Positions 1 through 64,000 of a stretch of 64,000 nt of DNA are shown here, one piece after another; position 1 is the first letter of the stretch; the number at the start of each line of letters is the position of its first letter. The notes beneath the pieces are model-generated. The model was not told where the DNA came from. It worked only from the letters and a program-made list of their open reading frames with translations, and did no database searches. Position numbers and translations under genes: made by a program. Source of the DNA: Kibdelosporangium persicum (GTDB lineage: Bacteria; Actinomycetota; Actinomycetes; Mycobacteriales; Pseudonocardiaceae); assembly GCF_013280595.1 (NCBI RefSeq), contig NZ_JAAATY010000019.1, positions 1 through 64,000 of the forward strand, given 5' to 3'.

Positions 1-274
1 ACATCTCCGCTGATGGCAGATCAACACTGTGGCCGGGACGATGCCGGGCGTGTTGCGTGGCGTAAATGATCGGCGCAACCAAGCCAACCACCCGCCAAAC
101 GACCCGCCCCGAACCCGGATTGCCCTCGCTCCGCTCGGACCGGCCTGGTCGCCAGAGCCAACCATTTCCGCCCCGCCCCACGCAGCCGACATCTCCGCTG
201 ATGGCAGATCAACACTGTGGCCGGGACGATGCCGGGCGTGTTGCGTGGCGTAAATGATCGGCGCAACCAAGCCA
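1..274. repeat. Direct repeat with 188-base period at the window edge
   Basis: Bases 1-86 recur exactly at 189-274, so the period is 188 bases. The spacer 87-188 is not repeated inside the window, and the first copy may extend left of base 1. No convincing gene is seen here: the open frames inside the repeat have no ribosome binding site and resemble no family I know. Homologous loci carry recG next to fakA, so this repeat probably separates recG (outside the window) from fakA. It could be an intergenic tandem repeat or a small duplication. Confidence 0.7.
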
Positions 275-275
275 G

Positions 276-1892
276 CTACTCGACGCCGAGCATGACCACG
301 TTGTCGCGTTGCCCACCGCGGTACGCGACGAACTCCGCCGCCGGGTACTCCCGTCTGAGGTACCTCTCCAGGTCGTCGCTCAGGCTGTCCGGCGCGTCGG
401 CGCCCAGCAGCGCCGTGACCAGTTCACCGCCGGCCGCGAGCATCCGGTCGACGATGGCGCACGCTCCCCTGACGATCTTCGAGGCGTCCACCGGCCCGTG
501 TTCGATCCGCATGACGTCACCGTCGGCGAAACCCAGCAGGTCACCGGCACGGCACGGCCCGATCCAGGTGATCGCGTCCTCGCTGGCCACCACCAGCTCG
601 CCCCGGCGGGTCCCGGCGGACGCTTCGGCCATCGCCACCACGTCGTCGCCCGCGCGCCGGGCCGGGTCGTGCACGGCCAGGGCCGCAAGCGCTTGCACGG
701 GCGAGGCGCAGGGGACCACGATCACGTCCTGGCCACCGGCGACGGCCCGGGCCGCGGCCTCGTCGGCGATCCCCATCAGGCCCTCGTCACCAGGCAGAAC
801 GGTCACGTGGGAGGCGCCGGTCGAGGTGATCAGGTTGAGCAGGTCCCATACGTCAGGCTCGTCGTTGGGTCCGATCTCGAGTACCAAAGCGCCCTCGGTA
901 CGGAACAGCGCCGCGATGCCCGCGCCACGAGCCGGGATCACCACAACCCGCGCGCGTCCGAACCGTGACGGCACGCCCTCGGCGTCAGCGAACCGGGCGA
1001 CCATGATCCGGTGCGGCCGGCCCGTCTCGATACCGGCCTCGATCGCCGCACCCACGTCGTTGCAGTGCACATGGACGGTCCACAGTCCGTCGCCATCGCC
1101 GACGACGGACACACAGTCGCCGAGCGTCGTCAGCGTCTCGCGGAGATGGCCCGCCTTCTCACCAGTCGTGGAGTCGAGCAGGTACATGACCTCGTAGCCG
1201 AACTCGGTCGACCCTGCCTCACGAGCCGCCACGGGCGACGGCTGCGAGGTCGAGTACGGCACAACCGGCTCGTCACGTTCGTTCACGACCGTGACCAGCG
1301 ATTCCAGGAGGACCAGTACGCCACGCCCTCCAGCGTCCACCACACCTGCCTCTGCCAGCACGTCGAGCTGCTGCGGCGTCAACGCCAACGCCTCCGACGC
1401 GGCCCGTGCCGCAGCGGCCGTGACCTCGTGCAACACCCCCGAGCGGTTCCGCCGGGCCCCCGCCGCGCACGCCGTGAGGACGGTCAGCATCGTTCCCGCC
1501 CGCGGCTCGGCGACCGCCTCCGACGCCAGTTCAGCCGCCCTGACCAGCGCCTTCGCCAGGTCGTCGGCCCCGGCCTGATCGACGTCACGCAGTGACTCGG
1601 CGAGGCCGCGCAGCATCTGCGACACGATCACGCCGGAGTTGCCCCGCGCGCCCGCCAGGGCACCTTTGGCCAGGACCGTCAGCGCGGCTCCGGTCTCGGA
1701 TCGCTCGTCCACCGGGGCCCTGAGCAGCGCTTCCAGTGCGGCGCGCATCGTGCCGAGCAGGTTGGAGCCCGTGTCGCCGTCGGCCACCGGGAACACGTTG
1801 ATCCGGTCGATCGCCTCCCGCTGCGCGCTGAGCGTCTGTACGCTCACCGCGGCCCAGCGGCGAATCGCGGCGGCGTCCAGGACCTGCAGCAC
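276..1892 (-). CDS. fakA: DAK2-domain fatty acid kinase catalytic subunit, FakA-like (538 aa)
   Basis: The N-terminus carries a DhaL/DAK2 ATP-binding domain with the nucleotide and metal loop DGDTGSN at residues 38-44. A long middle region and a C-terminal DegV/FakA-type domain follow, matching the YloV/FakA architecture. Known members phosphorylate fatty acids presented by a FakB (DegV) partner; no FakB lies in this window. The start is a GTG at 1892, chosen because a GGAGG sits about 7 bases upstream; a longer frame to 1946 lacks such a site. It is divergent from rpmB, as in other actinomycetes. The kinase substrate is inferred from family membership. Confidence 0.85.
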   Translation of the reverse strand: MLQVLDAAAIRRWAAVSVQTLSAQREAIDRINVFPVADGDTGSNLLGTMRAALEALLRAPVDERSETGAALTVLAKGALAGARGNSGVIVSQMLRGLAESLRDVDQAGADDLAKALVRAAELASEAVAEPRAGTMLTVLTACAAGARRNRSGVLHEVTAAAARAASEALALTPQQLDVLAEAGVVDAGGRGVLVLLESLVTVVNERDEPVVPYSTSQPSPVAAREAGSTEFGYEVMYLLDSTTGEKAGHLRETLTTLGDCVSVVGDGDGLWTVHVHCNDVGAAIEAGIETGRPHRIMVARFADAEGVPSRFGRARVVVIPARGAGIAALFRTEGALVLEIGPNDEPDVWDLLNLITSTGASHVTVLPGDEGLMGIADEAAARAVAGGQDVIVVPCASPVQALAALAVHDPARRAGDDVVAMAEASAGTRRGELVVASEDAITWIGPCRAGDLLGFADGDVMRIEHGPVDASKIVRGACAIVDRMLAAGGELVTALLGADAPDSLSDDLERYLRREYPAAEFVAYRGGQRDNVVMLGVE

Positions 1893-1971
1893 GGTCGTGT
1901 CCTCCAGCTTTCGTGACGGTTCGCGCGAGAGTAACCGCGAACACACCGGCGGCGCGGAGAACGGGGCCGGT

Positions 1972-2001
1972 TTGTAACCGCTGGCGGCGACCCGTTACCC
2001 T
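1972..2001 (+). promoter_or_regulatory. Candidate promoter of rpmB
   Basis: TTGTAA at 1972-1977 and TACCCT at 1996-2001 are separated by 18 bases and resemble a sigma-70-type -35/-10 pair. The implied 5' leader to the GTG of rpmB is about 70 bases. This is pattern matching only. Confidence 0.4.
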
Positions 2002-2077
2002 GTCGTAGTTGCCTGGCAGGCCCGGGCTGTACGTCGTCGGCTTGATCCGCCGGCAACCCAGAGGAAAGGACACTGAC

Positions 2078-2269
2078 GTGGCTGCTGTGTGCGACGTCTG
2101 CGGTAAGGGGCCGGGCTTCGGCAAGTCGGTCTCACACTCCCACCGGCGCACCAACCGGCGGTGGAACCCGAACATCCAGACCGTGCACGCCAAGCTGGGC
2201 GTTTCGCAGCGCAAGCGGCTGAACGTGTGCACCTCCTGCCTGAAGGCGGGCAAGGTCGTCCGGGGCTGA
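2078..2269 (+). CDS. rpmB: 50S ribosomal protein L28 (63 aa)
   Basis: A small basic protein with the L28 signature: an N-terminal CDVCGKGP, the run [11 protein letters not shown] and a C-terminal CTSC. The two Cys pairs mark the zinc-binding (C+) form of L28; many actinomycetes also carry a Cys-free paralogue used under zinc starvation. The GTG start at 2078 follows the purine-rich GAGGAAAGGA (2061-2070). It is a structural protein of the large subunit, binding 23S rRNA. Transcription ends at a strong hairpin 16 bases past the stop codon. Confidence 0.96.
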
Positions 2270-2284
2270 CGCTCAAGCTCTTCC

Positions 2285-2321
2285 AACCGGCCCGGGTGGT
2301 TTCCGACCACCCGGGCCGGTT
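2285..2321. terminator. Bidirectional terminator between rpmB and the HAD gene
   Basis: A perfect 16-base inverted repeat (2285-2300 and 2306-2321) with a 5-base loop lies between two convergent genes. There is no clean T-run, as is common in high-GC actinomycetes. Confidence 0.8.
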
Positions 2322-2339
2322 CGCGTTCCCGGGCAGCCT

Positions 2340-3008
2340 TCACCACAGGCTGACGACTTCCGCCAGCGTCATGTCCTTGGCGCTGACCAGCACCGTGTCG
2401 GCGGCAGCGAACCGGGCCGGGTCCGCGTGCGGGTTGGGGATGGCCACACACCGCAGTCCAGCCGCTTTCGCCGCGGCCACGCCGTGTGGCGTGTCCTCGA
2501 AGGCGATGGCCTGTGCGGGGACGGCTCCCAGGCGGCGCAACGCGAGCTGGTACACCGCCGGATCCGGTTTGTGCGCGGGGACCTCGTCACCGCAGGCCAC
2601 GACGTCGAACCGGGACCGGTAGCCGGACTGCTCCAGAAACGGCAGCACCCAGGCGGCAGGCGAACTGCTCGCCACGGCCAGCCGGAAGCCGTCCGCCGAA
2701 TCCAGCCATTCCCTGATTCCTGGCCGGAACTCCAGAACGGCGTTCAGCGAGTCGCGATAGGCCACCCGCCGCGCATGGCTGGACATCCGGTCATAGGCGG
2801 GCCCCACGGCAGCGGCCAGCGCGGCGTACCGCAGGTCGCTGACGTCGCCGCCGTGGTCGGCGAAGAACTTCGTGACGTCCAGTTCGAGGCCGTGCTGCCG
2901 CCATTCGTACTGCCAGCTCAGCAACTGAGTGGACTCGGTGTCCATCAGCAGGCCGTCGAAGTCGAAGATCAGCGCGAGCCTGGTCGCGCCGGCCGGCCCT
3001 GCCGTCAG
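2340..3008 (-). CDS. HAD-superfamily phosphatase, beta-phosphoglucomutase-like (about 222 aa)
   Basis: Motif I is [11 protein letters not shown] near the N-terminus. Motif II is the SSS stretch of [10 protein letters not shown], motif III is KPDP and motif IV is AFEDTPHG. A helical cap follows motif I, as in subfamily IA enzymes such as phosphoglycolate phosphatase and beta-phosphoglucomutase. The substrate cannot be read from the sequence. The start is uncertain: no ATG, GTG or TTG lies near the family start. A CTG at 3008 overlaps the ung stop (CTGA), has GGAAG just upstream and gives the usual length, so coupled translation from ung is proposed. Confidence 0.8.
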
Positions 3009-3679
3009 GGCAGCTTCCAGTCGACCGGCTCGCCGCCTTGCTGGACGAGCAGTTCGTTGGCCCGGCTGAACGGCCGCGACCCGAAGAAGCCACCGGCCGC
3101 GGACATCGGGCTCGGGTGCGCGGACTCGATGCACGGCAACGGGTCCAGCAACGGCCGGAGGTTGCGGGCGTTGCGGCCCCACAGGATCGACACCAGCGGC
3201 TTGCCCCGGCCTGCCAGCGCCCTGATCGCCTGCTCGGTCACCTCTTCCCAGCCCTTGCCCTGGTGCGAGTTGGGTTTGCCGGGCATCACCGTCAGCGCCC
3301 TGTTGAGCAGCAGGACCCCGTTCTCGGTCCACGGCGTCAGGTCACCGGTGGACGGCTTGGGGTGCCCCAGGTCCTCGCAGTACTCCTTGTAGATGTTGAT
3401 CAGGCTCTTGGGAATCGGCCGCACGTCGGGCGCCACCGAGAAGGACAGGCCGACGGCGTGCCCCGGCGTCGGATACGGGTCCTGCCCGACGATCAGCACA
3501 CGGACGTCGTCGAACGGCTGCTTGAACGCACGGAGGACGTTCTCCCCGGCGGGCAGGTAGGTGCGGCCCGCGGCGATCTCGGCGCGCAGGAACTCGCCCA
3601 TCGCGGCGATCCTGTCCGCGACCGGCTCGAGGGCTTTCGCCCACCCGGCCTCCATGACTTCGTTCAAAGGGCGTGCCAT
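3005..3679 (-). CDS. ung: Uracil-DNA glycosylase, family 1 (224 aa)
   Basis: It removes uracil from DNA as the first step of base excision repair. The water-activating motif GQDPYP (residues 65-70, catalytic Asp67), GVLLLN (121-126) and HPSP (188-191) followed by [10 protein letters not shown] are all in family order. Canonical enzymes have His after GQDPY; the Pro here is usual in actinomycetes. Length is normal. It sits between the HAD gene and the hexapeptide-repeat gene on the same strand, in the order known from mycobacteria. The ATG at 3679 is the natural start. Confidence 0.96.
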
Positions 3680-3711
3680 GCCGCCGGAGGATAGCCCACC
3701 GGAAAATGGGC

Positions 3712-4233
3712 CTAGTCCAGGCGTCGGAGGCCCGCCTTGTAGGTCTTGATCTTCTCGACGTAGCCGTCGACGATCATCGCGAACGCCAGCGCGGGCACCT
3801 CGTGGTTCTCCCGGATGCGGGCGGGCACGCCCAGCGCCATCCGGCGGGCGGGGATGTGGCCGTTGAAGGACATCACCGCGCCCGCGCCGAGCACGGCGCC
3901 CTCCTCCACCACCGATCCGTTGAGCAGCACCGAACCCGAGGCGATCAGGCAGTGGTCGGCGACCGTCGCGCCTTCGATGTGCACGTTGTGCCCGACCACG
4001 CAGTTGGCGCCGATCACGGTCGGGTGGAACTCCGTGCAGTGCACGATGGTCCCGTCCTGCACGCTGGTCCGTTCGCCGACCTGGATGCTGCCGGAATCAC
4101 CGCGCAGCACGGCCTGCGGCCACACCGAGGCGAACGCGTGCAGCGTCACGTCGCCGATGACTGTCGCATCCGGATGAACGTATGCGTCCGGATGGATGAT
4201 CGGTTCCTTGTCGCCCAACGCATAGATCGGCAC
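3712..4233 (-). CDS. Gamma-carbonic-anhydrase-family left-handed beta-helix protein (173 aa)
   Basis: Hexapeptide repeats run through most of the protein (for example [14 protein letters not shown] and [17 protein letters not shown]), the signature of a trimeric left-handed beta-helix. His65, His82 and His85 are candidates for the metal ligands of the gamma-CA/PaaY/YrdA family. Whether it is an active carbonic anhydrase is not evident, as many relatives have none shown. The GTG start at 4233 has GGAGG 4 bases upstream, so the longer frame to 4305, which would run into thiL, is rejected. It lies 22 bases downstream of thiL and probably shares its transcript. Confidence 0.85.
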
Positions 4234-4255
4234 ATTTCCTCCACAGTGGACTAGA

Positions 4256-5221
4256 TCAACGCCAGTGTTGCCAGCCGCCGGGCCCCTCGTAGGGACGGCC
4301 GTCAACGGTAACCCCTTCGCCGCGCCTGACCGTGCCGATGGTGACCCAGCCCTCCGGGACCTCGGACGGCCCGGGGAAAGTCGCGGCGAGCGCGTGGTCC
4401 TCGCCGCCGGTGAGCACCCAGTGCCGGGGATCGGCGCCGAGCGCGGTGCCGACGTCCACCAGCCGCTGGTGCACTTCCAGCAGATCCGTGCGGACGTCGA
4501 TGGCCACGTCGGATGCCTTGGCGATGTGGCCGAGATCCGACAGCAGTCCGTCCGACACGTCGATCATCGCTGTCGCCCCGCCCAGCGCCGCCTGCGCGCC
4601 TGCTTCGTACGGCGGTTCCGGCGCGCGATGCGCACTGACAACCGTTACCGGTGAACGGAACCCGCGGCCCAGCACGGCGAGCCCGGCCGCCGACCAGCCC
4701 AGCCTGCCGCACACCGCGACGACGTCTCCGACCAGCGCCCCGGCGCGTGTCACCGGCTGCCGTCCTTGCAGATCCCCGAGTGCGGTGACGGAAATCACCA
4801 GCGTGTCCGAGCTGACCACGTCCCCGCCGACCACCCCGGCCCTGGCCCGCGTGGCTTCCTTCCACATGCCCGCGGTGATCCCGTCGAGCAACTCCACTGT
4901 GGTCTGTGGCGGGCAGGCCAGCCCGACAAGCACCGCGGTGGGGGTCGCCCCCATCGCGGCCACGTCCGCGAGGTTCACCGCGACCGCCTTGTGCCCGACC
5001 TGTTCCGGTGTGGACCAGTCCAACCGGAAGTGCACGCCTTCGACGAGCACGTCCGTGCTGGCCACGACGCGTCCGTCGGACGCGACCACGATGGCCGCGT
5101 CGTCACCGGGTCCGAGCAGCGTGCCCGGCGGCTGGGCGCGCCCGCCCGTCAGCCGCTGAATCAGGCTGAACTCACCCAACTCGGCGACGGTGCCCGCCTG
5201 GTCCGGCGTGTCCGATCGCAC
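4256..5221 (-). CDS. thiL: Thiamine-monophosphate kinase (321 aa)
   Basis: It phosphorylates thiamine monophosphate with ATP to the coenzyme thiamine diphosphate. The order matches the PurM/ThiL fold: an N-terminal GPGDDAAIV, then STDVLVEGVHF, an NLADVAAMG block, GGDVVSSD, MIDVSDGLLSDLGHIA and a C-terminal GGEDHAL. The GTG start at 5221 is preceded by GGAGG with 5 bases between. It heads a leftward run thiL, gamma-CA-like gene, ung and HAD gene. No thiamine riboswitch is visible upstream in the 109 bases before the divergent Lrp-domain gene. Confidence 0.95.
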   Translation of the reverse strand: MRSDTPDQAGTVAELGEFSLIQRLTGGRAQPPGTLLGPGDDAAIVVASDGRVVASTDVLVEGVHFRLDWSTPEQVGHKAVAVNLADVAAMGATPTAVLVGLACPPQTTVELLDGITAGMWKEATRARAGVVGGDVVSSDTLVISVTALGDLQGRQPVTRAGALVGDVVAVCGRLGWSAAGLAVLGRGFRSPVTVVSAHRAPEPPYEAGAQAALGGATAMIDVSDGLLSDLGHIAKASDVAIDVRTDLLEVHQRLVDVGTALGADPRHWVLTGGEDHALAATFPGPSEVPEGWVTIGTVRRGEGVTVDGRPYEGPGGWQHWR

Positions 5222-5330
5222 AAAAGCCTCCGATACCGAATGTTCGGATCACCAAACATTCCCCGGTTGGGGTACGTTGCTGACCACGTTCCTACCTTGA
5301 GCATTCTTGTCCAGACGAAGGGGCACGCCG

Positions 5331-5564
5331 GTGGTCCACGCTTACATCCTGATCCAGACCGAGGTCGGCAAGGCGGCCGCGGTGGCCGCGGAGATCGCCG
5401 GCATACAGGGAGTCACCACCGCCGAGGACGTCACGGGCCCTTACGACGTGATCGTGCGTGCCGAGGCCGACAGCGTGGACCTGCTCGGCCAGCTGGTCGT
5501 GGCCCGTATCCAGAACGTGGACGGGATCACACGAACGTTGACCTGCCCGGTGGTTCATCTTTGA
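5331..5564 (+). CDS. Stand-alone Lrp/AsnC ligand-binding (RAM) domain protein (77 aa)
   Basis: The whole protein is a RAM/AsnC effector-binding domain (start VVHAYILIQTEVGKA, then GPYDVIVRAEA and QNVDGITRTLTCPVV) without a DNA-binding helix-turn-helix. Such small forms assemble into oligomers and may bind amino acids or partner with full-length Lrp proteins; its target is unknown. The GTG at 5331 has AAGGGG upstream. The DUF3515 gene begins 19 bases downstream and may be cotranscribed. Confidence 0.85.
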   Translation: MVHAYILIQTEVGKAAAVAAEIAGIQGVTTAEDVTGPYDVIVRAEADSVDLLGQLVVARIQNVDGITRTLTCPVVHL

Positions 5565-5583
5565 CCCGTGGTGTAGTGGGGAT

Positions 5584-6132
5584 GTGGAAGGGCCAAGGGT
5601 TGTCGTAGCGGCCGGACTGGCCGTGCTGCTGGTCGCCGGGGTGATCATCGCCGGCCTCCTGTTCGGCTCCACGGACGACCGGACAGCCCAGCAGGCGCCG
5701 CCGCCGTCGTCGCCGTTGCGAACCGGGCCGGTCGCACTGGTTCCGGTGCCCGCGCCCGCGGCCGGATCGGCCGACTGCGCCACCCTGATCCAGAACGTCC
5801 CCGCGACGCTGAAGTCGGGTTCGACCGTCCTGACCAAGGCGGCGCTGGCCGAGCCGGCGCCGCCTGCGTCTGTCGCGTGGACCGACCAGCGCTCCGACCC
5901 GGTGGTCCTGCGCTGTGGCCTGGACAAGCCGGCTGAGCTGACGGCGACAACGCCCCTCCGTGCGATCGACGGCGTGTCCTGGCTTCCAGTGGAAAACGAG
6001 CTGGCCACCACCTGGTACCTGGCGGACCGGTCAGTCTACGTCGCGCTCACCGTGCCGGCGAGCACCGGGACCGGCCCGCTGCAGGATATCTCCACCCTGA
6101 TAACCCGGACCCTCCCCAAGAAAACCTCGTGA
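5584..6132 (+). CDS. DUF3515 membrane-anchored protein (182 aa)
   Basis: One N-terminal hydrophobic helix (about residues 6-28) is followed by a Pro/Ala-rich linker and an extracytoplasmic domain. That domain has two Cys (in ADCATL and LRCGL), possibly a disulfide, and conserved-looking SVAWTDQ and VSWLPVENELATTWY. This matches DUF3515, a family of unknown function next to ddl in actinomycetes (the Rv2980 position in M. tuberculosis). The GTG start at 5584 has only a weak GGGG upstream. Its TGA stop falls inside the left arm of the following palindrome. Confidence 0.8.
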   Translation: MEGPRVVVAAGLAVLLVAGVIIAGLLFGSTDDRTAQQAPPPSSPLRTGPVALVPVPAPAAGSADCATLIQNVPATLKSGSTVLTKAALAEPAPPASVAWTDQRSDPVVLRCGLDKPAELTATTPLRAIDGVSWLPVENELATTWYLADRSVYVALTVPASTGTGPLQDISTLITRTLPKKTS

Positions 6133-6172
6133 GTGTTTATCCGGGTTAGAACCCTGACAAACACTCACGAGG
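6125..6172. repeat. Palindromic element, copy A (CTCGTGAGTGTTT family)
   Basis: Arms 6125-6138 and 6159-6172 are perfect 14-base complements, and an inner GGGTT/AACCC pair surrounds the centre TTAGAA. The same outer arm recurs at 19683 and 41537. It lies between the convergent DUF3515 and ddl genes and can end transcription from both sides. Confidence 0.85.
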
Positions 6173-6177
6173 GCTGA

Positions 6178-7248
6178 TCAGCGGAGACCTGTGCCGCGGC
6201 CGAGCGCGGTGTCGATCAACGTGCTCACCAGGGTCTTCATGTCGAGGCCGGTGACCGACCACATCTTCGGGTAGGCCGAGCTGGGGGTGAAACCCGGCAT
6301 CGTGTTCAGCTCGTTGACCAGCACATCCCCGTTGTCGCGGACGAAGAAGTCGACGCGGGCGAGGCCCTCGCAGTCCACCGCGCGGAAAACCCTGATCGAC
6401 ATCGCGCGGATCTTCTCGGTGAGCGTGTCGTCCATCTTGGCCGGGATGTCCACCGCGAGCGAGTCGTCGAGGTACTTGGTCTCGAAGTCGTACCAGTCGC
6501 CGCTGGTGCGGACCTCCGCGGGCAGTGACGCCTCGATGCGGCCGTCCGGGAACTGCAGCACACCGCATTCGATCTCACGGCCGATCACCTCGGCCTCGAC
6601 GATCACCTTCGGGTCGATCGTCCGGGCCACCTCGATCGCGTCGTGCAGCTGCGACCAGTCGGTGACCTTGCTGATGCCGTGCGACGAACCGGCACGGCAC
6701 GGCTTGACGAACACAGGCAGGCCGAGCCGGTCGCGCTGCTCCTGCGACAGCGTGGTTTCGTCACGCGCGACCAGTTCGTACGGTGCGATCGGCAGACCCT
6801 CGGCGGCCAGGACACGCTTGGCGAACGCCTTGTCCATGGCGACCGCACTGGCCAGCACGCCGGAGCCGACGTACGGGATGCCGGCCAGTTCGAGCAGGCC
6901 CTGGATGGTGCCGTCCTCGCCGAAGGCGCCGTGCAGCATCGGAAGGACCACGTCGACGTCGCCGAGCACTTCCCCTGCCCGGGTCTTCTCCAGCATGACG
7001 ACGTGGGCACCGGCCAGGACCAGCTCGGTGCCCGACGTCACGCTGGGCAGCGCATCCCCCTCGATCGCAAGCGTGGACGCGCCCGGGGCCAGTACCCAGG
7101 CGCCTTCCGGCGTGATGCCGATCGGCAGGACGTCGAATCGATCAGTGTCCACAGTGGCGAGCACGCTCGCTGCCGAGACGCAGCTGATCGCGTGCTCGGT
7201 GCTGCGGCCGCCGAACACGACGGCGACTCGGATTTTCGGCTCGCTCAT
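6178..7248 (-). CDS. ddl: D-alanine--D-alanine ligase (356 aa)
   Basis: It joins two D-Ala with ATP for peptidoglycan precursor synthesis in the cytoplasm. ATP-grasp features are present: an N-terminal VAVVFGGRSTEHAISC, the Ser-containing HGAFGEDGTIQGLLE, an ATP-binding VFVKPCRAGSSHGISKV and the metal-binding C-terminal ARVDFFV...NELNTMPGFT. The Tyr typical of D-Ala-D-Ala rather than D-Ala-D-Lac ligases appears to be kept in GIPYVGSG. The ATG at 7248 is clear. It is preceded by the MocR regulator gene 11 bases upstream, an arrangement that may place both on one transcript. Confidence 0.95.
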   Translation of the reverse strand: MSEPKIRVAVVFGGRSTEHAISCVSAASVLATVDTDRFDVLPIGITPEGAWVLAPGASTLAIEGDALPSVTSGTELVLAGAHVVMLEKTRAGEVLGDVDVVLPMLHGAFGEDGTIQGLLELAGIPYVGSGVLASAVAMDKAFAKRVLAAEGLPIAPYELVARDETTLSQEQRDRLGLPVFVKPCRAGSSHGISKVTDWSQLHDAIEVARTIDPKVIVEAEVIGREIECGVLQFPDGRIEASLPAEVRTSGDWYDFETKYLDDSLAVDIPAKMDDTLTEKIRAMSIRVFRAVDCEGLARVDFFVRDNGDVLVNELNTMPGFTPSSAYPKMWSVTGLDMKTLVSTLIDTALGRGTGLR

Positions 7249-7259
7249 GGCTTCCGACC

Positions 7260-8654
7260 TTACCTGTCCCGGTCAGCCTCCCTGAGCAGGTCTATGAGCT
7301 GGGGCAACACGCCGAGCAGCTCGTCACGGGAGCATGCCGCGTAGCCCAGCGCGATGCCGTGCCACCGGGCCCGGCCGGCGTGATGCCTGGTCAGGCCGTC
7401 GATCCGGGCACCGAACTCCCGTGCCTTGGCCTGGACGTCCCGTTCCGCCCGCCCGGAGCTCAGCGGCACCACCACGTGCGCGCCCGCGTCGTCCCCGAGG
7501 ACGTCGAAACCGGCTTCCCGCAAGGCATCCACCACAAGCGACCGGCGCTCGGACAGCTCACGGCGCAGTCGTCGCAGGTGCCTGCCGAGGTCACCGTTGC
7601 GGGCGTACTCGACCAGGACGCGTTGCCCGGCGACCGCGGGCCCGATTCCGGTGCGGTCACGCAGTTCGAGGATCGCCGACACGACCGGCGGCGGCGCGAC
7701 CATCCAGCCGGTGCCCAGGGTCGGCGTCAGGATCTTGCTCGTCGTTCCCAGGTGCACCACGACATCCGGCGCCAACGCGGCGAGCAAAGGCAGCGGCGCC
7801 ACGTCGTAGCGCAGCTCGCCGTCGTAATCGTCCTCGATGACAAGGAATCCGTCGCGCCTGGCGCGTTCGACCAGTTCCACCCGCCTGCCCGCGGGCATCC
7901 GGCCGCCCAGGGGATATTGGTGCGCGGGCGAACAGTAGACCGCCTTCACGCCTTCGGGCACCGAGTCGACCCGGAACCCTTCCACGTCAACAGGAGCCTG
8001 CACGACGTCGAGCCCGGCCGCGGTCATCGCCGCCGCGGCCCGCTGGTATCCCGGTTCCTCGATCGCGACGGTGGCACCGCGGCCGAGGACGGCGAAGGCG
8101 AGTTCGGACACGGCGGCGGACGTCCCGCTCGTCGCCAGCACGGTCTCGTCCTCGGCGCCGACGCGCAAACCGCGGTGGCGCAACAGGTGCTCGGCGATGA
8201 CCTCGCGATACTCGGGCAAGCCGGCCCGTTCGGGCCGCATCAGCGGCGACGCGTCGGCCGCGGCGCGCCAGGCCCGTCGCCACGCGGCACGGTCGATTCC
8301 GCCCGCCCATGGCGATCCGGGCGTGAGGTCGACGAGGGTCGGCGCGGCCACGCCACGTTTCGGCCGGGGCGCCGATTCCGGCAGGCTGCCCGGCGGGGCT
8401 GTCGTTATATATGTGCCGGAGCCGTGCTTGCCCGCGATCCAGCCTTCGGCGTGCAGTTGTTCGTACGCCGCCGACGTGACGGTACGGCTGACGTTCAGCC
8501 GCGTCGCGAGCGCGCGGGTCGACGGCAGCCGGTCTCCGCTGCGCAGCCGACCGTCCGCGGCGGCCGAGCGCAGCGCGTCGGCGAGTTGCACGGCCAGCGG
8601 GGTGTCGGACTCACGGTCCAACGTGACCGGGGGCGCCGGTGGGTCGGCTGACAT
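7260..8654 (-). CDS. MocR/PdxR-type regulator: GntR HTH fused to a class I aminotransferase domain (464 aa)
   Basis: The N-terminal winged helix (PLAVQLADAL, GDRLPSTRALATRLNVSR, EGWIAGKHGSGTY; about residues 20-90) is joined to a PLP-binding fold-type I domain of about 340 residues. The Schiff-base Lys lies in TTSKILTPTLGTGW. MocR proteins bind PLP and control vitamin B6 or amine metabolism. This one is divergent from a pyridoxamine-5-phosphate-oxidase-like flavoprotein, so it likely controls that gene and itself. The ATG at 8654 is chosen; the frame runs on to 8984 but only across the divergent gene. Confidence 0.88.
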   Translation of the reverse strand: MSADPPAPPVTLDRESDTPLAVQLADALRSAAADGRLRSGDRLPSTRALATRLNVSRTVTSAAYEQLHAEGWIAGKHGSGTYITTAPPGSLPESAPRPKRGVAAPTLVDLTPGSPWAGGIDRAAWRRAWRAAADASPLMRPERAGLPEYREVIAEHLLRHRGLRVGAEDETVLATSGTSAAVSELAFAVLGRGATVAIEEPGYQRAAAAMTAAGLDVVQAPVDVEGFRVDSVPEGVKAVYCSPAHQYPLGGRMPAGRRVELVERARRDGFLVIEDDYDGELRYDVAPLPLLAALAPDVVVHLGTTSKILTPTLGTGWMVAPPPVVSAILELRDRTGIGPAVAGQRVLVEYARNGDLGRHLRRLRRELSERRSLVVDALREAGFDVLGDDAGAHVVVPLSSGRAERDVQAKAREFGARIDGLTRHHAGRARWHGIALGYAACSRDELLGVLPQLIDLLREADRDR

Positions 8655-8656
8655 GG

Positions 8657-8696
8657 TCAAATGGCCTTCCAGTTTTTGATCTTTTTGGCCCTTTGA
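8657..8696. promoter_or_regulatory. Candidate MocR operator between divergent genes
   Basis: TCAAATGGCC (8657-8666) is mirrored by GGCCCTTTGA (8687-8696) with one mismatch. Between them TTTTTGATC and TTTTTGGCC form a near direct repeat. Paired inverted and direct repeats in a 73-base divergent gap suit a dimeric MocR protein. The site overlaps where both promoters must lie. Confidence 0.45.
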
Positions 8697-8727
8697 TGAT
8701 GCCACTTTGCCGAAGACACTGGTAGCC

Positions 8728-9393
8728 GTGACCCGATCTCCACTATCGCCCACACCCCGCAGCACGATCAAACGCGGCAGGAAACGCGCCGTCACCGATC
8801 GGGCCGCACTGGACGCCGTCCTGGACGCCGGACTGATCTGCCACCTGTCCGTCGTCATCGACGGGTCGCCGGTCGTTCTGCCGACCGGATACGGCCGGGA
8901 CGGCGACACGTTGTACCTCCACGGTTCCACAGGCGCGCTGAGCCTGCGTTCCGCACTGGACAACGAGGTCTGCGTCGCGGTCACGTTGCTCGACGGGATC
9001 GTCTACGCACGTTCGGTGTTCCACTTCTCGGCCAACTACCGGTCGGCGGTCGTGCACGGGCATGCCCGCCTGGTCGAATCCGCCGAAGAACGGCTGCACG
9101 GCCTCAAGGTGCTGACCGAGCACATGGCGCCGGGCTCGTGGAACCACAGCCGCGAACCGAACGCGAAGGAACTGGCGAAGACCGCGGTCCTGGCGCTCTC
9201 CCTGGACGAAGCGGCCCTGAAGGTCCGCACCGGCGGCCCCGGCGACGAACCGGAGGACATCTCCGACAACCTCGCGTGGGCCGGTGTGCTTCCCCTGACC
9301 CAGCAGTGGGGTGCGCCGCAACCCAGCGACGATCTCGCACCGGGCTGGGAGATCCCCGCGCACGTTATGGATAGGTACGCATCTCGCGGGTAG
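8728..9393 (+). CDS. Pyridoxamine 5'-phosphate oxidase-like FMN-binding protein (221 aa)
   Basis: It resembles the NimA/PNPOx-like split-barrel flavoproteins: an N-terminal strand block (LICHLSVVIDGSPVVLPTGYGRDGDTLYLHGS), SALDNEVCVAVTLLDGIVYARS, and a C-terminal half with TEHMAPGSWNHSR. The fold binds FMN or F420; the substrate is not evident. The GTG at 8728 is preferred over a TTG at 8707 because the latter adds residues unlike the family. Its divergence from the MocR regulator suggests a role in B6-related or amine chemistry. Its 3' end overlaps the convergent cysteine dioxygenase gene by 29 bases. Confidence 0.78.
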   Translation: MTRSPLSPTPRSTIKRGRKRAVTDRAALDAVLDAGLICHLSVVIDGSPVVLPTGYGRDGDTLYLHGSTGALSLRSALDNEVCVAVTLLDGIVYARSVFHFSANYRSAVVHGHARLVESAEERLHGLKVLTEHMAPGSWNHSREPNAKELAKTAVLALSLDEAALKVRTGGPGDEPEDISDNLAWAGVLPLTQQWGAPQPSDDLAPGWEIPAHVMDRYASRG

Positions 9394-9790
9394 TGCGGTA
9401 CACGTGAATGCTGACCGCCGGGTCGGCACCGTTGTTCGACACCTGGTGCACGTAGTGCGGCGCGAACACCCGGGACTGTCCCGCCTGCAACTCCAACGTG
9501 GTGTTCGCCCGCATCACCAGCTCGGTCAGGACACCTGAGACGATCGTGAAGGCACCGGTCGCGCTGCCGTGGTCGTGCAGATCGGTGGACTGGCCCGGCA
9601 ACCAGCTCATCAACCAGACCTCGTGGTCGTCGGTGCGCTCCAGCAACGTGAAGAAGCGCTCGACCGGGTCGTAGCGCAAGTGCCTCTTCCAGCGGTCCCG
9701 GTCGAGCGCGAACTCCCGCGCGATCCGGGCGGGGGTCTTCAGCGTGGGGGCGGCGGCAAGCGCGACGGTGTTCTCAGGTACGGCGAACAT
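9365..9790 (-). CDS. Cysteine dioxygenase-family cupin (141 aa)
   Basis: It is likely to oxidise cysteine to cysteine sulfinate with O2 and Fe(II). The cupin metal ligands are probably His72 and His74 of LHDHGS and His115 of APHYVHQ, in family spacing; RYDPVERF and TDDHEVWLMSWLPGQ are typical of the bacterial short form. The ATG at 9790 follows GAGGG. Upstream, a 24-residue leader peptide gene of the type found before actinomycete sulfur genes supports a role in sulfur metabolism. Related short thiol dioxygenases with other substrates cannot be excluded. Confidence 0.85.
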   Translation of the reverse strand: MFAVPENTVALAAAPTLKTPARIAREFALDRDRWKRHLRYDPVERFFTLLERTDDHEVWLMSWLPGQSTDLHDHGSATGAFTIVSGVLTELVMRANTTLELQAGQSRVFAPHYVHQVSNNGADPAVSIHVYRTTREMRTYP

Positions 9791-9833
9791 GGATTTCCCT
9801 CGGAAAACGGCGTGAACGATGACAACGGGCCGA

Positions 9834-9908
9834 TCACCGGGGAAGACACAGCGCGCTCGCGACGAAGCCGAGGTCGATGTGACCCCGTCCGTCAGCCATG
9901 GCGCGCAT
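9834..9908 (-). CDS. Leader peptide upstream of cysteine dioxygenase (24 aa)
   Basis: An ATG at 9908 (or in frame at 9899) opens a 24-codon frame ending in TGA at 9836-9834, 43 bases before the dioxygenase start. Its C-terminal part reads GHIDLGFVASALCLPR, close to the HxDLxRxASALC pattern of the short leader peptides I know upstream of actinomycete sulfur-assimilation genes. It has one Cys codon near the end. No clear ribosome binding site is seen. A regulatory rather than protein function is inferred. Confidence 0.6.
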   Translation of the reverse strand: MRAMADGRGHIDLGFVASALCLPR

Positions 9909-10189
9909 CATGCGGACCAGGAAAGCAGCGAGAGTCAAGTCCGTCAACCCACGTCCATGAAGTGGACCGGTCTGTACCCGATGGGGTGTCCTCGCCGGAC
10001 GGCACGTCCCCAGGACGGCGAATCAGAGATCGGGACGTGGCGTTTCCACGAAGCCGCTCCCTGTCGCCGTCTACATCGGACGTCTCAGCTGTCACTCGTG
10101 TCACAGCTGCCACAGGTGTGATGAACCGACGGCGTGGCGAGATGTTGCCCTAGCCGTGATATCTCGCACATCGGGGTCCGAGTGGACGG
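9909..10189. other. Intergenic region between gpsA and the dioxygenase leader
   Basis: No gene is supported here. An inverted pair CAGCTGT (10086-10092) and ACAGCTG (10103-10109) flanks a GTCAC-rich stretch and may be an operator. A 20-base string at 9983-10002 recurs exactly at 19731-19750, in another non-coding region. Confidence 0.4.
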
Positions 10190-11191
10190 TCAGCGCTCCG
10201 GGCGTACCTTCCGGCCGATCAGCTCCGCGCCCGCTTCCCGTGGGTCGAGTCCGTCGTGGCAGACCCGGTGCACCACTTCGGTGATCGGCATGTCCACGCC
10301 GTGCCGCAGGGCCAGCGCGCGGATGGACGAACAGGACTTCACGCCTTCCGCGACCTGTCCGTGGGTGGCTTCCTGTGCCTCCGCCAACGTCTGGCCGCGG
10401 CCGAGCCGCTCGCCGAAGGTCCGGTTGCGGGACAACGGCGACGAGCACGTCGCGACCAGATCTCCCAGTCCGGCAAGGCCCGCGAAGGTCAGCGGGTCCG
10501 CGCCCAGTGCCATGCCCAGCCGGGACGTCTCGGCCAGGCCCCGGGTGATCAGGGTGGCCAGGGTGTTGCTGCCGAAACCGAGACCCGACGCCATCCCGCA
10601 GGACAGGGCGATCACGTTCTTGCACGCGCCACCGAGTTCACAGCCGATCACGTCGGTGTTCGTGTACGGCCGGAAGTACCCGGTCGTGCTCGCGTGCTGG
10701 AGGTCCACCGCGCGGTCGTGGTCCTCGCAGGCGATCACGGTCGCGGTCGGCTGTTCCCGCGCGATCTCCATGGCCAGGTTCGGTCCGGACACCACCGCGA
10801 CGTGATCCGACGGCACGCCCGCGACTTCCGCGACCACCTCGCTCATCCGCTTGAGCGTGCCCAGTTCCACCCCCTTGGCCAGGCTGACCAGCGTCGCTCC
10901 CGCCGGCAGCCGCCACTGGGACAGGTTGGACCGCAGGCTCTGACTGGGCACGGCCAGCACGACCGCCTCGGCGCCGTCCAGCGCCTCGGCCGCGTCCGAT
11001 GTGGACGTCAGGTTGCCCGGCAGCCGGACCCCGGGCAGGTAGTCGGGGTTCTCGTGCTCCCGGACCACGGCCTCGGCGACTTCCGGGCGACGTGCCCACA
11101 ACACGACGTCCCGGCCGGCGTCGGCCATCACCTTGGCGTAGGTCGTGCCCCACGAACCCGCGCCGAGCACCGCGATCCGCGTCAGCGACAT
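10190..11191 (-). CDS. gpsA: Glycerol-3-phosphate dehydrogenase, NAD(P)+ (333 aa)
   Basis: It reduces dihydroxyacetone phosphate to sn-glycerol 3-phosphate for phospholipid synthesis. The N-terminal Rossmann motif is [12 protein letters not shown] (residues 8-19). [16 protein letters not shown], the catalytic Lys region [12 protein letters not shown] and [20 protein letters not shown] are all present, and length is normal. It starts one base after the plsC stop, so the acyltransferase and its substrate-producing enzyme are translated from one message. The ATG at 11191 is clear. Confidence 0.96.
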
Positions 11192-11192
11192 C

Positions 11193-11906
11193 TCACTTCC
11201 CCGCCTTCTTGGGGTTGAAGAAACCGGCGGGCGCCTCCTGCCCGCGGATCTCCGCGAGCATCTTCTTCACCTCGTTCATGATCAGCTCGGTGACCCGGAT
11301 CAGCGTGGTGTTGGCGGGCGGGTCCTCGGCGCGGAACTGCGAAAGGTCCACCGGTTCGCCGACGTGGATGGTGACCGTCTTGCGCGGGAAGGGCCGGAAC
11401 GTCTTGGTGTACCCGTTCAGGATGTGGTTGGTGCCCCACCTGGCGACCGGCAGCACCGGTACGTCGTTGGCCAGTGCGAGCCGTGCCACACCGGGGAAGG
11501 ACCGCATCGGCCAGCCCTCCGGGTCCTTGCTGATCGTGCCTTCCGGATAGATGCAGATCAGCTTGCCCTCACGCAGCGCCTTGTTCGCGTCACGCAGGCT
11601 GTCGGCGGCGTTGGCCGTACCCCGGTACACCGGGATGCTGCCCGCGCCGCCGATGATCTTCCCGGCCACCGGGATGCGGAACAGGCTGTCCTTGGCCAGA
11701 AACCGCGGCACCCGCTTGTTGCGGTGCACGAACACCGCGTCGACCACCGGGTCCAGGTGGGAGATGTGGTTGAACACCAGGATCGCGCCGCCGGTGCGCG
11801 GAATACGCTCCTGGCCACGGATCACCTGCCTGGACAACCAGGTGATCGGGTAGAACACCGAAGCGGTGATCTTGACCCAGATCCCGTCCTTCTCACGACG
11901 CGCCAA
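11193..11906 (-). CDS. plsC: 1-acyl-sn-glycerol-3-phosphate acyltransferase (237 aa)
   Basis: It acylates lysophosphatidate to phosphatidate at the membrane. The catalytic NHISHLD (residues 46-52) and the PEGTISK block match the PlsC/AGPAT family, as does the strand [13 protein letters not shown] hydrophobic segment near residues 12-24 may anchor it. TTG at 11906 is chosen because GAGGAGG lies 4 bases upstream; the frame upstream of it has no such site. It is the first gene of the plsC-gpsA pair and is divergent from cofC. Confidence 0.9.
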
Positions 11907-11993
11907 GGCTCCTCCTCTGCACAAACGACCACCGGAGTCTAGGACTCACCCGGGTCCGGGCGGTTCATCCGGGTTTTGATGCAGAATCGAACG

Positions 11994-12632
11994 GTGCAGA
12001 CAGATCTCGTCGTGCCTGTGAAAGCCCTGCCGGACGCCAAGTCGCGGCTGCGTGGCGTGGTGCGTCCGGAAGAGCACGCCGAGCTGGTGCTCGCCGTGCT
12101 TGTGGACACAGTCACGGCGGCCGCCGAGGCCGACGGCGTACGCCGCGTACTGGTGGTGAGCTCGGATCCGGCCGTCGCGAGCGTCCTTGCCGCCGAAGGT
12201 TTCGAGTGCGTGCCCGAAGGCCGCTCGCGCGGACTGAACGAGGCGTTGCGGCACGGCGCCGCGTTGTTGCGCCAGTCGGACAGGGCCGGGCAAATAGGCG
12301 CACTCCAGGCGGATCTGCCCGCGCTGCGGTCCACCGACCTGGCCGAGGCCGTGAAAACCGCTGACGGCAGGCGTGCTTTCTGCGCCGACCGGCAGACGAC
12401 CGGCACGACACTGTTGCTCTCCGCCGCGGGCGGGCCACTCGACCCCCGGTTCGGCGTCGGTTCGGCCCGGGCGCACGCGGCTTCGGGCGCGATCGCGCTC
12501 ACCGAGAGCTGGCCGTCACTGCGGTGCGACGTCGACACCGCCGAAGACCTCGCCGTCGCCCGTGATCTGGGTCTCGGCCGGCGAAGCGCCGAGCTGCTGT
12601 GCGCGATGGCCGCCTGCCCGATCGACTGTTAA
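11994..12632 (+). CDS. cofC: CofC/FbiD nucleotidyltransferase for coenzyme F420 (about 212 aa)
   Basis: The family transfers GMP from GTP to phosphoenolpyruvate or 2-phospholactate in F420 synthesis. Seen are the N-terminal LVVPVKALPDAKSRL (GTP loop), RVLVVSSDPAV, LQADLPAL and a C-terminal CDVDTAEDLAVA, as in FbiD. The Rv2983 orthologue lies at the same place, between gpsA and ppk1. The GTG at 11994 is preferred: CAGAAT at 11981-11986 could be a -10 with the transcript starting at the codon. ATG 11979 and TTG 11976 are in-frame alternatives. Confidence 0.88.
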   Translation: MQTDLVVPVKALPDAKSRLRGVVRPEEHAELVLAVLVDTVTAAAEADGVRRVLVVSSDPAVASVLAAEGFECVPEGRSRGLNEALRHGAALLRQSDRAGQIGALQADLPALRSTDLAEAVKTADGRRAFCADRQTTGTTLLLSAAGGPLDPRFGVGSARAHAASGAIALTESWPSLRCDVDTAEDLAVARDLGLGRRSAELLCAMAACPIDC

Positions 12633-12688
12633 CCACCTTGTCCATACAGAGACAAGCACTTCGGTGATAAGTGCTGGACAATGACGCT

Positions 12689-14869
12689 GTGAGCACCGAA
12701 AGCAGTGACCAGCCGACCGCGCCACCGCCCCCGGCCCAACCGGCCACCCCCCGGCCGGAACGCAGTGTCCCGTCCGCACCGCCCGCGGCGACGACCGCGG
12801 CGGCGGCCGCCGACAGCCTGCCCGACGACCGGTACTTCAACCGGGAACTGTCCTGGTTGGACTTCAATGCCCGGGTGCTGGCGCTGGCCGAGGACGAGTC
12901 CCAGCCGCTGCTGGAGCGGGCGAAGTTCCTGGCCATCTTCGCGTCGAACCTCGACGAGTTCTACATGGTGCGGGTCGCCGGGCTGAAACGCCGCAGGGAG
13001 ACCGGCCTTTCGGTGCGCAGCGCGGACGGGCTGACCCCGCGCGAGCAACTGGCCTACATCGCCAAACGCAACCAGGAACTCGTCGAGCAGCACTCGATGG
13101 CGTTCGAACAGCGGGTCCGCCCGGAGCTGGCCGCGCGCGGCATCCGGATCGTGCGCTGGGCCGAGCTCGCCGAAGAGGACAAGCACCGGCTGCACGTCTA
13201 CTTCACCGACCAGGTCTTCCCGGTGCTGACGCCGCTCGCGGTCGACCCGGCGCACCCGTTCCCCTACATCTCCGGGCTCTCGCTGAACCTGGCGGTCACC
13301 GTCCGGGACCCGGAGGCGGGCACCGAGCGCTTCGCACGCGTCAAGGTGCCGGACAACGTGCCGCGGCTGTTGCAGGTGCAGTCCAATGGAGACGAATGGA
13401 GTGCCACGTTCCTGCCACTGGAGGACCTGATCGGGGCCCATCTCGGTGAGTTGTTCACCGGAATGGAAGTCACCGAGGTGCACGAGTTCCGGGTGACCCG
13501 CAACGCGGACCTGGAGGTCGAGGAGGACCGCGACGAGGACCTGTTGCTCGCGCTGGAACGCGAGCTGGCGCAGCGCCGGTTCGGCCCGCCGGTGCGGCTG
13601 GAGATCGCCAGCGACATGAGCGAGCACATGCAGGAGCTGCTGCTGCGCGAGCTCGAGGTGGCGCCCAACGACGTCGTGGTCATCAACGGGCTGCTGGACT
13701 TGTCGTGCCTCTGGCAGTTGCATGCCGTGGACCGCAAGGACCTCAAGGACAAGCCGTTCGTGCCCGCGACACACCCCGCGTTCGCCGAACACGAGACGCC
13801 CAAGAGCGTGTTCGCGACGCTGCGGGAAGGCGACGTGCTGGTACACCACCCGTACGACTCGTTCTCCACGAGTGTGCAACGTTTCATCGAGCAGGCGGCC
13901 AGCGACCCGCACGTGCTCGCGATCAAACAGACCCTGTACCGCACATCGGGTGATTCGCCCATTGTGGACGCGCTGATCGACGCGGCCGAGGCGGGCAAGC
14001 AGGTCGTCGCGTTGGTGGAGATCAAGGCCCGGTTCGACGAGCAGGCGAACATCAAGTGGGCCAGGGCGCTGGAGAAGGCGGGCGTGCACGTGGTCTACGG
14101 CCTCGTCGGGCTCAAGACGCACTGCAAGACGTCACTCGTGGTGCGCCAGGAGGGTTCCACGATCCGCCGTTACTGCCACATCGGCACCGGCAACTACAAC
14201 CCGAAGACCGCGCGGTTGTACGAGGACATCGGCCTGCTCACGGCCGACTCCTCGATCGGCGCGGACCTCACCGACCTGTTCAACGTGCTGACCGGATACG
14301 CACGACAGGACACGTACCGCAGCATCCTCGTGGCACCGTACGGAATCCGGCGCGGAATCATCGAGCGGATCGAACAGGAGATCGAATTCGCCCGCACCGG
14401 CAAGCCCGGCGGGATCCGGATCAAGGTGAACTCGTTGGTGGACGAGCAGGTCATCGACGCGCTGTACCGGGCTTCCCAGGCCGGGGTGCGGGTCGACGTG
14501 GTGGTGCGGGGAATCTGCGCGCTCAAGCCGGGTGTGCCCGGACTGAGCGAGAACATCTCGGTGCGCTCGATCCTCGGCCGGTTCCTCGAGCACTCCCGGG
14601 TGTTCCACTTCGCCGGACTGGGCGAGCACTGGATCGGCAGCGCGGACATGATGCACCGCAATCTCGACCGCCGCGTCGAAGTCCAGGTCCCGGTCCGCAA
14701 TCCGCGCCTGGTAAAACAATTGGACGCCATGTTCGCCTCGGCACTCGACCCGGGCACCCGGTGCTGGGTGTTGCAGCCGGACGGCGAATGGGAACCCGCA
14801 CCGGAAGGCACCGAACAGGTCCGGGACCACCAAGGGGAAATGATCGTCCTGCACGGCGCCCAAGGCTGA
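12689..14869 (+). CDS. ppk1: Polyphosphate kinase 1 (726 aa)
   Basis: It makes inorganic polyphosphate from ATP and reverses the reaction. The N-terminal domain carries [16 protein letters not shown]; the catalytic His is in the CHIGTGNYN motif (His497). A second conserved part, [15 protein letters not shown], closes the phospholipase-D-like domains. A Pro/Ala-rich N-terminal tail of about 45 residues is extra. GTG at 12689 is favoured because GACAAT (12677-12682) ends 6 bases before it, suggesting a leaderless message; GTG 12671 is the alternative. An inverted CTTGTC/GACAAG lies just upstream. mutT1 follows after 10 bases. Confidence 0.95.
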
Positions 14870-14879
14870 GTAGCGCCAA

Positions 14880-15764
14880 GTGTCACCCAGGTCTATCGCG
14901 GCGGCCGGTGCGGTCGCGTGGCGCGACGGGACGGTCGCCGTGGTGCACCGTCCCCGCTACGACGACTGGACGCTGCCGAAGGGGAAGGTCGACGCGGGCG
15001 AAACCGTGCCGCACGCGGCGGTTCGCGAACTGGCGGAGGAGACCGGGTTCCGGGTGGTTCTCGGCCGGCACCTGAACACCGTTCGCTATCCGGTGCGTGG
15101 CGCGGCCAAACGCGTCGACTACTTCGCCGCGCGGGCGGTCGGCGGCGCCTTCGAACCCAACGACGAAGTCGACGAACTGCGCTGGCTGCCAGTGGAGCAG
15201 GCCAGGGAAATCCTGACTTATCCACAGGATGCCGACGTGCTCGCCGAGTTCGCCAGGCTGCCACCGGCAACCACGACGGTGCTGCTCGTACGGCATGCGA
15301 AAGCGGGGAAGCGGGGCGCGTGGAAGGGCCCGGATTCCCAGCGCCCGCTGTCGCCCGCCGGTCTGCGGCAGGCGGCGGCGTTGCGTGAGTTCCTGCCCCT
15401 GTTCGGAGCGGCCCGAATGTATTCGGCGCCGCCCGAGCGGTGTGTGCAGACGATTGCGGGACTGGCCCAAGATCTCGGTAGGACGGTCCGGATCGAGCCC
15501 GTGTTAGGCGAACAGGAGTATTCGGACCGGCCCGGGCGCGGCATGCGCAGGCTGCGGGAAATCGCCGCCGAAACGGGTGTCCCGGTGGTCAGCAGCCAGG
15601 GTGGGGTGATCCCCGGCCTGATCTCCGCGTGCGCCAAGGAATCAGGCCTTGACCTGCCCGAAGTCCGCGCGAAGAAGGGCAGTCTGTGGGTGCTGACCTT
15701 CGTCCACCCGGGACTTCGTCTGGTCGCGGCCGATTACTATCCCAGCCCGCTCCCCAAACCCTGA
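14880..15764 (+). CDS. mutT1: MutT1-type Nudix hydrolase fused to a histidine phosphatase (294 aa)
   Basis: Residues 1-135 form a Nudix domain: the box begins GKVDAGE and ends RELAEETGF with full REXXEE spacing. Residues from about 140 form an RHxx-type phosphatase domain with LLVRHAKAGKRG and a second SQGGVIPGL where canonical enzymes often have His. The mycobacterial orthologue MutT1 (Rv2985) hydrolyses 8-oxo-dGTP and diadenosine polyphosphates. The GTG at 14880 lies 10 bases after ppk1, as in mycobacteria, so both are probably one operon. The changed second motif may limit phosphatase activity. Confidence 0.9.
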   Translation: MSPRSIAAAGAVAWRDGTVAVVHRPRYDDWTLPKGKVDAGETVPHAAVRELAEETGFRVVLGRHLNTVRYPVRGAAKRVDYFAARAVGGAFEPNDEVDELRWLPVEQAREILTYPQDADVLAEFARLPPATTTVLLVRHAKAGKRGAWKGPDSQRPLSPAGLRQAAALREFLPLFGAARMYSAPPERCVQTIAGLAQDLGRTVRIEPVLGEQEYSDRPGRGMRRLREIAAETGVPVVSSQGGVIPGLISACAKESGLDLPEVRAKKGSLWVLTFVHPGLRLVAADYYPSPLPKP

Positions 15765-15996
15765 AACAGTGTCCGGCATTTCCGCGCGACGCGGCGGTGC
15801 GGCGAATGTGGCGTCCGGTGAACCGGAGAGAGAGCGGTACCCCGGGAAGTCGCCTTGGGGCGTCCCAAACCGCCGCCCGGCCCCAATGTGGCCGCGGCGG
15901 CATCTGATGATCCTCATGGCACCGTGACGGCCGCTGACAGCGCCGTAGAGGCGCCGGGTGTGACCAGGTGACCAGGGACGCCTTCCAGCGCACAAC

Positions 15997-16044
15997 AAAG
16001 CCGTGAGGGCCACCCAGGCGTCCCCGGGCGGCCCTCACGGCTTT
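15997..16044. terminator. Terminator between mutT1 and hup
   Basis: Perfect 15-base arms (15997-16011 and 16030-16044) with an 18-base loop lie 12 bases after the hup stop. The outer AAA/TTT gives a short U-tract in either direction. Confidence 0.85.
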
Positions 16045-16055
16045 GGAGCTGCTGC

Positions 16056-16631
16056 TTACTTCTTGCGAGTCGACGGCTTCTTCGCGGCGGCGGCGGAGGT
16101 CTTCTTCGCCGTGGCCTTCGCGGTCGTCTTGGCAGCGGCAGGCTTCGCAGCGGCACGACGCGTGGTCGTGGTCTTCGCTGCCGCCGGCTTCGCGGCCGTC
16201 TTCGAAGCGGTCGTCTTGGCGGCGGCCGTCTTCCGGCCGGTCGACGCGGCGGCCGTCTTCCGGGTCGTCGAAGCGGTGCTGCGAGTGGCAGCGGCACGCG
16301 TGGTGGTGCCGGTGCTGCGCGAGGCGGCCGACTTGGCGGCGACCTTCGGCAGCTTCTTCGCGCCGCTCACAACCTCTTTGAAGCCGGTGCCCGGGCGGAA
16401 CGCGGGCACGTTGGTCTTCTTGACCTTCACGGTCTCACCGGTGCGCGGGTTGCGCGCGGTGCGGGCCGCGCGGGCGCGCTTCTCGAAAACACCGAAGCCG
16501 GTGATGTTGACCTTCTCGCCCTTGTTGACCGTCCGAACGATCACGTCGACGAGACCGTCGACCGCAGCGCCTGCGGTCTTCTTGTCGCCCAGGCGTTCCG
16601 TGAGCGCCTCGATGAGCTGGGCCTTGTTCAC
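16056..16631 (-). CDS. hup: Histone-like HU protein with Lys/Ala-rich tail (191 aa)
   Basis: Residues 1-90 are an HU fold ([51 protein letters not shown]). About 95 residues of Lys, Ala and Thr repeats ([13 protein letters not shown]) follow, the actinomycete HupB arrangement known from mycobacteria. It compacts the nucleoid, and the tail resembles eukaryotic histone H1. The GTG at 16631 has GGAGG 8 bases upstream; the longer frame to 16733 lacks support. The 165 bases before it are AT-richer than the surroundings (around 16730-16760), fitting the promoter. Confidence 0.95.
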
Positions 16632-16796
16632 CCTTCTGTCCTCCACTATGACCACATGACGGTTACGGCCTTTCGCGGCCGACTTCTCGCCACCATATGC
16701 CGAAAAGCGCGCGACCACCACGCGCCACGCCATATTTTTGCTTATGAGTTTTGCGATCCGCCCATCGGGGTGACATTTGGGCCCGGAAACAGCCCG

Positions 16797-17390
16797 TCAG
16801 GCAAGGGTTGTGGCGGGCTTCCAGACCGGCCGCGAAGCCTCGAACGAATCGATCGCGTCGGCGTGTCGAAGAGTCAGCGCGATGTCGTCCAAGCCTTCCA
16901 AGAGGCGCCAACGGGTGTAGTCGTCGATGCCGAACGGCGCGGTGAAGTCCTTCGCTGTGACAAGCCTTTCCCGCAGGTCGACGGTCACTTCGGTGCCCGG
17001 CTCGGTCTCCAGCAACTTCCACAACTGCTCGACGTCGTGCTGTTCGCACTGTGCCGCCAGCAGTCCCTGCTTGCCCGCGTTGCCGCGGAAGATGTCGGCG
17101 AACCGGGACGAGACGACGGCGCGGAAGCCGTAGTTGGACAGCGCCCAGACGGCGTGCTCGCGTGACGAGCCGGTGCCGAAGTCCGGTCCGGCGACCAGGA
17201 CGCTGCCGTGGCGGTACGGCTCCTGGTTGAGCACGAACTGCTCGTCCTGCCGCCAGGCGGCGAACAGGCCGTCCTCGAAACCGGTCTTGCTGACCCGCTT
17301 GAGGTAGACGGCCGGGATGATCTGGTCCGTGTCCACGTTGGACCTGCGCAGGGGTACGCCGACCCCGGTGTGCTTGGTGAAAGGTTCCAT
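16797..17390 (-). CDS. leuD: 3-isopropylmalate dehydratase small subunit (197 aa)
   Basis: It is the swivel domain that completes the isopropylmalate isomerase with LeuC, in leucine synthesis and also for citramalate in the CimA pathway. The substrate loop [21 protein letters not shown] and the block [15 protein letters not shown] are diagnostic. The ATG at 17390 is clear. It lies 18 bases after leuC and shares its transcript; the order leuC-leuD-hup is typical for the group. Confidence 0.96.
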
Positions 17391-17408
17391 GACGTGCTTC
17401 TTCTTCTC

Positions 17409-18845
17409 TCAGTCCAGGTCTGCTGCGGTGGTGCCCGACCCCGCCGGCAGGTCTTCGGGCGACGACAGGGTTCCGCGGACGGCGGTCGCGGCGGCGACGA
17501 GCGGCGAGACCAGGTGCGTGCGCCCGCCCTTGCCCTGCCTGCCCTCAAAGTTGCGATTTGATGTCGATGCGCTGCGCTCGCCGGGCTTGAGCTGGTCCGG
17601 GTTCATGCCAAGGCACATCGAGCACCCGGCGGACCGCCACTCGGCGCCGGCGGACAGGAAGACCTCGTGCAGTCCCTCGGACTCGGCGGCTTCCCGGACG
17701 CGCATCGAACCGGGGACGACGAGCATCCGTACCCCGCTGGCGACCTTGCGCCCGCGCAGCACGTCCGCGGCGGCCCGCAGGTCCTCGATCCGGCCGTTGG
17801 TGCACGAACCGAGGAAGACGGTGTCGACATGGATCTCGCGCAGCGGGGTACCCGGTTCGAGGTCCATGTAGGACAGGGCCTTCTCGGCCGCGGAGCGCTC
17901 GTTCTCGTCGGCGATCTGTTCCGGGTCAGGAACCTTTTCAGACAACGGCAGGCCCTGGCCGGGGTTGGTGCCCCACGTCACGTACGGCGTGAGCTGGTCC
18001 GCGTCGAGGTGCACTTCGTGGTCGAAGACGGCGTCATCGTCCGTACGCAGTTGCTTCCACGCCTCCACCGCGGCGTCCCAGTCGGCGCCCCGCGGGGCGT
18101 GCTTGCGCCCCTTCAGGTATGCGAACGTCGTCTCGTCCGGAGCGATGAGACCGGCGCGGGCGCCCGCTTCGATGGACATGTTGCAGATGGTCATCCGCGC
18201 TTCCATGGACAGCGCTTCGATGGCGCTGCCGCGGTATTCCAATACATATCCCTGCCCGCCACCGGTTCCGATCTTCGCGATGACGGCGAGGATGATGTCC
18301 TTGGCGGTCACGCCGGGGCGCAACGAGCCGGAGACGTTGATCGCCATGGTCTTGAAGGGCCTGAGCGGAAGCGTCTGCGTGGCGAGGACGTGCTCGACCT
18401 CGGAAGTGCCGATGCCGAACGCCATCGCGCCGAACGCGCCGTGCGTGGAGGTGTGACTGTCGCCGCACACCACGGTCATGCCGGGCTGGGTGAGACCGAG
18501 CTGCGGGCCGATCACGTGCACGATGCCCTGCTCGTCGTGCCCCATCTGGTAGAGCGGGACGCCGAACTCGGCACAGTTCTTGCGAAGCGTCTCGACCTGG
18601 GTACGGGACACCGGATCGGCGATCGGCAACTGGATGTCGACCGTGGGGACGTTGTGATCCTCGGTCGCCACAGTGAGATCGGTGCGGCGGACCCTGCGGC
18701 CGGCCTGACGCAGCCCGTCGAACGCCTGCGGACTGGTCACTTCGTGTACGAGGTGCAAGTCGATGTAGAGCAGATCAGGCTCATCGCCATCGCCTCGCCG
18801 TACGACATGTGAGTTCCACACTTTCTCAGCGAGCGTGTGGCCCAT
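17409..18845 (-). CDS. leuC: 3-isopropylmalate dehydratase large subunit (478 aa)
   Basis: This aconitase-like 4Fe-4S subunit isomerises 2- to 3-isopropylmalate. It carries cluster Cys residues in FLGSCTNGR and the CSMCLGMN block. [32 protein letters not shown] is present in full in the middle. The ATG at 18845 has GGAGG two bases upstream within GGAGGAGCG; an extended frame to 19079 would run through the divergent regulator and is rejected. The 81-base divergent gap holds the regulator's promoter and likely operator. Confidence 0.96.
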
Positions 18846-18879
18846 CGCTCCTCCAACTCCAACGCGATTTCGTGGTGGG

Positions 18880-18920
18880 TTCCCAGATCCTGGACATCTC
18901 AGATATCGGGAAGTTAGTAT
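18880..18920 (+). promoter_or_regulatory. Promoter and probable operator between leuC and the IclR gene
   Basis: TGGACA (18891-18896) and TAGTAT (18915-18920) are 18 bases apart, and TAGTAT ends 6 bases before the GTG at 18927, so the regulator message is probably leaderless. TTCCCAGATC (18880-18889) is mirrored by GATATCGGGAA (18902-18912), an imperfect dyad overlapping this promoter and able to serve leuCD as well. Confidence 0.6.
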
Positions 18921-18926
18921 CGTTGT

Positions 18927-19628
18927 GTGGGACAGCATAGCGGAATCGGCGTTCTGGACAAGGCAATGGCGGTGCTGCAGGCCGTTGCCAAGGAACCCTG
19001 TGGTCTGGCAGAACTCTGCACGAAAACCGGCCTGCCGAGGGCGACGGCGCACCGCCTCGCGGTGGGCCTGGAAGTACATCGGTTGCTACGCCGTGGATCC
19101 GACGGCCGCTGGCGTCCCGGCGCGGCGCTCTCGGAACTGGCGGGCGGCGCGACAGACCCGTTGCTCGACGCCGCGAACGCGGTCCTGCCCCGTCTTCGCG
19201 ACATAACCGGGGAAAGCGTCCAGCTCTACCGCCGGGACGGCATGCACAGGATCTGCATCTGTGCCGCAGAGCCGCCTTCCGGCCTGCGCGACACGGTGCC
19301 GGTCGGCGCGCGACTGCCGATGACGGCGGGGTCGGGCGCGAAGGTGCTTGCCGCGTGGGCGGATCCGGGAACGCAGCGGGCGTTACTCAACGACGCCGTC
19401 TTCGGAGAGCGTGCGCTGCTTGAGGTTCGGCGCCGCGGCTGGGCGCAGAGCGTGGCCGAACGTGAGCCAGGAGTGGCCAGTGTGTCGGCACCGGTTCGTG
19501 ATGGTGCTGGGAACGTTGTGGCTGCTGTGTCAGTCTCGGGCCCGATCGACCGGATGGGCCGCCGCCCGGGCTCCCGTTGGGCAGCAGACCTCCTGGCGGC
19601 AGCCGACGCCCTCCACAACCGTCTCTGA
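18927..19628 (+). CDS. ndgR: IclR-family regulator, NdgR/AreB-like (233 aa)
   Basis: An N-terminal winged helix ([37 protein letters not shown], about residues 7-60) precedes an IclR effector domain ([41 protein letters not shown]). In Streptomyces and Corynebacterium the orthologue divergent from leuCD (NdgR, LtbR) controls leucine and other amino acid genes; this position is the main reason for the symbol. The GTG at 18927 is next to a good -10, so leaderless start is likely. Confidence 0.88.
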
Positions 19629-19682
19629 CCACCCACCAGCGTCGCGTGTGGACATCCACACGGGACGCCGCCCCTCTCCCTT

Positions 19683-19732
19683 CCCTCGTGAGTGTTTATC
19701 GGTGTTAGAACACGGATAAACACTCACGAGGG
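19683..19732. repeat. Palindromic element, copy B (CTCGTGAGTGTTT family)
   Basis: Perfect 18-base arms 19683-19700 and 19715-19732 enclose a 14-base centre with GTGTTAGAACAC. It sits 54 bases after the IclR gene and is a likely terminator for it. Confidence 0.88.
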
Positions 19733-19779
19733 GGTGTCCTCGCCGGACGGGCAGGCCACCAAGAGGAGAGGGGGCCGCA

Positions 19780-19919
19780 CTCCCTTCCTCCCGCCTGGCC
19801 TGCCAAAGGCAACCATGGCCGTCAAGGGGGCGGTGTGGTTTCCAGCCCGGTTCTTCGCGTGGGCCGACCCCTTGACCCCCATGGTTGGACTACGTCCAGG
19901 CCAGACGGGAGGAAGGGAG
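19780..19919. other. Long imperfect hairpin of about 140 bases, function unknown
   Basis: Outer arms 19780-19800 and 19899-19919 match at 20 of 21 positions, and inner arms 19811-19829 and 19868-19886 at 17 of 19. They are separated by internal loops of 10 and 12 bases and capped by a 38-base loop. No protein gene is supported. It could be a structured RNA or the remnant of a small inverted-repeat element. It lies in a 645-base gene-free stretch between the IclR gene and the tRNA genes. Confidence 0.6.
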
Positions 19920-19953
19920 CACGAAGACCACCCACGCGCTACCGCGCACCTGA

Positions 19954-20009
19954 GGCGGTGATCCGTATGACTACCGCCCGGGGCCGGTCCGCGTAGCCGG
20001 ATCACCGCC
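19954..20009. other. Inverted repeat in the gene-free stretch before the tRNA genes
   Basis: GGCGGTGATCCG (19954-19965) and CGGATCACCGCC (19998-20009) are perfect complements with a 32-base loop. No U-tract follows on either strand. Apart from this, the long hairpin and the tRNA terminators, nothing is seen in 19733-20274. Confidence 0.5.
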
Positions 20010-20088
20010 CCTGTGGGATTCCGCACTTTCCGCCCTGGCCCACCACCTGGCACTCGCTTCAGGCACCCCCACCCACCCAACTCGCCCC

Positions 20089-20129
20089 AAAAGAAAAAGG
20101 CGCCGGAGGCGCCTCGCGGCAAAGCCGCG
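20089..20129 (-). terminator. Rho-independent terminator distal to tRNA-Glu
   Basis: On the minus strand a hairpin of CGCGGC/GCCGCG (20115-20129) is followed by GGCGCC-TCC-GGCGCC (20099-20113) and then a T-rich run TTTTTCTTTT (20089-20098). It is a textbook intrinsic terminator, rare in such high-GC DNA. Confidence 0.8.
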
Positions 20130-20223
20130 CAGCTGGTTCAGCTGAAAGGTAACCAGCGCTGGAAGGTAAGGAGCCCGCACCGTGGGGGGCTTGGGGGGCT
20201 CGGCCCCCCAAAACAAAAGCGAA

Positions 20224-20266
20224 GCGCCCCCCGGGAAAGTTGCGAAGCAACTGACCAAGGGGGCGC
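20224..20266 (-). terminator. Hairpin directly downstream of tRNA-Glu
   Basis: Outer arms GCGCCCCC (20224-20231) and GGGGGCGC (20259-20266) enclose a second hairpin of AGTTGC (20238-20243) and GCAACT (20247-20252). On the minus strand it is followed by a T-rich stretch (TTCGCTTTTGTTTT). It starts 9 bases after the tRNA and may end or trim its transcript. Confidence 0.65.
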
Positions 20267-20274
20267 CAGGCGCG

Positions 20275-20347
20275 TAGCCCCGACGGGATTTGAACCCGCG
20301 CTACCGCCTTGAGAGGGCGGCGTCCTAGGCCGCTAGACGACGGGGCC
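20275..20347 (-). tRNA. tRNA-Glu (anticodon CTC)
   Basis: A full cloverleaf reads on the minus strand: 7-base acceptor stem GGCCCCG, D arm with CTAGCGG, anticodon stem CCGCC/GGCGG around loop CTCTCAA (anticodon CTC) and T loop GGTTCAAATCC. It is 73 bases with discriminator A, and CCA is not encoded. It reads GAG codons. tRNA-Gln lies 62 bases upstream and is probably cotranscribed. Confidence 0.95.
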
Positions 20348-20409
20348 AGGAACTTTCTTGTTTTCTTTTGTTGGGAGAATCCTAGCACCTGCTCCTAGGG
20401 GCTCTCTCG

Positions 20410-20481
20410 CTGGGGTACCAGGACTCGAACCTAGACTAACTGAACCAGAATCAGTCGTGCTGCCAATTACACCATACCCCA
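20410..20481 (-). tRNA. tRNA-Gln (anticodon CTG)
   Basis: A 72-base cloverleaf on the minus strand has acceptor TGGGGTA/TACCCCA, the anticodon stem ACTGA/TCAGT around TTCTGGT (anticodon CTG) and T loop GGTTCGAGTCC, with discriminator G. The U1-A72 first pair is the identity element used in bacteria that amidate Glu-tRNA-Gln by GatCAB, whose genes are at 57385-60894. CCA is not encoded. Confidence 0.95.
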
Positions 20482-20558
20482 CCGGCGTCTCGGATCGCTG
20501 TCCTTGGCGCCGGGACAGATAGTAGACGATGCCTCCTACGGAGCAAAAATCGGGGTCG

Positions 20559-21329
20559 TCATCGTGGCGCGGGCACCGTCACCGAGGGGGTCACGTACTC
20601 GCTGACGAGCAGGGACGGCAGCTCTGCGAGGTCCGTGACGACGTGCACGTCGCGGGGGGCTTGGGTGGCCGGTTCGTCCTCACGGTTGAGCCAGACGGCG
20701 TGCAGGCCGGCGTTCCGCGCGCCGATCGCGTCGAGGTCGAGGCGATCACCGATGTGGACCGCGTTGGCCGGTTTGACGTGCAGGTCTTCGCAGGCCGCGT
20801 GGAAGATGCCGGGGTCGGGTTTGGCCATCCCCACCTCGCCGGCGATCACCACCGCGTCGAAGAACCTCGTCAGCCCGAGGCAGGCCATCTTGTCCCGTTG
20901 GGCCGGGCCCGAGGCGTTCGTCACAGCCGCGAGTTTCAGTCCGGCCGCGCGCATCCAGTCCAGGCACGGCAACGCGTCGGCGAACAGCCGCCAGCCGCTG
21001 CACATCTGGGTCTGCCGTCGGTCTTCGAGCACCTGGACGGTCTCGTCGTCCAGCAGTACGCCCATGTCGGTAAGGAATGCCTTAGTGCGCTGCAAACGCA
21101 TCGTCCTGGGGTCCAGTTCGCCCGACACCGCGCGGGCCACGTACTCGTCTGTCGTGTGCTGCCATGCCGGCCACATGTCGTCGCGTCCGATCAGCGTGAA
21201 TAATGCGGATCGCGCCGCCGAGGTGAAATCCACGAGTGTGTCGTCGATGTCCAGACAGACCGCTGTGATTTCCGGTGGATTGACAGGTGATCCGTCGAGC
21301 TCGGACCGCAACTCCAGCGCTGATGCCAT
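20559..21329 (-). CDS. HAD-family hydrolase (256 aa)
   Basis: Motif I is CLDIDDTLVDF (about residues 25-35). The Thr of AAVTNASGP is motif II, MAKPDPGIF motif III and HIGDRLDLDAIGA motif IV. The helical cap lies after motif I, as in haloacid dehalogenase/YjjG-type nucleotidases. Its substrate is unknown. The ATG at 21329 is the only reasonable start. It lies between gltX and tRNA-Gln, an order I also recall from other actinomycetes, but no functional link is shown. Confidence 0.85.
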   Translation of the reverse strand: MASALELRSELDGSPVNPPEITAVCLDIDDTLVDFTSAARSALFTLIGRDDMWPAWQHTTDEYVARAVSGELDPRTMRLQRTKAFLTDMGVLLDDETVQVLEDRRQTQMCSGWRLFADALPCLDWMRAAGLKLAAVTNASGPAQRDKMACLGLTRFFDAVVIAGEVGMAKPDPGIFHAACEDLHVKPANAVHIGDRLDLDAIGARNAGLHAVWLNREDEPATQAPRDVHVVTDLAELPSLLVSEYVTPSVTVPAPR

Positions 21330-21406
21330 CCAGGCACGATAGGCGCGTCACACCTGTTTTCGATTCGTCTATCGAGGTGATTGTCCGGTCACTGACACGG
21401 TTAAGC

Positions 21407-21426
21407 CCCCCTTGTCGCCAAGGGGG
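21407..21426. terminator. Small hairpin between gltX and the HAD gene
   Basis: CCCCCTTG (21407-21414) and CAAGGGGG (21419-21426) pair around a 4-base loop. It lies about 30 bases after the gltX stop on the minus strand. Confidence 0.6.
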
Positions 21427-21455
21427 CCAAACTCGCTCTATCGGACTGACCGCCC

Positions 21456-22940
21456 TCAGGTGTTACGGGCATGCCTCATGCGGGTGAGGGTCTTCTCCCG
21501 TCCGAGCAACTCCATCGACTCGTACAGCGGCGGGGACACCGTCCGGCCGGTCACCGCGACCCGTACCGGGGCGAAGGCCTTACGGGGCTTGAGGCCCAGT
21601 CCGTCGATCAGCGCGGCCTTCAACGCCTCCTCGATCGCCGGTGTGGTCCAGCCGGCCAGTGGCTCCAGTGCCGCGATGGCCGCGTCCAGCACCGGTTTGG
21701 CGTCCTCGCCCAGCGCTTTGGCCGCGGAGTCCGGTTCGGGCGCGAAGTCCTCTTCGGATTCGAACAGGAACCTGACCATTCCGACCGCGTCGGACAGCAC
21801 GACCAGGCGTTCCTGAATCAGCGGAGCGGTCGCGGTGAACAGCGCGCGCTGCTCGTCCGTCGGTTTCTCAGCGACCAGTCCGGCGTTCGCGAGGTACGGC
21901 AGTGTCCGTTCCACGAAATCGTCCTGACTGAGCGCCCGCAGGTGTGTCGCGTTGATGGCCTCGGCCTTTTTCACGTCGAACCTGGCCGGGTTCGAGCTCA
22001 CCTTGCCGATGTCGAACGCCTGCACCATCTCGGACATGCTGAATATGTCCCGGTCGTCGGCGATCGCCCAGCCGAGCAGCGCCAGGTAGTTCAGCATTCC
22101 TTCCGGCAGGAATCCCCGGTCGCGGTAGGTGAACAGGTTCGACTCGGGGTCCCGCTTGGACAGCTTGCGGTTGCCCTCTCCCCTGACCAGCGGCAGGTGT
22201 GCGTAGTCCGGAATGGACTCGGCGACGCCGATCCGCCGGAGTGCTTGGAACAGCGCGATCTGCCGCGGTGTCGACGGCAGCAGGTCCTCGCCGCGCAGGA
22301 TGTGGGTGATGCGCATCAACGCGTCGTCGACCGGGTTGGTCAACGTGTACAGCGGCGCGCCGTTCGCCCTGACCAGCACCGGGTCCGGCACGCTGCCCGC
22401 CTTGAACGTCACCTCGCCACGGATGTGGTCGGCGAACGTGATGTCCTCGTCGGGCATCCGCAGCCGCAGCACCGGCTCGCGGCCCTGCGCGCGGAACGCG
22501 GCCTTCTGCTCGTCGGTGGTGTCCCGGTCGAAGTTGTCGTACCCGAGCTTGGTGTCCTGCCCGGCCGCTTTGCGGCGTTCGTCCACCTCTTCCGGCGTGG
22601 AGAACGACTCGTACAGCTCGCCCGCTTCGAGCAGGCGGCGGGCGACATCGGTGTAGATCTCCCCGCGCTGGCTCTGCCGGTACGGGCCGTGGTCGCCGCC
22701 GACCTCGGGCCCTTCGTCCCAGTCGATTCCCAGCCAGTTCAACGCGTCGATGATCGCGTTGTAGCTCTCCTCGGAATCCCGCGAGGCATCCGTGTCCTCG
22801 ATCCGGAAGACCAGTTCGCCGCCGTGGTGCCGGGCGAACGCCCAGTTGAACAGGGCGGTGCGGATCAGACCGACGTGCGGGGTGCCGGTCGGGGACGGGC
22901 AGAAGCGGACTCGGACGCCCGCGAGCGATGTCGTGTTCAT
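21456..22940 (-). CDS. gltX: Glutamyl-tRNA synthetase, probably non-discriminating (494 aa)
   Basis: It is a class I synthetase with HVGL (residues 22-25, the HIGH motif) and KLSKR near residue 258 (KMSKS). The catalytic [18 protein letters not shown] and the [18 protein letters not shown] block are present, and the C-terminal anticodon-binding domain is complete. With no glutaminyl-tRNA synthetase in view and gatCAB in the window, it is inferred to charge both tRNA-Glu and tRNA-Gln. The ATG at 22940 is clear. Both cognate tRNA genes lie downstream on the same strand. Confidence 0.96.
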
Positions 22941-23032
22941 AACAGCAAAGAGGCTATCCGAGCTTGACGAGCGGGCCAGACAGGAGCATCCTCAAGTTAT
23001 TCAACAGGCGATGAAATCGAGGAGGGGTCAGG

Positions 23033-24259
23033 ATGGAGCGCACGACCTGCGCGATCGTCGGGGGTGGTCCAGCGGGGATGCTTCTCGGGCTGTTGCTGGC
23101 ACGCGCCGGGATCGAGGTCACCGTGCTGGAGAAGCACGCGGACTTCCTGCGGGACTTCCGCGGCGACACCGTGCACGCCTCGACGGTCCGGATGATCGAC
23201 GAACTGGGTCTCGGCAAGGAGTTCCGCAAGCTGCCGCAGTCGCAACTGCGGACCGTGGGCTTTCCCGCCGGCGACGGTGTCACCGTTCTCGGTGACATCA
23301 GCAGGCTGCGGGCGCCGTACAACTTCATCGCGATGGTGCCGCAGTGGGATTTCCTCGATCTGCTGGCCGACGCGGGCAAGCAGGAGCCCACGTACACGTT
23401 GCGGATGAACACCGAGGTCACCGGGCTGCTGAAGGACGGCGACAGGATCACCGGTGTCCGCTACCGCACGGCCGAGGGCGGGGAGGGCGAACTCCGTGCG
23501 GACCTCACCGTCGCGTGCGACGGGCGGACGTCGTTGCTGCGCAAGGAAGCCGGCCTGGTGCCGGAGGAGTTCCCGGTGCCGCTGGACGCCTGGTGGTTCC
23601 GGCTGCCCCGGCACGAGGAGGAGACCGGCGAGGTCGGCGGCATCCGGCTGCACTTCGGCGATCGCGAACTGCTGCTGATGATCAACCGCGAGGGCTACTA
23701 CCAGATCGCCTACCTCGCGGGGAAAGGCTCCGATCCGCGGCTGCGGGCCGAGGGCCTGCAGGCGTTCCGCGACCGAGTGGCGCGGATCAACCCGAAACTC
23801 GCCGACCGCGTCGACACCATCGAGAGCATGGACGACGTGAAGGTGCTCGACGTGAAACTGAACCGGCTGCACCAGTGGCACCGCGACGGCCTGCTGTTCA
23901 TCGGCGACGCGGCGCACGCCATGTCGCCGGTCGGCGGGATCGGCATCAACCTGGCCGTCCAGGACGCCGCCGCGGCCGCCGCGTTGCTGGCGGAACCGTT
24001 GCGGCGAGGCCAGGTCACCACCGACGACCTGGCCAAGGTCCGCAAGCGCCGCTGGCTGCCGATGGCCGTGGCCCAGGGACTGCAACGGTTCCTGCACGCC
24101 AAGGTGCTCGCCCCGGTGCTGACGGGCGAACGCACGTCGTACCCGAAGGCGCCGACCATGCTGACGCGGCTCTTCCCGCCGCTGCGGGCGGTTCCCGCGT
24201 ACATCATCGCGATCGGCATCCGTCCGGAGCACGCTCCGGACTTCGCCCGCCGAGCCTGA
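23033..24259 (+). CDS. FAD-dependent monooxygenase, PHBH/UbiH class (408 aa)
   Basis: Class A flavoprotein hydroxylase signatures are complete: GGGPAGMLLGLLLARAG (dinucleotide fold, about residues 10-26), VACDGRTSLLRK (DG motif), and GDAAHAMSPVGGIGINLAVQDA (FAD ribityl binding) near residue 290. The substrate is not evident and no biosynthetic cluster surrounds it. The ATG at 23033 has GGAGGGG 7 bases upstream. It is divergent from gltX (92 bases) and convergent with the FAH-family gene. Use in quinone or aromatic compound oxidation is possible. Confidence 0.85.
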   Translation: MERTTCAIVGGGPAGMLLGLLLARAGIEVTVLEKHADFLRDFRGDTVHASTVRMIDELGLGKEFRKLPQSQLRTVGFPAGDGVTVLGDISRLRAPYNFIAMVPQWDFLDLLADAGKQEPTYTLRMNTEVTGLLKDGDRITGVRYRTAEGGEGELRADLTVACDGRTSLLRKEAGLVPEEFPVPLDAWWFRLPRHEEETGEVGGIRLHFGDRELLLMINREGYYQIAYLAGKGSDPRLRAEGLQAFRDRVARINPKLADRVDTIESMDDVKVLDVKLNRLHQWHRDGLLFIGDAAHAMSPVGGIGINLAVQDAAAAAALLAEPLRRGQVTTDDLAKVRKRRWLPMAVAQGLQRFLHAKVLAPVLTGERTSYPKAPTMLTRLFPPLRAVPAYIIAIGIRPEHAPDFARRA

Positions 24260-24269
24260 TCGTCCGGGC

Positions 24270-25040
24270 TTACTTCGCCACTACCGGGTTCGTCAGGGTG
24301 CCGATGCCTTCGACGGTCACCGAGACGGTCTGGCCGTCGGTCATCGGGCCGACGCCCGCCGGGGTCCCGGTCAGGATCACGTCACCGGGCAGCAGTGTCA
24401 TCACGCGTGACACCCACTCGATCAGCTCGGGCACGTCGTGCAGCAGCAACGAAGTCCGGGAGTCCTGTTTGACCTCGCCGTCCAGTTCGGCGCGGATGGC
24501 CAGGTCGGACGCGTCCAGCTGGGTCTCCACCCACGGGCCGAGCGGGCAGAAGGTGTCGTGGCTCTTGCCACGCGTCCACTGCCCGTCGGCCTTCTGCTGG
24601 TCACGGGCGGTGACGTCGTTGCCGACGGTGTAGCCGAAGATCACCGAGGACGCCTTCTCGGCCGGGACGTCCTTGCACGGCTGGCCGATCACCACGGCCA
24701 GCTCGGCCTCGTAGTCCACTCTGGACGAGTCGGCCGGCAGTCTGATGGCCGCGTTCGGGCCGATCACGCTGGTGGACGGCTTGATGAAGATCACCGGGTC
24801 CGCCGGTGGCTCGCCGCCCATCTCACGGGCGTGGTCGGCGTAGTTCTTGCCGATGCAGACGACCTTGGTCGGCAGGACCGGGGCTAGCAGCCGGACGTCG
24901 GCCAGCGGCCACTTCCGCCCGCTGAACGTGGGCTTGACGAACGGCTGCTCGGCGATCTCCAGCGCGACTTCCTGGCCGTCGGCGTCGCCCAGCGCGGCGT
25001 AGGCGAACCCTTCGGAATGAGCAATACGAGCGATACGCAC
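24270..25040 (-). CDS. Fumarylacetoacetate hydrolase-family protein (256 aa)
   Basis: The FAH fold is seen in CIGKNYADHAREMGGEPP, FIKPSTSVIGP, VDYEAELAVVIG (metal-binding Glu residues), GYTVGNDVTARDQQ and LTGTPAGVGPM. Members act as hydrolases, decarboxylases or isomerases of 2-oxo-acids in aromatic or dicarboxylate breakdown; the exact reaction cannot be told. The M. tuberculosis neighbour of gltX (Rv2993c) is of this family. The GTG at 25040 lacks a binding site, but TAACCT ends 6 bases upstream, so a leaderless message is likely. Confidence 0.88.
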   Translation of the reverse strand: MRIARIAHSEGFAYAALGDADGQEVALEIAEQPFVKPTFSGRKWPLADVRLLAPVLPTKVVCIGKNYADHAREMGGEPPADPVIFIKPSTSVIGPNAAIRLPADSSRVDYEAELAVVIGQPCKDVPAEKASSVIFGYTVGNDVTARDQQKADGQWTRGKSHDTFCPLGPWVETQLDASDLAIRAELDGEVKQDSRTSLLLHDVPELIEWVSRVMTLLPGDVILTGTPAGVGPMTDGQTVSVTVEGIGTLTNPVVAK

Positions 25041-25081
25041 GGGGCAAGGTTAGTTCACCTTGGAACAGTACGTTTCGCCTC

Positions 25082-26092
25082 ATGCAGACTTCCCGGCGTG
25101 CTGTCCTGGGCGGAGCCGTTGCCGCGTTCCTCACACTCGGCACCGGCACGGCCGCCGCATCGCATCGACCACCAGGCGTTCGGCGGGTGCTGATCGCGAC
25201 CAACGAACCGTGGGGGACCTACCACGTCAAACCGCTGCTGGCCGAGGCCGCGCGGCGCGGTGTCCTGATCACCCACCTCGTTCCGGACTACTCACAGGTC
25301 AAACCGGACGATCCGGTCCCGGTGGCGACATGGGCCGACGCTCCTGCCGCGGATCTGCTCGTGGTGACCGGCGCCGAGCCGTGGCCCGCGGACTGTGCCG
25401 CGCACTTCCGCAAGCTGCCGTTGGCGGCCAGTTCGCTCGCCTACTTGAACCCGATCGAGGCTGCGCGGGCCAAGGAGGTGCGGCGCCGGCTACGGCTGAT
25501 CACCGCGTCCTCCCCGGCCGAGGCCCGGTCCTTCGGCAAGTACCTCGGCACCCGGCGGCCGATCGAAGTAGTGGGTTCACCGCAGATCGACGACCTGCCG
25601 AAACGTGCACCGGAGCAAGATCTCGTGTTGGTGCTCACGAGCGTCACGCACCCGGACAGCACCGGCAACGCCGCCCCGGGAACGGAACTGCTCCTCGCCG
25701 CCGCCGGGAACCTGGCCGCGGCGGGCAAACGGATCCTGGTCGGCCTGCATCCACGGGAGAACCGCAAGCTGTGGGAACGCTACGAGATCAGCGATGTGCC
25801 GTCGGTGCAGGCGTCCGCACGTGCCGAGGCGGCCATCGGGATTCCTGGAACGGTGTTCCCGCTCGTCACGGCGGTCGGCACGCCGGTCGTCGGATGTACC
25901 GATCCCCGGCTCACCGTGCCGGACTACCTGCGAGCCGTCTGTTCGTCGACCATCGAGAACGCCGCCGACGCGGTGTCCGCAGTGGACAACGCCCGTCTGC
26001 CTTCCCCGGAGGTCCTGGCCGATTCCGTCGGGCCGATCGGCGGTTCGGCCCGACGGCTGCTCGAAGCCTGGGTCAGGACACCGCCATGCTGA
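25082..26092 (+). CDS. Tat-exported protein of unknown function (336 aa)
   Basis: The N-terminus is a twin-arginine signal: TSRRAVLGG, then a hydrophobic stretch and AAA before Ser27. The exported part starts RRVLIATNEPWGTYHVKPLL and has GSPQIDDLP and LVLTSVTHPDSTG, then GIPGTVFPLVTAVGTPVVGC, vaguely like glycosyltransferase-B or epimerase folds. I do not recognise the family. Its ATG is 7 bases after TACGTT, so it may be leaderless. The 41-base divergent gap to the FAH-family gene must hold both promoters, and the 3' end overlaps cimA by 20 bases. Confidence 0.7.
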   Translation: MQTSRRAVLGGAVAAFLTLGTGTAAASHRPPGVRRVLIATNEPWGTYHVKPLLAEAARRGVLITHLVPDYSQVKPDDPVPVATWADAPAADLLVVTGAEPWPADCAAHFRKLPLAASSLAYLNPIEAARAKEVRRRLRLITASSPAEARSFGKYLGTRRPIEVVGSPQIDDLPKRAPEQDLVLVLTSVTHPDSTGNAAPGTELLLAAAGNLAAAGKRILVGLHPRENRKLWERYEISDVPSVQASARAEAAIGIPGTVFPLVTAVGTPVVGCTDPRLTVPDYLRAVCSSTIENAADAVSAVDNARLPSPEVLADSVGPIGGSARRLLEAWVRTPPC

Positions 26093-27704
26093 CGCGCAGT
26101 GCCTTGTGGACCAACGCGTCGCACAGTGCCAGCCAGCTCGCCTCGACGATGTTGCCGTGCACGCCGACCGTGGTCCATTCCCGCTGACCGTCGGTGGATT
26201 CCACGAGGACCCGGGTGACCGCGTCGGTGCCCGGGTCCTCGGTGAGGATGCGGACCTTGTAGTCGGCCAGTTCGACCTGGTCCAACCACGACAGGTGCGG
26301 CAGGAGCGCCTTGCGCAGCGCGGCGTCCAGCGCGTGCACCGGACCGTTGCCTTCCGCCGTGGCGATCATGCGCTCGCCCGCCACGTGCACCTTCACCGTT
26401 GCCTCGGAAACGACCGTTCCGTCGACGTGGTGGTCCAGGATGACGCGGTACGACTCGAGCACGAACGGTGGCGTGTCCACTGGGGACTGATCGGCCTCGG
26501 CGACCTGGGCACGCAGCAGCAGTTCCAGTGAGGCGTCGGCGGCCTCGAAGGACCAGCCGCGCGCTTCCATCTCCTTGACCTTGCGGACCGCGCCGGTCAG
26601 CGCGGCGGGCCGGCCGGCCAGGTCAACCCCGAGCTCACGTCCCTTGAGCTCCAGGCTGGCCCGGCCGGCCATCTCGGTGACCAGTACCCGCATGTCGTTG
26701 CCGACGACGCCCGGATCGATGTGGTTGTACAGCTCCGGATCGACTTTGATCGCGCTCGCGTGCAGGCCCGCCTTGTGGGCGAACGCTGACAACCCGACGT
26801 AGGCCTGGTGGGTGTCGGGTGCGAGATTCGCGATCTCGGCAAGGGCATGGGAGACCCGGGTGAGCTCCGGCACGCATTCGGTGGGTAGCACCGGCATGCC
26901 GAGCTTGGTCACGAGGTTCCCGACTACGGCGAACAAGTCGGCGTTGCCCGCTCGTTCGCCGTATCCGTTGGCGGTGCACTGCACGTGACTGGCACCCGCC
27001 TGGACCGCCGCGACGGAGTTCGCGACGGCGCATGAAGTGTCGTCCTGGCAGTGGATGCCGACCCGGAACCCGGTCCGGTCGATCACCTGCCGGACGGTGT
27101 CGGCCAGTTGCAACGGCAACTGGCCACCGTTGGTGTCGCACAACACGACCACGTCCGCGCCGCCGTCCACCCCGGCGGTCAGCACGCGCAACGCGGTGTC
27201 GGAGTCGAAGGCGTAGCCGTCGAAGAAGTGCTCAGCGTCGAGGAAGACCCGGCGTCCTTCGCCGACGAGGAACGCGACCGTGTCGCGGACCATCTCGCAC
27301 GCTTCGTCCACATCGGTCTTCAGGGCGAGCTCGATGTGCCGCCGGTCGGACTTGGCGACCAGCGTGACCACCGGCGCCTGCGCGTCCAGCAGGGCCCGTA
27401 CCTGCGGGTCCCGCGCGGCCGTCGTCCCGGCCCTGCGGGTCGACCCGAACGCGACCAGTGCGGCGTGCTTGAGTTCCAGCTCGCCTGCCGCGGCCCGCGC
27501 GAAGAACTCCGTGTCCTTGGGCAAAGCGCCCGGCCAGCCGCCTTCGATGAACCCGACGCCCAGTTCGTCCAACAGCCTGGCGACGGCCAGCTTGTCCGCC
27601 GCCGAGTAGGAGATGCCCTCACGCTGCGCCCCGTCCCGCAACGTCGTGTCGTACACGTGGAAGTCGTCGCCGAGCGGTGTGCCGGCCGGGGTCGTGCGGG
27701 TCAC
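26073..27704 (-). CDS. cimA: (R)-citramalate synthase (543 aa)
   Basis: It condenses pyruvate and acetyl-CoA to citramalate, which LeuCD and LeuB convert to 2-ketobutyrate for isoleucine. The TIM-barrel start VYDTTLRDGAQREG (residues 18-31), the metal-binding GIHCQDDTSCAVANS and VQCTANGYGERAGN match the CimA/IPMS family, and a C-terminal regulatory domain of about 150 residues follows. YDTTLRDGAQREGIS points to the CimA branch rather than LeuA. The GTG at 27704 has AGGAGAG 3-5 bases upstream. A peptide attenuator rich in Ile precedes it, in keeping with the product. Confidence 0.9.
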   Translation of the reverse strand: MTRTTPAGTPLGDDFHVYDTTLRDGAQREGISYSAADKLAVARLLDELGVGFIEGGWPGALPKDTEFFARAAAGELELKHAALVAFGSTRRAGTTAARDPQVRALLDAQAPVVTLVAKSDRRHIELALKTDVDEACEMVRDTVAFLVGEGRRVFLDAEHFFDGYAFDSDTALRVLTAGVDGGADVVVLCDTNGGQLPLQLADTVRQVIDRTGFRVGIHCQDDTSCAVANSVAAVQAGASHVQCTANGYGERAGNADLFAVVGNLVTKLGMPVLPTECVPELTRVSHALAEIANLAPDTHQAYVGLSAFAHKAGLHASAIKVDPELYNHIDPGVVGNDMRVLVTEMAGRASLELKGRELGVDLAGRPAALTGAVRKVKEMEARGWSFEAADASLELLLRAQVAEADQSPVDTPPFVLESYRVILDHHVDGTVVSEATVKVHVAGERMIATAEGNGPVHALDAALRKALLPHLSWLDQVELADYKVRILTEDPGTDAVTRVLVESTDGQREWTTVGVHGNIVEASWLALCDALVHKALRVSMAVS

Positions 27705-27740
27705 GGTCTCTCCTGGTGGTGGTCGACTATGCCGGACAAA

Positions 27741-27769
27741 CAAAAAACCTCCCGCAGGATGCGAGAGGT
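27741..27769 (-). terminator. Attenuator terminator of cimA
   Basis: On the minus strand a 10-base stem (27760-27769 with 27747-27756, one G-U pair) and a 3-base loop is followed directly by TTTTTTG. It lies between the leader peptide and cimA, 36 bases before the start codon. Confidence 0.88.
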
Positions 27770-27793
27770 CGGCGCGCCGGGTGATGGAACGAG

Positions 27794-27847
27794 CTACCCA
27801 GCGCGCTGGTCGATAATGATCACGGCATACGCGGTCATGGTGAGCAT
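27794..27847 (-). CDS. Leader peptide of the cimA attenuator (17 aa)
   Basis: The frame reads MLTMTAYAVIIIDQRAG and ends in TAG at 27796-27794. The run Val-Ile-Ile-Ile (GTG ATC ATT ATC) lies just ahead of the terminator hairpin, as expected of a ribosome-stalling attenuator that senses charged Ile-tRNA. The second ATG (27838) is an alternative start. No strong ribosome binding site is seen. I infer that Ile shortage lets the ribosome stall and prevents the terminator from forming. Confidence 0.75.
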   Translation of the reverse strand: MLTMTAYAVIIIDQRAG

Positions 27848-27909
27848 GAAACCACATCGTGAATCGGATGACCACTCCACGGTCGGCTGCTCCCAAGTCG
27901 TGGGAACGA

Positions 27910-28689
27910 TCATCGGCGTTCGGTCCAGGTGACCGTCTCGGCGGGCGCGACCTCCGCGTCCGGCGGGAGCTCGACCGGAGGCGTGGCGTTCCAGTCGGAG
28001 TACTTGCTGACCTTGGTGTTCCTGTGGCCGCTGTCGCCGGTGGACCGCTGTTCCACCTGCACCGGAAGGCCGTCGTGGTTGACCCATACCGTCGCCTCGA
28101 CCGGTTTCCTGCGAGCGGTGTTCGGGTTGGACTCGATGTTCGCGGCCGCAGTGAGCTCGTACCGCCACAAACCCTGGTCGTCCGTGCCCGGTGACACGAC
28201 GAGTGTCTTGCGGTCGAGGTCGAGGAAAACGCCGCTGGGCGCCAGATCGCTCAGGGTCATGCTCACGTCGCGCTCGACGTTCCACGTCCACGGCGCCTTG
28301 TGGTCGAGCAGGACCCAGCGCTTGCCCTGCGGCAGCTTGGCCCGCTGGTCCTGCAGGTAGAACTCCCGGGAGAACCGCTCGATCACCACCGACTCGACGA
28401 CCTCGTCGGTGTGGTAGGACTTGCGCCGTTCCACCATGCGCTGCGTCGGCTCCGGTGTGCCCTGCTGGTGCCACCCCTTGGACAACGGACTCATCTCGCC
28501 CTTGCGGTGCCACCACCACGACGGCCTGCCGTCCGATGTGAACTCGACCTCGAACCGGACGGACTCCGCCGCGCGCATCCGCTCGATCCACTCCTCGACC
28601 GAACCCGCCGGCGCCTGCACCGGTGTTTCCCGTGGCACGACGCCACAACCGGCCACCAGCAACACGACAAGACACAAGATCCGCGACAT
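27910..28689 (-). CDS. Predicted lipoprotein, 259 aa, unknown function
   Basis: The N-terminus MSRILCLVVLLVAGCGVV holds a lipobox (LVAGC, Cys15), so the protein is probably lipid-anchored outside the membrane. The body has SVRFEVEFTSDGRPSWWWHRKG, YELTAAANIES and EATVWVNHDGLPVQVEQRS, reminiscent of LppX/LprAFG-like outer-surface lipoproteins that use a cupped beta-sheet, but I cannot assign it. The ATG at 28689 has GCGGGGA next to it. It lies 28 bases after the WD40 gene on the same strand and may be cotranscribed with it. Confidence 0.72.
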   Translation of the reverse strand: MSRILCLVVLLVAGCGVVPRETPVQAPAGSVEEWIERMRAAESVRFEVEFTSDGRPSWWWHRKGEMSPLSKGWHQQGTPEPTQRMVERRKSYHTDEVVESVVIERFSREFYLQDQRAKLPQGKRWVLLDHKAPWTWNVERDVSMTLSDLAPSGVFLDLDRKTLVVSPGTDDQGLWRYELTAAANIESNPNTARRKPVEATVWVNHDGLPVQVEQRSTGDSGHRNTKVSKYSDWNATPPVELPPDAEVAPAETVTWTERR

Positions 28690-28717
28690 TCCCCGCAAAA
28701 TACTCGCGCGGGCGCCG

Positions 28718-31700
28718 TCACACAGCCGGATCGAACGAGACGCACAGGACCTCACCGCAGGACGTGCCGAACGCCAGATGCCGGCGGCCGATCGCGCAGC
28801 AGGCGATCCGGTGACTCGCGGCGATGCAGTGCGACTGCCGGCCGGACACGATGTCCCAGACCCGAGCGGTTCGATCATCGGACGTACTCACGACATATCG
28901 GCCGACCAGGTGAACAGCACGCACCCAGGACCCGTGCTCGAAGCGGTGAACCTCCACGCCGGTCGCGAAATCCCAGACACGAGCGGTCCGGTCTCCTGAC
29001 GCAGTCACGATCCGCGTGCCGTCCGCGCTGATTCGTACGTCTCGGACGGCCTTGCGGTGACCGGTCAGTTCGCGCACCAGAGTCCCGCCAGCGAGATCCC
29101 ACAACCGGACGACACCGTCGACGCAGCTCGTCACCACATGCCGCTCGTCCGGGGCGACAGCGACGCCCCGGACCCAGTCGGGATGCCTTAGCCGGTGAGC
29201 CATTTCAGAGTCCGACCAGACGATCGCGGTCCCGTCACGTGATCCGGTCACGACATAGCTCTCACTCACCGCCACGGCACGAACGATGTCCGTGTGGCCA
29301 CGCAGGACGACACAGTCACCGGACCACACACGGACAAGATGGTCATCGCACACCGTGACCACGCCGTTGCCGCCGACTTCGAGAGCCCGCACCGGTCCGT
29401 CGTGTTCCAATGTGCCAACGCACTCGCCCGTGCGGACGTTCCAAATCCGCGCCGTCCGGTCGTCCGAACCGGAGACGACGAGATCGGCTGTCGCACCGAC
29501 GGCACGCACCCACCCACCGTGCCGGAAGACACGAAGCAACTCTCCTGTTTCAGTGTCCCGCACACGAACCGTGCCATCGTCGGAACCGGACACCACCCAG
29601 CCGCCGTGCGGGGCGATCGTGATGGCACGCACCGAATCCGCGTTGCCCGCCAGCGTCCGCACCAGCGTTCCGGTGTCGCGGTCCCACCACCGGGCCGAAC
29701 GGTCGTCCGACACAGTCACGATGTGGCGGCCCGACACGGCGGCATCACGGACCCAGTCATCATGCCGGAACACGTGCCGGACACCGTCGTCCGTCGTCAG
29801 GCATGCGGTGTTGTCCCGGCTGAAACTGATCATGTCGGTCCCCGCGAGCAGGAACCCGTTGACCAGATCCCCGTGCCGGACCAGTTCCTCCGGCGGCCCG
29901 GCACGGCCGAGATCCCAACGCCACACGTGGTTGCCACACGCCACGACGAGGCCGTCCCGGAGACCGATCGACCGGACGTCGGCAGGCGCGGTGAACTCGC
30001 GGGCGCGGACGCCGGTCACGCCGTTCCACACCGTGATCCCGCGGTCCGCGGTGACGGTGATCACCAAATCGCCTGCCGGCAGGACAAAGGTCACGGGTCC
30101 GTCGTGCTCGAAGTGCCGGAGCAGGCTGCCGTCGGCCAAGTCCCACAGGTATGCCGTGTGGTCGTCCGATCCGGTCAGCAGACGGTTCCCGGCGACGGCA
30201 AGACAAGTCACGCGGTCGTCGTGGATCAGTTCCCGCCGGACAGCCACTTCGTCGACATCCCAGATCCGGGCGATGCCATCACCGCATCCCACAACCAGCC
30301 CGCCATCCGGCAGGACTGCCATCGGCCCGACCGTGTCCGGATGAGGAAACTCGCGATGGGTTCTGTCGGTGAGCGAACAGATGTGCACGACGTGGTCCTC
30401 GCACGTGCTCGCGACGCGCAGCCGTGGCAGGAGCACAACCTGTTGCACCGGGCCGGGATGCCGGATGGTCCACACCACTGTGCCCTGGGCGTCCCATACC
30501 TGGACGGTGTGGTCGAACGAGCCTGTCGCCATGAACGATCCGTCCGGGGTGACCACGACGGCGATCACCGTGTCGGCGTGTCCCGCACCGGCATTGGCAT
30601 GGGACCACGCGACCCGCAGGCGCCGGACCGGCCGGCGGTCGATCTCGGCGAGCAGCTCGGGAAATCCGGCCTTCGTGGCCTCATAGTGCATCTGTTGCAG
30701 GAGGAAGTCCGGTTGTGCCACGCTTCCGCGCCAACGCCGCAGGTTGTGGGCCTGGTATTTGAGGATCGCGGCCATCCGGGCGGCCGGGCCGCGTGGGTCT
30801 CCGGCGTTGACCGTCGCGTCGTCGATCTCGGTGACCAGCGCGGCACTGTCCACTGTTGCCTTCGCCGACAGGAAGTCCAAGTCCTGGAGCACGCGTTCGA
30901 GCAACGCCCTCGGTTCCTCGGCGACACCCAGCCGCGCGGTGTCGACGATGTGGTGGAACAGGTGCCGCACCGCGTACGGATCGAGCGTGTTCTCACTGAG
31001 CCAGTGCAGGATCGTGGTCGCTGCTTCGGCCGGGTAGACATGGTGTTCCCCCGCCGCGCGCAGATAGTCCCGGAAGGACTGGTGGAAGATCCGGTACGCC
31101 GCGCCGGAACGCAGGTACGGAGCGCAGACCGTCAGGGTGTCCTCGATCACGGACCTGGGCAACCCGGTCAGCGACATCAACTGGCCGACGGTGAACCCGT
31201 CCCCACGTGCCTGCGTCAACAGTCCGAGCACTGGCCGGTACCGCAGCCGCCAGTCCTGCTCGACCTCGGCGATCTCCCGGTTGAGGAACTCCCGGTACAG
31301 CTCCGCGAGACCGTCCGGCAACCGGATGTCCGCGGTGGTGATCGGCCGTGCCCGGCTGAGCAGGTCATCGAGCACGAACCTGGCGTAGAGGAAGTTTCCC
31401 TTGCCACGGCTGGCAATTCGCCGGGCGAGCACGGCCGCGGCCGGGACGTCGCCCGCGTGCAACCTGCGTTCGGCGTAACCGCGGACGTCCCCGCCCGCGT
31501 CCGTCTCGTCCTCGATCAGATCGAACTGGGCCGACGCGGTGACGTGCCGCAGTGCACGGCCGGGCCTGCTGGTGAGCAGCAACCGGAGGTTCGCTGTCGG
31601 CATCCGCGTTTCCCGTGCCAGCAAGGCCACCAGCGCGTGCCCGCCACCGCCTTCCACCGCTTCGTCGAGCGCGTCGACCACGATGACCGCGGTCGTTCCG

Positions 31701-32371
31701 AGCTTTCGGATCGGCTGGCGGATCACCTTGTCGTACAACTGACGTGGGTCCGCCTCGGTGCGCAGGACGTCCGCGCCGACCGTGTACCCGGGCACATTCG
31801 CCTGTAGTTGCCCGGCGAGGGAAAGGATGACACTGACCGCGTCGAGCGACTCCGTGTCCTGTTGACGGCAGTAGTGTGCTGCCGACACAGCCGCGTTGCC
31901 CGCGATCAGCCTGCTGACCAGGGCGGTCTTCCCGGCGCCCGGCTCGCCCGTGATGACCAGCGCGGACTCGCGGCCCGCCAGCCAGTAGCCGATGCGGTCG
32001 AACGCCCAGTCGCGGCCGTCGAAGTCGGCGCCGAGGTGATCCGGCGCGCTGGGCAGTCCCGTCGGCACCGGCTTTCGCCTGGGGCCCGCCGAGATCCGGT
32101 ACCAGGCCTCGGCCCACTGCCGTTGTTCGGCTGGCCCGGCGCCCAGCGCGATCACGATCCGGTCGAGCAGTTCCGCCGGCACCAGAGTCCGGCCGGTGAC
32201 GTAACTGTGCACAGTCGACTTGCTGGTGGCGGGCAGTCCCAGTCTTCTGGTCAGCTCGGCAAGGCTGATCCTTGGCCGTCCGGTGCCGTGCGCGGCCCGG
32301 GTCCGCAGCAGATCGAGCTGGGCGGCCAGATCGGCGAGGTCGGAGACGGCGGCCGGATCGGGACCGAGCAC
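28718..32371 (-). CDS. HTH-NTPase-WD40 repeat protein, nSTAND-like (1217 aa)
   Basis: Three parts are visible. Residues 14-93 resemble a helix-turn-helix domain (ISLAELTRRLGLP, STVHSYVTGRTLVP). Residues 105-520 are a STAND-type P-loop ATPase with Walker A GEPGAGKT (142-149), Walker B VIVVDALDE (229-237) and LLLTSRPG. From about residue 600, some 16 WD-like blades follow (GSDDHTAYLWD, TSDDRTARVWD and others). Such proteins act as ligand-sensing switches in signalling, regulation or defence. The GTG at 32371 has GGGAGG 4 bases upstream; an ATG at 32431 has none. It is divergent from a DUF397 gene. Confidence 0.85.
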   Translation of the reverse strand: MLGPDPAAVSDLADLAAQLDLLRTRAAHGTGRPRISLAELTRRLGLPATSKSTVHSYVTGRTLVPAELLDRIVIALGAGPAEQRQWAEAWYRISAGPRRKPVPTGLPSAPDHLGADFDGRDWAFDRIGYWLAGRESALVITGEPGAGKTALVSRLIAGNAAVSAAHYCRQQDTESLDAVSVILSLAGQLQANVPGYTVGADVLRTEADPRQLYDKVIRQPIRKLGTTAVIVVDALDEAVEGGGGHALVALLARETRMPTANLRLLLTSRPGRALRHVTASAQFDLIEDETDAGGDVRGYAERRLHAGDVPAAAVLARRIASRGKGNFLYARFVLDDLLSRARPITTADIRLPDGLAELYREFLNREIAEVEQDWRLRYRPVLGLLTQARGDGFTVGQLMSLTGLPRSVIEDTLTVCAPYLRSGAAYRIFHQSFRDYLRAAGEHHVYPAEAATTILHWLSENTLDPYAVRHLFHHIVDTARLGVAEEPRALLERVLQDLDFLSAKATVDSAALVTEIDDATVNAGDPRGPAARMAAILKYQAHNLRRWRGSVAQPDFLLQQMHYEATKAGFPELLAEIDRRPVRRLRVAWSHANAGAGHADTVIAVVVTPDGSFMATGSFDHTVQVWDAQGTVVWTIRHPGPVQQVVLLPRLRVASTCEDHVVHICSLTDRTHREFPHPDTVGPMAVLPDGGLVVGCGDGIARIWDVDEVAVRRELIHDDRVTCLAVAGNRLLTGSDDHTAYLWDLADGSLLRHFEHDGPVTFVLPAGDLVITVTADRGITVWNGVTGVRAREFTAPADVRSIGLRDGLVVACGNHVWRWDLGRAGPPEELVRHGDLVNGFLLAGTDMISFSRDNTACLTTDDGVRHVFRHDDWVRDAAVSGRHIVTVSDDRSARWWDRDTGTLVRTLAGNADSVRAITIAPHGGWVVSGSDDGTVRVRDTETGELLRVFRHGGWVRAVGATADLVVSGSDDRTARIWNVRTGECVGTLEHDGPVRALEVGGNGVVTVCDDHLVRVWSGDCVVLRGHTDIVRAVAVSESYVVTGSRDGTAIVWSDSEMAHRLRHPDWVRGVAVAPDERHVVTSCVDGVVRLWDLAGGTLVRELTGHRKAVRDVRISADGTRIVTASGDRTARVWDFATGVEVHRFEHGSWVRAVHLVGRYVVSTSDDRTARVWDIVSGRQSHCIAASHRIACCAIGRRHLAFGTSCGEVLCVSFDPAV

Positions 32372-32383
32372 GTGGCCTCCCTG

Positions 32384-32413
32384 GTCGTCCAGGTTCGTCC
32401 GATGTCGTCCAGG
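32384..32413. promoter_or_regulatory. Direct repeats upstream of the WD40 gene
   Basis: GTCGTCCAGG occurs at 32384-32393 and again at 32404-32413, exactly 20 bases apart, or two helical turns. The pair lies in the 82-base gap between the WD40 gene and the DUF397 gene and could bind the HTH part of the WD40 protein or the nearby regulator. Confidence 0.4.
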
Positions 32414-32453
32414 ATCAGGGTTTTCCAGCATAACCAGGCAGTTCGCTGGTGGC

Positions 32454-32621
32454 ATGCGGAACGCGACCTGGTTCAAGAGCAGCCGCTGCGGCGAGGGCCC
32501 GACGTGTGTCGAAGTGGCTTTGCTCGATCGCCGGATCGGCATCCGGGACGCCAAGAACCCCCGGCCGGTTCTTGTCGTCCGGCCCGCCTGCTGGCGGCTG
32601 TTCAGACGATTCGTCGGATGA
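32454..32621 (+). CDS. DUF397 protein (55 aa)
   Basis: The short frame MRNATWFKSSRCGEGPTCVEVA...IGIRDAKNP.PVLVV is a typical DUF397 domain. In actinomycetes these small proteins almost always accompany an Scr1/BldB-linked HTH regulator with a C-terminal DUF5753 domain. That regulator is next door, but on the opposite strand with 20 bases of 3' overlap, whereas the usual order is same-strand and downstream. The C-terminal part (ACWRLFRRFVG) matches the common W-x-x-F ending. The ATG at 32454 has a GGTGG upstream. It was found by motif, as it is short. Confidence 0.8.
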   Translation: MRNATWFKSSRCGEGPTCVEVALLDRRIGIRDAKNPRPVLVVRPACWRLFRRFVG

Positions 32622-33435
32622 AGTCGAGGGACTCGGCAGGCGTGAGGGCGAGTTCCCGGAGCCTGCCGAACACCGAGACGTACTCGGCGACGTGCTCCGG
32701 TTCGCGGATCAAGTGCCCCTCGGTGAGGTTGTTCGTGTACGCCACCCGAGGGTCGTTGGGATCGGCGAAGCCGAGCACGATGAAACCGCCTGCCTGACCG
32801 GGATGCATCCCGGCGGACGCGGGCAGGACCTGAACGGACACGTGTGGGTTGCCGCCCGCCGCCACAAGCTGGCGCAACTGGTCACGCATCACTCCCGGCG
32901 CGGACGCGCGGAGCAAGGCCGAATCGTCGACCACCACCGACACTGCCGGCGGGTTCTCGCGCAGCAACATCGCCTGCCGCGCCTGACGCAGGTCGGCCCA
33001 TCGAGCCGCGACCTCGGCGGGACGGCCGAACGCCTCTCCCAGCGCCTGCGCGTAGGCGTGTGTCTGCAGCAGGCCGGGGATCCACTGCGGCTGGTACTCC
33101 CAGATCTCGGTGGCCTCGTCCTCGTAACCGATGTACAGGTCGTAGCCGCCATAGATCAGGTCTGCGTACTCCTTCCACCACCGTTGCCGACCGTGCTGGC
33201 CGACAGACAGCAACGCTGTCCGCCGCGCGCCGCTCACCTCGTACATGTCCAGGAGTTCACGCAGGTCAAGCGGCCGGACTGCGACCTGACCGGTCTCGAT
33301 CCGGCTCACTTTCGCGGGCGAGCAGCCCAGCCGGGCGGCGGCGTCCTCCAGCGTCCGGCCCGCGAGATCACGCAGTTCGCGCAGCTCCGCGCCGATTCGA
33401 CGGCGGTCGTCCTGGGAAAGGCGGGCCGTGGGCAT
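32602..33435 (-). CDS. Scr1-type HTH (XRE) regulator with DUF5753 domain (277 aa)
   Basis: Residues 10-65 are an XRE helix-turn-helix (RRRIGAELRELRDLAGRTLEDAAARLGCSPAKVSRIETG). Residues from about 85 form a DUF5753 ligand-binding domain (YIGYEDEATEIWEYQPQWIPGLLQTHAYAQAL, with the conserved PGLLQT). The family is very large in actinomycetes and tied to development and metabolite control. The ATG at 33435 has AGGGTGAG upstream. It is divergent from a membrane protein gene; identical inverted palindromes in the gap are probably its own operators. Confidence 0.88.
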   Translation of the reverse strand: MPTARLSQDDRRRIGAELRELRDLAGRTLEDAAARLGCSPAKVSRIETGQVAVRPLDLRELLDMYEVSGARRTALLSVGQHGRQRWWKEYADLIYGGYDLYIGYEDEATEIWEYQPQWIPGLLQTHAYAQALGEAFGRPAEVAARWADLRQARQAMLLRENPPAVSVVVDDSALLRASAPGVMRDQLRQLVAAGGNPHVSVQVLPASAGMHPGQAGGFIVLGFADPNDPRVAYTNNLTEGHLIREPEHVAEYVSVFGRLRELALTPAESLDFIRRIV

Positions 33436-33467
33436 CAGCGGGACTCACCCTGCAAAATCGACTCGAA

Positions 33468-33527
33468 TGCAAAACTTGCAGCTACCCAGCGTGACGAGTA
33501 CGGTGCAGACATTCTGCAAGTTTTGCA
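33468..33527. promoter_or_regulatory. Paired operators of the HTH regulator
   Basis: TGCAAAACTTGCA (33468-33480) and its exact reverse complement TGCAAGTTTTGCA (33515-33527) form two palindrome-like sites 47 bases apart. A half-site TGCAAAA begins at 33451. They lie in the divergent gap and the second ends 13 bases before the membrane-protein start, so a bound repressor would block it. Confidence 0.65.
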
Positions 33528-33540
33528 CAGAGGGGGTCCG

Positions 33541-34254
33541 GTGTTGGAGTTCCTGCGCAAACTGATCGACTACGTGCCCGAGTTCATCAACAGTGGCGCG
33601 GCCAAGAAACTCATCCCGTGGTTCTTCTGGCCCGCCACGGTCTTCATGTCACTGCTCCTCATCCCGTACGACCCGGTGAGCGGGTCGCTGATGGTCGGCG
33701 TTCCCCTGCTGTTCGCGGCGCTCACCCGCTACTTCGGGGTGATGCGCGTGCCGACGATCATCGTGTTGCTGACCGGTGTGGCAGCGATGTTCCCCGCGTT
33801 CTTCCTGGGCCTGGGACAGCGCAACGAGAAAGAGATCCCCCTGCTGCCACTGCTCGGGCTGGCCTCGTTCGTCGTGTGGATCGCCGCCTACCCGCCGATG
33901 CTGACCAGGTTCAACCACCGGTACTGGCAGGCGCGGTATCCCGACGAGGAGATCGGCGTCGACGAACCGGCCGCCGCACGGATCATGACGATCCAGCTGT
34001 GGCTTGCGGTCGTGGTGATGTGGGCGGTCGGCGACGAGGTCGCGCCGCTGGTCGGCCTGATCGCGCTCTGCTACCGCAGGCAGTGGACGGCTGTCACCGC
34101 CGCGCTTGTCTGCCTGGTCTCGCCGTTCGTGATCTACCAGGGCGGCTGGTGGTTCGAGTTCGACCTGGCCAAGCTCCTCGGTGCGGTGCTGGCCGCCAAG
34201 TCATGGCTGGAGGCCGCCAGGCTCCCGATGTGGAACCGCCGTGTCAGCTACTGA
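33541..34254 (+). CDS. Multi-pass membrane protein of unknown function (237 aa)
   Basis: There are five to six hydrophobic helices (for example LIPWFFWPATVFMSLLLIP, VPTIIVLLTGVAAMFPAFFLGL, LPLLGLASFVVWIAAYPP, IQLWLAVVVMWAVG). The loop QARYPDEEIGVDEPAA and a C-terminal NRRVSY are cytosolic or external. I recognise no family. The GTG at 33541 has GAGGGGG 5 bases upstream; a TTG at 33544 is an alternative. Its stop overlaps the next gene's start by 14 bases, so the two products are probably made together under the adjacent regulator. Confidence 0.72.
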   Translation: MLEFLRKLIDYVPEFINSGAAKKLIPWFFWPATVFMSLLLIPYDPVSGSLMVGVPLLFAALTRYFGVMRVPTIIVLLTGVAAMFPAFFLGLGQRNEKEIPLLPLLGLASFVVWIAAYPPMLTRFNHRYWQARYPDEEIGVDEPAAARIMTIQLWLAVVVMWAVGDEVAPLVGLIALCYRRQWTAVTAALVCLVSPFVIYQGGWWFEFDLAKLLGAVLAAKSWLEAARLPMWNRRVSY

Positions 34255-34831
34255 CCAGACGCCGGCGTGGCTGACCGCCGCGTTGGAGCGGATGCCGATG
34301 CCGGACATACCCGCGACCGAGCTGTGGGACTTCTCCGCCGCCGCCCTGCTCAAGCCGCGACTGCCACCCGGAACCCGTTGGCTGGCCGGGAAACTCGACG
34401 GGTTCGGCGCGGTCCGCTTCAGCGCACGGGCGATCGGGATCGACAGCACCGGACCGATCCGGTGGACCGACATCATCGAAATCCACACCCAGCCGCCGCT
34501 CGACGCGATGACCGGCGCGGCCAAGGACACGGTCATCACCACCCTCACCCGGATGCTGCCTGTGGGCCGTGGAATGTCGGCAAGGGTCCTCGACGAGATG
34601 GTCGAGGTAGTACTGGGAATGCTGCGCCGAGCGGAGCGTGATTCGGTGGTGCCGTACGAGTTCGTCTACCGGGCCTGGCTACGTCGGCGCACCCTCACAC
34701 CGGGCCTGGTGTCCGCGGCCGTCCTGGCGCTGCCCCAGGTCGCCGCCAGCGTGCTGGCCACCGCGGCTGCCAACGGCGTCGCTCGATCCACAGTCGCTCG
34801 ATCCACAAAGGAAAACCAACGGCCGTCGTGA
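34241..34831 (+). CDS. Hypothetical protein, partner of the membrane protein (196 aa)
   Basis: A mostly soluble protein with MPDIPATELWDFSAAALLKPRLPPG, WLAGKLDGFGAVRFS and VYRAWLRRR; the C-terminus (LVSAAVLALPQVAASVLATAAANGVA) is hydrophobic enough for one membrane helix. The last residues hold a short VARST repeat. I do not recognise a family. The GTG at 34241 lies inside the end of the upstream gene, typical of translational coupling. Its TGA stop sits within the left arm of the terminator that follows. The pair may form a small membrane complex, but no function can be given. Confidence 0.68.
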   Translation: MSATDQTPAWLTAALERMPMPDIPATELWDFSAAALLKPRLPPGTRWLAGKLDGFGAVRFSARAIGIDSTGPIRWTDIIEIHTQPPLDAMTGAAKDTVITTLTRMLPVGRGMSARVLDEMVEVVLGMLRRAERDSVVPYEFVYRAWLRRRTLTPGLVSAAVLALPQVAASVLATAAANGVARSTVARSTKENQRPS

Positions 34832-34862
34832 GGGTGCCGGGCCGGCACCCTCACGACGGCCG
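34820..34862. terminator. Strong bidirectional terminator of the accessory block and leuB
   Basis: Perfect 19-base arms (34820-34838 and 34844-34862) with a 5-base loop lie between the convergent hypothetical gene and leuB. The hypothetical gene's stop codon (34829-34831) is inside the left arm. Confidence 0.88.
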
Positions 34863-34868
34863 GAAGTC

Positions 34869-35912
34869 CTAAGCAGTCGTGCGCGAGGAGTTGGACGAGA
34901 CCAACGCGGCGAGACGGTCGCCGATCGCGTACGTGCCACCGGGCGAGGAGTGGTCGCGGGTCGCCAGGTCGAAGGCCACCGAGGCCTCGATCCGGCGGGC
35001 CGCCTCCCGCTCACCCAGGTGGTCGAGCAGCAGCGCCACCGACAGCACGGCGGCCGTCGGGTCGGCCACACCCTGACCCGCGATGTCCGGGGCGCTGCCG
35101 TGCACCGGTTCGAACATGCTCGGGTTGCGGCGGGTGATGTCGAGGTTTCCGGACGCCGCCAGGCCGATGCCTCCGGTCACCGCGGCCGCCAGGTCCGTGA
35201 GGATGTCGCCGAACAGGTTGTCGGTGACGATCACGTCGAACCGGCCGGGATCGGTGACCATGTGAATGGTCGTCGCGTCCACATGCTGGTACGCCACGGT
35301 CACGTCCGGGTGCTGCAACGACACCTCTTCGACCACCCGTGACCACAGGGACCCGGCGTGCGCGAGCACGTTGGTCTTGTGCACGAGGGTCAGGTGCTTG
35401 CGCGGACGGGACGAAGCACGGGCGAACGCGTCCCGGACCACGCGCTCCACGCCGAACGACGTGTTGACGCTGACCTCGGTCGCGATCTCGTGCGGCGTGT
35501 CCTTGCGCAACAGGCCGCCGTTGCCGGCGTAGAGGCCTTCCGTGCCCTCCCGGACGACGATCATGTCGATGTCACCCGGATCGGCGATCGGGCTGCGCAC
35601 GCCCGGGTAGAGCCGCGCCGGGCGCAGGTTGACGTGGTGGTCGAGCTCGAACCGCAGCCGCAGCAGCAGGCCGCGTTCGAGAATGCCGCTCGGCACCGAC
35701 GGATCACCCACCGCGCCGAGCAATATCGCGTCATGTTCCCGGAGTTCGCCGAGAACCGACTCTGGCAGCAACTCCCCCGTCGCGTGCCATCGAGCGGCCC
35801 CCAGGTCGTACCGGGTGATCTCAGCACTCGGAACGACCTCGCCGAGCACCTTGAGGGCCTCGGCGATCACTTCCGGCCCGATCCCGTCACCGGGGATCAC
35901 CGCGAGCCGCAT
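34869..35912 (-). CDS. leuB: 3-isopropylmalate dehydrogenase (347 aa)
   Basis: It oxidatively decarboxylates 3-isopropylmalate, and in the citramalate route 3-methylmalate, with NAD+. The start [15 protein letters not shown], the catalytic [19 protein letters not shown] and [15 protein letters not shown], and [15 protein letters not shown] match the family. The length is like the actinomycete short form. The ATG at 35912 has GGAGG 7 bases upstream, so the longer frame is rejected. In mycobacteria leuB is next to serA; here the subtilase gene lies between them. Confidence 0.95.
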
Positions 35913-36037
35913 GCAGACACCTCCGTGGATACAGGCCCAGCGTCCGGGCCACACAGTTCAGGGAAGGCTACCCGCACCCACCCGCTCATCCGTACCTCGA
36001 CCACGCTTACGGGGTCCCCCTTTCGGATCACGAAATC

Positions 36038-39000
36038 TCAGCGTGCGGGAATCCGCACCACCGCGGCACGATCACCAGTCGCATTGTGGTGGTTCAGGAC
36101 CAGCAGCCCGGTGGTCCGCTCCGTCGCGTGCACCGCCTTGTCCCGGATGACGGACAGCGCCGTGCCGGGCTTGGCGAAGAACACGAGTGCGTCCTCGCCT
36201 TGCCCGGTCACCCGCACATCCGGGTTGAGCGGGTCGAACGTCATCGACCCGACGCTGTCGATCAAGCTGGTCCCGTCACCAGGCGCACTGTAGAAGCCCG
36301 CCACTCCGACTGTGTAGCTGAACCGTGCCGATTCCTTGGCCGGGTCGATGCCCAGCGCCTTGAGCGGGACCGGCAGCACGGCGACGTTCGTGTCGAACAC
36401 ACCGGTGTCCACGTCGCCGAGCTGGCCGTTCAGCGGCATGCGGGCCACTGACGGCTTGTTCGGTTTGGTCAGGTCCACTGTGTTCACCACCCAGACATCC
36501 GTACGGGTGAGTTTTCTCACGGACGCCTCGAAGTCGGGTTTGGTGTCCCCGTCCGTGTCGATCCCCACGACCGGAACCGTGTTGCTGCCGAGGTTGTACC
36601 AGTTGCCCCAGGTGGCTATGCCGAACGCGACGACCGCTTTCTCGGGTTCACCCTGTGCGACCGCATGCGGTGCGGTGGACGCAACGCCGACGTACCGGAT
36701 GTCCCCGCCCTTGGCGGTGTCGTTGACGGTGCACCCCGTCGTCCGGTTGCGACGACAGGACGGCAGCTGCGGTGAACTCGACTGCAACTGCAGCACGCTG
36801 ATCAACGACCGGTACGCCTCCCGGCCCTCACCTTGGTCGAGCCCTTTGCCGTGCAGCGGCAGTATCCCCTGGTTGCCGGTGTCGAACTTGACCTGTGGCT
36901 CGGTGCTGAGCTTGGCGACCGGCCGCGGCGCCGCGTACACCGGCACCCGCAGCGCCGAACCGCTCTTCGGGGTGAGCACGAGCCTGCCGGAGGCGTCGGC
37001 GACGAACTGACGGGCCAGCTTGCTCTGCAACGGTGCGACGGTCGGATCGATCGTCTTGCGCAACGCCAGCGGATCGTCGATGCGCAGCGTGACCCGCACG
37101 ACCTCCGCACCACGCGCGGGGACCCGGACCGCGCCGCGCGACAGGTCGTACCGGACACCGGGAACCTTGGTCGCCTCCTGGTAGGCGACGTCGAACTCGG
37201 CCGGCGCGTCGCTCTTGTTGACCAGCTTCACCGTCCGCGACACCGAAGTCCGGGTGACAGCCTCCACCGTGCCGAAGGAGACGCTCACCGCACCTTGTGC
37301 CTCGACCACCATCGCCAGCACCTGATTGTCCACAGCGGACTGCGCGTTCACCCGGCCCACGCCGACCCGTTGCGGCGCGAGCACAGTCCCGCCGGGCTCG
37401 GTGCGCACGTCGTCGCCCGCGGTGTTCATCACCGCGGCCTTGATCTCCTCGGGGGTCCAGTCCGGGCGCGTCTGCCTGACCAGTGCGGCGATCCCGGCGA
37501 CGTGCGGCGCGGCCATCGAGGTCCCGCTGATCATCAGGGTCCGGTTGCCGCTGCCGGTCAGTGCCGACGCGATCGTGTCACCGGGCGCGGCGACATCCGG
37601 CTTCACCACCGGGCTGCGCACCCCGCGGGAGGTGAAATCGCTTGGCGTGTCGTTGATCCGCGGCAGCTTGGTCTTCAGCGACGCCCGTTTCGAACCGAGC
37701 ATCCGGACGCTCAACGTGCCGGCCCGCAGCGCGGGCCGCAGCGGTTCGGTCGCGGTCGCGGTGAACTGGAACATCGGCAGGCTGTCCAGCCCGGCGATGG
37801 CCGCCTGGAACACGTCGGTGCCCGACGGCAGCAGCACCCCGGCCGCACCGGCGTCCTTCGCGTTGGCCGCCCGGGGAGCCGAGCCACAGCGCCGCGCATC
37901 GGAGTCGTCCCACTCCAGCCAGACGAACTTGCCCGCCACCGCCGCCTTGTCCTGCTCGGAGAACGGATCACAACCGTCCGCATTGGACGAATCGGACACG
38001 GCGGCGACCGGTTTGGTCAGGTCCAACTGGTCGAAACCGGTGTACGCCAAGCCGTACTGGCCGCCCGCCTGCCCGGCCACGTCCGCGGGCGCGGTCACCT
38101 CGACCGCGTCCCGCAGCACGTACGGATCACGCGTGCTGGCGACCGTCAGCGCCTCAGGGGTGTTGCCCGGCGCGCCGCCGATGTCGTAGACGTCGCCGCC
38201 GTTGCCGCCGGCGACCACCGACAACACGTTGTTGCGGGCCAGCTTGCGGACGAACAGGCTGTCCGGGTCGTCCGGCGCGCCGAAGTCGCTGCCCAGCGAC
38301 ATGTTCACCAGGTCGAGGCGGTCGGTGAAGTCGCCGTCGCCGTTCGGGTCCAGTGCCCGGTCGAGAGCCTGCGCGGTCAGGTCCGTCGACCCCTTGCAGC
38401 CGAAGATCTTGATCGCGTAAACCACCGCCTTCGGCGCGGTGCCGGGGCCGATCAGCATGTCGTCGGCCTGCTGCGGGGTGAGCTTGGTGTAGTCGCCGCG
38501 GAAGGTCGTGCCGTCGGCGTTCACGCCGAACCCGGCGGCCGTCCCGGCGACGTGCGTGCCGTGCTGGCCGCAGGCGATGGGGTTCGGGTCCGGCGTCGGC
38601 GTCTTGGACCCGTGGCGGCCCGACGAGTCGTACTGGTCGCCCGCCAGATCCGCGCCGCCGACGACCTTGGCGGTCGGGAAGAACGACGGATCCACTGTGG
38701 TCCGGTCGATCGCCGTGTACGCCTCCGGCGTGCCGGGACCGCCGAACGTGGCGTGGGTGTAGTCGACGCCGTCGTCGATGATGCCGATCCGGATTCCGTC
38801 GCCGAGTTTCCCGGTGTTCTGCCAGGCGTTGAGCGTCTTGGTGACCTGCACGGCGCTGGAGTTCGTACGGGACTTCGGCACGACCCGGCGAACGGACTGG
38901 ACCTCGGGCCGTGCCGCCAGGTCGCGAATCGCCGACGCGTCCGCGTTGACGACCATGCCCGCGACGGCGTTGACCGTGGTGTAGAGGAACTCGGCGGTCG

Positions 39001-39367
39001 CGTCACGCGCCCGCAACGTCTCGGCCAGCACATCCGCGGTACGAGTGGTGTCCTCGGCCGCGTCACGGGCCGCCTGCGCGGCCTCTTCCCGGTTCGCGCC
39101 GGCCCGGTTGGACAGTTCGTTGTAGACGTCCACGGCCGGCCGCCGGTCCAGCGCGACGAACGCCGTCACCGGGCCTTCGTCGTCGAGGAGGGGTGCGGCC
39201 ACCTCGTCGGTGACGGACTCGGGCAACTGTCTGACCGGCACGCTCATCGCGAGCGGGAAGTCACGCGGCTCACTGATCGCGGTTCCCGCGCTGGTCACGC
39301 TCGCGACCAGCGCGAACATCACCATGGCGATCATCGAACGTCGTTTCCACCCGGTCGGACGGGCCAC
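36038..39367 (-). CDS. Secreted subtilisin-like (S8) serine protease (1109 aa)
   Basis: A signal peptide (residues 1-30, RR then a hydrophobic core) precedes an inhibitor-type propeptide (about 60-165). The catalytic triad fits: Asp198 in GIIDDGVD, His269 in GQHGTHVAG and Ser617 in GTSMAAPHVAG, with the oxyanion Asn in SVVAGGNGG. A protease-associated insert lies between His and Ser. The 450 residues after it include beta-rich domains like the C5a-peptidase type. The GTG at 39367 has a GGAGAGTGAGGCG stretch upstream. Its gene lies between serA and leuB, unlike in mycobacteria. Confidence 0.93.
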   Translation of the reverse strand: MARPTGWKRRSMIAMVMFALVASVTSAGTAISEPRDFPLAMSVPVRQLPESVTDEVAAPLLDDEGPVTAFVALDRRPAVDVYNELSNRAGANREEAAQAARDAAEDTTRTADVLAETLRARDATAEFLYTTVNAVAGMVVNADASAIRDLAARPEVQSVRRVVPKSRTNSSAVQVTKTLNAWQNTGKLGDGIRIGIIDDGVDYTHATFGGPGTPEAYTAIDRTTVDPSFFPTAKVVGGADLAGDQYDSSGRHGSKTPTPDPNPIACGQHGTHVAGTAAGFGVNADGTTFRGDYTKLTPQQADDMLIGPGTAPKAVVYAIKIFGCKGSTDLTAQALDRALDPNGDGDFTDRLDLVNMSLGSDFGAPDDPDSLFVRKLARNNVLSVVAGGNGGDVYDIGGAPGNTPEALTVASTRDPYVLRDAVEVTAPADVAGQAGGQYGLAYTGFDQLDLTKPVAAVSDSSNADGCDPFSEQDKAAVAGKFVWLEWDDSDARRCGSAPRAANAKDAGAAGVLLPSGTDVFQAAIAGLDSLPMFQFTATATEPLRPALRAGTLSVRMLGSKRASLKTKLPRINDTPSDFTSRGVRSPVVKPDVAAPGDTIASALTGSGNRTLMISGTSMAAPHVAGIAALVRQTRPDWTPEEIKAAVMNTAGDDVRTEPGGTVLAPQRVGVGRVNAQSAVDNQVLAMVVEAQGAVSVSFGTVEAVTRTSVSRTVKLVNKSDAPAEFDVAYQEATKVPGVRYDLSRGAVRVPARGAEVVRVTLRIDDPLALRKTIDPTVAPLQSKLARQFVADASGRLVLTPKSGSALRVPVYAAPRPVAKLSTEPQVKFDTGNQGILPLHGKGLDQGEGREAYRSLISVLQLQSSSPQLPSCRRNRTTGCTVNDTAKGGDIRYVGVASTAPHAVAQGEPEKAVVAFGIATWGNWYNLGSNTVPVVGIDTDGDTKPDFEASVRKLTRTDVWVVNTVDLTKPNKPSVARMPLNGQLGDVDTGVFDTNVAVLPVPLKALGIDPAKESARFSYTVGVAGFYSAPGDGTSLIDSVGSMTFDPLNPDVRVTGQGEDALVFFAKPGTALSVIRDKAVHATERTTGLLVLNHHNATGDRAAVVRIPAR

Positions 39368-39464
39368 TGGAACGCCTCACTCTCCGCGCATACTCGGTGC
39401 CGGAAAGCAACCTAACCGGGGACGAATGCATCGCCTAGGACATTCGGCCGCGTTGTGCCATGAA

Positions 39465-39501
39465 GGCCACCTTCAGGGCATAGAACGCCCTGAAAGTGGC
39501 C
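39465..39501. repeat. Palindromic element, copy D, with ATAGAAC centre
   Basis: Arms 39465-39479 and 39487-39501 pair over 15 bases with one G-U. The loop ATAGAAC shares the TAGAA centre of copies A, B and C, though the outer arms differ (GGCCACCTTCAGG here). It lies 25 bases past the serA stop and may end its transcript. Confidence 0.75.
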
Positions 39502-39526
39502 CTCACGCTGTGTGTTCGTGACTGAC

Positions 39527-41125
39527 TCAGCCGTCGAACTGGACCGCCCGGATGTTCGTGGCCGAGATGCTCAGGCCGATCGAGTCGAGCACCGAGGCGT
39601 CCACCTGCCGGTCGACACGCAGGATCATGATCGCGTCGTTGCCGGTCTTGGTCTGGCTGATCTGGGCGGCCTCGATGTTGATGCCCGCCTCACCCAGCAG
39701 GGTGCCGACCGTTCCCATCACGCCGGGGCGGTCCGGGTACGCGGCCAGCAGCACCGTTCCCTCGGCGCGCAGGTCGAAGCTGCGGCCGTTGAACCCGACC
39801 AGCTTCTCGACCTGGGCGAGGCCGGAGACCGTGCCCGACACCGTGATCGTCGCGCCGTCCGCGTAGACCGCGCGCAGGGTCACCAGGCTGCGGTGGGCGG
39901 CGCTCTCCGGCTCCTTGACGATGTCGACCTCGACGCCGAGCTCCTCGGCCAGCCGAGGCGCGTTCACGAACGTCACCTGGGACTCGACGACGCCGTGGAA
40001 GGCACCGCGCAGCGCGGCCAGCGGCAGGATCGAGACGTCCTCATTGGACAGCTCGCCGCGGACCTCGACGCTGATCGACGTCGGCGTGCCGTTGCCGGTC
40101 GCCGCGAGGACGAGGCCGAGCTTCTGGGTCAGCGACAGGTACGGCCGGACCTCCTCGCCGACCGCGCCGCCTGCGACGTTCACACCATCGGGTACGAAGT
40201 CGCCGCGCAGCGCCAGCAGCACGCTCCTGGCCACGTCCGTCCCGGCGCGGTCCTGCGCCTCCGCGGTCGACGCGCCCAGGTGCGGGGTGACCACGACGTT
40301 CGGCAGGCCGAACAGCGGGCTCTCGGTGGTGGGCTCGGTCGCGAACACGTCGATGCCCGCGCCGCCGACCTGGCCCGAGCTGATGGCGTCGGCCAGTGCC
40401 TGCTCGTCGATCAGGCCACCGCGGGCGGCGTTGACGATCAGCACGCCCTTCTTGGTCTTGGCCAGCTGGTCGGCGCCGATCAGGCCCTTGGTCTCCGGGG
40501 TCTTGGGCAGGTGCACCGAGATGAAGTCGGCCCTGGCCAGCAGCTCGTCCAGCTCGACGAGCTCGATGCCCAGCTGCGCGGCGCGCGCGGGCGACACGTA
40601 CGGGTCGTACGCGATCAGAGTGGTGCCGAACGCGGCCAGGCGGGCGGCGAACAGCTGACCGATCTTGCCGAGGCCGACGACCCCGACGGTCTTGCCGTTG
40701 ATCTCGACGCCGGAGTACGCGCTGCGCTTCCACGCGCCGCCCTGCAGGCTCTGGTCGGCGGCCGGGATCCGGCGGGCGACCGCGAGCAGCAGGCCGACGG
40801 CGTGCTCGGCGGCCGAGACGATGTTCGAGGTCGGCGCGTTCACCACGAGCACACCGCGCTCGGTCGCGGCCGGGACCTCCACGTTGTCCAGTCCAACCCC
40901 GGCCCGCGCGACGACCTTCAGCCGCGAGGTGGCGCCGAGGACCTCCGCGTCCACTTTGGTCGCCGAACGGACAAGCAACGCGTCGGCGTTGGCGACCTCG
41001 GTGAGCAGCGCGGGCCGGTCAGTGCCGTCGACGTGACGGACCTCGACCTCCTCGCCGAACACGTCCAGCACGGACGGCGCCAGCTTCTCGGCGATCAGAA
41101 CGACAGGTCGGCTGGTTGCAGTCAC
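39527..41125 (-). CDS. serA: D-3-phosphoglycerate dehydrogenase (532 aa)
   Basis: It is the first enzyme of serine synthesis. It has the Rossmann core (KTVGVVGLGKIGQLFAARLAAFG), the catalytic Arg-Glu-His (NAARGGLIDE, HLGASTAEAQ) and, beyond residue 320, the long form's intervening domain. A C-terminal ACT domain begins AYPDRPGVMGTVG, which gives feedback inhibition by serine in relatives. The GTG at 41125 fits the family length; the upstream TTG at 41140 would add five residues. GGAG is 10 bases upstream. The gene follows the ilv operon in the same direction. Confidence 0.96.
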   Translation of the reverse strand: MTATSRPVVLIAEKLAPSVLDVFGEEVEVRHVDGTDRPALLTEVANADALLVRSATKVDAEVLGATSRLKVVARAGVGLDNVEVPAATERGVLVVNAPTSNIVSAAEHAVGLLLAVARRIPAADQSLQGGAWKRSAYSGVEINGKTVGVVGLGKIGQLFAARLAAFGTTLIAYDPYVSPARAAQLGIELVELDELLARADFISVHLPKTPETKGLIGADQLAKTKKGVLIVNAARGGLIDEQALADAISSGQVGGAGIDVFATEPTTESPLFGLPNVVVTPHLGASTAEAQDRAGTDVARSVLLALRGDFVPDGVNVAGGAVGEEVRPYLSLTQKLGLVLAATGNGTPTSISVEVRGELSNEDVSILPLAALRGAFHGVVESQVTFVNAPRLAEELGVEVDIVKEPESAAHRSLVTLRAVYADGATITVSGTVSGLAQVEKLVGFNGRSFDLRAEGTVLLAAYPDRPGVMGTVGTLLGEAGINIEAAQISQTKTGNDAIMILRVDRQVDASVLDSIGLSISATNIRAVQFDG

Positions 41126-41242
41126 GGCAACGCACTCCAATTGATCATTTCATGATGTGGGAGACAGGCCGGGAACGACGCCGGGCCCGGACGGACAGAA
41201 GTCTAAAGCCTCACAGCCAGGTTACGAGTGAGTTATCCAGCA

Positions 41243-41518
41243 CTACCACGGCTCGTCGAATTCACCAGCGCGAACACCTTGGACGAACGCGTCCCACTCA
41301 CTGGGAGTGAAGACCAGAATCGTGCCATCCGGGTACTTCGAGTTGCGCATCGCCGTGTAGGTGACTCCGTCGGTGTGCTCAACGAACGCGATCTCAACGT
41401 ACTCCCCGTCGGGATCGGCACCCGGTTCCGCGGCGCGCTGCCACTCTGCTTTCGTTAGGTCGAGATTCCCGCGAACGTGCGCCTTGTCGTCATAGATCGG
41501 CGCGCTGTCACCAGTCAT
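41243..41518 (-). CDS. DUF397 protein without a neighbouring HTH partner (91 aa)
   Basis: It reads as a DUF397 domain: LDLTKAEWQRAAEPG, YVEIAFVEHTDGVTYTAMRNSKYPDG and ILVFTPSEWDAFVQGVRAGEFDEPW, ending with the family's W-x-x-F-x-x-G. Unlike the first DUF397 here, no Scr1-type regulator is adjacent; it stands between ilvC and serA. The ATG at 41518 has no binding site, but TATACC lies 8 bases upstream, so it is likely leaderless. A TTG at 41536 is a longer alternative. Confidence 0.85.
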   Translation of the reverse strand: MTGDSAPIYDDKAHVRGNLDLTKAEWQRAAEPGADPDGEYVEIAFVEHTDGVTYTAMRNSKYPDGTILVFTPSEWDAFVQGVRAGEFDEPW

Positions 41519-41536
41519 AAGCGCTAGGTATAGCAA

Positions 41537-41592
41537 AAACCCTCGTGAGTGTTTATCCGGGTTCTAACCCGGCCAAACACTCACGAGGGTTT
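41537..41592. repeat. Palindromic element, copy C (CTCGTGAGTGTTT family)
   Basis: Perfect 18-base outer arms 41537-41554 and 41575-41592 surround an inner CCGGGTT/AACCCGG. The centre is inverted relative to copies A and B (TTCTAA). It lies 15 bases after the ilvC stop and ends the ilvBNC transcript, directly upstream of the DUF397 gene. Confidence 0.88.
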
Positions 41593-41607
41593 ACCTGGGG
41601 TTTCGCG

Positions 41608-42621
<1,014 letters not shown>

Positions 42622-42667
42622 CTAGTTGTTTCCTTAGTCGACCTGTGGGAAATCTGGGGTGCGTCGG

Positions 42668-43174
42668 CTAGCGAACAGCCGTCGCGGTGATGGAGCGGGG
42701 ACCGCGGCCGATGGCGACCATTCCGGACTGCACCATCTCACGGACCCCGTACGGCTCGAGCATCCGGCGCAGCGCCTCGATCTTGTCGGCCGTCCCGGTG
42801 GCCTCGATGGTCAGCGCCTCCGGCGAGACGTCCACCACCTTGGCACGGAAGAGCTGGACGGTCTCCAGCACCTGGCTGCGCACGGTGGCGTCGGCCCGCA
42901 CCTTCACCAGAAGCAGTTCGCGCTGGACCGCCGAGCTCGGTTCGAGCTCGACGATCTTGATCACGTTCACCAGCTTGTTCAGCTGTTTTGTCACCTGTTC
43001 GAGTGGCAGTTCGTCAACCGCGACCACGATGGTCATCCTGGACACGTCCGGGTGCTCGGTCGGTCCGACGGCGAGCGACTCGATGTTAAAGCCGCGCCGG
43101 GAGAACAGTCCGGCGACGCGAGCAAGCACACCTGGCTTGTTCTCGACAAGGACGCTCAGTGTGTGGGTGGACAT
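42668..43174 (-). CDS. ilvN: Acetolactate synthase regulatory subunit (168 aa)
   Basis: An N-terminal ACT domain (TLSVLVENKPGVLARVAGLFSRRGFNIESLAVGPTEHPDVSRMTIVV) binds valine and controls IlvB; a C-terminal half (PSSAVQRELLLVKVRAD) contacts the catalytic subunit. Length matches the standard small subunit. Its ATG overlaps the ilvB stop in the order TGATG, a coupled start. The ilvC gene follows. Confidence 0.96.
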   Translation of the reverse strand: MSTHTLSVLVENKPGVLARVAGLFSRRGFNIESLAVGPTEHPDVSRMTIVVAVDELPLEQVTKQLNKLVNVIKIVELEPSSAVQRELLLVKVRADATVRSQVLETVQLFRAKVVDVSPEALTIEATGTADKIEALRRMLEPYGVREMVQSGMVAIGRGPRSITATAVR

Positions 43175-45054
43175 CAGATCTCATCCTCGTCGAACAACGG
43201 CCGGATTCCCCGGGCCGCCATGATCTCGTCGTTGCCGGTGCCCGCCGCGACCATCGGCCACACCTGCGCGTCCTTGCCGACCACGAAGTCGATCACGACC
43301 GGCCGGTCGTTGATCTCCAGCGCCCGCTTGATCACGGTGTCGACCTGGTCGCGGGTCTCACACCGCAGGCCCGCGCAGCCCAGTGCCTCGGCCAGCAGCG
43401 TGAAGTCCGGGATCCGGTGCTTGTGCGTGCCGAGATCGGTGTTGGAGTAGCGCTCGGAGTAGAAGAGGTTCTGCCACTGGCGGACCATGCCCAGGTTGCC
43501 GTTGTTGATCACGGCGACCTTGATCGGCGCGCCCTCGATGGCGCACGTGGCCAGCTCCTGGTTGGTCATCTGGAAGCAGCCGTCGCCGTCGATCGCCCAG
43601 ACCTGCTTGTCCGGCATGCCGAACTTGGCGCCCATCGCGGCGGGCACGGCGAAGCCCATCGTGCCGAGGCCGCCGGAGTTGATCCACGTCATCGGCTTCT
43701 CGTACTTGACGAACTGCGCCGCCCACATCTGGTGCTGGCCGACGCCCGCCGTGTAGATCGCGTCCGGGCCGACGAGCTGGCCGATCCGCTCGATCACGTA
43801 CTGCGGCGACAGCGTGCCGTCCGACGGCCACTCGTACCCGGCCGGGAACGTCTCACGCCAGCTGTTGATCTGCGCCCACCACGCGGTGAGGTCGGCCCCG
43901 CCGTTGGCGCCGCCGCGCTCGTGCTCGGCCTGCACCGCGGTGATCAGCTCGGTGATGATCTCCTTGCAGTCGCCCACGATCGGCACGTCGGCCTTGCGGT
44001 TCTTGGAGATCTCCGCCGGGTCGATGTCCGCGTGCACGACCTGTGCGTCCGGCGCGAACGAGGAGAGCTTGCCGGTCACCCGGTCGTCGAACCGGGCACC
44101 CAGCGCGATGATCAGGTCGGACCGCTGGAGGCAGCCCACCGCCGCCACCGATCCGTGCATGCCGGGCATCCCGAGGTGCTGCGGGTGCGAGTCGGGGAAC
44201 GCGCCCCGCGCCATCAGCGTGGTGACCACCGGGATGTTGGTCAGCTCGGCGAGCTTGCGCAGCTCCGCGGCGGCCTGCGCCTTGATCACGCCGCCGCCGA
44301 CGTAGAGCACCGGGCGCCGCGCCGAGGCGATCAGCTTCGCGGCCTCACGCACCTGCTTGCCGTGCGGCCGGGTCGTCGGCCGGTAGCCGGGCAGGTGTAT
44401 TTCGGGCGGCCAGGAGAAGGATGTGGTCTCCTGAAGGACGTCCTTGGGGATGTCCACCAGCACGGGGCCGGGTCGGCCCGTCGATGCCAGGTGGAACGCC
44501 TCGGCGATGGTCCGCGGGATCTCCGCCGGATCGGTGACGAGGAAGTTGTGCTTGGTGATCGGCAGCGTGATGCCGCAGATGTCCGCCTCCTGGAAGGCGT
44601 CGGTGCCGATCAGCGCCCTGGTCTGCTGGCCGGTGATGGCCACGACCGGGACGGAGTCCATGTTGGCGTCCGCCAGCGGGGTGACCAGGTTGGTCGCGCC
44701 GGGACCGGAGGTCGCCATGCAGACCCCGACCTTGCCGGTGGCCTGCGCGTAGCCGGTGGCGGCGTGCCCGGCGCCCTGCTCGTGCCGGACCAGGACGTGC
44801 CGCACCTTGGTGGAGTCGAGCAGCGGGTCGTACGCCGGGAGGATGGTCCCTCCGGGAATACCGAAGACCACCTCGCAACCGACTGCCTCGAGCGAACGGA
44901 CCAGCGACTGGGCGCCGGTGACACGCACCGGCGCGCCCGAGGGAGGCGCTGGTTTCGGACGGTTGGCCGGGGCGGAGCCGTCACCTGTTTTGGCTTCGGC
45001 TCCCGGTTTCGGCGCCCCGGGCTTCGCGGCGGGTCGCGATGTAGCGCTCGTCAT
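43174..45054 (-). CDS. ilvB: Acetolactate synthase catalytic subunit (626 aa)
   Basis: This thiamine-diphosphate enzyme makes acetolactate or acetohydroxybutyrate. The N-terminal [14 protein letters not shown] and [16 protein letters not shown] (catalytic Glu), and the C-terminal [15 protein letters not shown] and [15 protein letters not shown] (ThDP-binding GDG-N), are complete. It has an extra Pro/Ala/Lys-rich N-terminal tail of about 45 residues. It is the first gene of ilvB-ilvN-ilvC and is preceded by its own attenuator. The ATG at 45054 is preceded by AGGCAG. Confidence 0.96.
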
Positions 45055-45102
45055 CGGTTCTGCCTCGTGAGTCAGTTGGTCGGGTTATGGGGTCCGGACA
45101 CG

Positions 45103-45139
45103 AAAAAACCCCCGTCGACCGGATGGGTCGCACGAGGGT
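45103..45139 (-). terminator. Attenuator terminator of ilvB
   Basis: On the minus strand a 12-pair stem with one bulged G (CCCTCGTGCGACC against GGTCGACGGGGG), with loop CATCC, is followed by TTTTTT (45103-45108). It lies 48 bases before ilvB and 24 bases after the leader peptide gene. Confidence 0.88.
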
Positions 45140-45162
45140 CGCGCGTCGACGAGTCTGTAGCC

Positions 45163-45210
45163 CTAAGCGTCGACGCGCTTGGGAAGTACGAGACCAATCG
45201 GGTTGAACAT
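45163..45210 (-). CDS. Leader peptide of the ilvB attenuator (15 aa)
   Basis: The frame MFNPIGLVLPKRVDA ends with TAG at 45165-45163. It contains Ile, Leu, Val, Leu and Val codons in a short span just before the terminator. TACCGT ends 6 bases before the ATG, suggesting a leaderless message. Ribosome stalling under branched-chain amino acid shortage is inferred; similar ilvB leaders are known in actinomycetes. Confidence 0.75.
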   Translation of the reverse strand: MFNPIGLVLPKRVDA

Positions 45211-45331
45211 ACCGCGACGGTAGTGCGCGTCGTGCGCACGCGTCAAATCTGCGAGACGCCGATCCCGGATAGTGGACCCGATCGGGGGACCCGATGGCCG
45301 GGTCACGCGGGCAAACGTGCACCATCTTCTT

Positions 45332-45751
45332 GTGACCGCCGTCAGCAAGGTCGTCTTCCGGACTCCACCGACCGCACACCTGGGTGCGCTGTTGCTCGCC
45401 GTCGCCGCGACGCCGTTCGCCTTCGCCGAGCCAGGCTTCTTCGTGATCTACCTGCTCCCGATCTTGATGATCATCTGGGTGGGCCGCCATCGCACGACCG
45501 CTGACACCGACGGCGTCACCGCACGCGACATGTTCACCAGCAGGACCATGGCCTGGGATGACCTGGCCTCGCTGAAGATCGATCGTGGCCACGTGTCCGC
45601 GGTCGGCACCGACGGCACCGTGACCCGGTTGCCGGGTGTCCGGTTGCGACACGTGTCACTGCTCTCCCAGGTCAGCGGCGGCCGTATCCCCGACCCCGCT
45701 GCCACCGCCGACGAGGAAAGCCCGGCCACACCGGACACCTCGGCGGAGTAA
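45332..45751 (+). CDS. PH-domain membrane protein, Cfp6-like (about 139 aa)
   Basis: Two hydrophobic segments ([18 protein letters not shown] and [16 protein letters not shown]) are followed by a small bacterial PH domain: [41 protein letters not shown] and GGRIPDP. From memory this aligns well with Cfp6 (Rv3004) of M. tuberculosis, which sits at the same site next to ilvB. Function is unknown. The start is uncertain: GTG at 45332, 45317 or 45272 are all in frame and none has a convincing binding site. The C-terminal tail is acidic and Pro/Thr-rich. Confidence 0.82.
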
Positions 45752-45795
45752 CCTCGCTGCTGATTCCACCTGCTCAGCTGATTCTTGGAGGGGCG

Positions 45796-47640
45796 ATGCC
45801 CCAGTTGCGTTCCCGCACGACCACTCACGGCCGCAACGCGGCGGGAGCCCGCGCGCTCTGGCGGGCGACCGGTATGACGGATTCCGACTTCGGCAAGCCG
45901 ATCGTGGCGATCGCGAACTCCTACACGCAGTTCGTGCCGGGCCACGTCCACCTCCGCGACCTCGGTGACATCGTCGCCGAAGCGGTGCGCGAGGCGGGCG
46001 GTGTCGCACGGGAGTTCCACACCATCGCGGTGGACGACGGAATCGCGATGGGACACGGCGGAATGCTGTACTCGTTGCCGTCCCGCGAGATCATCGCGGA
46101 CTCGGTGGAGTACATGGTCAACGCGCACCAGGCGGACGCGCTGGTGTGCATCTCCAACTGCGACAAGATCACCCCCGGCATGCTGAACGCGGCCATGCGG
46201 CTGAACATCCCCACGGTGTTCGTGTCGGGCGGGCCGATGGAGGCGGGCAAGGCGGTGATCGTCGACGGTGTCGCGCAGGCGCCGACCGACCTGATCACGG
46301 CGATCGCGGCGTCCGCGAACCCAGCCGTCGACGAGGACGGGCTGTCGATCGTCGAACGCTCGGCGTGCCCCACGTGCGGCTCGTGTTCCGGCATGTTCAC
46401 CGCGAACTCGATGAACTGCCTGACCGAGGCGCTCGGGCTGGCGTTGCCGGGCAACGGTTCCACGCTGGCCACGCACGCGGCCCGGCGCGCGCTGTTCTCC
46501 CGGGCCGGGACGACCGTCGTCGAACTGTGCAAGCGTTGGTACGGCGAGGACGACGCTGCCGTTCTGCCGCGGTCGATCGCGTCCCGCAAGGCGTTCGAGA
46601 ACGCCATGGCGCTGGACATGGCGATGGGCGGCTCCACCAACACCGTGCTGCACATCCTGGCCGCGGCGCAGGAGGGCGAGGTCGGCTTCACGCTGGCCGA
46701 CATCGACGCGATCAGCCGCCGGGTGCCGTGCCTGTCGAAGGTCTCGCCGAACTCCGACTACCACATGGAGGACGTGCACCGGGCCGGCGGAATCCCGGCG
46801 ATCCTCGGTGAACTGGACCGTGCCGGCCTGCTCAACCGCGACGTGCACTCGGTGCACAGCCCGTCGCTGGCGGCGTGGCTGTCCGAATGGGACATCCGGT
46901 CCGGAACGGCGTCCGACGCGGCGATCGAGCTCTTCCACGCGGCGCCGGGCGGCGTCCGCACCACGGAGGCGTTCTCCACGACCAACCGCTGGTCCTCTCT
47001 GGACACCGACGCGGCCGAGGGTTGCATCCGCGACAAGGAGCACGCGTACACCGCCGACGGTGGTCTGGCCGTGCTGCGGGGCAACCTCGCCGAGAACGGC
47101 GCCGTCATCAAGTCCGCCGGGATCGATCCGTCGCTGTTCCGGTTCCAGGGGCCCGCCCGGGTCGTGGAAAGCCAGGAGCAGGCGGTGTCGGTGATCCTGA
47201 ACAAGGAAATCCAGCCGGGTGACGTGCTCGTCGTGCGCTACGAGGGCCCGGCGGGCGGCCCGGGGATGCAGGAGATGTTGCACCCCACGGCTTTCCTGAA
47301 GGGTGCCGGGCTCGGCAAGAAGTGCGCGCTGATCACCGACGGCCGGTTCTCCGGCGGCTCGTCGGGCCTGTCGGTCGGGCACATCTCCCCCGAAGCCGCG
47401 GGCGCCGGGACGATCGGCCTGGTGGAGAACGGCGACCAGATCCTGATCGACGTCACCACCCGCACGCTGGAACTGCTTGTGCCGGACGAGGTCCTGGCCG
47501 AGCGGCGGGCGAAGATGGAGTCACGGGAACGGCCTTGGCAGCCCGTGGACCGGGATCGCCCGGTCACCGCGGCTTTGCGGGCGTACGCGCACATGGCCAC
47601 CGACGCGTCGACCGGGGCCGTGCGCCGCATTCCTTCCTGA
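45796..47640 (+). CDS. ilvD: Dihydroxy-acid dehydratase (614 aa)
   Basis: It dehydrates dihydroxy acids to the 2-oxo acids of isoleucine and valine using an iron-sulfur cluster. Seen are [53 protein letters not shown] (cluster Cys) and [25 protein letters not shown], and the C-terminal [20 protein letters not shown]. All conserved Cys are present. The ATG at 45796 is preceded by GGAGGGGCG. It lies 44 bases after the PH-domain gene and downstream of the divergent ilvB leader. Confidence 0.97.
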
Positions 47641-47668
47641 CCTGGCCCGGAATTCGGCTGTGTCCACG

Positions 47669-47700
47669 GTGAGCCGGCGCACCCAGGTGCGCCGGCTCAC
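47669..47700. terminator. Terminator between ilvD and the MMPL gene
   Basis: Perfect 14-base arms (47669-47682 and 47687-47700) with loop CCAG separate two convergent genes. Confidence 0.85.
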
Positions 47701-47713
47701 GCATGTACGTCTG

Positions 47714-49723
47714 CTAGCCGCGGGAAAGGCGTGACGGCCACCAGATGCGCTTGCCGACGTCCACCGAGAGCGCGGGAACCAGCAGCGAGCGCACCACGAA
47801 CGTGTCCAGCAGCACGCCGAACGCGACGATGAACGCGATCTGCGCGAGGAACAGGATCGGCAGGACGGCCAGTGCCGAGAACGTCGCGGCGAGCACCACT
47901 CCGGCGGAGGTGATGACGCCGCCGGTCACCGTCAGACCGCGGAGAACGCCTTGGCGCGTACCGAGTTGTGCCGCTTCCTCCCGGACTCGCGTCATCAGGA
48001 AGATGTTGTAGTCGATGCCCAGCGCCACGAGGAACACGAACCCGAACAGCGGCACGACGGGGTCGGCACCCGGGAATCCGAACACGTCGTTGAACACCAG
48101 CGCCGACACGCCCATGGTCGCCGCGAACGACAACACCACCGTCGCGATCAGCAGCAGCGGTACCAGCAACGCCCGCAACAGCAAGGCGAGCACGAGGAAG
48201 ATCACCACCAGGACGATCGGGATGATCACCAGGCGGTCGCGTTCGGACGTTTCCCGCGTGTCCAGTTGCGTGGCGGTGGGCCCGCCGACCTTGGCGTCGG
48301 CACCCGGCACGGCCCGTACCGCCTCCCGCAGCCGCTCGACGGTCGCCAGTGCCGCGTCGGAGTCGACCGGGTCGGCGAGCACCGCGTCCAGCTTGACCAG
48401 GCCCTGTGCCTGTCCCGAAGGCCGGACCTCCACGACTCCGTTCACGGCCGCCGCCCGCGTGACGGCTTCGGCCTGCGTGGCGTTGGCCAGCACGACGGCC
48501 GGGGCTCCGCTGCCGCTGGGGAAGTGCCGGGACAACACCTCCTGACCGGCAACGGAGTTCACATCGGTCAGGAACACGTCGGACTGCGCGGTTCCGGAAG
48601 CCTTGAGCTGTGGCACGAAAGCCACGCCGACCAGCAGGACCAAGGTGGTGAGCACCCAGGTCGCACGCGGCCGGGAGTCGACCAGGCGCGCGACACGTGC
48701 CCACACGCCGCTCGACTCCGGATGTGGTGAACCGAGTTTCGGGCGTACCGGCCAGAACGCGGACCGGCCGAGCATCGCCAGCATGGCGGGCAGGAACGTC
48801 ACCGAGGCCAGGAACGCCGCCGCCACACCGATCGCGGCGACCGGCCCGAGGCCCTTGTTGGAGTTCAGGTCGCTGAACAGCAGGCACAGCACGCCGAGCA
48901 CGACCGTGCCCGCGGACGCGGCGATGGGCTCGATCGTGGCCCGCCACGCCGCTCGCATGGCCTGGTAGCGGTCCTCGGTGTCGCGTAACTCCTCACGGAA
49001 CCGGGAGACCAGCAGCAGGGCGTAGTCCGTCGCCGCGCCGAAGACGAGGATGAACAGGATGCCCTGGCTCTGGCCGTTGAGGTCGAGCACGCCCGCGTCG
49101 GCCAGCAGGTAGACCGCCAGGCTCGCCACTCCCAGCGCGAAGACACCGGACAACAACACGACGAACGGCAGCAGCGGGCTGCGGTAGACCAGCACCAGGA
49201 TCACCGCCACGACCGCGCCCGCGACCAGGAGCAGCAGGCCGTCGATACCGCCGAACGCCTCCTTGAGGTCCGCGACCTGCGCGGCGGGCCCGGCGACCAG
49301 CACCGTGAGCCCGTCGGGCGGCGAGGAGAGCTTGGCCCGGATCTCCTCCACTCCTGCCGCCGGGTCGTCGGCCTGGACCGCCACGACGACCTGGGCCGCT
49401 TGGTCGTCCCGCGGCGACGGGATGACCGGGGACGCCTCGCCCGGCAGGTCCCGGCTGCCCAGCCAGTCACGGTCGGCCTGCGTCAGACCGGACGCGCGTT
49501 CGGCCACCACGACGGCGGGCAGGCCGCGCTCGCCGCCGAACGCCCGCAGCCGGCCGGCGACCTCGGTGGCCTCTGCCGAAGCGGGCAGGAACGCGGTGTT
49601 GTCGTTGACCGAGACCTGGCTGAGCTTGCCTGCGAACGGCCCGGCGAAGCCGCCGAGCGCGAGCCACGCGACCGCGACGACGGCGGGCAGCAGCCAGCGG
49701 ATGCGTGATCTGGTCGCGTTCAC
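47714..49723 (-). CDS. MMPL-family RND transporter (669 aa)
   Basis: About eleven membrane helices in two halves are visible, each half with a helical core (LLLLVAGAVVAVILVLVY and IIPIVLVVIFLVLALLLRAL). A periplasmic domain follows helix 1 (VNDNTAFLPASAEATEV) and helix 7. The proton-path features DYALLLVSRFREEL and DYNIFLMTRVREEA are typical of MmpL/actinorhodin-exporter-like proteins. The substrate is unknown. The GTG at 49723 has GGAGG about 10 bases upstream. It is divergent from a MarR regulator, suggesting a regulated efflux pump. Confidence 0.88.
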   Translation of the reverse strand: MNATRSRIRWLLPAVVAVAWLALGGFAGPFAGKLSQVSVNDNTAFLPASAEATEVAGRLRAFGGERGLPAVVVAERASGLTQADRDWLGSRDLPGEASPVIPSPRDDQAAQVVVAVQADDPAAGVEEIRAKLSSPPDGLTVLVAGPAAQVADLKEAFGGIDGLLLLVAGAVVAVILVLVYRSPLLPFVVLLSGVFALGVASLAVYLLADAGVLDLNGQSQGILFILVFGAATDYALLLVSRFREELRDTEDRYQAMRAAWRATIEPIAASAGTVVLGVLCLLFSDLNSNKGLGPVAAIGVAAAFLASVTFLPAMLAMLGRSAFWPVRPKLGSPHPESSGVWARVARLVDSRPRATWVLTTLVLLVGVAFVPQLKASGTAQSDVFLTDVNSVAGQEVLSRHFPSGSGAPAVVLANATQAEAVTRAAAVNGVVEVRPSGQAQGLVKLDAVLADPVDSDAALATVERLREAVRAVPGADAKVGGPTATQLDTRETSERDRLVIIPIVLVVIFLVLALLLRALLVPLLLIATVVLSFAATMGVSALVFNDVFGFPGADPVVPLFGFVFLVALGIDYNIFLMTRVREEAAQLGTRQGVLRGLTVTGGVITSAGVVLAATFSALAVLPILFLAQIAFIVAFGVLLDTFVVRSLLVPALSVDVGKRIWWPSRLSRG

Positions 49724-49751
49724 GGGAGAATGTCCTCCGACACCGATATAG

Positions 49752-49772
49752 TTCGACAGTCGAATAATTCGA
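49752..49772. promoter_or_regulatory. MarR operator candidate
   Basis: Two overlapping perfect palindromes, TTCGA-CAG-TCGAA (49752-49764) and TCGAA-TAA-TTCGA (49760-49772), share five bases. They lie in the 75-base gap between the MMPL gene and the MarR gene and are well placed for repression of both. Confidence 0.65.
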
Positions 49773-49798
49773 TTGGCGAAACTCTAACCGGAGGGCGC

Positions 49799-50254
49799 AT
49801 GGTCGACAACTCGATCTTGGTCAGGTTGCTGCGGCAACTCACGATCGAGACCGATCGGTTCGCCGAGATCTTCGGCGAGAAGCAGCGGATGCACCGCACC
49901 GACCTGAACGCGCTCGCGCTGATCATGGACGCCCGGTGGACCGGCGAGCCGATGTCGCCAGGCAGGCTCGCCGAGGCCCTGCACATGAGCCCGTCCGCCA
50001 CCACCGCCGTGCTCGACCGGCTGGAGGCGTCCGGGCACGTCCACCGCACACGCAGCGCCCACGACCGCCGCAAGGTCGAACTGCACGTCAACGACAGCGC
50101 GCTGGAGCTGGGCCGCGCGTTCTTCGTCCCGCTCAACGAAGCGCTGACCAGGGCGTGGGACGAGTTCGCCGACCGGGACAAGGAAGTCATCGCGCGGTTC
50201 CTCGGCGCGAGCATCGACGCGACAAAAGCGGTACGCGCCGGCCTGACCGGGTGA
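49799..50254 (+). CDS. MarR-family regulator (151 aa)
   Basis: A winged helix-turn-helix (MSPGRLAEALHMSPSATTAVLDRLEASGHVHRTRSAHDRRKVELHV, about residues 55-100) is flanked by dimerising helices. The signature DRRK in the wing is typical of MarR. It probably represses the divergent MMPL transporter gene until a ligand binds. The ATG at 49799 has GGAGGG 3-5 bases upstream; the longer frame to 49730 would overlap the operator and is rejected. Confidence 0.9.
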   Translation: MVDNSILVRLLRQLTIETDRFAEIFGEKQRMHRTDLNALALIMDARWTGEPMSPGRLAEALHMSPSATTAVLDRLEASGHVHRTRSAHDRRKVELHVNDSALELGRAFFVPLNEALTRAWDEFADRDKEVIARFLGASIDATKAVRAGLTG

Positions 50255-50276
50255 TCAGCGGCGCTATCGTCGGCGG

Positions 50277-51218
50277 GTGCCCCAGGTTCTAGTCACCCGA
50301 GAGATGGTCGACGAAGCGATGCAGGCGTTGACCGGCCACTGCGAGGTCGATCTGTACACCGGCCCGCCGGAGGCCATGCCGCGCGCGGAGTTCCTCAAGC
50401 GCGCCCAGGACAAGGACGGCCTGCTGACCATGCTGTCCGAGCGCGTGGACGCCGAGCTGCTCGACGCGGCCGGGCCGCGGCTCAAGATCGTCGCCAACCA
50501 CGCGGTCGGCTACGACAACATCGACGTCGAGGAGTGCACGCGGCGGGGTGTGCTGGTCGCCAACACGCCGGACGTGCTGACCGAGTCGACCGCGGATCTC
50601 GCGTGGGCGTTGATCCTGGCCAGTGTCCGCCGGATCGCCGAGGCGGATCGCTTCCTGCGTACCGGAAAGCCGTGGGTCTGGGGACCGCGGATGATGCTCG
50701 GCCACGATCTGTACGGCAGGACACTGGGAATTGTCGGCTACGGCCGGATCGGGAAGGCGACCGCGCGGCGGGCCGAGGGATTCGGCATGCGCGTCATCCA
50801 CAATTCACGGTCCGGTGGGGTTTCGTTCGATTCCCTGGTCGCCGAGTCGGACGTGATCTCGATTCACGCCCCGCTCACGCCGGAGACCCGGCATTTGTTC
50901 GACGCGGACACATTCCGCCGGATGAAACCCACCGCCGTCCTGGTGAATACCGCACGGGGACCGCTCGTGGACGAGGCGGCGCTGGCGAAAGCGTTGCGCG
51001 CCGGCGAGATCTTCGCGGCAGGGCTGGACGTGTTCGAACGGGAGCCACAGGTCGAGGCGGCGTTGCTCGACCTGGACAACGTGACGCTCGCACCGCACCT
51101 GGGCAGCGCGACCGTCCAGACCCGGGCGGCGATGGGGCTGTTCGCCGTGCGTAACCTGCTCGACGGCATCGCCGGGCACCGCCCCCGGGCCTTGGTCAAC
51201 CCGGAAGTCCTTACCTGA
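50277..51218 (+). CDS. D-2-hydroxyacid dehydrogenase, glyoxylate/hydroxypyruvate reductase-like (313 aa)
   Basis: It has the two-domain fold of D-isomer specific dehydrogenases: NHAVGYDNIDVEECTRRGV, the NAD loop GIVGYGRIGKATARRAEGFGM, the catalytic Arg in NTARGPLVDEAAL, Glu in GLDVFEREP and His in LAPHLGSAT. Likely substrates are glyoxylate, hydroxypyruvate or similar 2-oxo acids. The GTG at 50277 comes 6 bases after TATCGT, so a leaderless message is likely. It is 22 bases from the MarR gene and may still read through from it. Confidence 0.88.
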   Translation: MPQVLVTREMVDEAMQALTGHCEVDLYTGPPEAMPRAEFLKRAQDKDGLLTMLSERVDAELLDAAGPRLKIVANHAVGYDNIDVEECTRRGVLVANTPDVLTESTADLAWALILASVRRIAEADRFLRTGKPWVWGPRMMLGHDLYGRTLGIVGYGRIGKATARRAEGFGMRVIHNSRSGGVSFDSLVAESDVISIHAPLTPETRHLFDADTFRRMKPTAVLVNTARGPLVDEAALAKALRAGEIFAAGLDVFEREPQVEAALLDLDNVTLAPHLGSATVQTRAAMGLFAVRNLLDGIAGHRPRALVNPEVLT

Positions 51219-51915
51219 ACACGACAAGCGTGACGACGGACAGGCCGGCCGCGACGATCAGCATGAACAGGCCGAGCGGCACCGGGCGCCGTCCCCACGG
51301 GGTCGGCCGGTCCAGCGAGATCCGCCCGGGGCCGGTGAACAGCAGCGTGAACGCCGCCGCGCCCAGCGCGAGCTCCCACTCGAAGCCGCGCGGGCTGAAG
51401 AACCCGCCGCTCCACTTGAGGAAGATCACGTTGGCCATCACCCCGAGCACGGCGGCCGCGCCGACCGGGGTGAACAGGCCGAGCACCAGCAGAACGCCGC
51501 CGACCAGCTCGGACACCCCGGTCACCCAGGCCAGCAGCGTGGTCTGGCTGAAGCCCTGCGTGCCGAGGAACTGTGCGAACCCGTCGATGCCCGGCCCGTT
51601 GAACAGGCTGAACAGCTTCTGCAGGCCGTGGGCGACGAACGTGCCGCCGAGCACGAGACGCAGCACCAGCAAGCCGAAATCAAGCCCGCCGTGCCAGGCG
51701 TAGCCCGGCTTGCGGCGTTCCTCCTCCGCACCTGGTTTGGACAGCACAGTGGTGGTGGACGAGCTGCTGTAGCCGGAATCGTCGTACCGGCCGTAATCCT
51801 CGTCCGACGGCTCAGCCATCCGATGGGCACCACCACCGGAATAGTCCTCGCCGCCCGTGGAATACATCCCTGGGTAGCCGCCCGCGGAGGTCGAGCGGTC
51901 ATCGTCGGTACTCAC
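51211..51915 (-). CDS. DoxX-family membrane protein (234 aa)
   Basis: A long acidic and Ser/Tyr-rich N-terminal tail (about 75 residues, including DEDYGRYDDSGYSSSSTTT) precedes four membrane helices of DoxX type (GLLVLRLVLGGTFVAHGLQKLF, TLLAWVTGVSELVGGVLLVLGLF). In M. tuberculosis a DoxX protein (Rv3005c) lies at the same place and forms an oxidative-stress complex with SodA and SseA; that role is only suggested here. The GTG at 51915 is chosen because TACCCT lies 7 bases upstream. The 3' end overlaps the preceding dehydrogenase gene by 8 bases. Confidence 0.85.
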   Translation of the reverse strand: MSTDDDRSTSAGGYPGMYSTGGEDYSGGGAHRMAEPSDEDYGRYDDSGYSSSSTTTVLSKPGAEEERRKPGYAWHGGLDFGLLVLRLVLGGTFVAHGLQKLFSLFNGPGIDGFAQFLGTQGFSQTTLLAWVTGVSELVGGVLLVLGLFTPVGAAAVLGVMANVIFLKWSGGFFSPRGFEWELALGAAAFTLLFTGPGRISLDRPTPWGRRPVPLGLFMLIVAAGLSVVTLVVFR

Positions 51916-51964
51916 GGCGGGCAGGGTACGGGAAACCGCGCCGAAACGCTCTACGAAGTCATTC

Positions 51965-52879
51965 TCAATACTCCCCGCGGACAAGATTCGACGGTTTCCC
52001 GCCCGCCGCGAACATCGCGATCTGACTTGCCGCCACCGCATACGCGCGCTCGAAGTTGCCCTCGCACGTCCCGGCCACGTGCGGGGTCAGCAGCAGGCCA
52101 GGGGCGGTCCACAAAGGATGATCCGACGGCAGCGGCTCGGGCTCGGTGACGTCGAGCGCGGCCCGCAACCGGCCCGACCGCAGTTCCGCGACCAGGGCGT
52201 CGGTCACCACCACCGAACCGCGTGCCGCGTTGACCAGCACGGCACCGTCCGCCATCCGGGACAGGAAATCCGCGTCGACCATTCCCACGGTTTTCGCGGT
52301 GACCGGCACCATCAGGACCACGGCGTCGTAGTCGCCGAGCAGCCGGGGAAGTTCGTCCACCCCGCGTACGCCCTCCCGCGCGGTCGTTCCGACCAGCGTG
52401 ACGTGCGCGTCGAACGCCTCCAGCCTGCGCCTGAGCTGTCTGCCGAGATCACCCGCGCCGATCGTGAGCACACGTTTGCCTTGCAGCGTGTCGGTCTTGT
52501 GCAGGTCCCACCGGCGTTCCCGCTGTGCGTCGGCGAACTCCCGCATCTCGCGGTAGATCGTCAGCAGCGCCGCCATGACCCACTCGGCCGTGCTGCCGCC
52601 GTGCGCACCACGGCAGTTGGCCAGCATGATCCCGTCGGGCAGCTTGCCGATCCAGCTCTCCGCGCCCGCCGACAGCAACTGCACGAGCTTGAGGTTCGGC
52701 AGATCGGGCACGTAACCGAGCGCCCGGCGACCGGCCTGGAAGCCCGGGATCAGCACTTCGGCCTGCTCGGCGCCGGGTGGCAGGGGCTCGCCGACCTCGA
52801 ACCGGACGGCTCGCACACCGTCCAGCCCGGCCAGTACGGACATTCCGTGATCGTCAGGCACCAGGACAGTGATCGGCAC
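51965..52879 (-). CDS. D-2-hydroxyacid dehydrogenase (304 aa)
   Basis: It is a second member of the D-isomer specific family, more divergent: KRVLTIGAGDLGRQLRRRLEAFDAHVTLVG (NAD loop lacking the second Gly spacing), NAARGSVVVTDAL (catalytic Arg), ALDVTEPEP (Glu) and LTPHVAGTCEGN (His). Its substrate is unknown. The GTG at 52879 (V-P-I-T-V-L-V-P-D-D) is preferred: TACTGT ends 7 bases before it. An ATG at 52900 is an alternative. It lies 49 bases upstream of the DoxX gene, same strand. Confidence 0.85.
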   Translation of the reverse strand: MPITVLVPDDHGMSVLAGLDGVRAVRFEVGEPLPPGAEQAEVLIPGFQAGRRALGYVPDLPNLKLVQLLSAGAESWIGKLPDGIMLANCRGAHGGSTAEWVMAALLTIYREMREFADAQRERRWDLHKTDTLQGKRVLTIGAGDLGRQLRRRLEAFDAHVTLVGTTAREGVRGVDELPRLLGDYDAVVLMVPVTAKTVGMVDADFLSRMADGAVLVNAARGSVVVTDALVAELRSGRLRAALDVTEPEPLPSDHPLWTAPGLLLTPHVAGTCEGNFERAYAVAASQIAMFAAGGKPSNLVRGEY

Positions 52880-52936
52880 GAGAACAACAGTAGGCGTCAT
52901 CAAATCGTCCGGTCGCCTAGGGCAGACTCTGCGTCG

Positions 52937-53899
52937 ATGCACGAACACGACGTGACCTCGCCGGACGGGACGAGGATTCGCGGCTGGCGCACCGACAACC
53001 CGGGCCCGCCGGTGTTGCTGTGCCCGGGGCTGGGCACCCCGCCGGACGTGTGGCCGGCGTTGTTGCTGCCGGACGCGGGCGTACGGGTGCTGTCCTGGTA
53101 CCACCGCGGCACGATGGGATCGGACCGGCCGGTGGACGAGAGCCGGATCGAACTGGCCGACCACGTCGCCGACGCGCTGGCCGTGCTGGACGCGGCCGGA
53201 GTGCGGCGCTGTGTGGTCATGGGCTGGTCAGTGGGCGTGATGGTGGCCGCCGAGCTGGCACGCAGGCATCCGGACCGGGTGTCCGGCCTGATGTTCACCG
53301 CGGGCGTGCCCGGTGACCTCTTCGGCGCGATGTTCGGCTCGTTCGGCGTCCCGGCGGTGGTCCGTCGCGCGGTGGCACTGGGCGGGACACACGCGCTGCG
53401 GGCGATCTCGCCGTTGGTCGACGCGGTGCTGCACCGGATTCCGGTGAACACGTTCACCGCCACACTGGCCCAGCACAGCGGCCTGATGCTGCCGGGCGCG
53501 GACACGCAGGCCGTCGTGCACGTGCTGCGGCGGTTCGTGCAGCACGACTGGCGTTGGTACTTCACGCTCGCGCTCGCGATCAGTTCCGTGCCGCAACGCG
53601 AGCTGCACGGGCTGACGTGCCCGATCACCGTGCTCGCCGGGCAGTACGACATCCTGACCTCACCGGAGCGGGCGTCGAAACCCGTTTCGATGCTGCCGCA
53701 GGCACGTGTGCGGATCGTCCCGACCAGCCATTTCCTCCCGTTGGAAGCACCGGACGTGGTGGTCGACGAGCTGCGGATGCTGATGCGCCGTGCCGCCGCG
53801 GTGGAGCGGGCCCGTGAGCTGGCGCGCCCGCCGAGCCGGGACCCGATCGACGCGTTGATCCCGCCTGCGCTTACCTACGGTTCACGGCTGCGCACCTAG
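52937..53899 (+). CDS. Alpha/beta hydrolase (320 aa)
   Basis: Seen are an N-terminal PPVLLCPGLGTPPDVW (oxyanion region), the nucleophile elbow MGWSVGVMVAAELA (Ser in GWSVG), the acid in LAGQYDILTSP and His in PTSHFLPLEAPD, in the order of the fold. The canonical GxSxG is kept. The substrate is unknown. The ATG at 52937 fits the family start; a GACTCT 6 bases upstream may be a -10. It is divergent from the second hydroxyacid dehydrogenase gene, with 57 bases between. Confidence 0.88.
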   Translation: MHEHDVTSPDGTRIRGWRTDNPGPPVLLCPGLGTPPDVWPALLLPDAGVRVLSWYHRGTMGSDRPVDESRIELADHVADALAVLDAAGVRRCVVMGWSVGVMVAAELARRHPDRVSGLMFTAGVPGDLFGAMFGSFGVPAVVRRAVALGGTHALRAISPLVDAVLHRIPVNTFTATLAQHSGLMLPGADTQAVVHVLRRFVQHDWRWYFTLALAISSVPQRELHGLTCPITVLAGQYDILTSPERASKPVSMLPQARVRIVPTSHFLPLEAPDVVVDELRMLMRRAAAVERARELARPPSRDPIDALIPPALTYGSRLRT

Positions 53900-53909
53900 C
53901 CTGGGTGAC

Positions 53910-55097
53910 GTGTCACGTTCCGGATGGCGGCTTGCCGCGTGCTGCGTCGCCGCTGGCCTCGCGCTCAGCGGCTGCGTGTCGTTCGCCGAGCAACCCCCGC
54001 CGACCAGTTGGACCACCCAGCCGCAGCTGGCGCCGGAGAGTGGCCCCGGCTCGGACGGCGGCGGCTCCGGTGGCGGCGGCGGTGGCCAGGGCGGGGGCGG
54101 TGGTGGCGACAACGTGCCCAACACGCCCGTTCCGCCGCCGCAGGGCTGCAAGGACTTCCACCCGGCCGTGATCGGGACGTGCATGGACACGATCGACGCG
54201 GTGGCGCCGTTCGCCAACAGCGACCCGCCCGCCGGTCTCGCGGGTGAACGCAAGTCCGGTCGCGTGATGCAGGTACAGCAGGGCACCGACCCGCGCGCCG
54301 TGATCACGCTGCCCGTCGACGGGACCACCGACGGCGGCCTGACCGGGCTCGCCCTGTCGCCGACGTACACCGAAGACCAGCTCGTCTACGCGTACATCAC
54401 GACGCCGACCGACAACCGCGTTGTGCGTTTCACCGCAGGCGACGTACCGAAGCCCGTCCTGACCGGCATCCCACGGGGCACGTCCGGCAACCGCGGCGCG
54501 ATGATGCGCGACCGCACCGGCAACCTGCTCGTGGCGACCGGTGACGCGGGCAACCCGGCGCTGGCCGCCGACCCGAAGTCGCTGGCGGGCAAGCTGCTGC
54601 GGATCGACACGGCGGGCAAACCGGCGAAGGACAACCCGGACCCGAGCTCGGCGATCATCGCAGCCGGTTTCCACACGCCAGGCGGAATCTGCGTCGGCGT
54701 GGACAGCCGCCCGTGGGTGACCGACCGCTCGGCCCAGCGGGACGCGATCTACCGCGTGGAGCCCGGCAAGCCGCTCGGCAACCCGGTGTGGACCTGGCCG
54801 GACAAGCCGGGGGTCGCGGGCTGCGTGGTGACCCCGGCGCTGCTGATGGTCGCGACGTCGGTGGCCGGGAACATGCAGAACCTGCCGCTGAACCCGGAAG
54901 GCGTGATCACCGCCAAGCCGACCCCGTCCATGCAGGACAAGGACGGCTTCGGGCGGCTGGGCGCGATGGCCGTGCTGAATCCGAGCTTCGCGCTGGCCGG
55001 GACGGTCAACAAGTCCGGCGGCACGCCGGTGTCCAGCGACGACCGGGCCGTGCTGATCGCGATCGTGTCCTCCGCGGCCGGTGGCGGCAAGGACTGA
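53910..55097 (+). CDS. lppZ: LppZ-like lipoprotein with sugar-dehydrogenase-type propeller (395 aa)
   Basis: The signal ends in the lipobox LSGC (Cys22). A Gly-rich linker (about residues 48-66) leads to a domain with LTGLALSPTYTEDQLVYAYITTPTDNRVVRF, GNLLVATGDAGNPALAADPKSLAGKLLRID and VWTWPDKPGVAGC, like soluble glucose/sorbosone dehydrogenases. It closely resembles LppZ (Rv3006) as I recall it, at the same place after DoxX. Enzymatic activity is not shown by the sequence. The GTG at 53910 is 7 bases after TAGCCT, so leaderless start is likely. Confidence 0.85.
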   Translation: MSRSGWRLAACCVAAGLALSGCVSFAEQPPPTSWTTQPQLAPESGPGSDGGGSGGGGGGQGGGGGGDNVPNTPVPPPQGCKDFHPAVIGTCMDTIDAVAPFANSDPPAGLAGERKSGRVMQVQQGTDPRAVITLPVDGTTDGGLTGLALSPTYTEDQLVYAYITTPTDNRVVRFTAGDVPKPVLTGIPRGTSGNRGAMMRDRTGNLLVATGDAGNPALAADPKSLAGKLLRIDTAGKPAKDNPDPSSAIIAAGFHTPGGICVGVDSRPWVTDRSAQRDAIYRVEPGKPLGNPVWTWPDKPGVAGCVVTPALLMVATSVAGNMQNLPLNPEGVITAKPTPSMQDKDGFGRLGAMAVLNPSFALAGTVNKSGGTPVSSDDRAVLIAIVSSAAGGGKD

Positions 55098-55100
55098 CCT

Positions 55101-55652
55101 TCAGCCGTTCAGTTCCAGGCTGACTTCCAGGGCCGCCGCCTGGCGTTCCTCGGGCGTCGAGTCCGTTTCCTGCAGGGTGAACTGACCCATGTGCAGGACG
55201 ATGATCGAGAGGCGGGCCTTGAGCTGGTCGGCCAGTGAGGCGCCGGGCCCGGTCAGGAAGTCCACGAAGGCCTGCATCCGTTCGTGGCCCTTCATGCCCG
55301 CCGCCAGCTCGCGCAGGGCGGGCTGGTTCTCCTGCATCAGGCGCATCAGTTTGAAGTGCCTGCCGCCTTCGTTGATCGCGGCGGCGTAGCGTTCCAGCAG
55401 TTCGCGGCGGTTCTCCGGGGTCGGTTCCTTGCCGGCCAGCCACTCGGAGACCACGTCGAGCCGCTCGCCCGCTGCCTGCAGCAGGCTGGTGATGATCTCT
55501 TCCTTGGTCTTGAAGTGGTAGTACAGCGCCGCCTTGGTCACACCGAGGCGTTCGGCGATCTCCCGCAGTGACGTCTTGTCGTAGCCCTGTTCGCCGAAGA
55601 GCTCGAGGGCTACGTCCTGGATTTTTTCCTTCGTATCCGAGCGTGCGCCCAT
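55101..55652 (-). CDS. TetR-family regulator (183 aa)
   Basis: The N-terminal helix-turn-helix (VALELFGEQGYDKTSLREIAERLGVTKAALYYHFKTKEEI, residues 14-55) is classical. The C-terminal ligand domain is variable. It is divergent from a DHA2-type exporter and presumably represses it until a drug binds. The ATG at 55652 has GGAG 6 bases upstream. A large dyad in the 99-base gap is the likely operator. Confidence 0.92.
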   Translation of the reverse strand: MGARSDTKEKIQDVALELFGEQGYDKTSLREIAERLGVTKAALYYHFKTKEEIITSLLQAAGERLDVVSEWLAGKEPTPENRRELLERYAAAINEGGRHFKLMRLMQENQPALRELAAGMKGHERMQAFVDFLTGPGASLADQLKARLSIIVLHMGQFTLQETDSTPEERQAAALEVSLELNG

Positions 55653-55663
55653 CTCGACTCCAA

Positions 55664-55733
55664 CTTACTTGACGACCGGCTAGCCATTAGCTTACCGTAC
55701 GGCTAGCAAGTAGCTAGCCGGACGGCAAGTAAG
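55664..55733. promoter_or_regulatory. Large dyad operator between tetR and the MFS gene
   Basis: CTTACTTG (55664-55671) pairs with CAAGTAAG (55726-55733), and CCGGCTAGC (55676-55684) with GCTAGCCGG (55713-55721). Both pairs share the centre 55698.5, a 70-base dyad. GGCTAGC also occurs at 55701-55707. Multiple TetR dimers could bind, as with QacR-like regulators. Confidence 0.7.
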
Positions 55734-55751
55734 CATAGCTGGGACGGGACC

Positions 55752-57320
55752 ATGAGCGCACCTTCGACGACCACAGCGCCTCTGACGAAGCGCAAGCAGT
55801 ACACAGTCTTCGCCGGACTGATGATCGGCATCCTGCTGGCCATGCTCGACAACATGATCCTCGGCACCGCCCTGCCGACGATCGTCGGGGACCTGGGTGG
55901 CCTGAACCACTTCGCCTGGGTGGTCACCGCGTACACCCTCGCCTCCGCGGTCTCCACGCCGATCTGGGGCAAGCTGAGCGACCTCTACGGCCGCAAAAGC
56001 ATGTTCATGGCGTCGATCGTGCTGTTCCTGATCGGCTCGGCGCTGGCCGGGACCTCCGGGTCGATGACCGAACTGATCGTGTACCGGGCCGTGCAGGGCC
56101 TCGGCGCGGGCGGCCTGATGGTCGGCGCGATGGCGATCATGGCCGAGATGGTCCCGCCCAGGGAACGCGGCAAGGTGCAGGGCATGTTCGCGGCCATCAT
56201 GCCGGTCGCCATGGTCGGCGGGCCGTTCCTCGGCGGCTTCATCACCGACTACCTGGACTGGCGATGGGCGTTCTACGTCAACCTGCCGCTCGGCATCGCC
56301 GCCCTGCTCGTCGTCGGCGCCACGCTGCACATGCCGAAGCGCACCCGCAAGGCCGTGATCGACTACTGGGGCGCGGGGCTGCTGACGGTCGGCATCAGCT
56401 CGCTCGTGCTGCTCGCGACCTGGGGCGGCACGGAGTACGCCTGGGATTCGTGGCAGATCATCGGTCTCGGTGTGCTGACGGTCACCGCGCTCGCGGCGTT
56501 CGCCTGGGTGGAGAACCGCGTCGCGGAGCCGATCCTGCCGCTGCGGCTGTTCCGGATCCGCAACTTCAGCCTGGCGTCGGCGCTGGCGTTCGTGTCCGGC
56601 TTCGCGATGTTCGGCGCGGTCAGCTTCCTGCCGCAGTACCAGCAGATCGTGCAGGGCGCGTCGGCGACGAACAGCGGACTGTTGCTGCTGCCGATGATGG
56701 CGGGCCTGCTGGTGTGCTCGACCCTGGCGGGCCAGCTGACCAGCCGCACCGGGCACTACCGGACGTTCCCGATCATCGGCATGGGCGTGATGGCGGTCGG
56801 AACGCTGTTGCTGACCCAGCTCGACCTGACCACGAGCTCGTTCACGTCGAGCATGTACATCATCGTGATCGGCGCGGGCCTCGGTCTGCTCATGGGCACG
56901 ACGAACCTGATCGCGCAGAACAGCGTCGAACTGCGTGACCTGGGCGTCGCGACGAGCACGGCGACGTTCGCCCGGAACATCGGCGGTTCGCTGGGTGTCG
57001 CGGTGCTCGGCTCGATCTTCACCAGCCGGATCACCGACTCGATGACCGGCGCGCTCGGCTCCGCGGGATCGCGGCTGACCAGCGCGGGCGGGCAACTGAG
57101 CCCGGACATGATCGAGGGACTGCCCGCGCCGGTGCGGGACGCCTACCTCGGCGGCATGGTCTCCGGGATCCAGAGCATCTTCGTGGTCGCCACGGTGTTC
57201 ATCGCCATCGGCTTCGTGGTCTCGTGGTTCGTGAAGTCCGAGCCGCTGCGGGACTTCACCGTCGCCTCGTCGTCCACTGAGGACGGTGCGGCCAAGCCGG
57301 TCCCGGCACTGGCCGACTGA
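55752..57320 (+). CDS. MFS drug exporter, DHA2 type, 14 helices (522 aa)
   Basis: Motif A is GKLSDLYGRKSMF after helix 2. Helix 5 shows PVAMVGGPFLGGFITDYLDWRWAFYVNLPLGI, the DHA2 signature with DWRWAF. About 14 membrane helices fit the length. Exported compounds of this family include antibiotics, dyes and other cations, driven by the proton gradient. The ATG at 55752 has GGGACGGGACC upstream. It is divergent from the TetR regulator gene. Confidence 0.92.
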   Translation: MSAPSTTTAPLTKRKQYTVFAGLMIGILLAMLDNMILGTALPTIVGDLGGLNHFAWVVTAYTLASAVSTPIWGKLSDLYGRKSMFMASIVLFLIGSALAGTSGSMTELIVYRAVQGLGAGGLMVGAMAIMAEMVPPRERGKVQGMFAAIMPVAMVGGPFLGGFITDYLDWRWAFYVNLPLGIAALLVVGATLHMPKRTRKAVIDYWGAGLLTVGISSLVLLATWGGTEYAWDSWQIIGLGVLTVTALAAFAWVENRVAEPILPLRLFRIRNFSLASALAFVSGFAMFGAVSFLPQYQQIVQGASATNSGLLLLPMMAGLLVCSTLAGQLTSRTGHYRTFPIIGMGVMAVGTLLLTQLDLTTSSFTSSMYIIVIGAGLGLLMGTTNLIAQNSVELRDLGVATSTATFARNIGGSLGVAVLGSIFTSRITDSMTGALGSAGSRLTSAGGQLSPDMIEGLPAPVRDAYLGGMVSGIQSIFVVATVFIAIGFVVSWFVKSEPLRDFTVASSSTEDGAAKPVPALAD

Positions 57321-57333
57321 CGGGGAAAAGAAC

Positions 57334-57365
57334 GTGCGGGCCACCTGTCGGGGGGTGGCCCGCAC
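57334..57365. terminator. Terminator between the MFS gene and gatB
   Basis: Perfect 12-base arms (57334-57345 and 57354-57365) enclose an 8-base loop between convergent genes. Confidence 0.82.
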
Positions 57366-57384
57366 ATCTGTCTGTTCACCTGGG

Positions 57385-58890
57385 TCAGGCGTTGGCGCGT
57401 TCCAGAATCAGTTCCCGGACGCGCTTGGCGTCGGCCTGGCCCTTGGTCGCCTTCATCACCGCACCGACGATCGCGCCCGCCGCGGCGACCTTGCCGCTGC
57501 GGATCTTCTCGAGCACGTCCGGCTGCGCGGCGAGTGCCTCGTCGACCGCGGCGGTCAGCGCCGACTCGTCCGACACCACCTTGAGGTTGCGCTTCTCCAC
57601 GACCTCAGCCGGTTCGCCCTCGCCCGCGAGCACGCCCTCGACCGCCGAGCGGGCCAGCTTGTTCGTCAGCTGACCGGAGGCGACCATCTTGATCACCTCG
57701 GCGACCTGCTTCGGCGTGATCGGCAGGTCCGCCAGTTCCACGCCGCGGCTGTTGGCCTCCTGCGCCAGCTGGCTGACCCACCACGCACGGGCCTCACCCG
57801 GCGACGCGCCCGCGTCCACCGTCGCGGCGATCAGGTCCACCGCGCCCACGTTCAGCAGGTCACGCAGTTCCAGGTCGGTGAGGTTCCACTCGGCCTGGAT
57901 CCGCTTGCGCCGCACCGAAGGCATCTCCGGCAGTGTCTGCCGCAGCTCTTCGACCCACTCGCGGGACGGCGCGATCGGGACCAGGTCGGGCTCCGGGAAG
58001 TACCGGTAGTCCTCGGAAGTCTCCTTGGCCCGTCCCGAGGACGTGCTGCCCGTCGACTCGTCGAAGTGCCGGGTCTCCTGGACGATCCTGCCGCCGGCCT
58101 GGAGCACCGCCGCCTGGCGGGTCATCTCGAAGCGCACCGCCCGTTCCACCGAGCGCAGCGAGTTGACGTTCTTCGTCTCGGTCCGCGTGCCGAACTCCGA
58201 CGCGTCCTTGGCCATCAGGGACACGTTGGCGTCGCAGCGAAGCGAGCCCTGGTCCATCCGGACGTCGGAGACGTCCAAGGCACGCAACAGGTCCCGCAGG
58301 GCCGTCACGTACGCCCGCGCCACTTCCGGTGCGCGGGCGCCGGTCCCGGTGATCGGCTTGGTGACGATCTCGATCAGCGGCACGCCGGCCCGGTTGTAGT
58401 CCAGCAGCGAGTGCTCGGCGCCGTGAATCCGGCCCGTCGCGCCACCCACGTGCAGGGACTTGCCGGTGTCCTCCTCCATGTGTGCGCGCTCGATGTCCAC
58501 GCGCACCACGGTTCCGTCCTCCAGCTCGACGTCCAGCCAGCCGTTGAAGGCGATCGGCTCGTCGTACTGCGAGGTCTGGAAGTTCTTCGGCATGTCCGGG
58601 TAGAAGTAGTTCTTCCGCGCGAACCGGCACCACTCGGCGATCTCACAGTTGAGTGCCAGGCCGATCCGGATCGCCGACGCGACGGCGTTCGCGTTGACCA
58701 CGGGCAGCGCCCCGGGCAGGCCAAGGCAGGTCGGGCAGACCTGCGTGTTGGGCTCCCCGCCGAAGGTGACCGGGCAGCCGCAGAACATCTTCGTGGCGGT
58801 GGACAGCTCGACGTGCACCTCGAGCCCGAGGACGGGGTCGAACTTCGAGATGACCTCGTCGTAGTCCATCAGCTCGGCAGCAGCCGTCAC
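57385..58890 (-). CDS. gatB: Asp-tRNA(Asn)/Glu-tRNA(Gln) amidotransferase subunit B (501 aa)
   Basis: It activates the misacylated Glu-tRNA-Gln (and Asp-tRNA-Asn) with ATP for amidation. The cradle domain shows [34 protein letters not shown] (zinc Cys), [35 protein letters not shown] and [10 protein letters not shown]. The C-terminal YqeY-like tail ends [18 protein letters not shown]. The GTG at 58890 overlaps the stop of the small gene before it (GTGA), so translation is coupled. It is the last gene of the gat cluster. Confidence 0.96.
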
Positions 58891-59084
58891 TTCAGCTCGT
58901 CCTTACGTATGGCGCGGATGGTCAGCAGCACACCCGTGATCGCCACGAGGATGCTGGCGGATGCGTTGACGAGGAGCAGCTTGTCCTTGTCCTTGCGCGC
59001 GTTGCGGAACCCCTGGACCGCGCTCACCGCGCCGAAGACGGAACCGACCAGGCCGAGCAGGCCGCGAACCTTCTTGAAATTCAC
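58887..59084 (-). CDS. Small membrane protein inside the gat operon (65 aa)
   Basis: A basic start (MNFKKVRG) leads into helix 1 ([15 protein letters not shown]), a charged loop [11 protein letters not shown] and helix 2 ([19 protein letters not shown]), ending in basic [11 protein letters not shown] recognise no family. The GTG at 59084 overlaps the gatA stop as GTGA, has GGAGG 7 bases upstream, and its TGA overlaps the gatB start as GTGA. Such 4-base overlaps on both sides strongly argue it is translated together with gatA and gatB. Confidence 0.8.
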
Positions 59085-60598
59085 CGTGCCACCTCCAGTT
59101 CGGGCACCCGGTTGATCAACGGGCCGCCGTCGGCTTCGTTGCGTGCCACCTCGTAGGCCGCCGCCACCCGGTACATCCTGGTCTCCTGCAGAGCGGGCGC
59201 CATGATCTGCAGTCCCACCGGAAGCCCGTCGACGCCCGACAGCCTGCTCGGCACGCTCATCGCGGGGTGCCCGGCCAGGCTCGCCGGAATCGTGCAGAGG
59301 TCGGCGAGGTACATGGCCATCGGGTTGTCGGTGCGCTCACCGAGCGGGAACGCCGTGGTCGGCGTGGTCGGCGAGACGAGCACGTCCGCCTTCTCGTACG
59401 CGGCCTCGAAGTCCCGCTTGATCAACGTGCGGACCTTCTGCGCGGAGCCGTAGTAGGCGTCGTAGTAACCCGACGACAGCGCGTACGTGCCGATCATGAT
59501 CCGGCGCTTGACCTCGGGACCGAACCCGGCGTCACGGGTCAGCGACATGACCTCCTCGGCGCTGCGCTCACCGTTGTCGCCGACGCGGATGCCGTAGCGC
59601 ATCGCGTCGAACCGAGCCAGGTTGGACGAGCACTCGCTCGGCGCGATCAGGTAGTACGCCGACAGCGCGTACTTGAAGTGCGGGCACGAGACCTCGACGA
59701 TCTCCGCGCCCAACGACCGCAACCGCTCGACGGCCTCGTTGAACGAGACCATCACGCCCGGCTCGTAGCCGTCGCCGGAGAACTCCTTGACCACACCGAT
59801 CTTGAGGCCACGCAGGTCGCCGATCGAACCCTCACGGACCGCCTGGACGACCGCGGGCACCGGCTCGTCGATGGACGTGGCGTCCAGCGGGTCGTGCCCG
59901 CCGATCACCTCGTGCAGCAGAGCCGCGTCCATCACCGTGCGCGCACACGGCCCGGCCTGGTCGAGCGACGAGGAGAACGCCACGAGCCCGTACCGCGAGA
60001 CACCGCCGTAGGTCGGCTTCACACCGACCGTGCCAGTGACCGCGCCCGGCTGACGGATCGAGCCGCCGGTGTCGGTACCGATCGCGAGCGGCGCCTCGAA
60101 CGCGGCGAGCGCCGCCGACGAGCCACCGCCGGAGCCGCCGGGGATCCGGTCGAGGTCCCACGGGTTGCGGGTCGGGCCGTAGGCGGAGTTCTCGGTGGAC
60201 GAGCCCATCGCGAACTCGTCCATGTTGGTCTTGCCGAGGATCACGATGCCGGCTTCCAGCATCTTCGTGGTGATCGTCGCGTCGTACGGCGGGTGCCAGC
60301 CCTCAAGCATCTTCGAGCCGCAGGTCGTCGGCGCGCCCTGCATCGTCACGACGTCCTTGAGCGCGAGCGGCACACCGGCCAGCGGGGAGGCGGGCTGGTT
60401 GCCCGCGGCCACGTCCTCGTCGACCGCGCGCGCCTGAGCCAGCGCGCTCTCGGCGCTGACGTGCAGGAACGCGTGGACCGCCGGGTCGACGTCGGCGATC
60501 CGGTCGAGGTGGGCCTGGGCGACCTCGACCGCCGAGACCTCCTTGGCCTGGATCTTCGCGGCCAGTTCGGCCGCGGTCAGCCGGGTGAGTTCACTCAC
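59081..60598 (-). CDS. gatA: Glu-tRNA(Gln) amidotransferase subunit A (505 aa)
   Basis: It is the glutaminase/amidase subunit that frees ammonia from Gln. The amidase-signature catalytic set is present: Lys81 in [11 protein letters not shown], the [13 protein letters not shown] loop with the cis-Ser, and Ser in [13 protein letters not shown]. It begins with a GTG overlapping the gatC stop (GTGA) and ends overlapping the small membrane-protein gene. The order gatC-gatA is universal; gatB is separated here only by that small gene. Confidence 0.96.
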
Positions 60599-60894
60599 TG
60601 TTCTTCTCCCAGGATGCGGGGCACGCGGAACCGTCCGTCCTCGGCCGCGGGGGCGCCGGACAGCGCCTGCTGCTGGGTCAGCCCCGGGCGGACGACGTCG
60701 TCGCGGAAGACGTTGGTCAGCGGCACGGCGTGCGAGGTCGGCGGCACGTCGTCGGCGGCGACCTCGGTCACCTGGGCCACCGACTGCAGGATGATGTCGA
60801 GCTGGCCGGCGAACTTGTCCAGCTCTTGCTCGGTCACCGCGAGCCGGGCCAGCCGGGCGAGATGCGCGACCTCGTCGCGGGAGATGGTTGGCAC
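60595..60894 (-). CDS. gatC: Glu-tRNA(Gln) amidotransferase subunit C (99 aa)
   Basis: A small belt protein that stabilises GatA on GatB, with [22 protein letters not shown] and [17 protein letters not shown], and the C-terminal [14 protein letters not shown] and GRFRVPRIL typical of GatC. The GTG at 60894 gives the expected length; a much longer frame to 61479 runs through the divergent ACT gene and is not used. GGGGG lies about 9 bases upstream. TGTAAT at 60913-60918 (minus strand) may be the -10 of the gat operon. Confidence 0.94.
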
Positions 60895-61110
60895 TCCACG
60901 AACCCCCGGGGGATTACATTTCATTCTGGGACCTGGTGAGTCTATGGCGAGGGTTGACCGGGGCCCGAACGGGTTATCCGCCGAGACGTTGTTCTTAACC
61001 CAGACGACCCGGACGCCTACTCCTGGGGGTACGCGCCCATCTGCGACAATCGGCGCCCGGCAGCAGGTGCGGACGGCAAGGTTCCGCGCACGACGCAGGA
61101 GGCGTTCGCC

Positions 61111-61764
61111 TTGTCCTTCCTGATCCGGGTGCAACTCCCGGACAGCCCGGGAACACTGGGCGCGGTGGCGTCCGCGCTCGGCAAGATCGGCGCCGACATC
61201 CTCAGCGTCGACGTGGTCGAACGTGGTTCCGGGGTCGCCGTGGACGACCTGGTCGTCGAGCTGCCGTCCGGACGGCTGCCGGACATGCTGATCACCGCGG
61301 CCGAGTCGATCGAGGGCGTGGAAGTCGACGCCGTCCGGCCGTACGCGGGCGTGCTCGACACCCACCGTGAGCTGGAACTGGTCGAGGAAGTGGCGGCCGA
61401 GCCCAAGGACGGCCTGATCACGTTCACCGAGGGCGTCCCCAAGATCATCCGGGCGGGCTGGGCGGTGGTGATCCAGCACGACGCGAGCGGCACGCAGCCG
61501 TTGGCGGCCAGCCCGGCGGCGCCCGAGATCCTCACCATCGAGCTGCCGTTCATGCCGCTGGCCAAGGCGACCGTGCTGGACGGCGAGGAGCCGTGGGTCC
61601 CGGAGACCTGGCGGGAACTGGGCACCGAGCTCGCCGCGACGCCGTTGGGCAAGCCGGACCGGGTGCTACTGGTCGGCCGCCCTGGCGGGCCGATGTTCCG
61701 CGCCGCCGAGGTCGCGCGCCTGGCCCACCTGGCCGGGATCATCGCGGTCGTGCTGGACGGCTAG
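61111..61764 (+). CDS. ACT-domain protein (217 aa)
   Basis: An N-terminal ACT domain ([35 protein letters not shown]) binds small ligands such as amino acids; the remaining 140 residues ([41 protein letters not shown]) lack a known domain. From memory it matches Rv3013, also divergent from gatC. The start is a TTG at 61111, decided by AGGAGG about 9 bases upstream. GACAAT near 61044 may be its -10. The 3' end overlaps the convergent glycosyltransferase gene by 99 bases. Confidence 0.88.
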
Positions 61765-62826
61765 CGCGTACCAGTACGTCAGCAGCACGAAGCAGTACAG
61801 CGACTGGCCGGCCTTGTCGACCAGCGAGTCGCCGTGCCAGAGGTGCAATCCCCACTCCACGCCGATCAAGGGCAGCGTCACCATCAACGCGGTCGTAGCG
61901 GACCGGCGGCGCCGCAACACCACGTACACGCCGGGGAAACACAACACCAGGTAGTTGTGCCAGGCCACCGGTGACAGCAGCAGTGTCGCGGCGGTCACGG
62001 CCCACAGCGCGATGTCCGGATCGTGCCGGACCTTCCGGAGTGTGTAGATCAGCAAGGCGCCGGCCACGACGAACCCGAGCCACGCGGGCCCGCCGAACCT
62101 GGCGACGAGGCTGGGCAGGGACGCGTTGTCGCCGAACGTGCTGAGCTGTTCGATCCTGAGCACTTGCAGCCAGCGCACCGTGTTCTCCGGGCCCGCGGCC
62201 AGGCCGGCGATCGTCGCTGCCGCCACGGCGGCGGCCGCGGCCAGCATCGTGTGCCGTTGACGTCGCACGACGGGCAGAAGCAGGATCGGCGCCAGCGTCG
62301 GCTTGATCGCGACGACCAGGCCGAGAGCAACACCCGCGAGCACCAGCCTGTCCCGTTTCCCCCCGACCCACGCCACCGCGAGACCCAGCACGAGCAGGCC
62401 GTAAACCTGACCGAGCGCGACCGTGCCCATCAGCGGCGACGAAAGCACAAAAGCGGCGGAGAGCAGCCACTTCGCCCGGCGCGAGACGGGCAGCTCACGG
62501 GCCACAAGCAGACCGGCGGACACGATGAACGCCGCGGTGAGCACGCCGAACAGCCGATACGCGGTCAGCGGCCCGAGGAACCCGAACGGCGCCAGGAGAA
62601 CCGTCCAGAACGGCGGATTGAGGTTGGGTAGCTTGGCGCCGGTGTCGTAGATCGAGTCACCGTGCAGCAGGGCTACCGCGGAGCGGTGGAATGTGTCGAA
62701 GTCCGCGTGCCAGCCCATGTCCGTGGACAGCACCCTGTCGACGTTGGCACTGCCGTGGGCGACGAGCAGCCACAGCGTCACACCCACTGCCGCCGCTGCA
62801 CCAAGCCATGTCCCGACACGCCCCAC
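61666..62826 (-). CDS. GT87-like polyprenol-dependent glycosyltransferase (386 aa)
   Basis: A membrane protein with nine or more helices and the GT-C/DUF2029 features: the loop DMGWHADFDTFHRSAVALLHGDSIYD after helix 1, then LNPPFWTVLLAPF and AIKPTLAPILLLPV. Family members use polyprenyl-phosphate-mannose to add mannose to lipoglycans outside the membrane; the sugar here is inferred. The tail of about 30 residues (from AVQHDRDD) is charged and is encoded opposite the ACT gene, unusual for the family. The GTG at 62826 gives a natural start. Confidence 0.8.
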   Translation of the reverse strand: MGRVGTWLGAAAAVGVTLWLLVAHGSANVDRVLSTDMGWHADFDTFHRSAVALLHGDSIYDTGAKLPNLNPPFWTVLLAPFGFLGPLTAYRLFGVLTAAFIVSAGLLVARELPVSRRAKWLLSAAFVLSSPLMGTVALGQVYGLLVLGLAVAWVGGKRDRLVLAGVALGLVVAIKPTLAPILLLPVVRRQRHTMLAAAAAVAAATIAGLAAGPENTVRWLQVLRIEQLSTFGDNASLPSLVARFGGPAWLGFVVAGALLIYTLRKVRHDPDIALWAVTAATLLLSPVAWHNYLVLCFPGVYVVLRRRRSATTALMVTLPLIGVEWGLHLWHGDSLVDKAGQSLYCFVLLTYWYALAVQHDRDDPGQVGQARDLGGAEHRPARAADQ

Positions 62827-62898
62827 GCGTGCAGGCTAACCGGTCACGAAATGACGGTGACGTTCTCGTGCCCGCGCGCAGGACGAAAGAGGCGCTGA

Positions 62899-62934
62899 CG
62901 CGAGGCTGCTGGGCTTGCGCCCAACAGCCTCGCG
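62899..62934. terminator. Terminator of the acyl-CoA dehydrogenase gene
   Basis: Arms 62899-62914 and 62919-62934 pair over 16 bases with one G-U around loop TTGC. It is 7 bases past the stop at 62941 and may also stop transcription from other strands. Confidence 0.8.
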
Positions 62935-62940
62935 GTTACG

Positions 62941-64000
62941 TCAGCGGGTGTACTTCGCCAGTTCCCGCCGGGCCAGTGAGCGCTTGTGCACCTCGTCCGG
63001 TCCGTCGGCCAGTCGCAGGGTCCGGGCGTGTGCCCACAGCGACGCCAGGGGCGTGTCCTGGCTGACGCCGCCCGCTCCGTGGGCTTGGATCGCCTTGTCG
63101 AGGATCCATTCCACCTGGATCGGCGTGGCGATCTTGATCGACTGGATTTCGGTGTGCGCGCCCTGGTTGCCGACGGTGTCCATCAGCCACGCCGTCTTCA
63201 GGACGAGAAGCCGCAACTGCTCCACGCGGACCCGTGCCTCCGCGATCCAGTCCTGCACGACGCCTTGCTGTGCGATGGGTTTGCCGAATGCCGTGCGGGA
63301 CACGGTTCGCTTGCACATCAGCTCGATCGCGCGTTCGGCCATGCCGATCAGGCGCATGCAGTGGTGGATCCGGCCGGGGCCGAGGCGGGCCTGGGCGATC
63401 GCGAAGCCGCCGCCCTCCTCGCCGATCAGGTTCTCCGCCGGCACGCGCACGTCGTCGAACTCGATCTCGGCGTGACCGCCGTGATCGCCGTCGGTGTAAC
63501 CGAAGACGTGCATGCCGCGCTTGATCGTCATGCCGGGCGTGTCCCGTGGCACGAGGATCATGCTCTGCTGGCGATGGGGTTCGCCGTCGGGATCGGTCTT
63601 GCCCATCACGATGAAGATCTGGCAGCGCGGGTTCATCGCGCCCGAGATGAACCACTTGCGGCCGTTGATCACGTAGTCGCCGCCGTCCCGGGTGATGCGG
63701 GTGGCGATGTTGCGGGCGTCGGAGGACGCCACGTCCGGCTCGGTCATCGCGAACGCCGAACGGATCTCGCCCTCCAGCAACGGGTGCAGCCACTGCTTGC
63801 GCTGCTGCTCGGTGCCGAACATCGCGAGCACTTCCATGTTGCCGGTGTCCGGCGCCGCGCAGTTCAGCGCGGCCGGTGCCAGGTGCGGGCTGCGGCCGGT
63901 GATCTCCGCGAGCGGCGCGTACTGCAGGTTCGTCAGGCCCGCGCCGTGCTCACCGGGCAGGAAGAAGTTCCACAGGCCGCGCTCGCGCGCCTCCCGCTTC
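62941..64000 (-). CDS. Acyl-CoA dehydrogenase, C-terminal part, cut by the window edge
   Basis: The frame stays open to base 64000, so the N-terminus lies outside. Visible are [47 protein letters not shown] (FAD-binding start), [33 protein letters not shown] and [19 protein letters not shown] (C-terminal helices). The family oxidises acyl-CoA to enoyl-CoA using FAD. The catalytic base cannot be assigned with certainty. It is similar to the FadE group of mycobacterial enzymes. Confidence 0.92.

Follow-up and report, generated by a model that had tools for sequence, protein, structure and literature searches.

A putative isoleucine-tRNA-dependent attenuator upstream of cimA in Kibdelosporangium persicum and its likeness to actinobacterial ilvB leaders

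Attenuation of the enterobacterial trp, his and ilvGMEDA operons depends on ribosome stalling: stalling at codons for the end product decides whether a terminator or an antiterminator forms. In the trp leader, hairpin 1:2 is a pause hairpin that keeps RNA polymerase in step with the ribosome.

For actinobacteria, Seliverstov 2005 described leader elements at trp, cys/cbs, ilvB, leuA, leuS and trpS, and T-boxes at ileS (PMC1262725). The leuA element, LEU, was presented there as a candidate pseudoknot whose base stem pairs the Leu codons with the Shine-Dalgarno box. Regarding ilvB, the start codon of C. glutamicum IlvL lies one nucleotide from the transcript start (PMC11857589), and S. lividans IlvL is leaderless (PMC8079986). 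In mycobacterial ilvB1, a reporter whose BCAA codons had been exchanged for Ala codons was expressed at a low level that did not depend on the dose, and in the model proposed for it an antiterminator is masked once the ribosome reaches the stop codon (PMC13236596). Loss of the leader start codon is cited as lowering ilvB expression in C. glutamicum by 80%, and a further hairpin has been proposed (cited in PMC11857589). However, substitution of codons in the S. coelicolor ilvB leader is cited as having no effect on regulation (cited in PMC1262725). Two models have been published for Corynebacterium. In that of ilvB-II, the antiterminator is formed by the right shoulder of P2a with the P1 loop (PMC10272879); the three-hairpin model of C. 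glutamicum has a short overlap at the base of the terminator (PMC11857589).

We found no published report of an attenuator at cimA among the titles and abstract openings of one open-access library, in agreement with an earlier note on this DNA, which was aware of none in actinomycetes. The available text of Seliverstov 2005 does not mention cimA (PMC1262725), and none of the eight leader peptides given in the available text of an S. lividans RNA-seq study is at cimA (PMC8079986). The available text of one Breaker-lab survey has no passage on cimA or citramalate (PMC11109978), and the isoleucine and ilv passages of another contain nothing on either (PMC6429828).

Here, we analysed a window of 64,000 nucleotides from K. 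persicum. On its minus strand, upstream of cimA, the sequence and its list of open reading frames (ORFs) show an ORF that contains a run of Ile codons, followed by a terminator hairpin and its U-tract, at 27741-27847. It is very probably a ribosome-mediated transcription attenuator, by which transcription of cimA would depend on the charging of Ile-tRNA. As judged from sequence, the element is kin to the actinobacterial ilvB attenuators, and cimA was not previously reported as a target in the literature searched. Its features are given below in the order of transcription; counts refer to 81 cimA loci, that is, the window and the best 80 of 161 confirmed cimA relatives.

27870..27875, minus strand: likely -35 position, GTGGTC (TTGGTA in many relatives), from rows aligned by eye
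27846..27851, minus strand: likely -10 hexamer of the putative promoter, TTTCAT, 7 nt before the leader ATG at 27838
27794..27838, minus strand: putative leader ORF of 14 codons, probably leaderless, MTAYAVIIIDQRAG and stop
27812..27820, minus strand: control codons ATC ATT ATC (Ile-Ile-Ile)
27796..27806, minus strand: P1 5' arm, GCGCGCTGGGT, made of the last base of the Gln codon, the Arg-Ala-Gly codons and the first base of the stop
27772..27782, minus strand: P1 3' arm, ACCCGGCGCGC, from folding and covariation
27771..27771, minus strand: single base that separates P1 from the terminator (the spacing is 0 in 65/81 and 1 in 16/81 cimA leaders)
27746..27770, minus strand: terminator hairpin, GACCTCTCGCA-TCC-TGCGGGAGGTT, with a 3-nt loop
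27741..27747, minus strand: U-tract TTTTTTG, from the sequence
27710..27714, minus strand: AGGAG, Shine-Dalgarno-like sequence of cimA
26073..27704, minus strand: cimA, citramalate synthase, GTG start at 27704 (TIGR00977, 575.9 bits; cut-off 450)

The TIGR00977 score bears out the earlier assignment of the gene as cimA. The earlier note also described a 17-codon leader ending in Val-Ile-Ile-Ile. A 17-codon frame, MLTMTAYAVIIIDQRAG, does run from ATG 27847 to the stop TAG at 27796-27794; however, this first ATG shares bases with the last two of the likely -10 hexamer. Because it sits in the hexamer, the 17-codon frame would begin upstream of transcription, and the true start is probably ATG 27838, which gives the leaderless ORF of 14 codons. 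The Val-Ile-Ile-Ile run is present as well, but it is followed by five further codons, Asp-Gln-Arg-Ala-Gly, before TAG. A -10-like hexamer ending 6-7 nt before the later ATG or GTG was found at 78 of the 81 loci; its form is CAnnAT in 72/81 and TTTnAT in 6/81, the window being among the six, and L053, L054 and L075 do not fit the spacing. TTGGW or TGGT lies upstream of the -10 in 65 of the 78 loci scored. A generic scan of the 16-kb region gave no match to a sigma-70 promoter. The upstream gene, which is lipoprotein-like and on the same strand, ends at 27910, about 140 nt before the terminator. A search of NCBIfam with the padded leader peptide gave no match, as expected for so short a query. 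One ilvA model was run against the window's own genome and had no match over its cut-off.

RNAfold of the leader gave a second hairpin, P1, in which 27806-27796 pairs with 27782-27772. The single-hairpin picture of the earlier note has to be extended accordingly, since P1 covaries and holds the last leader codons. The stem and TTTTTTG were found where they had been placed, but the stem is not perfectly Watson-Crick: two of its 11 pairs are G.U. The fold of the window leader had z = -2.38, and equally good folding was reached in 2 of 200 shuffles. In the 16-kb region, a generic scan found 7 terminators against 6.2 expected, which is not above chance; thus, the evidence lies in conservation and not in the scan. 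When the whole window was searched with Rfam 15, only two tRNAs reached threshold, and no T-box or riboswitch family did so. With E up to 10, the region 27600-27960 gave only AS-traI, at 15.6 bits against a threshold of 99.

We take the 80 relatives to be Pseudonocardiales, except for L002 and L056. These two are labelled Rhodococcus rhodnii and Nocardia sp., and their cimA loci resemble those of Kibdelosporangium (96% protein identity to the window) and Lentzea, respectively, so the species labels may be misassigned. The element was present at all 81 loci. Three consecutive Ile codons were found at 69 and at least two at 81, and the terminator hairpin with its U-tract was found at 81. The frame and the hairpin are thus both kept in the comparison across Pseudonocardiales on which the earlier note had staked its reading. 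The flanking codons vary while the identity of Ile is kept. ORFs with Ile-Ile-Ile at most eight codons from the stop occur 68 times in 1,212,260 nt (both strands, 80 loci), and all 68 are upstream of cimA, with 0 elsewhere. ATT makes up 117 of the 231 leader Ile codons in the run (81 loci, duplicates kept) and, over the first 1500 nt of 80 cimA ORFs, 41 of the 1002 Ile codons; the run of cimA leaders uses a rare codon.

The RNA is conserved as a structure. Among the 66 distinct sequences, P1 and the terminator have standard pairs in 99.8% of cells, and 99.5% of P1 cells are paired. Five of the 19 pairs change on both sides, three of them in P1 and two in the terminator. The number of cells with changes on both sides was 31, compared with 9.4 in shuffled data, and none of 500 shuffles reached 31; relatedness inflates such counts, but controls with slid partners, which retain the relatedness, gave only 0-2 such cells. 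The leader peptide of L004 ends in RTG. At L037 (Kutzneria sp. CA-103260), the stop directly follows Ile-Ile-Ile-Ser, and the P1 5' arm is kept even though translation would now end before it, suggesting that the RNA itself is under selection.

To describe the spread of the element, we used a covariance model, R1, built from the 66 distinct cimA leader sequences, mostly of the window's family. It matched 113 of 120 family genomes, 112 of them strongly. For 111 of the 112 family cimA genes (111 genomes), a strong match on the gene's own strand precedes the TIGR00977 match by 50-160 nt; this is a count of coverage and not an independent test because R1 was trained mostly on the same family. The exception is a second cimA copy (G391:C268:9212-10753), which has no R1 match upstream, and the first copy has one. 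The sole strong match without cimA in the family set is in a 74%-complete genome (G306).

In a sample of 296 genomes of the phylum, R1 matched 51 genomes at E up to 0.01, which does not mean 51 leaders, as the low matches L112, L116 and L117 look like ordinary terminators by eye. Among own-class or own-order genomes of this sample with a strong cimA (best E below 1e-150), 12 of 13 carry the element directly upstream (window included; 11 of 12 without it). The same position, directly upstream of cimA, was found for 11 own-class or own-order loci of other families (L090-L100) and for one locus of another class (L102); the leader of L091, for example, reads MTSWHVATATVIID. The miss among the 13 is L159 (G214), in which no leader was found before cimA. 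There, a TAGACT hexamer stands 7 nt before the GTG of cimA, and cimA itself may be leaderless. The 29 non-own R1 loci comprise 12 at cimA, 10 upstream of ilvB, one at leuA and six at none of these.

We also fetched 40 cimA upstream regions from other classes. By reading, 11 of them have an Ile-run leader within 160 nt: 7/8 in family f30 (with four consecutive Ile in five of them), 2/4 in f48, 1/1 in f40 and 1/1 in f36. The other 29 had no Ile-run leader by the 160-nt filter; L141 and L144, whose Ile-containing ORFs lie 251 and 407 nt upstream of cimA, were left out of the 11. By eye, the U-tract is clear in four of the 11 leaders and weak in four (L120, L121, L125 and L152), and none is visible in L127, L128 and L136. 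These last three, from f48 (L127, L136) and f40 (L128), have Ile-Ile-Ile leaders ending in IIIRPLP or MIIIRGSR with no visible U-tract terminator, and the output step may be different there.

The actinobacterial ilvB leaders (Corynebacterium ilvBNC and ilvB-II, mycobacterial ilvB1 and Streptomyces ilvL) likewise consist of a short peptide with BCAA codons, a hairpin over the end of the ORF and an intrinsic terminator. R1 was trained on cimA leaders alone and also detects ilvB leaders, at 10 of its 29 non-own loci. The window has such a leader itself. At 45210-45103, on the strand of the cimA leader, there is an ilvB leader attenuator with the layout of P1 and terminator:

45163..45210, minus strand: ilvB leader ORF, MFNPIGLVLPKRVDA and stop, a sister element with L/V codons
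45141..45178, minus strand: P1 of the ilvB leader (45178-45168 paired with 45151-45141), from the centroid fold
45103..45140, minus strand: terminator hairpin of the ilvB leader with its U-tract, predicted by the minimum-energy as well as the centroid fold
43177..45054, minus strand: ilvB, acetolactate synthase large subunit, start at 45054 (TIGR00118, 765.7 bits; cut-off 538.35)

The minimum-energy fold of this 111-nt leader pairs the P1 region otherwise than the centroid fold. We found 28 ilvB leaders in 30 family genomes, most with a run of the LVL type and the end RVDA; none was found at L184 and L196 of these genomes, or at L197 among the other-family leaders. P1 adjoins the terminator with gap 0 in 28/28 of the family ilvB leaders, folded without the leader start. 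A hairpin over the last codons with the terminator directly 3' is the layout in 81/81 cimA and 28/28 ilvB leaders. In 26 family genomes with both genes on one contig, cimA and ilvB are on the same strand, 7.0-20.7 kb apart.

The cimA element differs from the ilvB attenuators in that it controls the dedicated step of the citramalate route and in that its codons are mostly for Ile. Counted from the third codon ahead of the run up to the stop, the 81 cimA leaders have 234 Ile, 89 Val and 14 Leu codons; the 28 whole ilvB leader peptides have 82 Leu, 63 Val and 19 Ile, with GTA (29) and CTT (30) frequent. The leader MSQNLLLT of a leuA (L101; TIGR00973, 713.5 bits) adds a third case. Thus, the earlier claim that the codon bias matches the end product holds beyond cimA, with Ile at cimA, Leu/Val at the family ilvB and Leu at this one leuA, and the leader codons, as read from these sequences, track the product of the pathway. 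The LEU element of leuA likewise places a leader peptide with BCAA codons before a gene of the same enzyme family as cimA; however, it is described as a candidate pseudoknot (PMC1262725), and the cimA leader has P1 and a terminator instead. At L101 (G052:C182), the Leu-Leu-Leu leader shows the layout of P1 and terminator by eye, unlike the LEU pseudoknot proposed for other actinobacterial leuA. At the ten ilvB loci of R1, the ilvB match starts 4-628 nt downstream. One of them, L111, has a GLLVVVT leader before an apparent isochorismatase-type ORF (MTKTALLIVDMQNDL) with ilvB behind it, and the leader may control a longer operon.

The mechanism that we propose is as follows. Transcription would start at the start codon of the leader, and the ribosome would load on the leaderless 5' end. 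With charged Ile-tRNA, the ribosome would reach the stop and cover the P1 5' arm, the terminator would form, and most transcripts would end before cimA. When charged Ile-tRNA is short, the ribosome would stall in the Ile run just before P1, so that P1 could form, the terminator would fail, and cimA would be transcribed. This gating logic is common to the model of mycobacterial ilvB1 (PMC13236596). We folded the leaders with the ribosome in defined positions, assuming that the ribosome covers 15 nt past the first base of the P site and that folding is at equilibrium. At least 6 bp formed upstream of the terminator at 81, 81 and 80 of the 81 loci with the ribosome at Ile1, Ile2 and Ile3, and at 0/81 with the ribosome at the stop, where 3-5 bp remained in 44 and fewer in 37. 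On this basis, the ribosome gates P1 in the folding model.

How P1 would prevent termination is the least certain step, and here our preferred reading is a tentative one, with slightly less than an even chance of being right. It holds that P1 is an antiterminator by abutment. The P1 helix, 0-1 nt from the base of the terminator, could not follow into the exit channel of RNA polymerase, and the lower terminator stem, which needs to close inside the channel, could then not close. P1 length is 34-50 nt (median 37, sd 2.0) in the 81 cimA leaders and varies more than the gap between P1 and the terminator, though not greatly. The gap is 0-2 nt in the folded leaders of the other families of the class and L102. 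However, it is 1-5 nt in the seven leaders measured among the eight of f30 and f36 (L120 left out), which counts against abutment. Moreover, because untranslated RNA also forms P1, the reported effect of start-codon loss in C. glutamicum is not predicted by abutment without a further hairpin. It is a more doubtful proposal still that abutment attenuators are a family to which the actinobacterial BCAA leaders (cimA, ilvB and perhaps leuA) belong, each with a ribosome-gated P1 that has no bases in common with the terminator but disables it from 0-1 nt away.

Alternatively, the same Ile-tRNA attenuator might use an antiterminator of the conventional type, with one arm of the terminator pairing with the P1 loop or another part of P1. 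The two published models of the related element (PMC10272879, PMC11857589) speak for this, and the arms of P1 are partly complementary to those of the terminator by eye. Neither the pairing of a loop with the terminator nor the overlap at its base, as in those two models, was found in the cimA element. In the 66 distinct sequences, duplexes of the upstream RNA with the terminator arms were on average no stronger than after dinucleotide shuffling (mean z -0.44 and +0.13), the second value being that of the 3' arm against upstream RNA including the P1 loop, as in an antiterminator of the ilvB-II type. In the equilibrium folds, P1 and the terminator have no base in common at 81/81 loci, and the terminator is predicted in every ribosome state, also at 81/81, which is against a conventional switch. 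Since the terminator appears in all states and its arms have no excess of pairing, no conventional overlapping antiterminator is supported; none sharing bases with the terminator was found in the 66 sequences or in the equilibrium folding of the 81. The cimA leaders also differ in this from the classical attenuators, whose conserved 2:3 antiterminator sharing a terminator arm has no counterpart found in them, and whose control codons lie inside the first hairpin instead of preceding its 5' arm. We therefore regard a conventional antiterminator as unlikely, and it is less probable again that P1 serves as a pause hairpin, keeping RNA polymerase in step with the ribosome, with termination decided by another step. 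The 5' arm of the terminator, which follows P1, is nearly invariant beyond the needs of pairing and could be a pause site; however, this reading leaves the antitermination step unexplained, and it does not require the gap of 0-1 nt between P1 and the terminator in the cimA and ilvB leaders.

Two further explanations would remove the peptide from the mechanism. A protein, a small molecule or a simple terminator might control the leader, the ORF being a by-product of conserved RNA. The report, cited in PMC1262725, that changing leader codons left ilvB regulation in S. coelicolor unaffected agrees with this, but the Ile identity is kept where flanking codons vary, the codons switch to L/V at ilvB and to L at one leuA, and no Rfam family reached threshold, so that we think it improbable. 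The ORF could also have arisen by chance before the ordinary terminator of the lipoprotein-like gene, whose end lies about 140 nt away and whose read-through would meet the terminator too. Against this, 68/68 short ORFs with an Ile run in 1.21 Mb sit at cimA, the promoter-like hexamer stands at a fixed distance in 78/81, and other families have the element with different peptide flanks; chance is an explanation to which we give almost no weight. The attenuator sensing Ile-tRNA through its peptide is the reading that we retain.

If it is correct, actinomycetes, very likely including Streptomyces, would gain an Ile-specific switch on the sole dedicated step of the citramalate route to isoleucine. 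It would be separate from the L/V-tuned switch of ilvB, found 7-21 kb off on the same strand in the 26 family genomes with both genes on one contig. As a pair, the leaders of cimA and ilvB would provide natural codon-swap controls. The absence of an overlapping antiterminator bears on whether the proximity of a hairpin alone can block termination. Should a family of abutment attenuators exist, termination would be switched by the juxtaposition of helices and not by competing base pairs, and one layout would be reused with a codon run that differs for each branch of the pathway.

Genus g8 of our sample is very likely Streptomyces because its ilvB leaders match S. lividans IlvL, the sequence of which is MRTRILVLGKRVG (PMC8079986). 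Five of the six readable g8 ilvB leaders are identical to it, with a single residue changed in the remaining one. In the eight cimA leaders of g8, which read MIIGSRRAGPQ or MLSFATIIGSRRAGPQ, Ile-Ile is encoded as ATT ATT.
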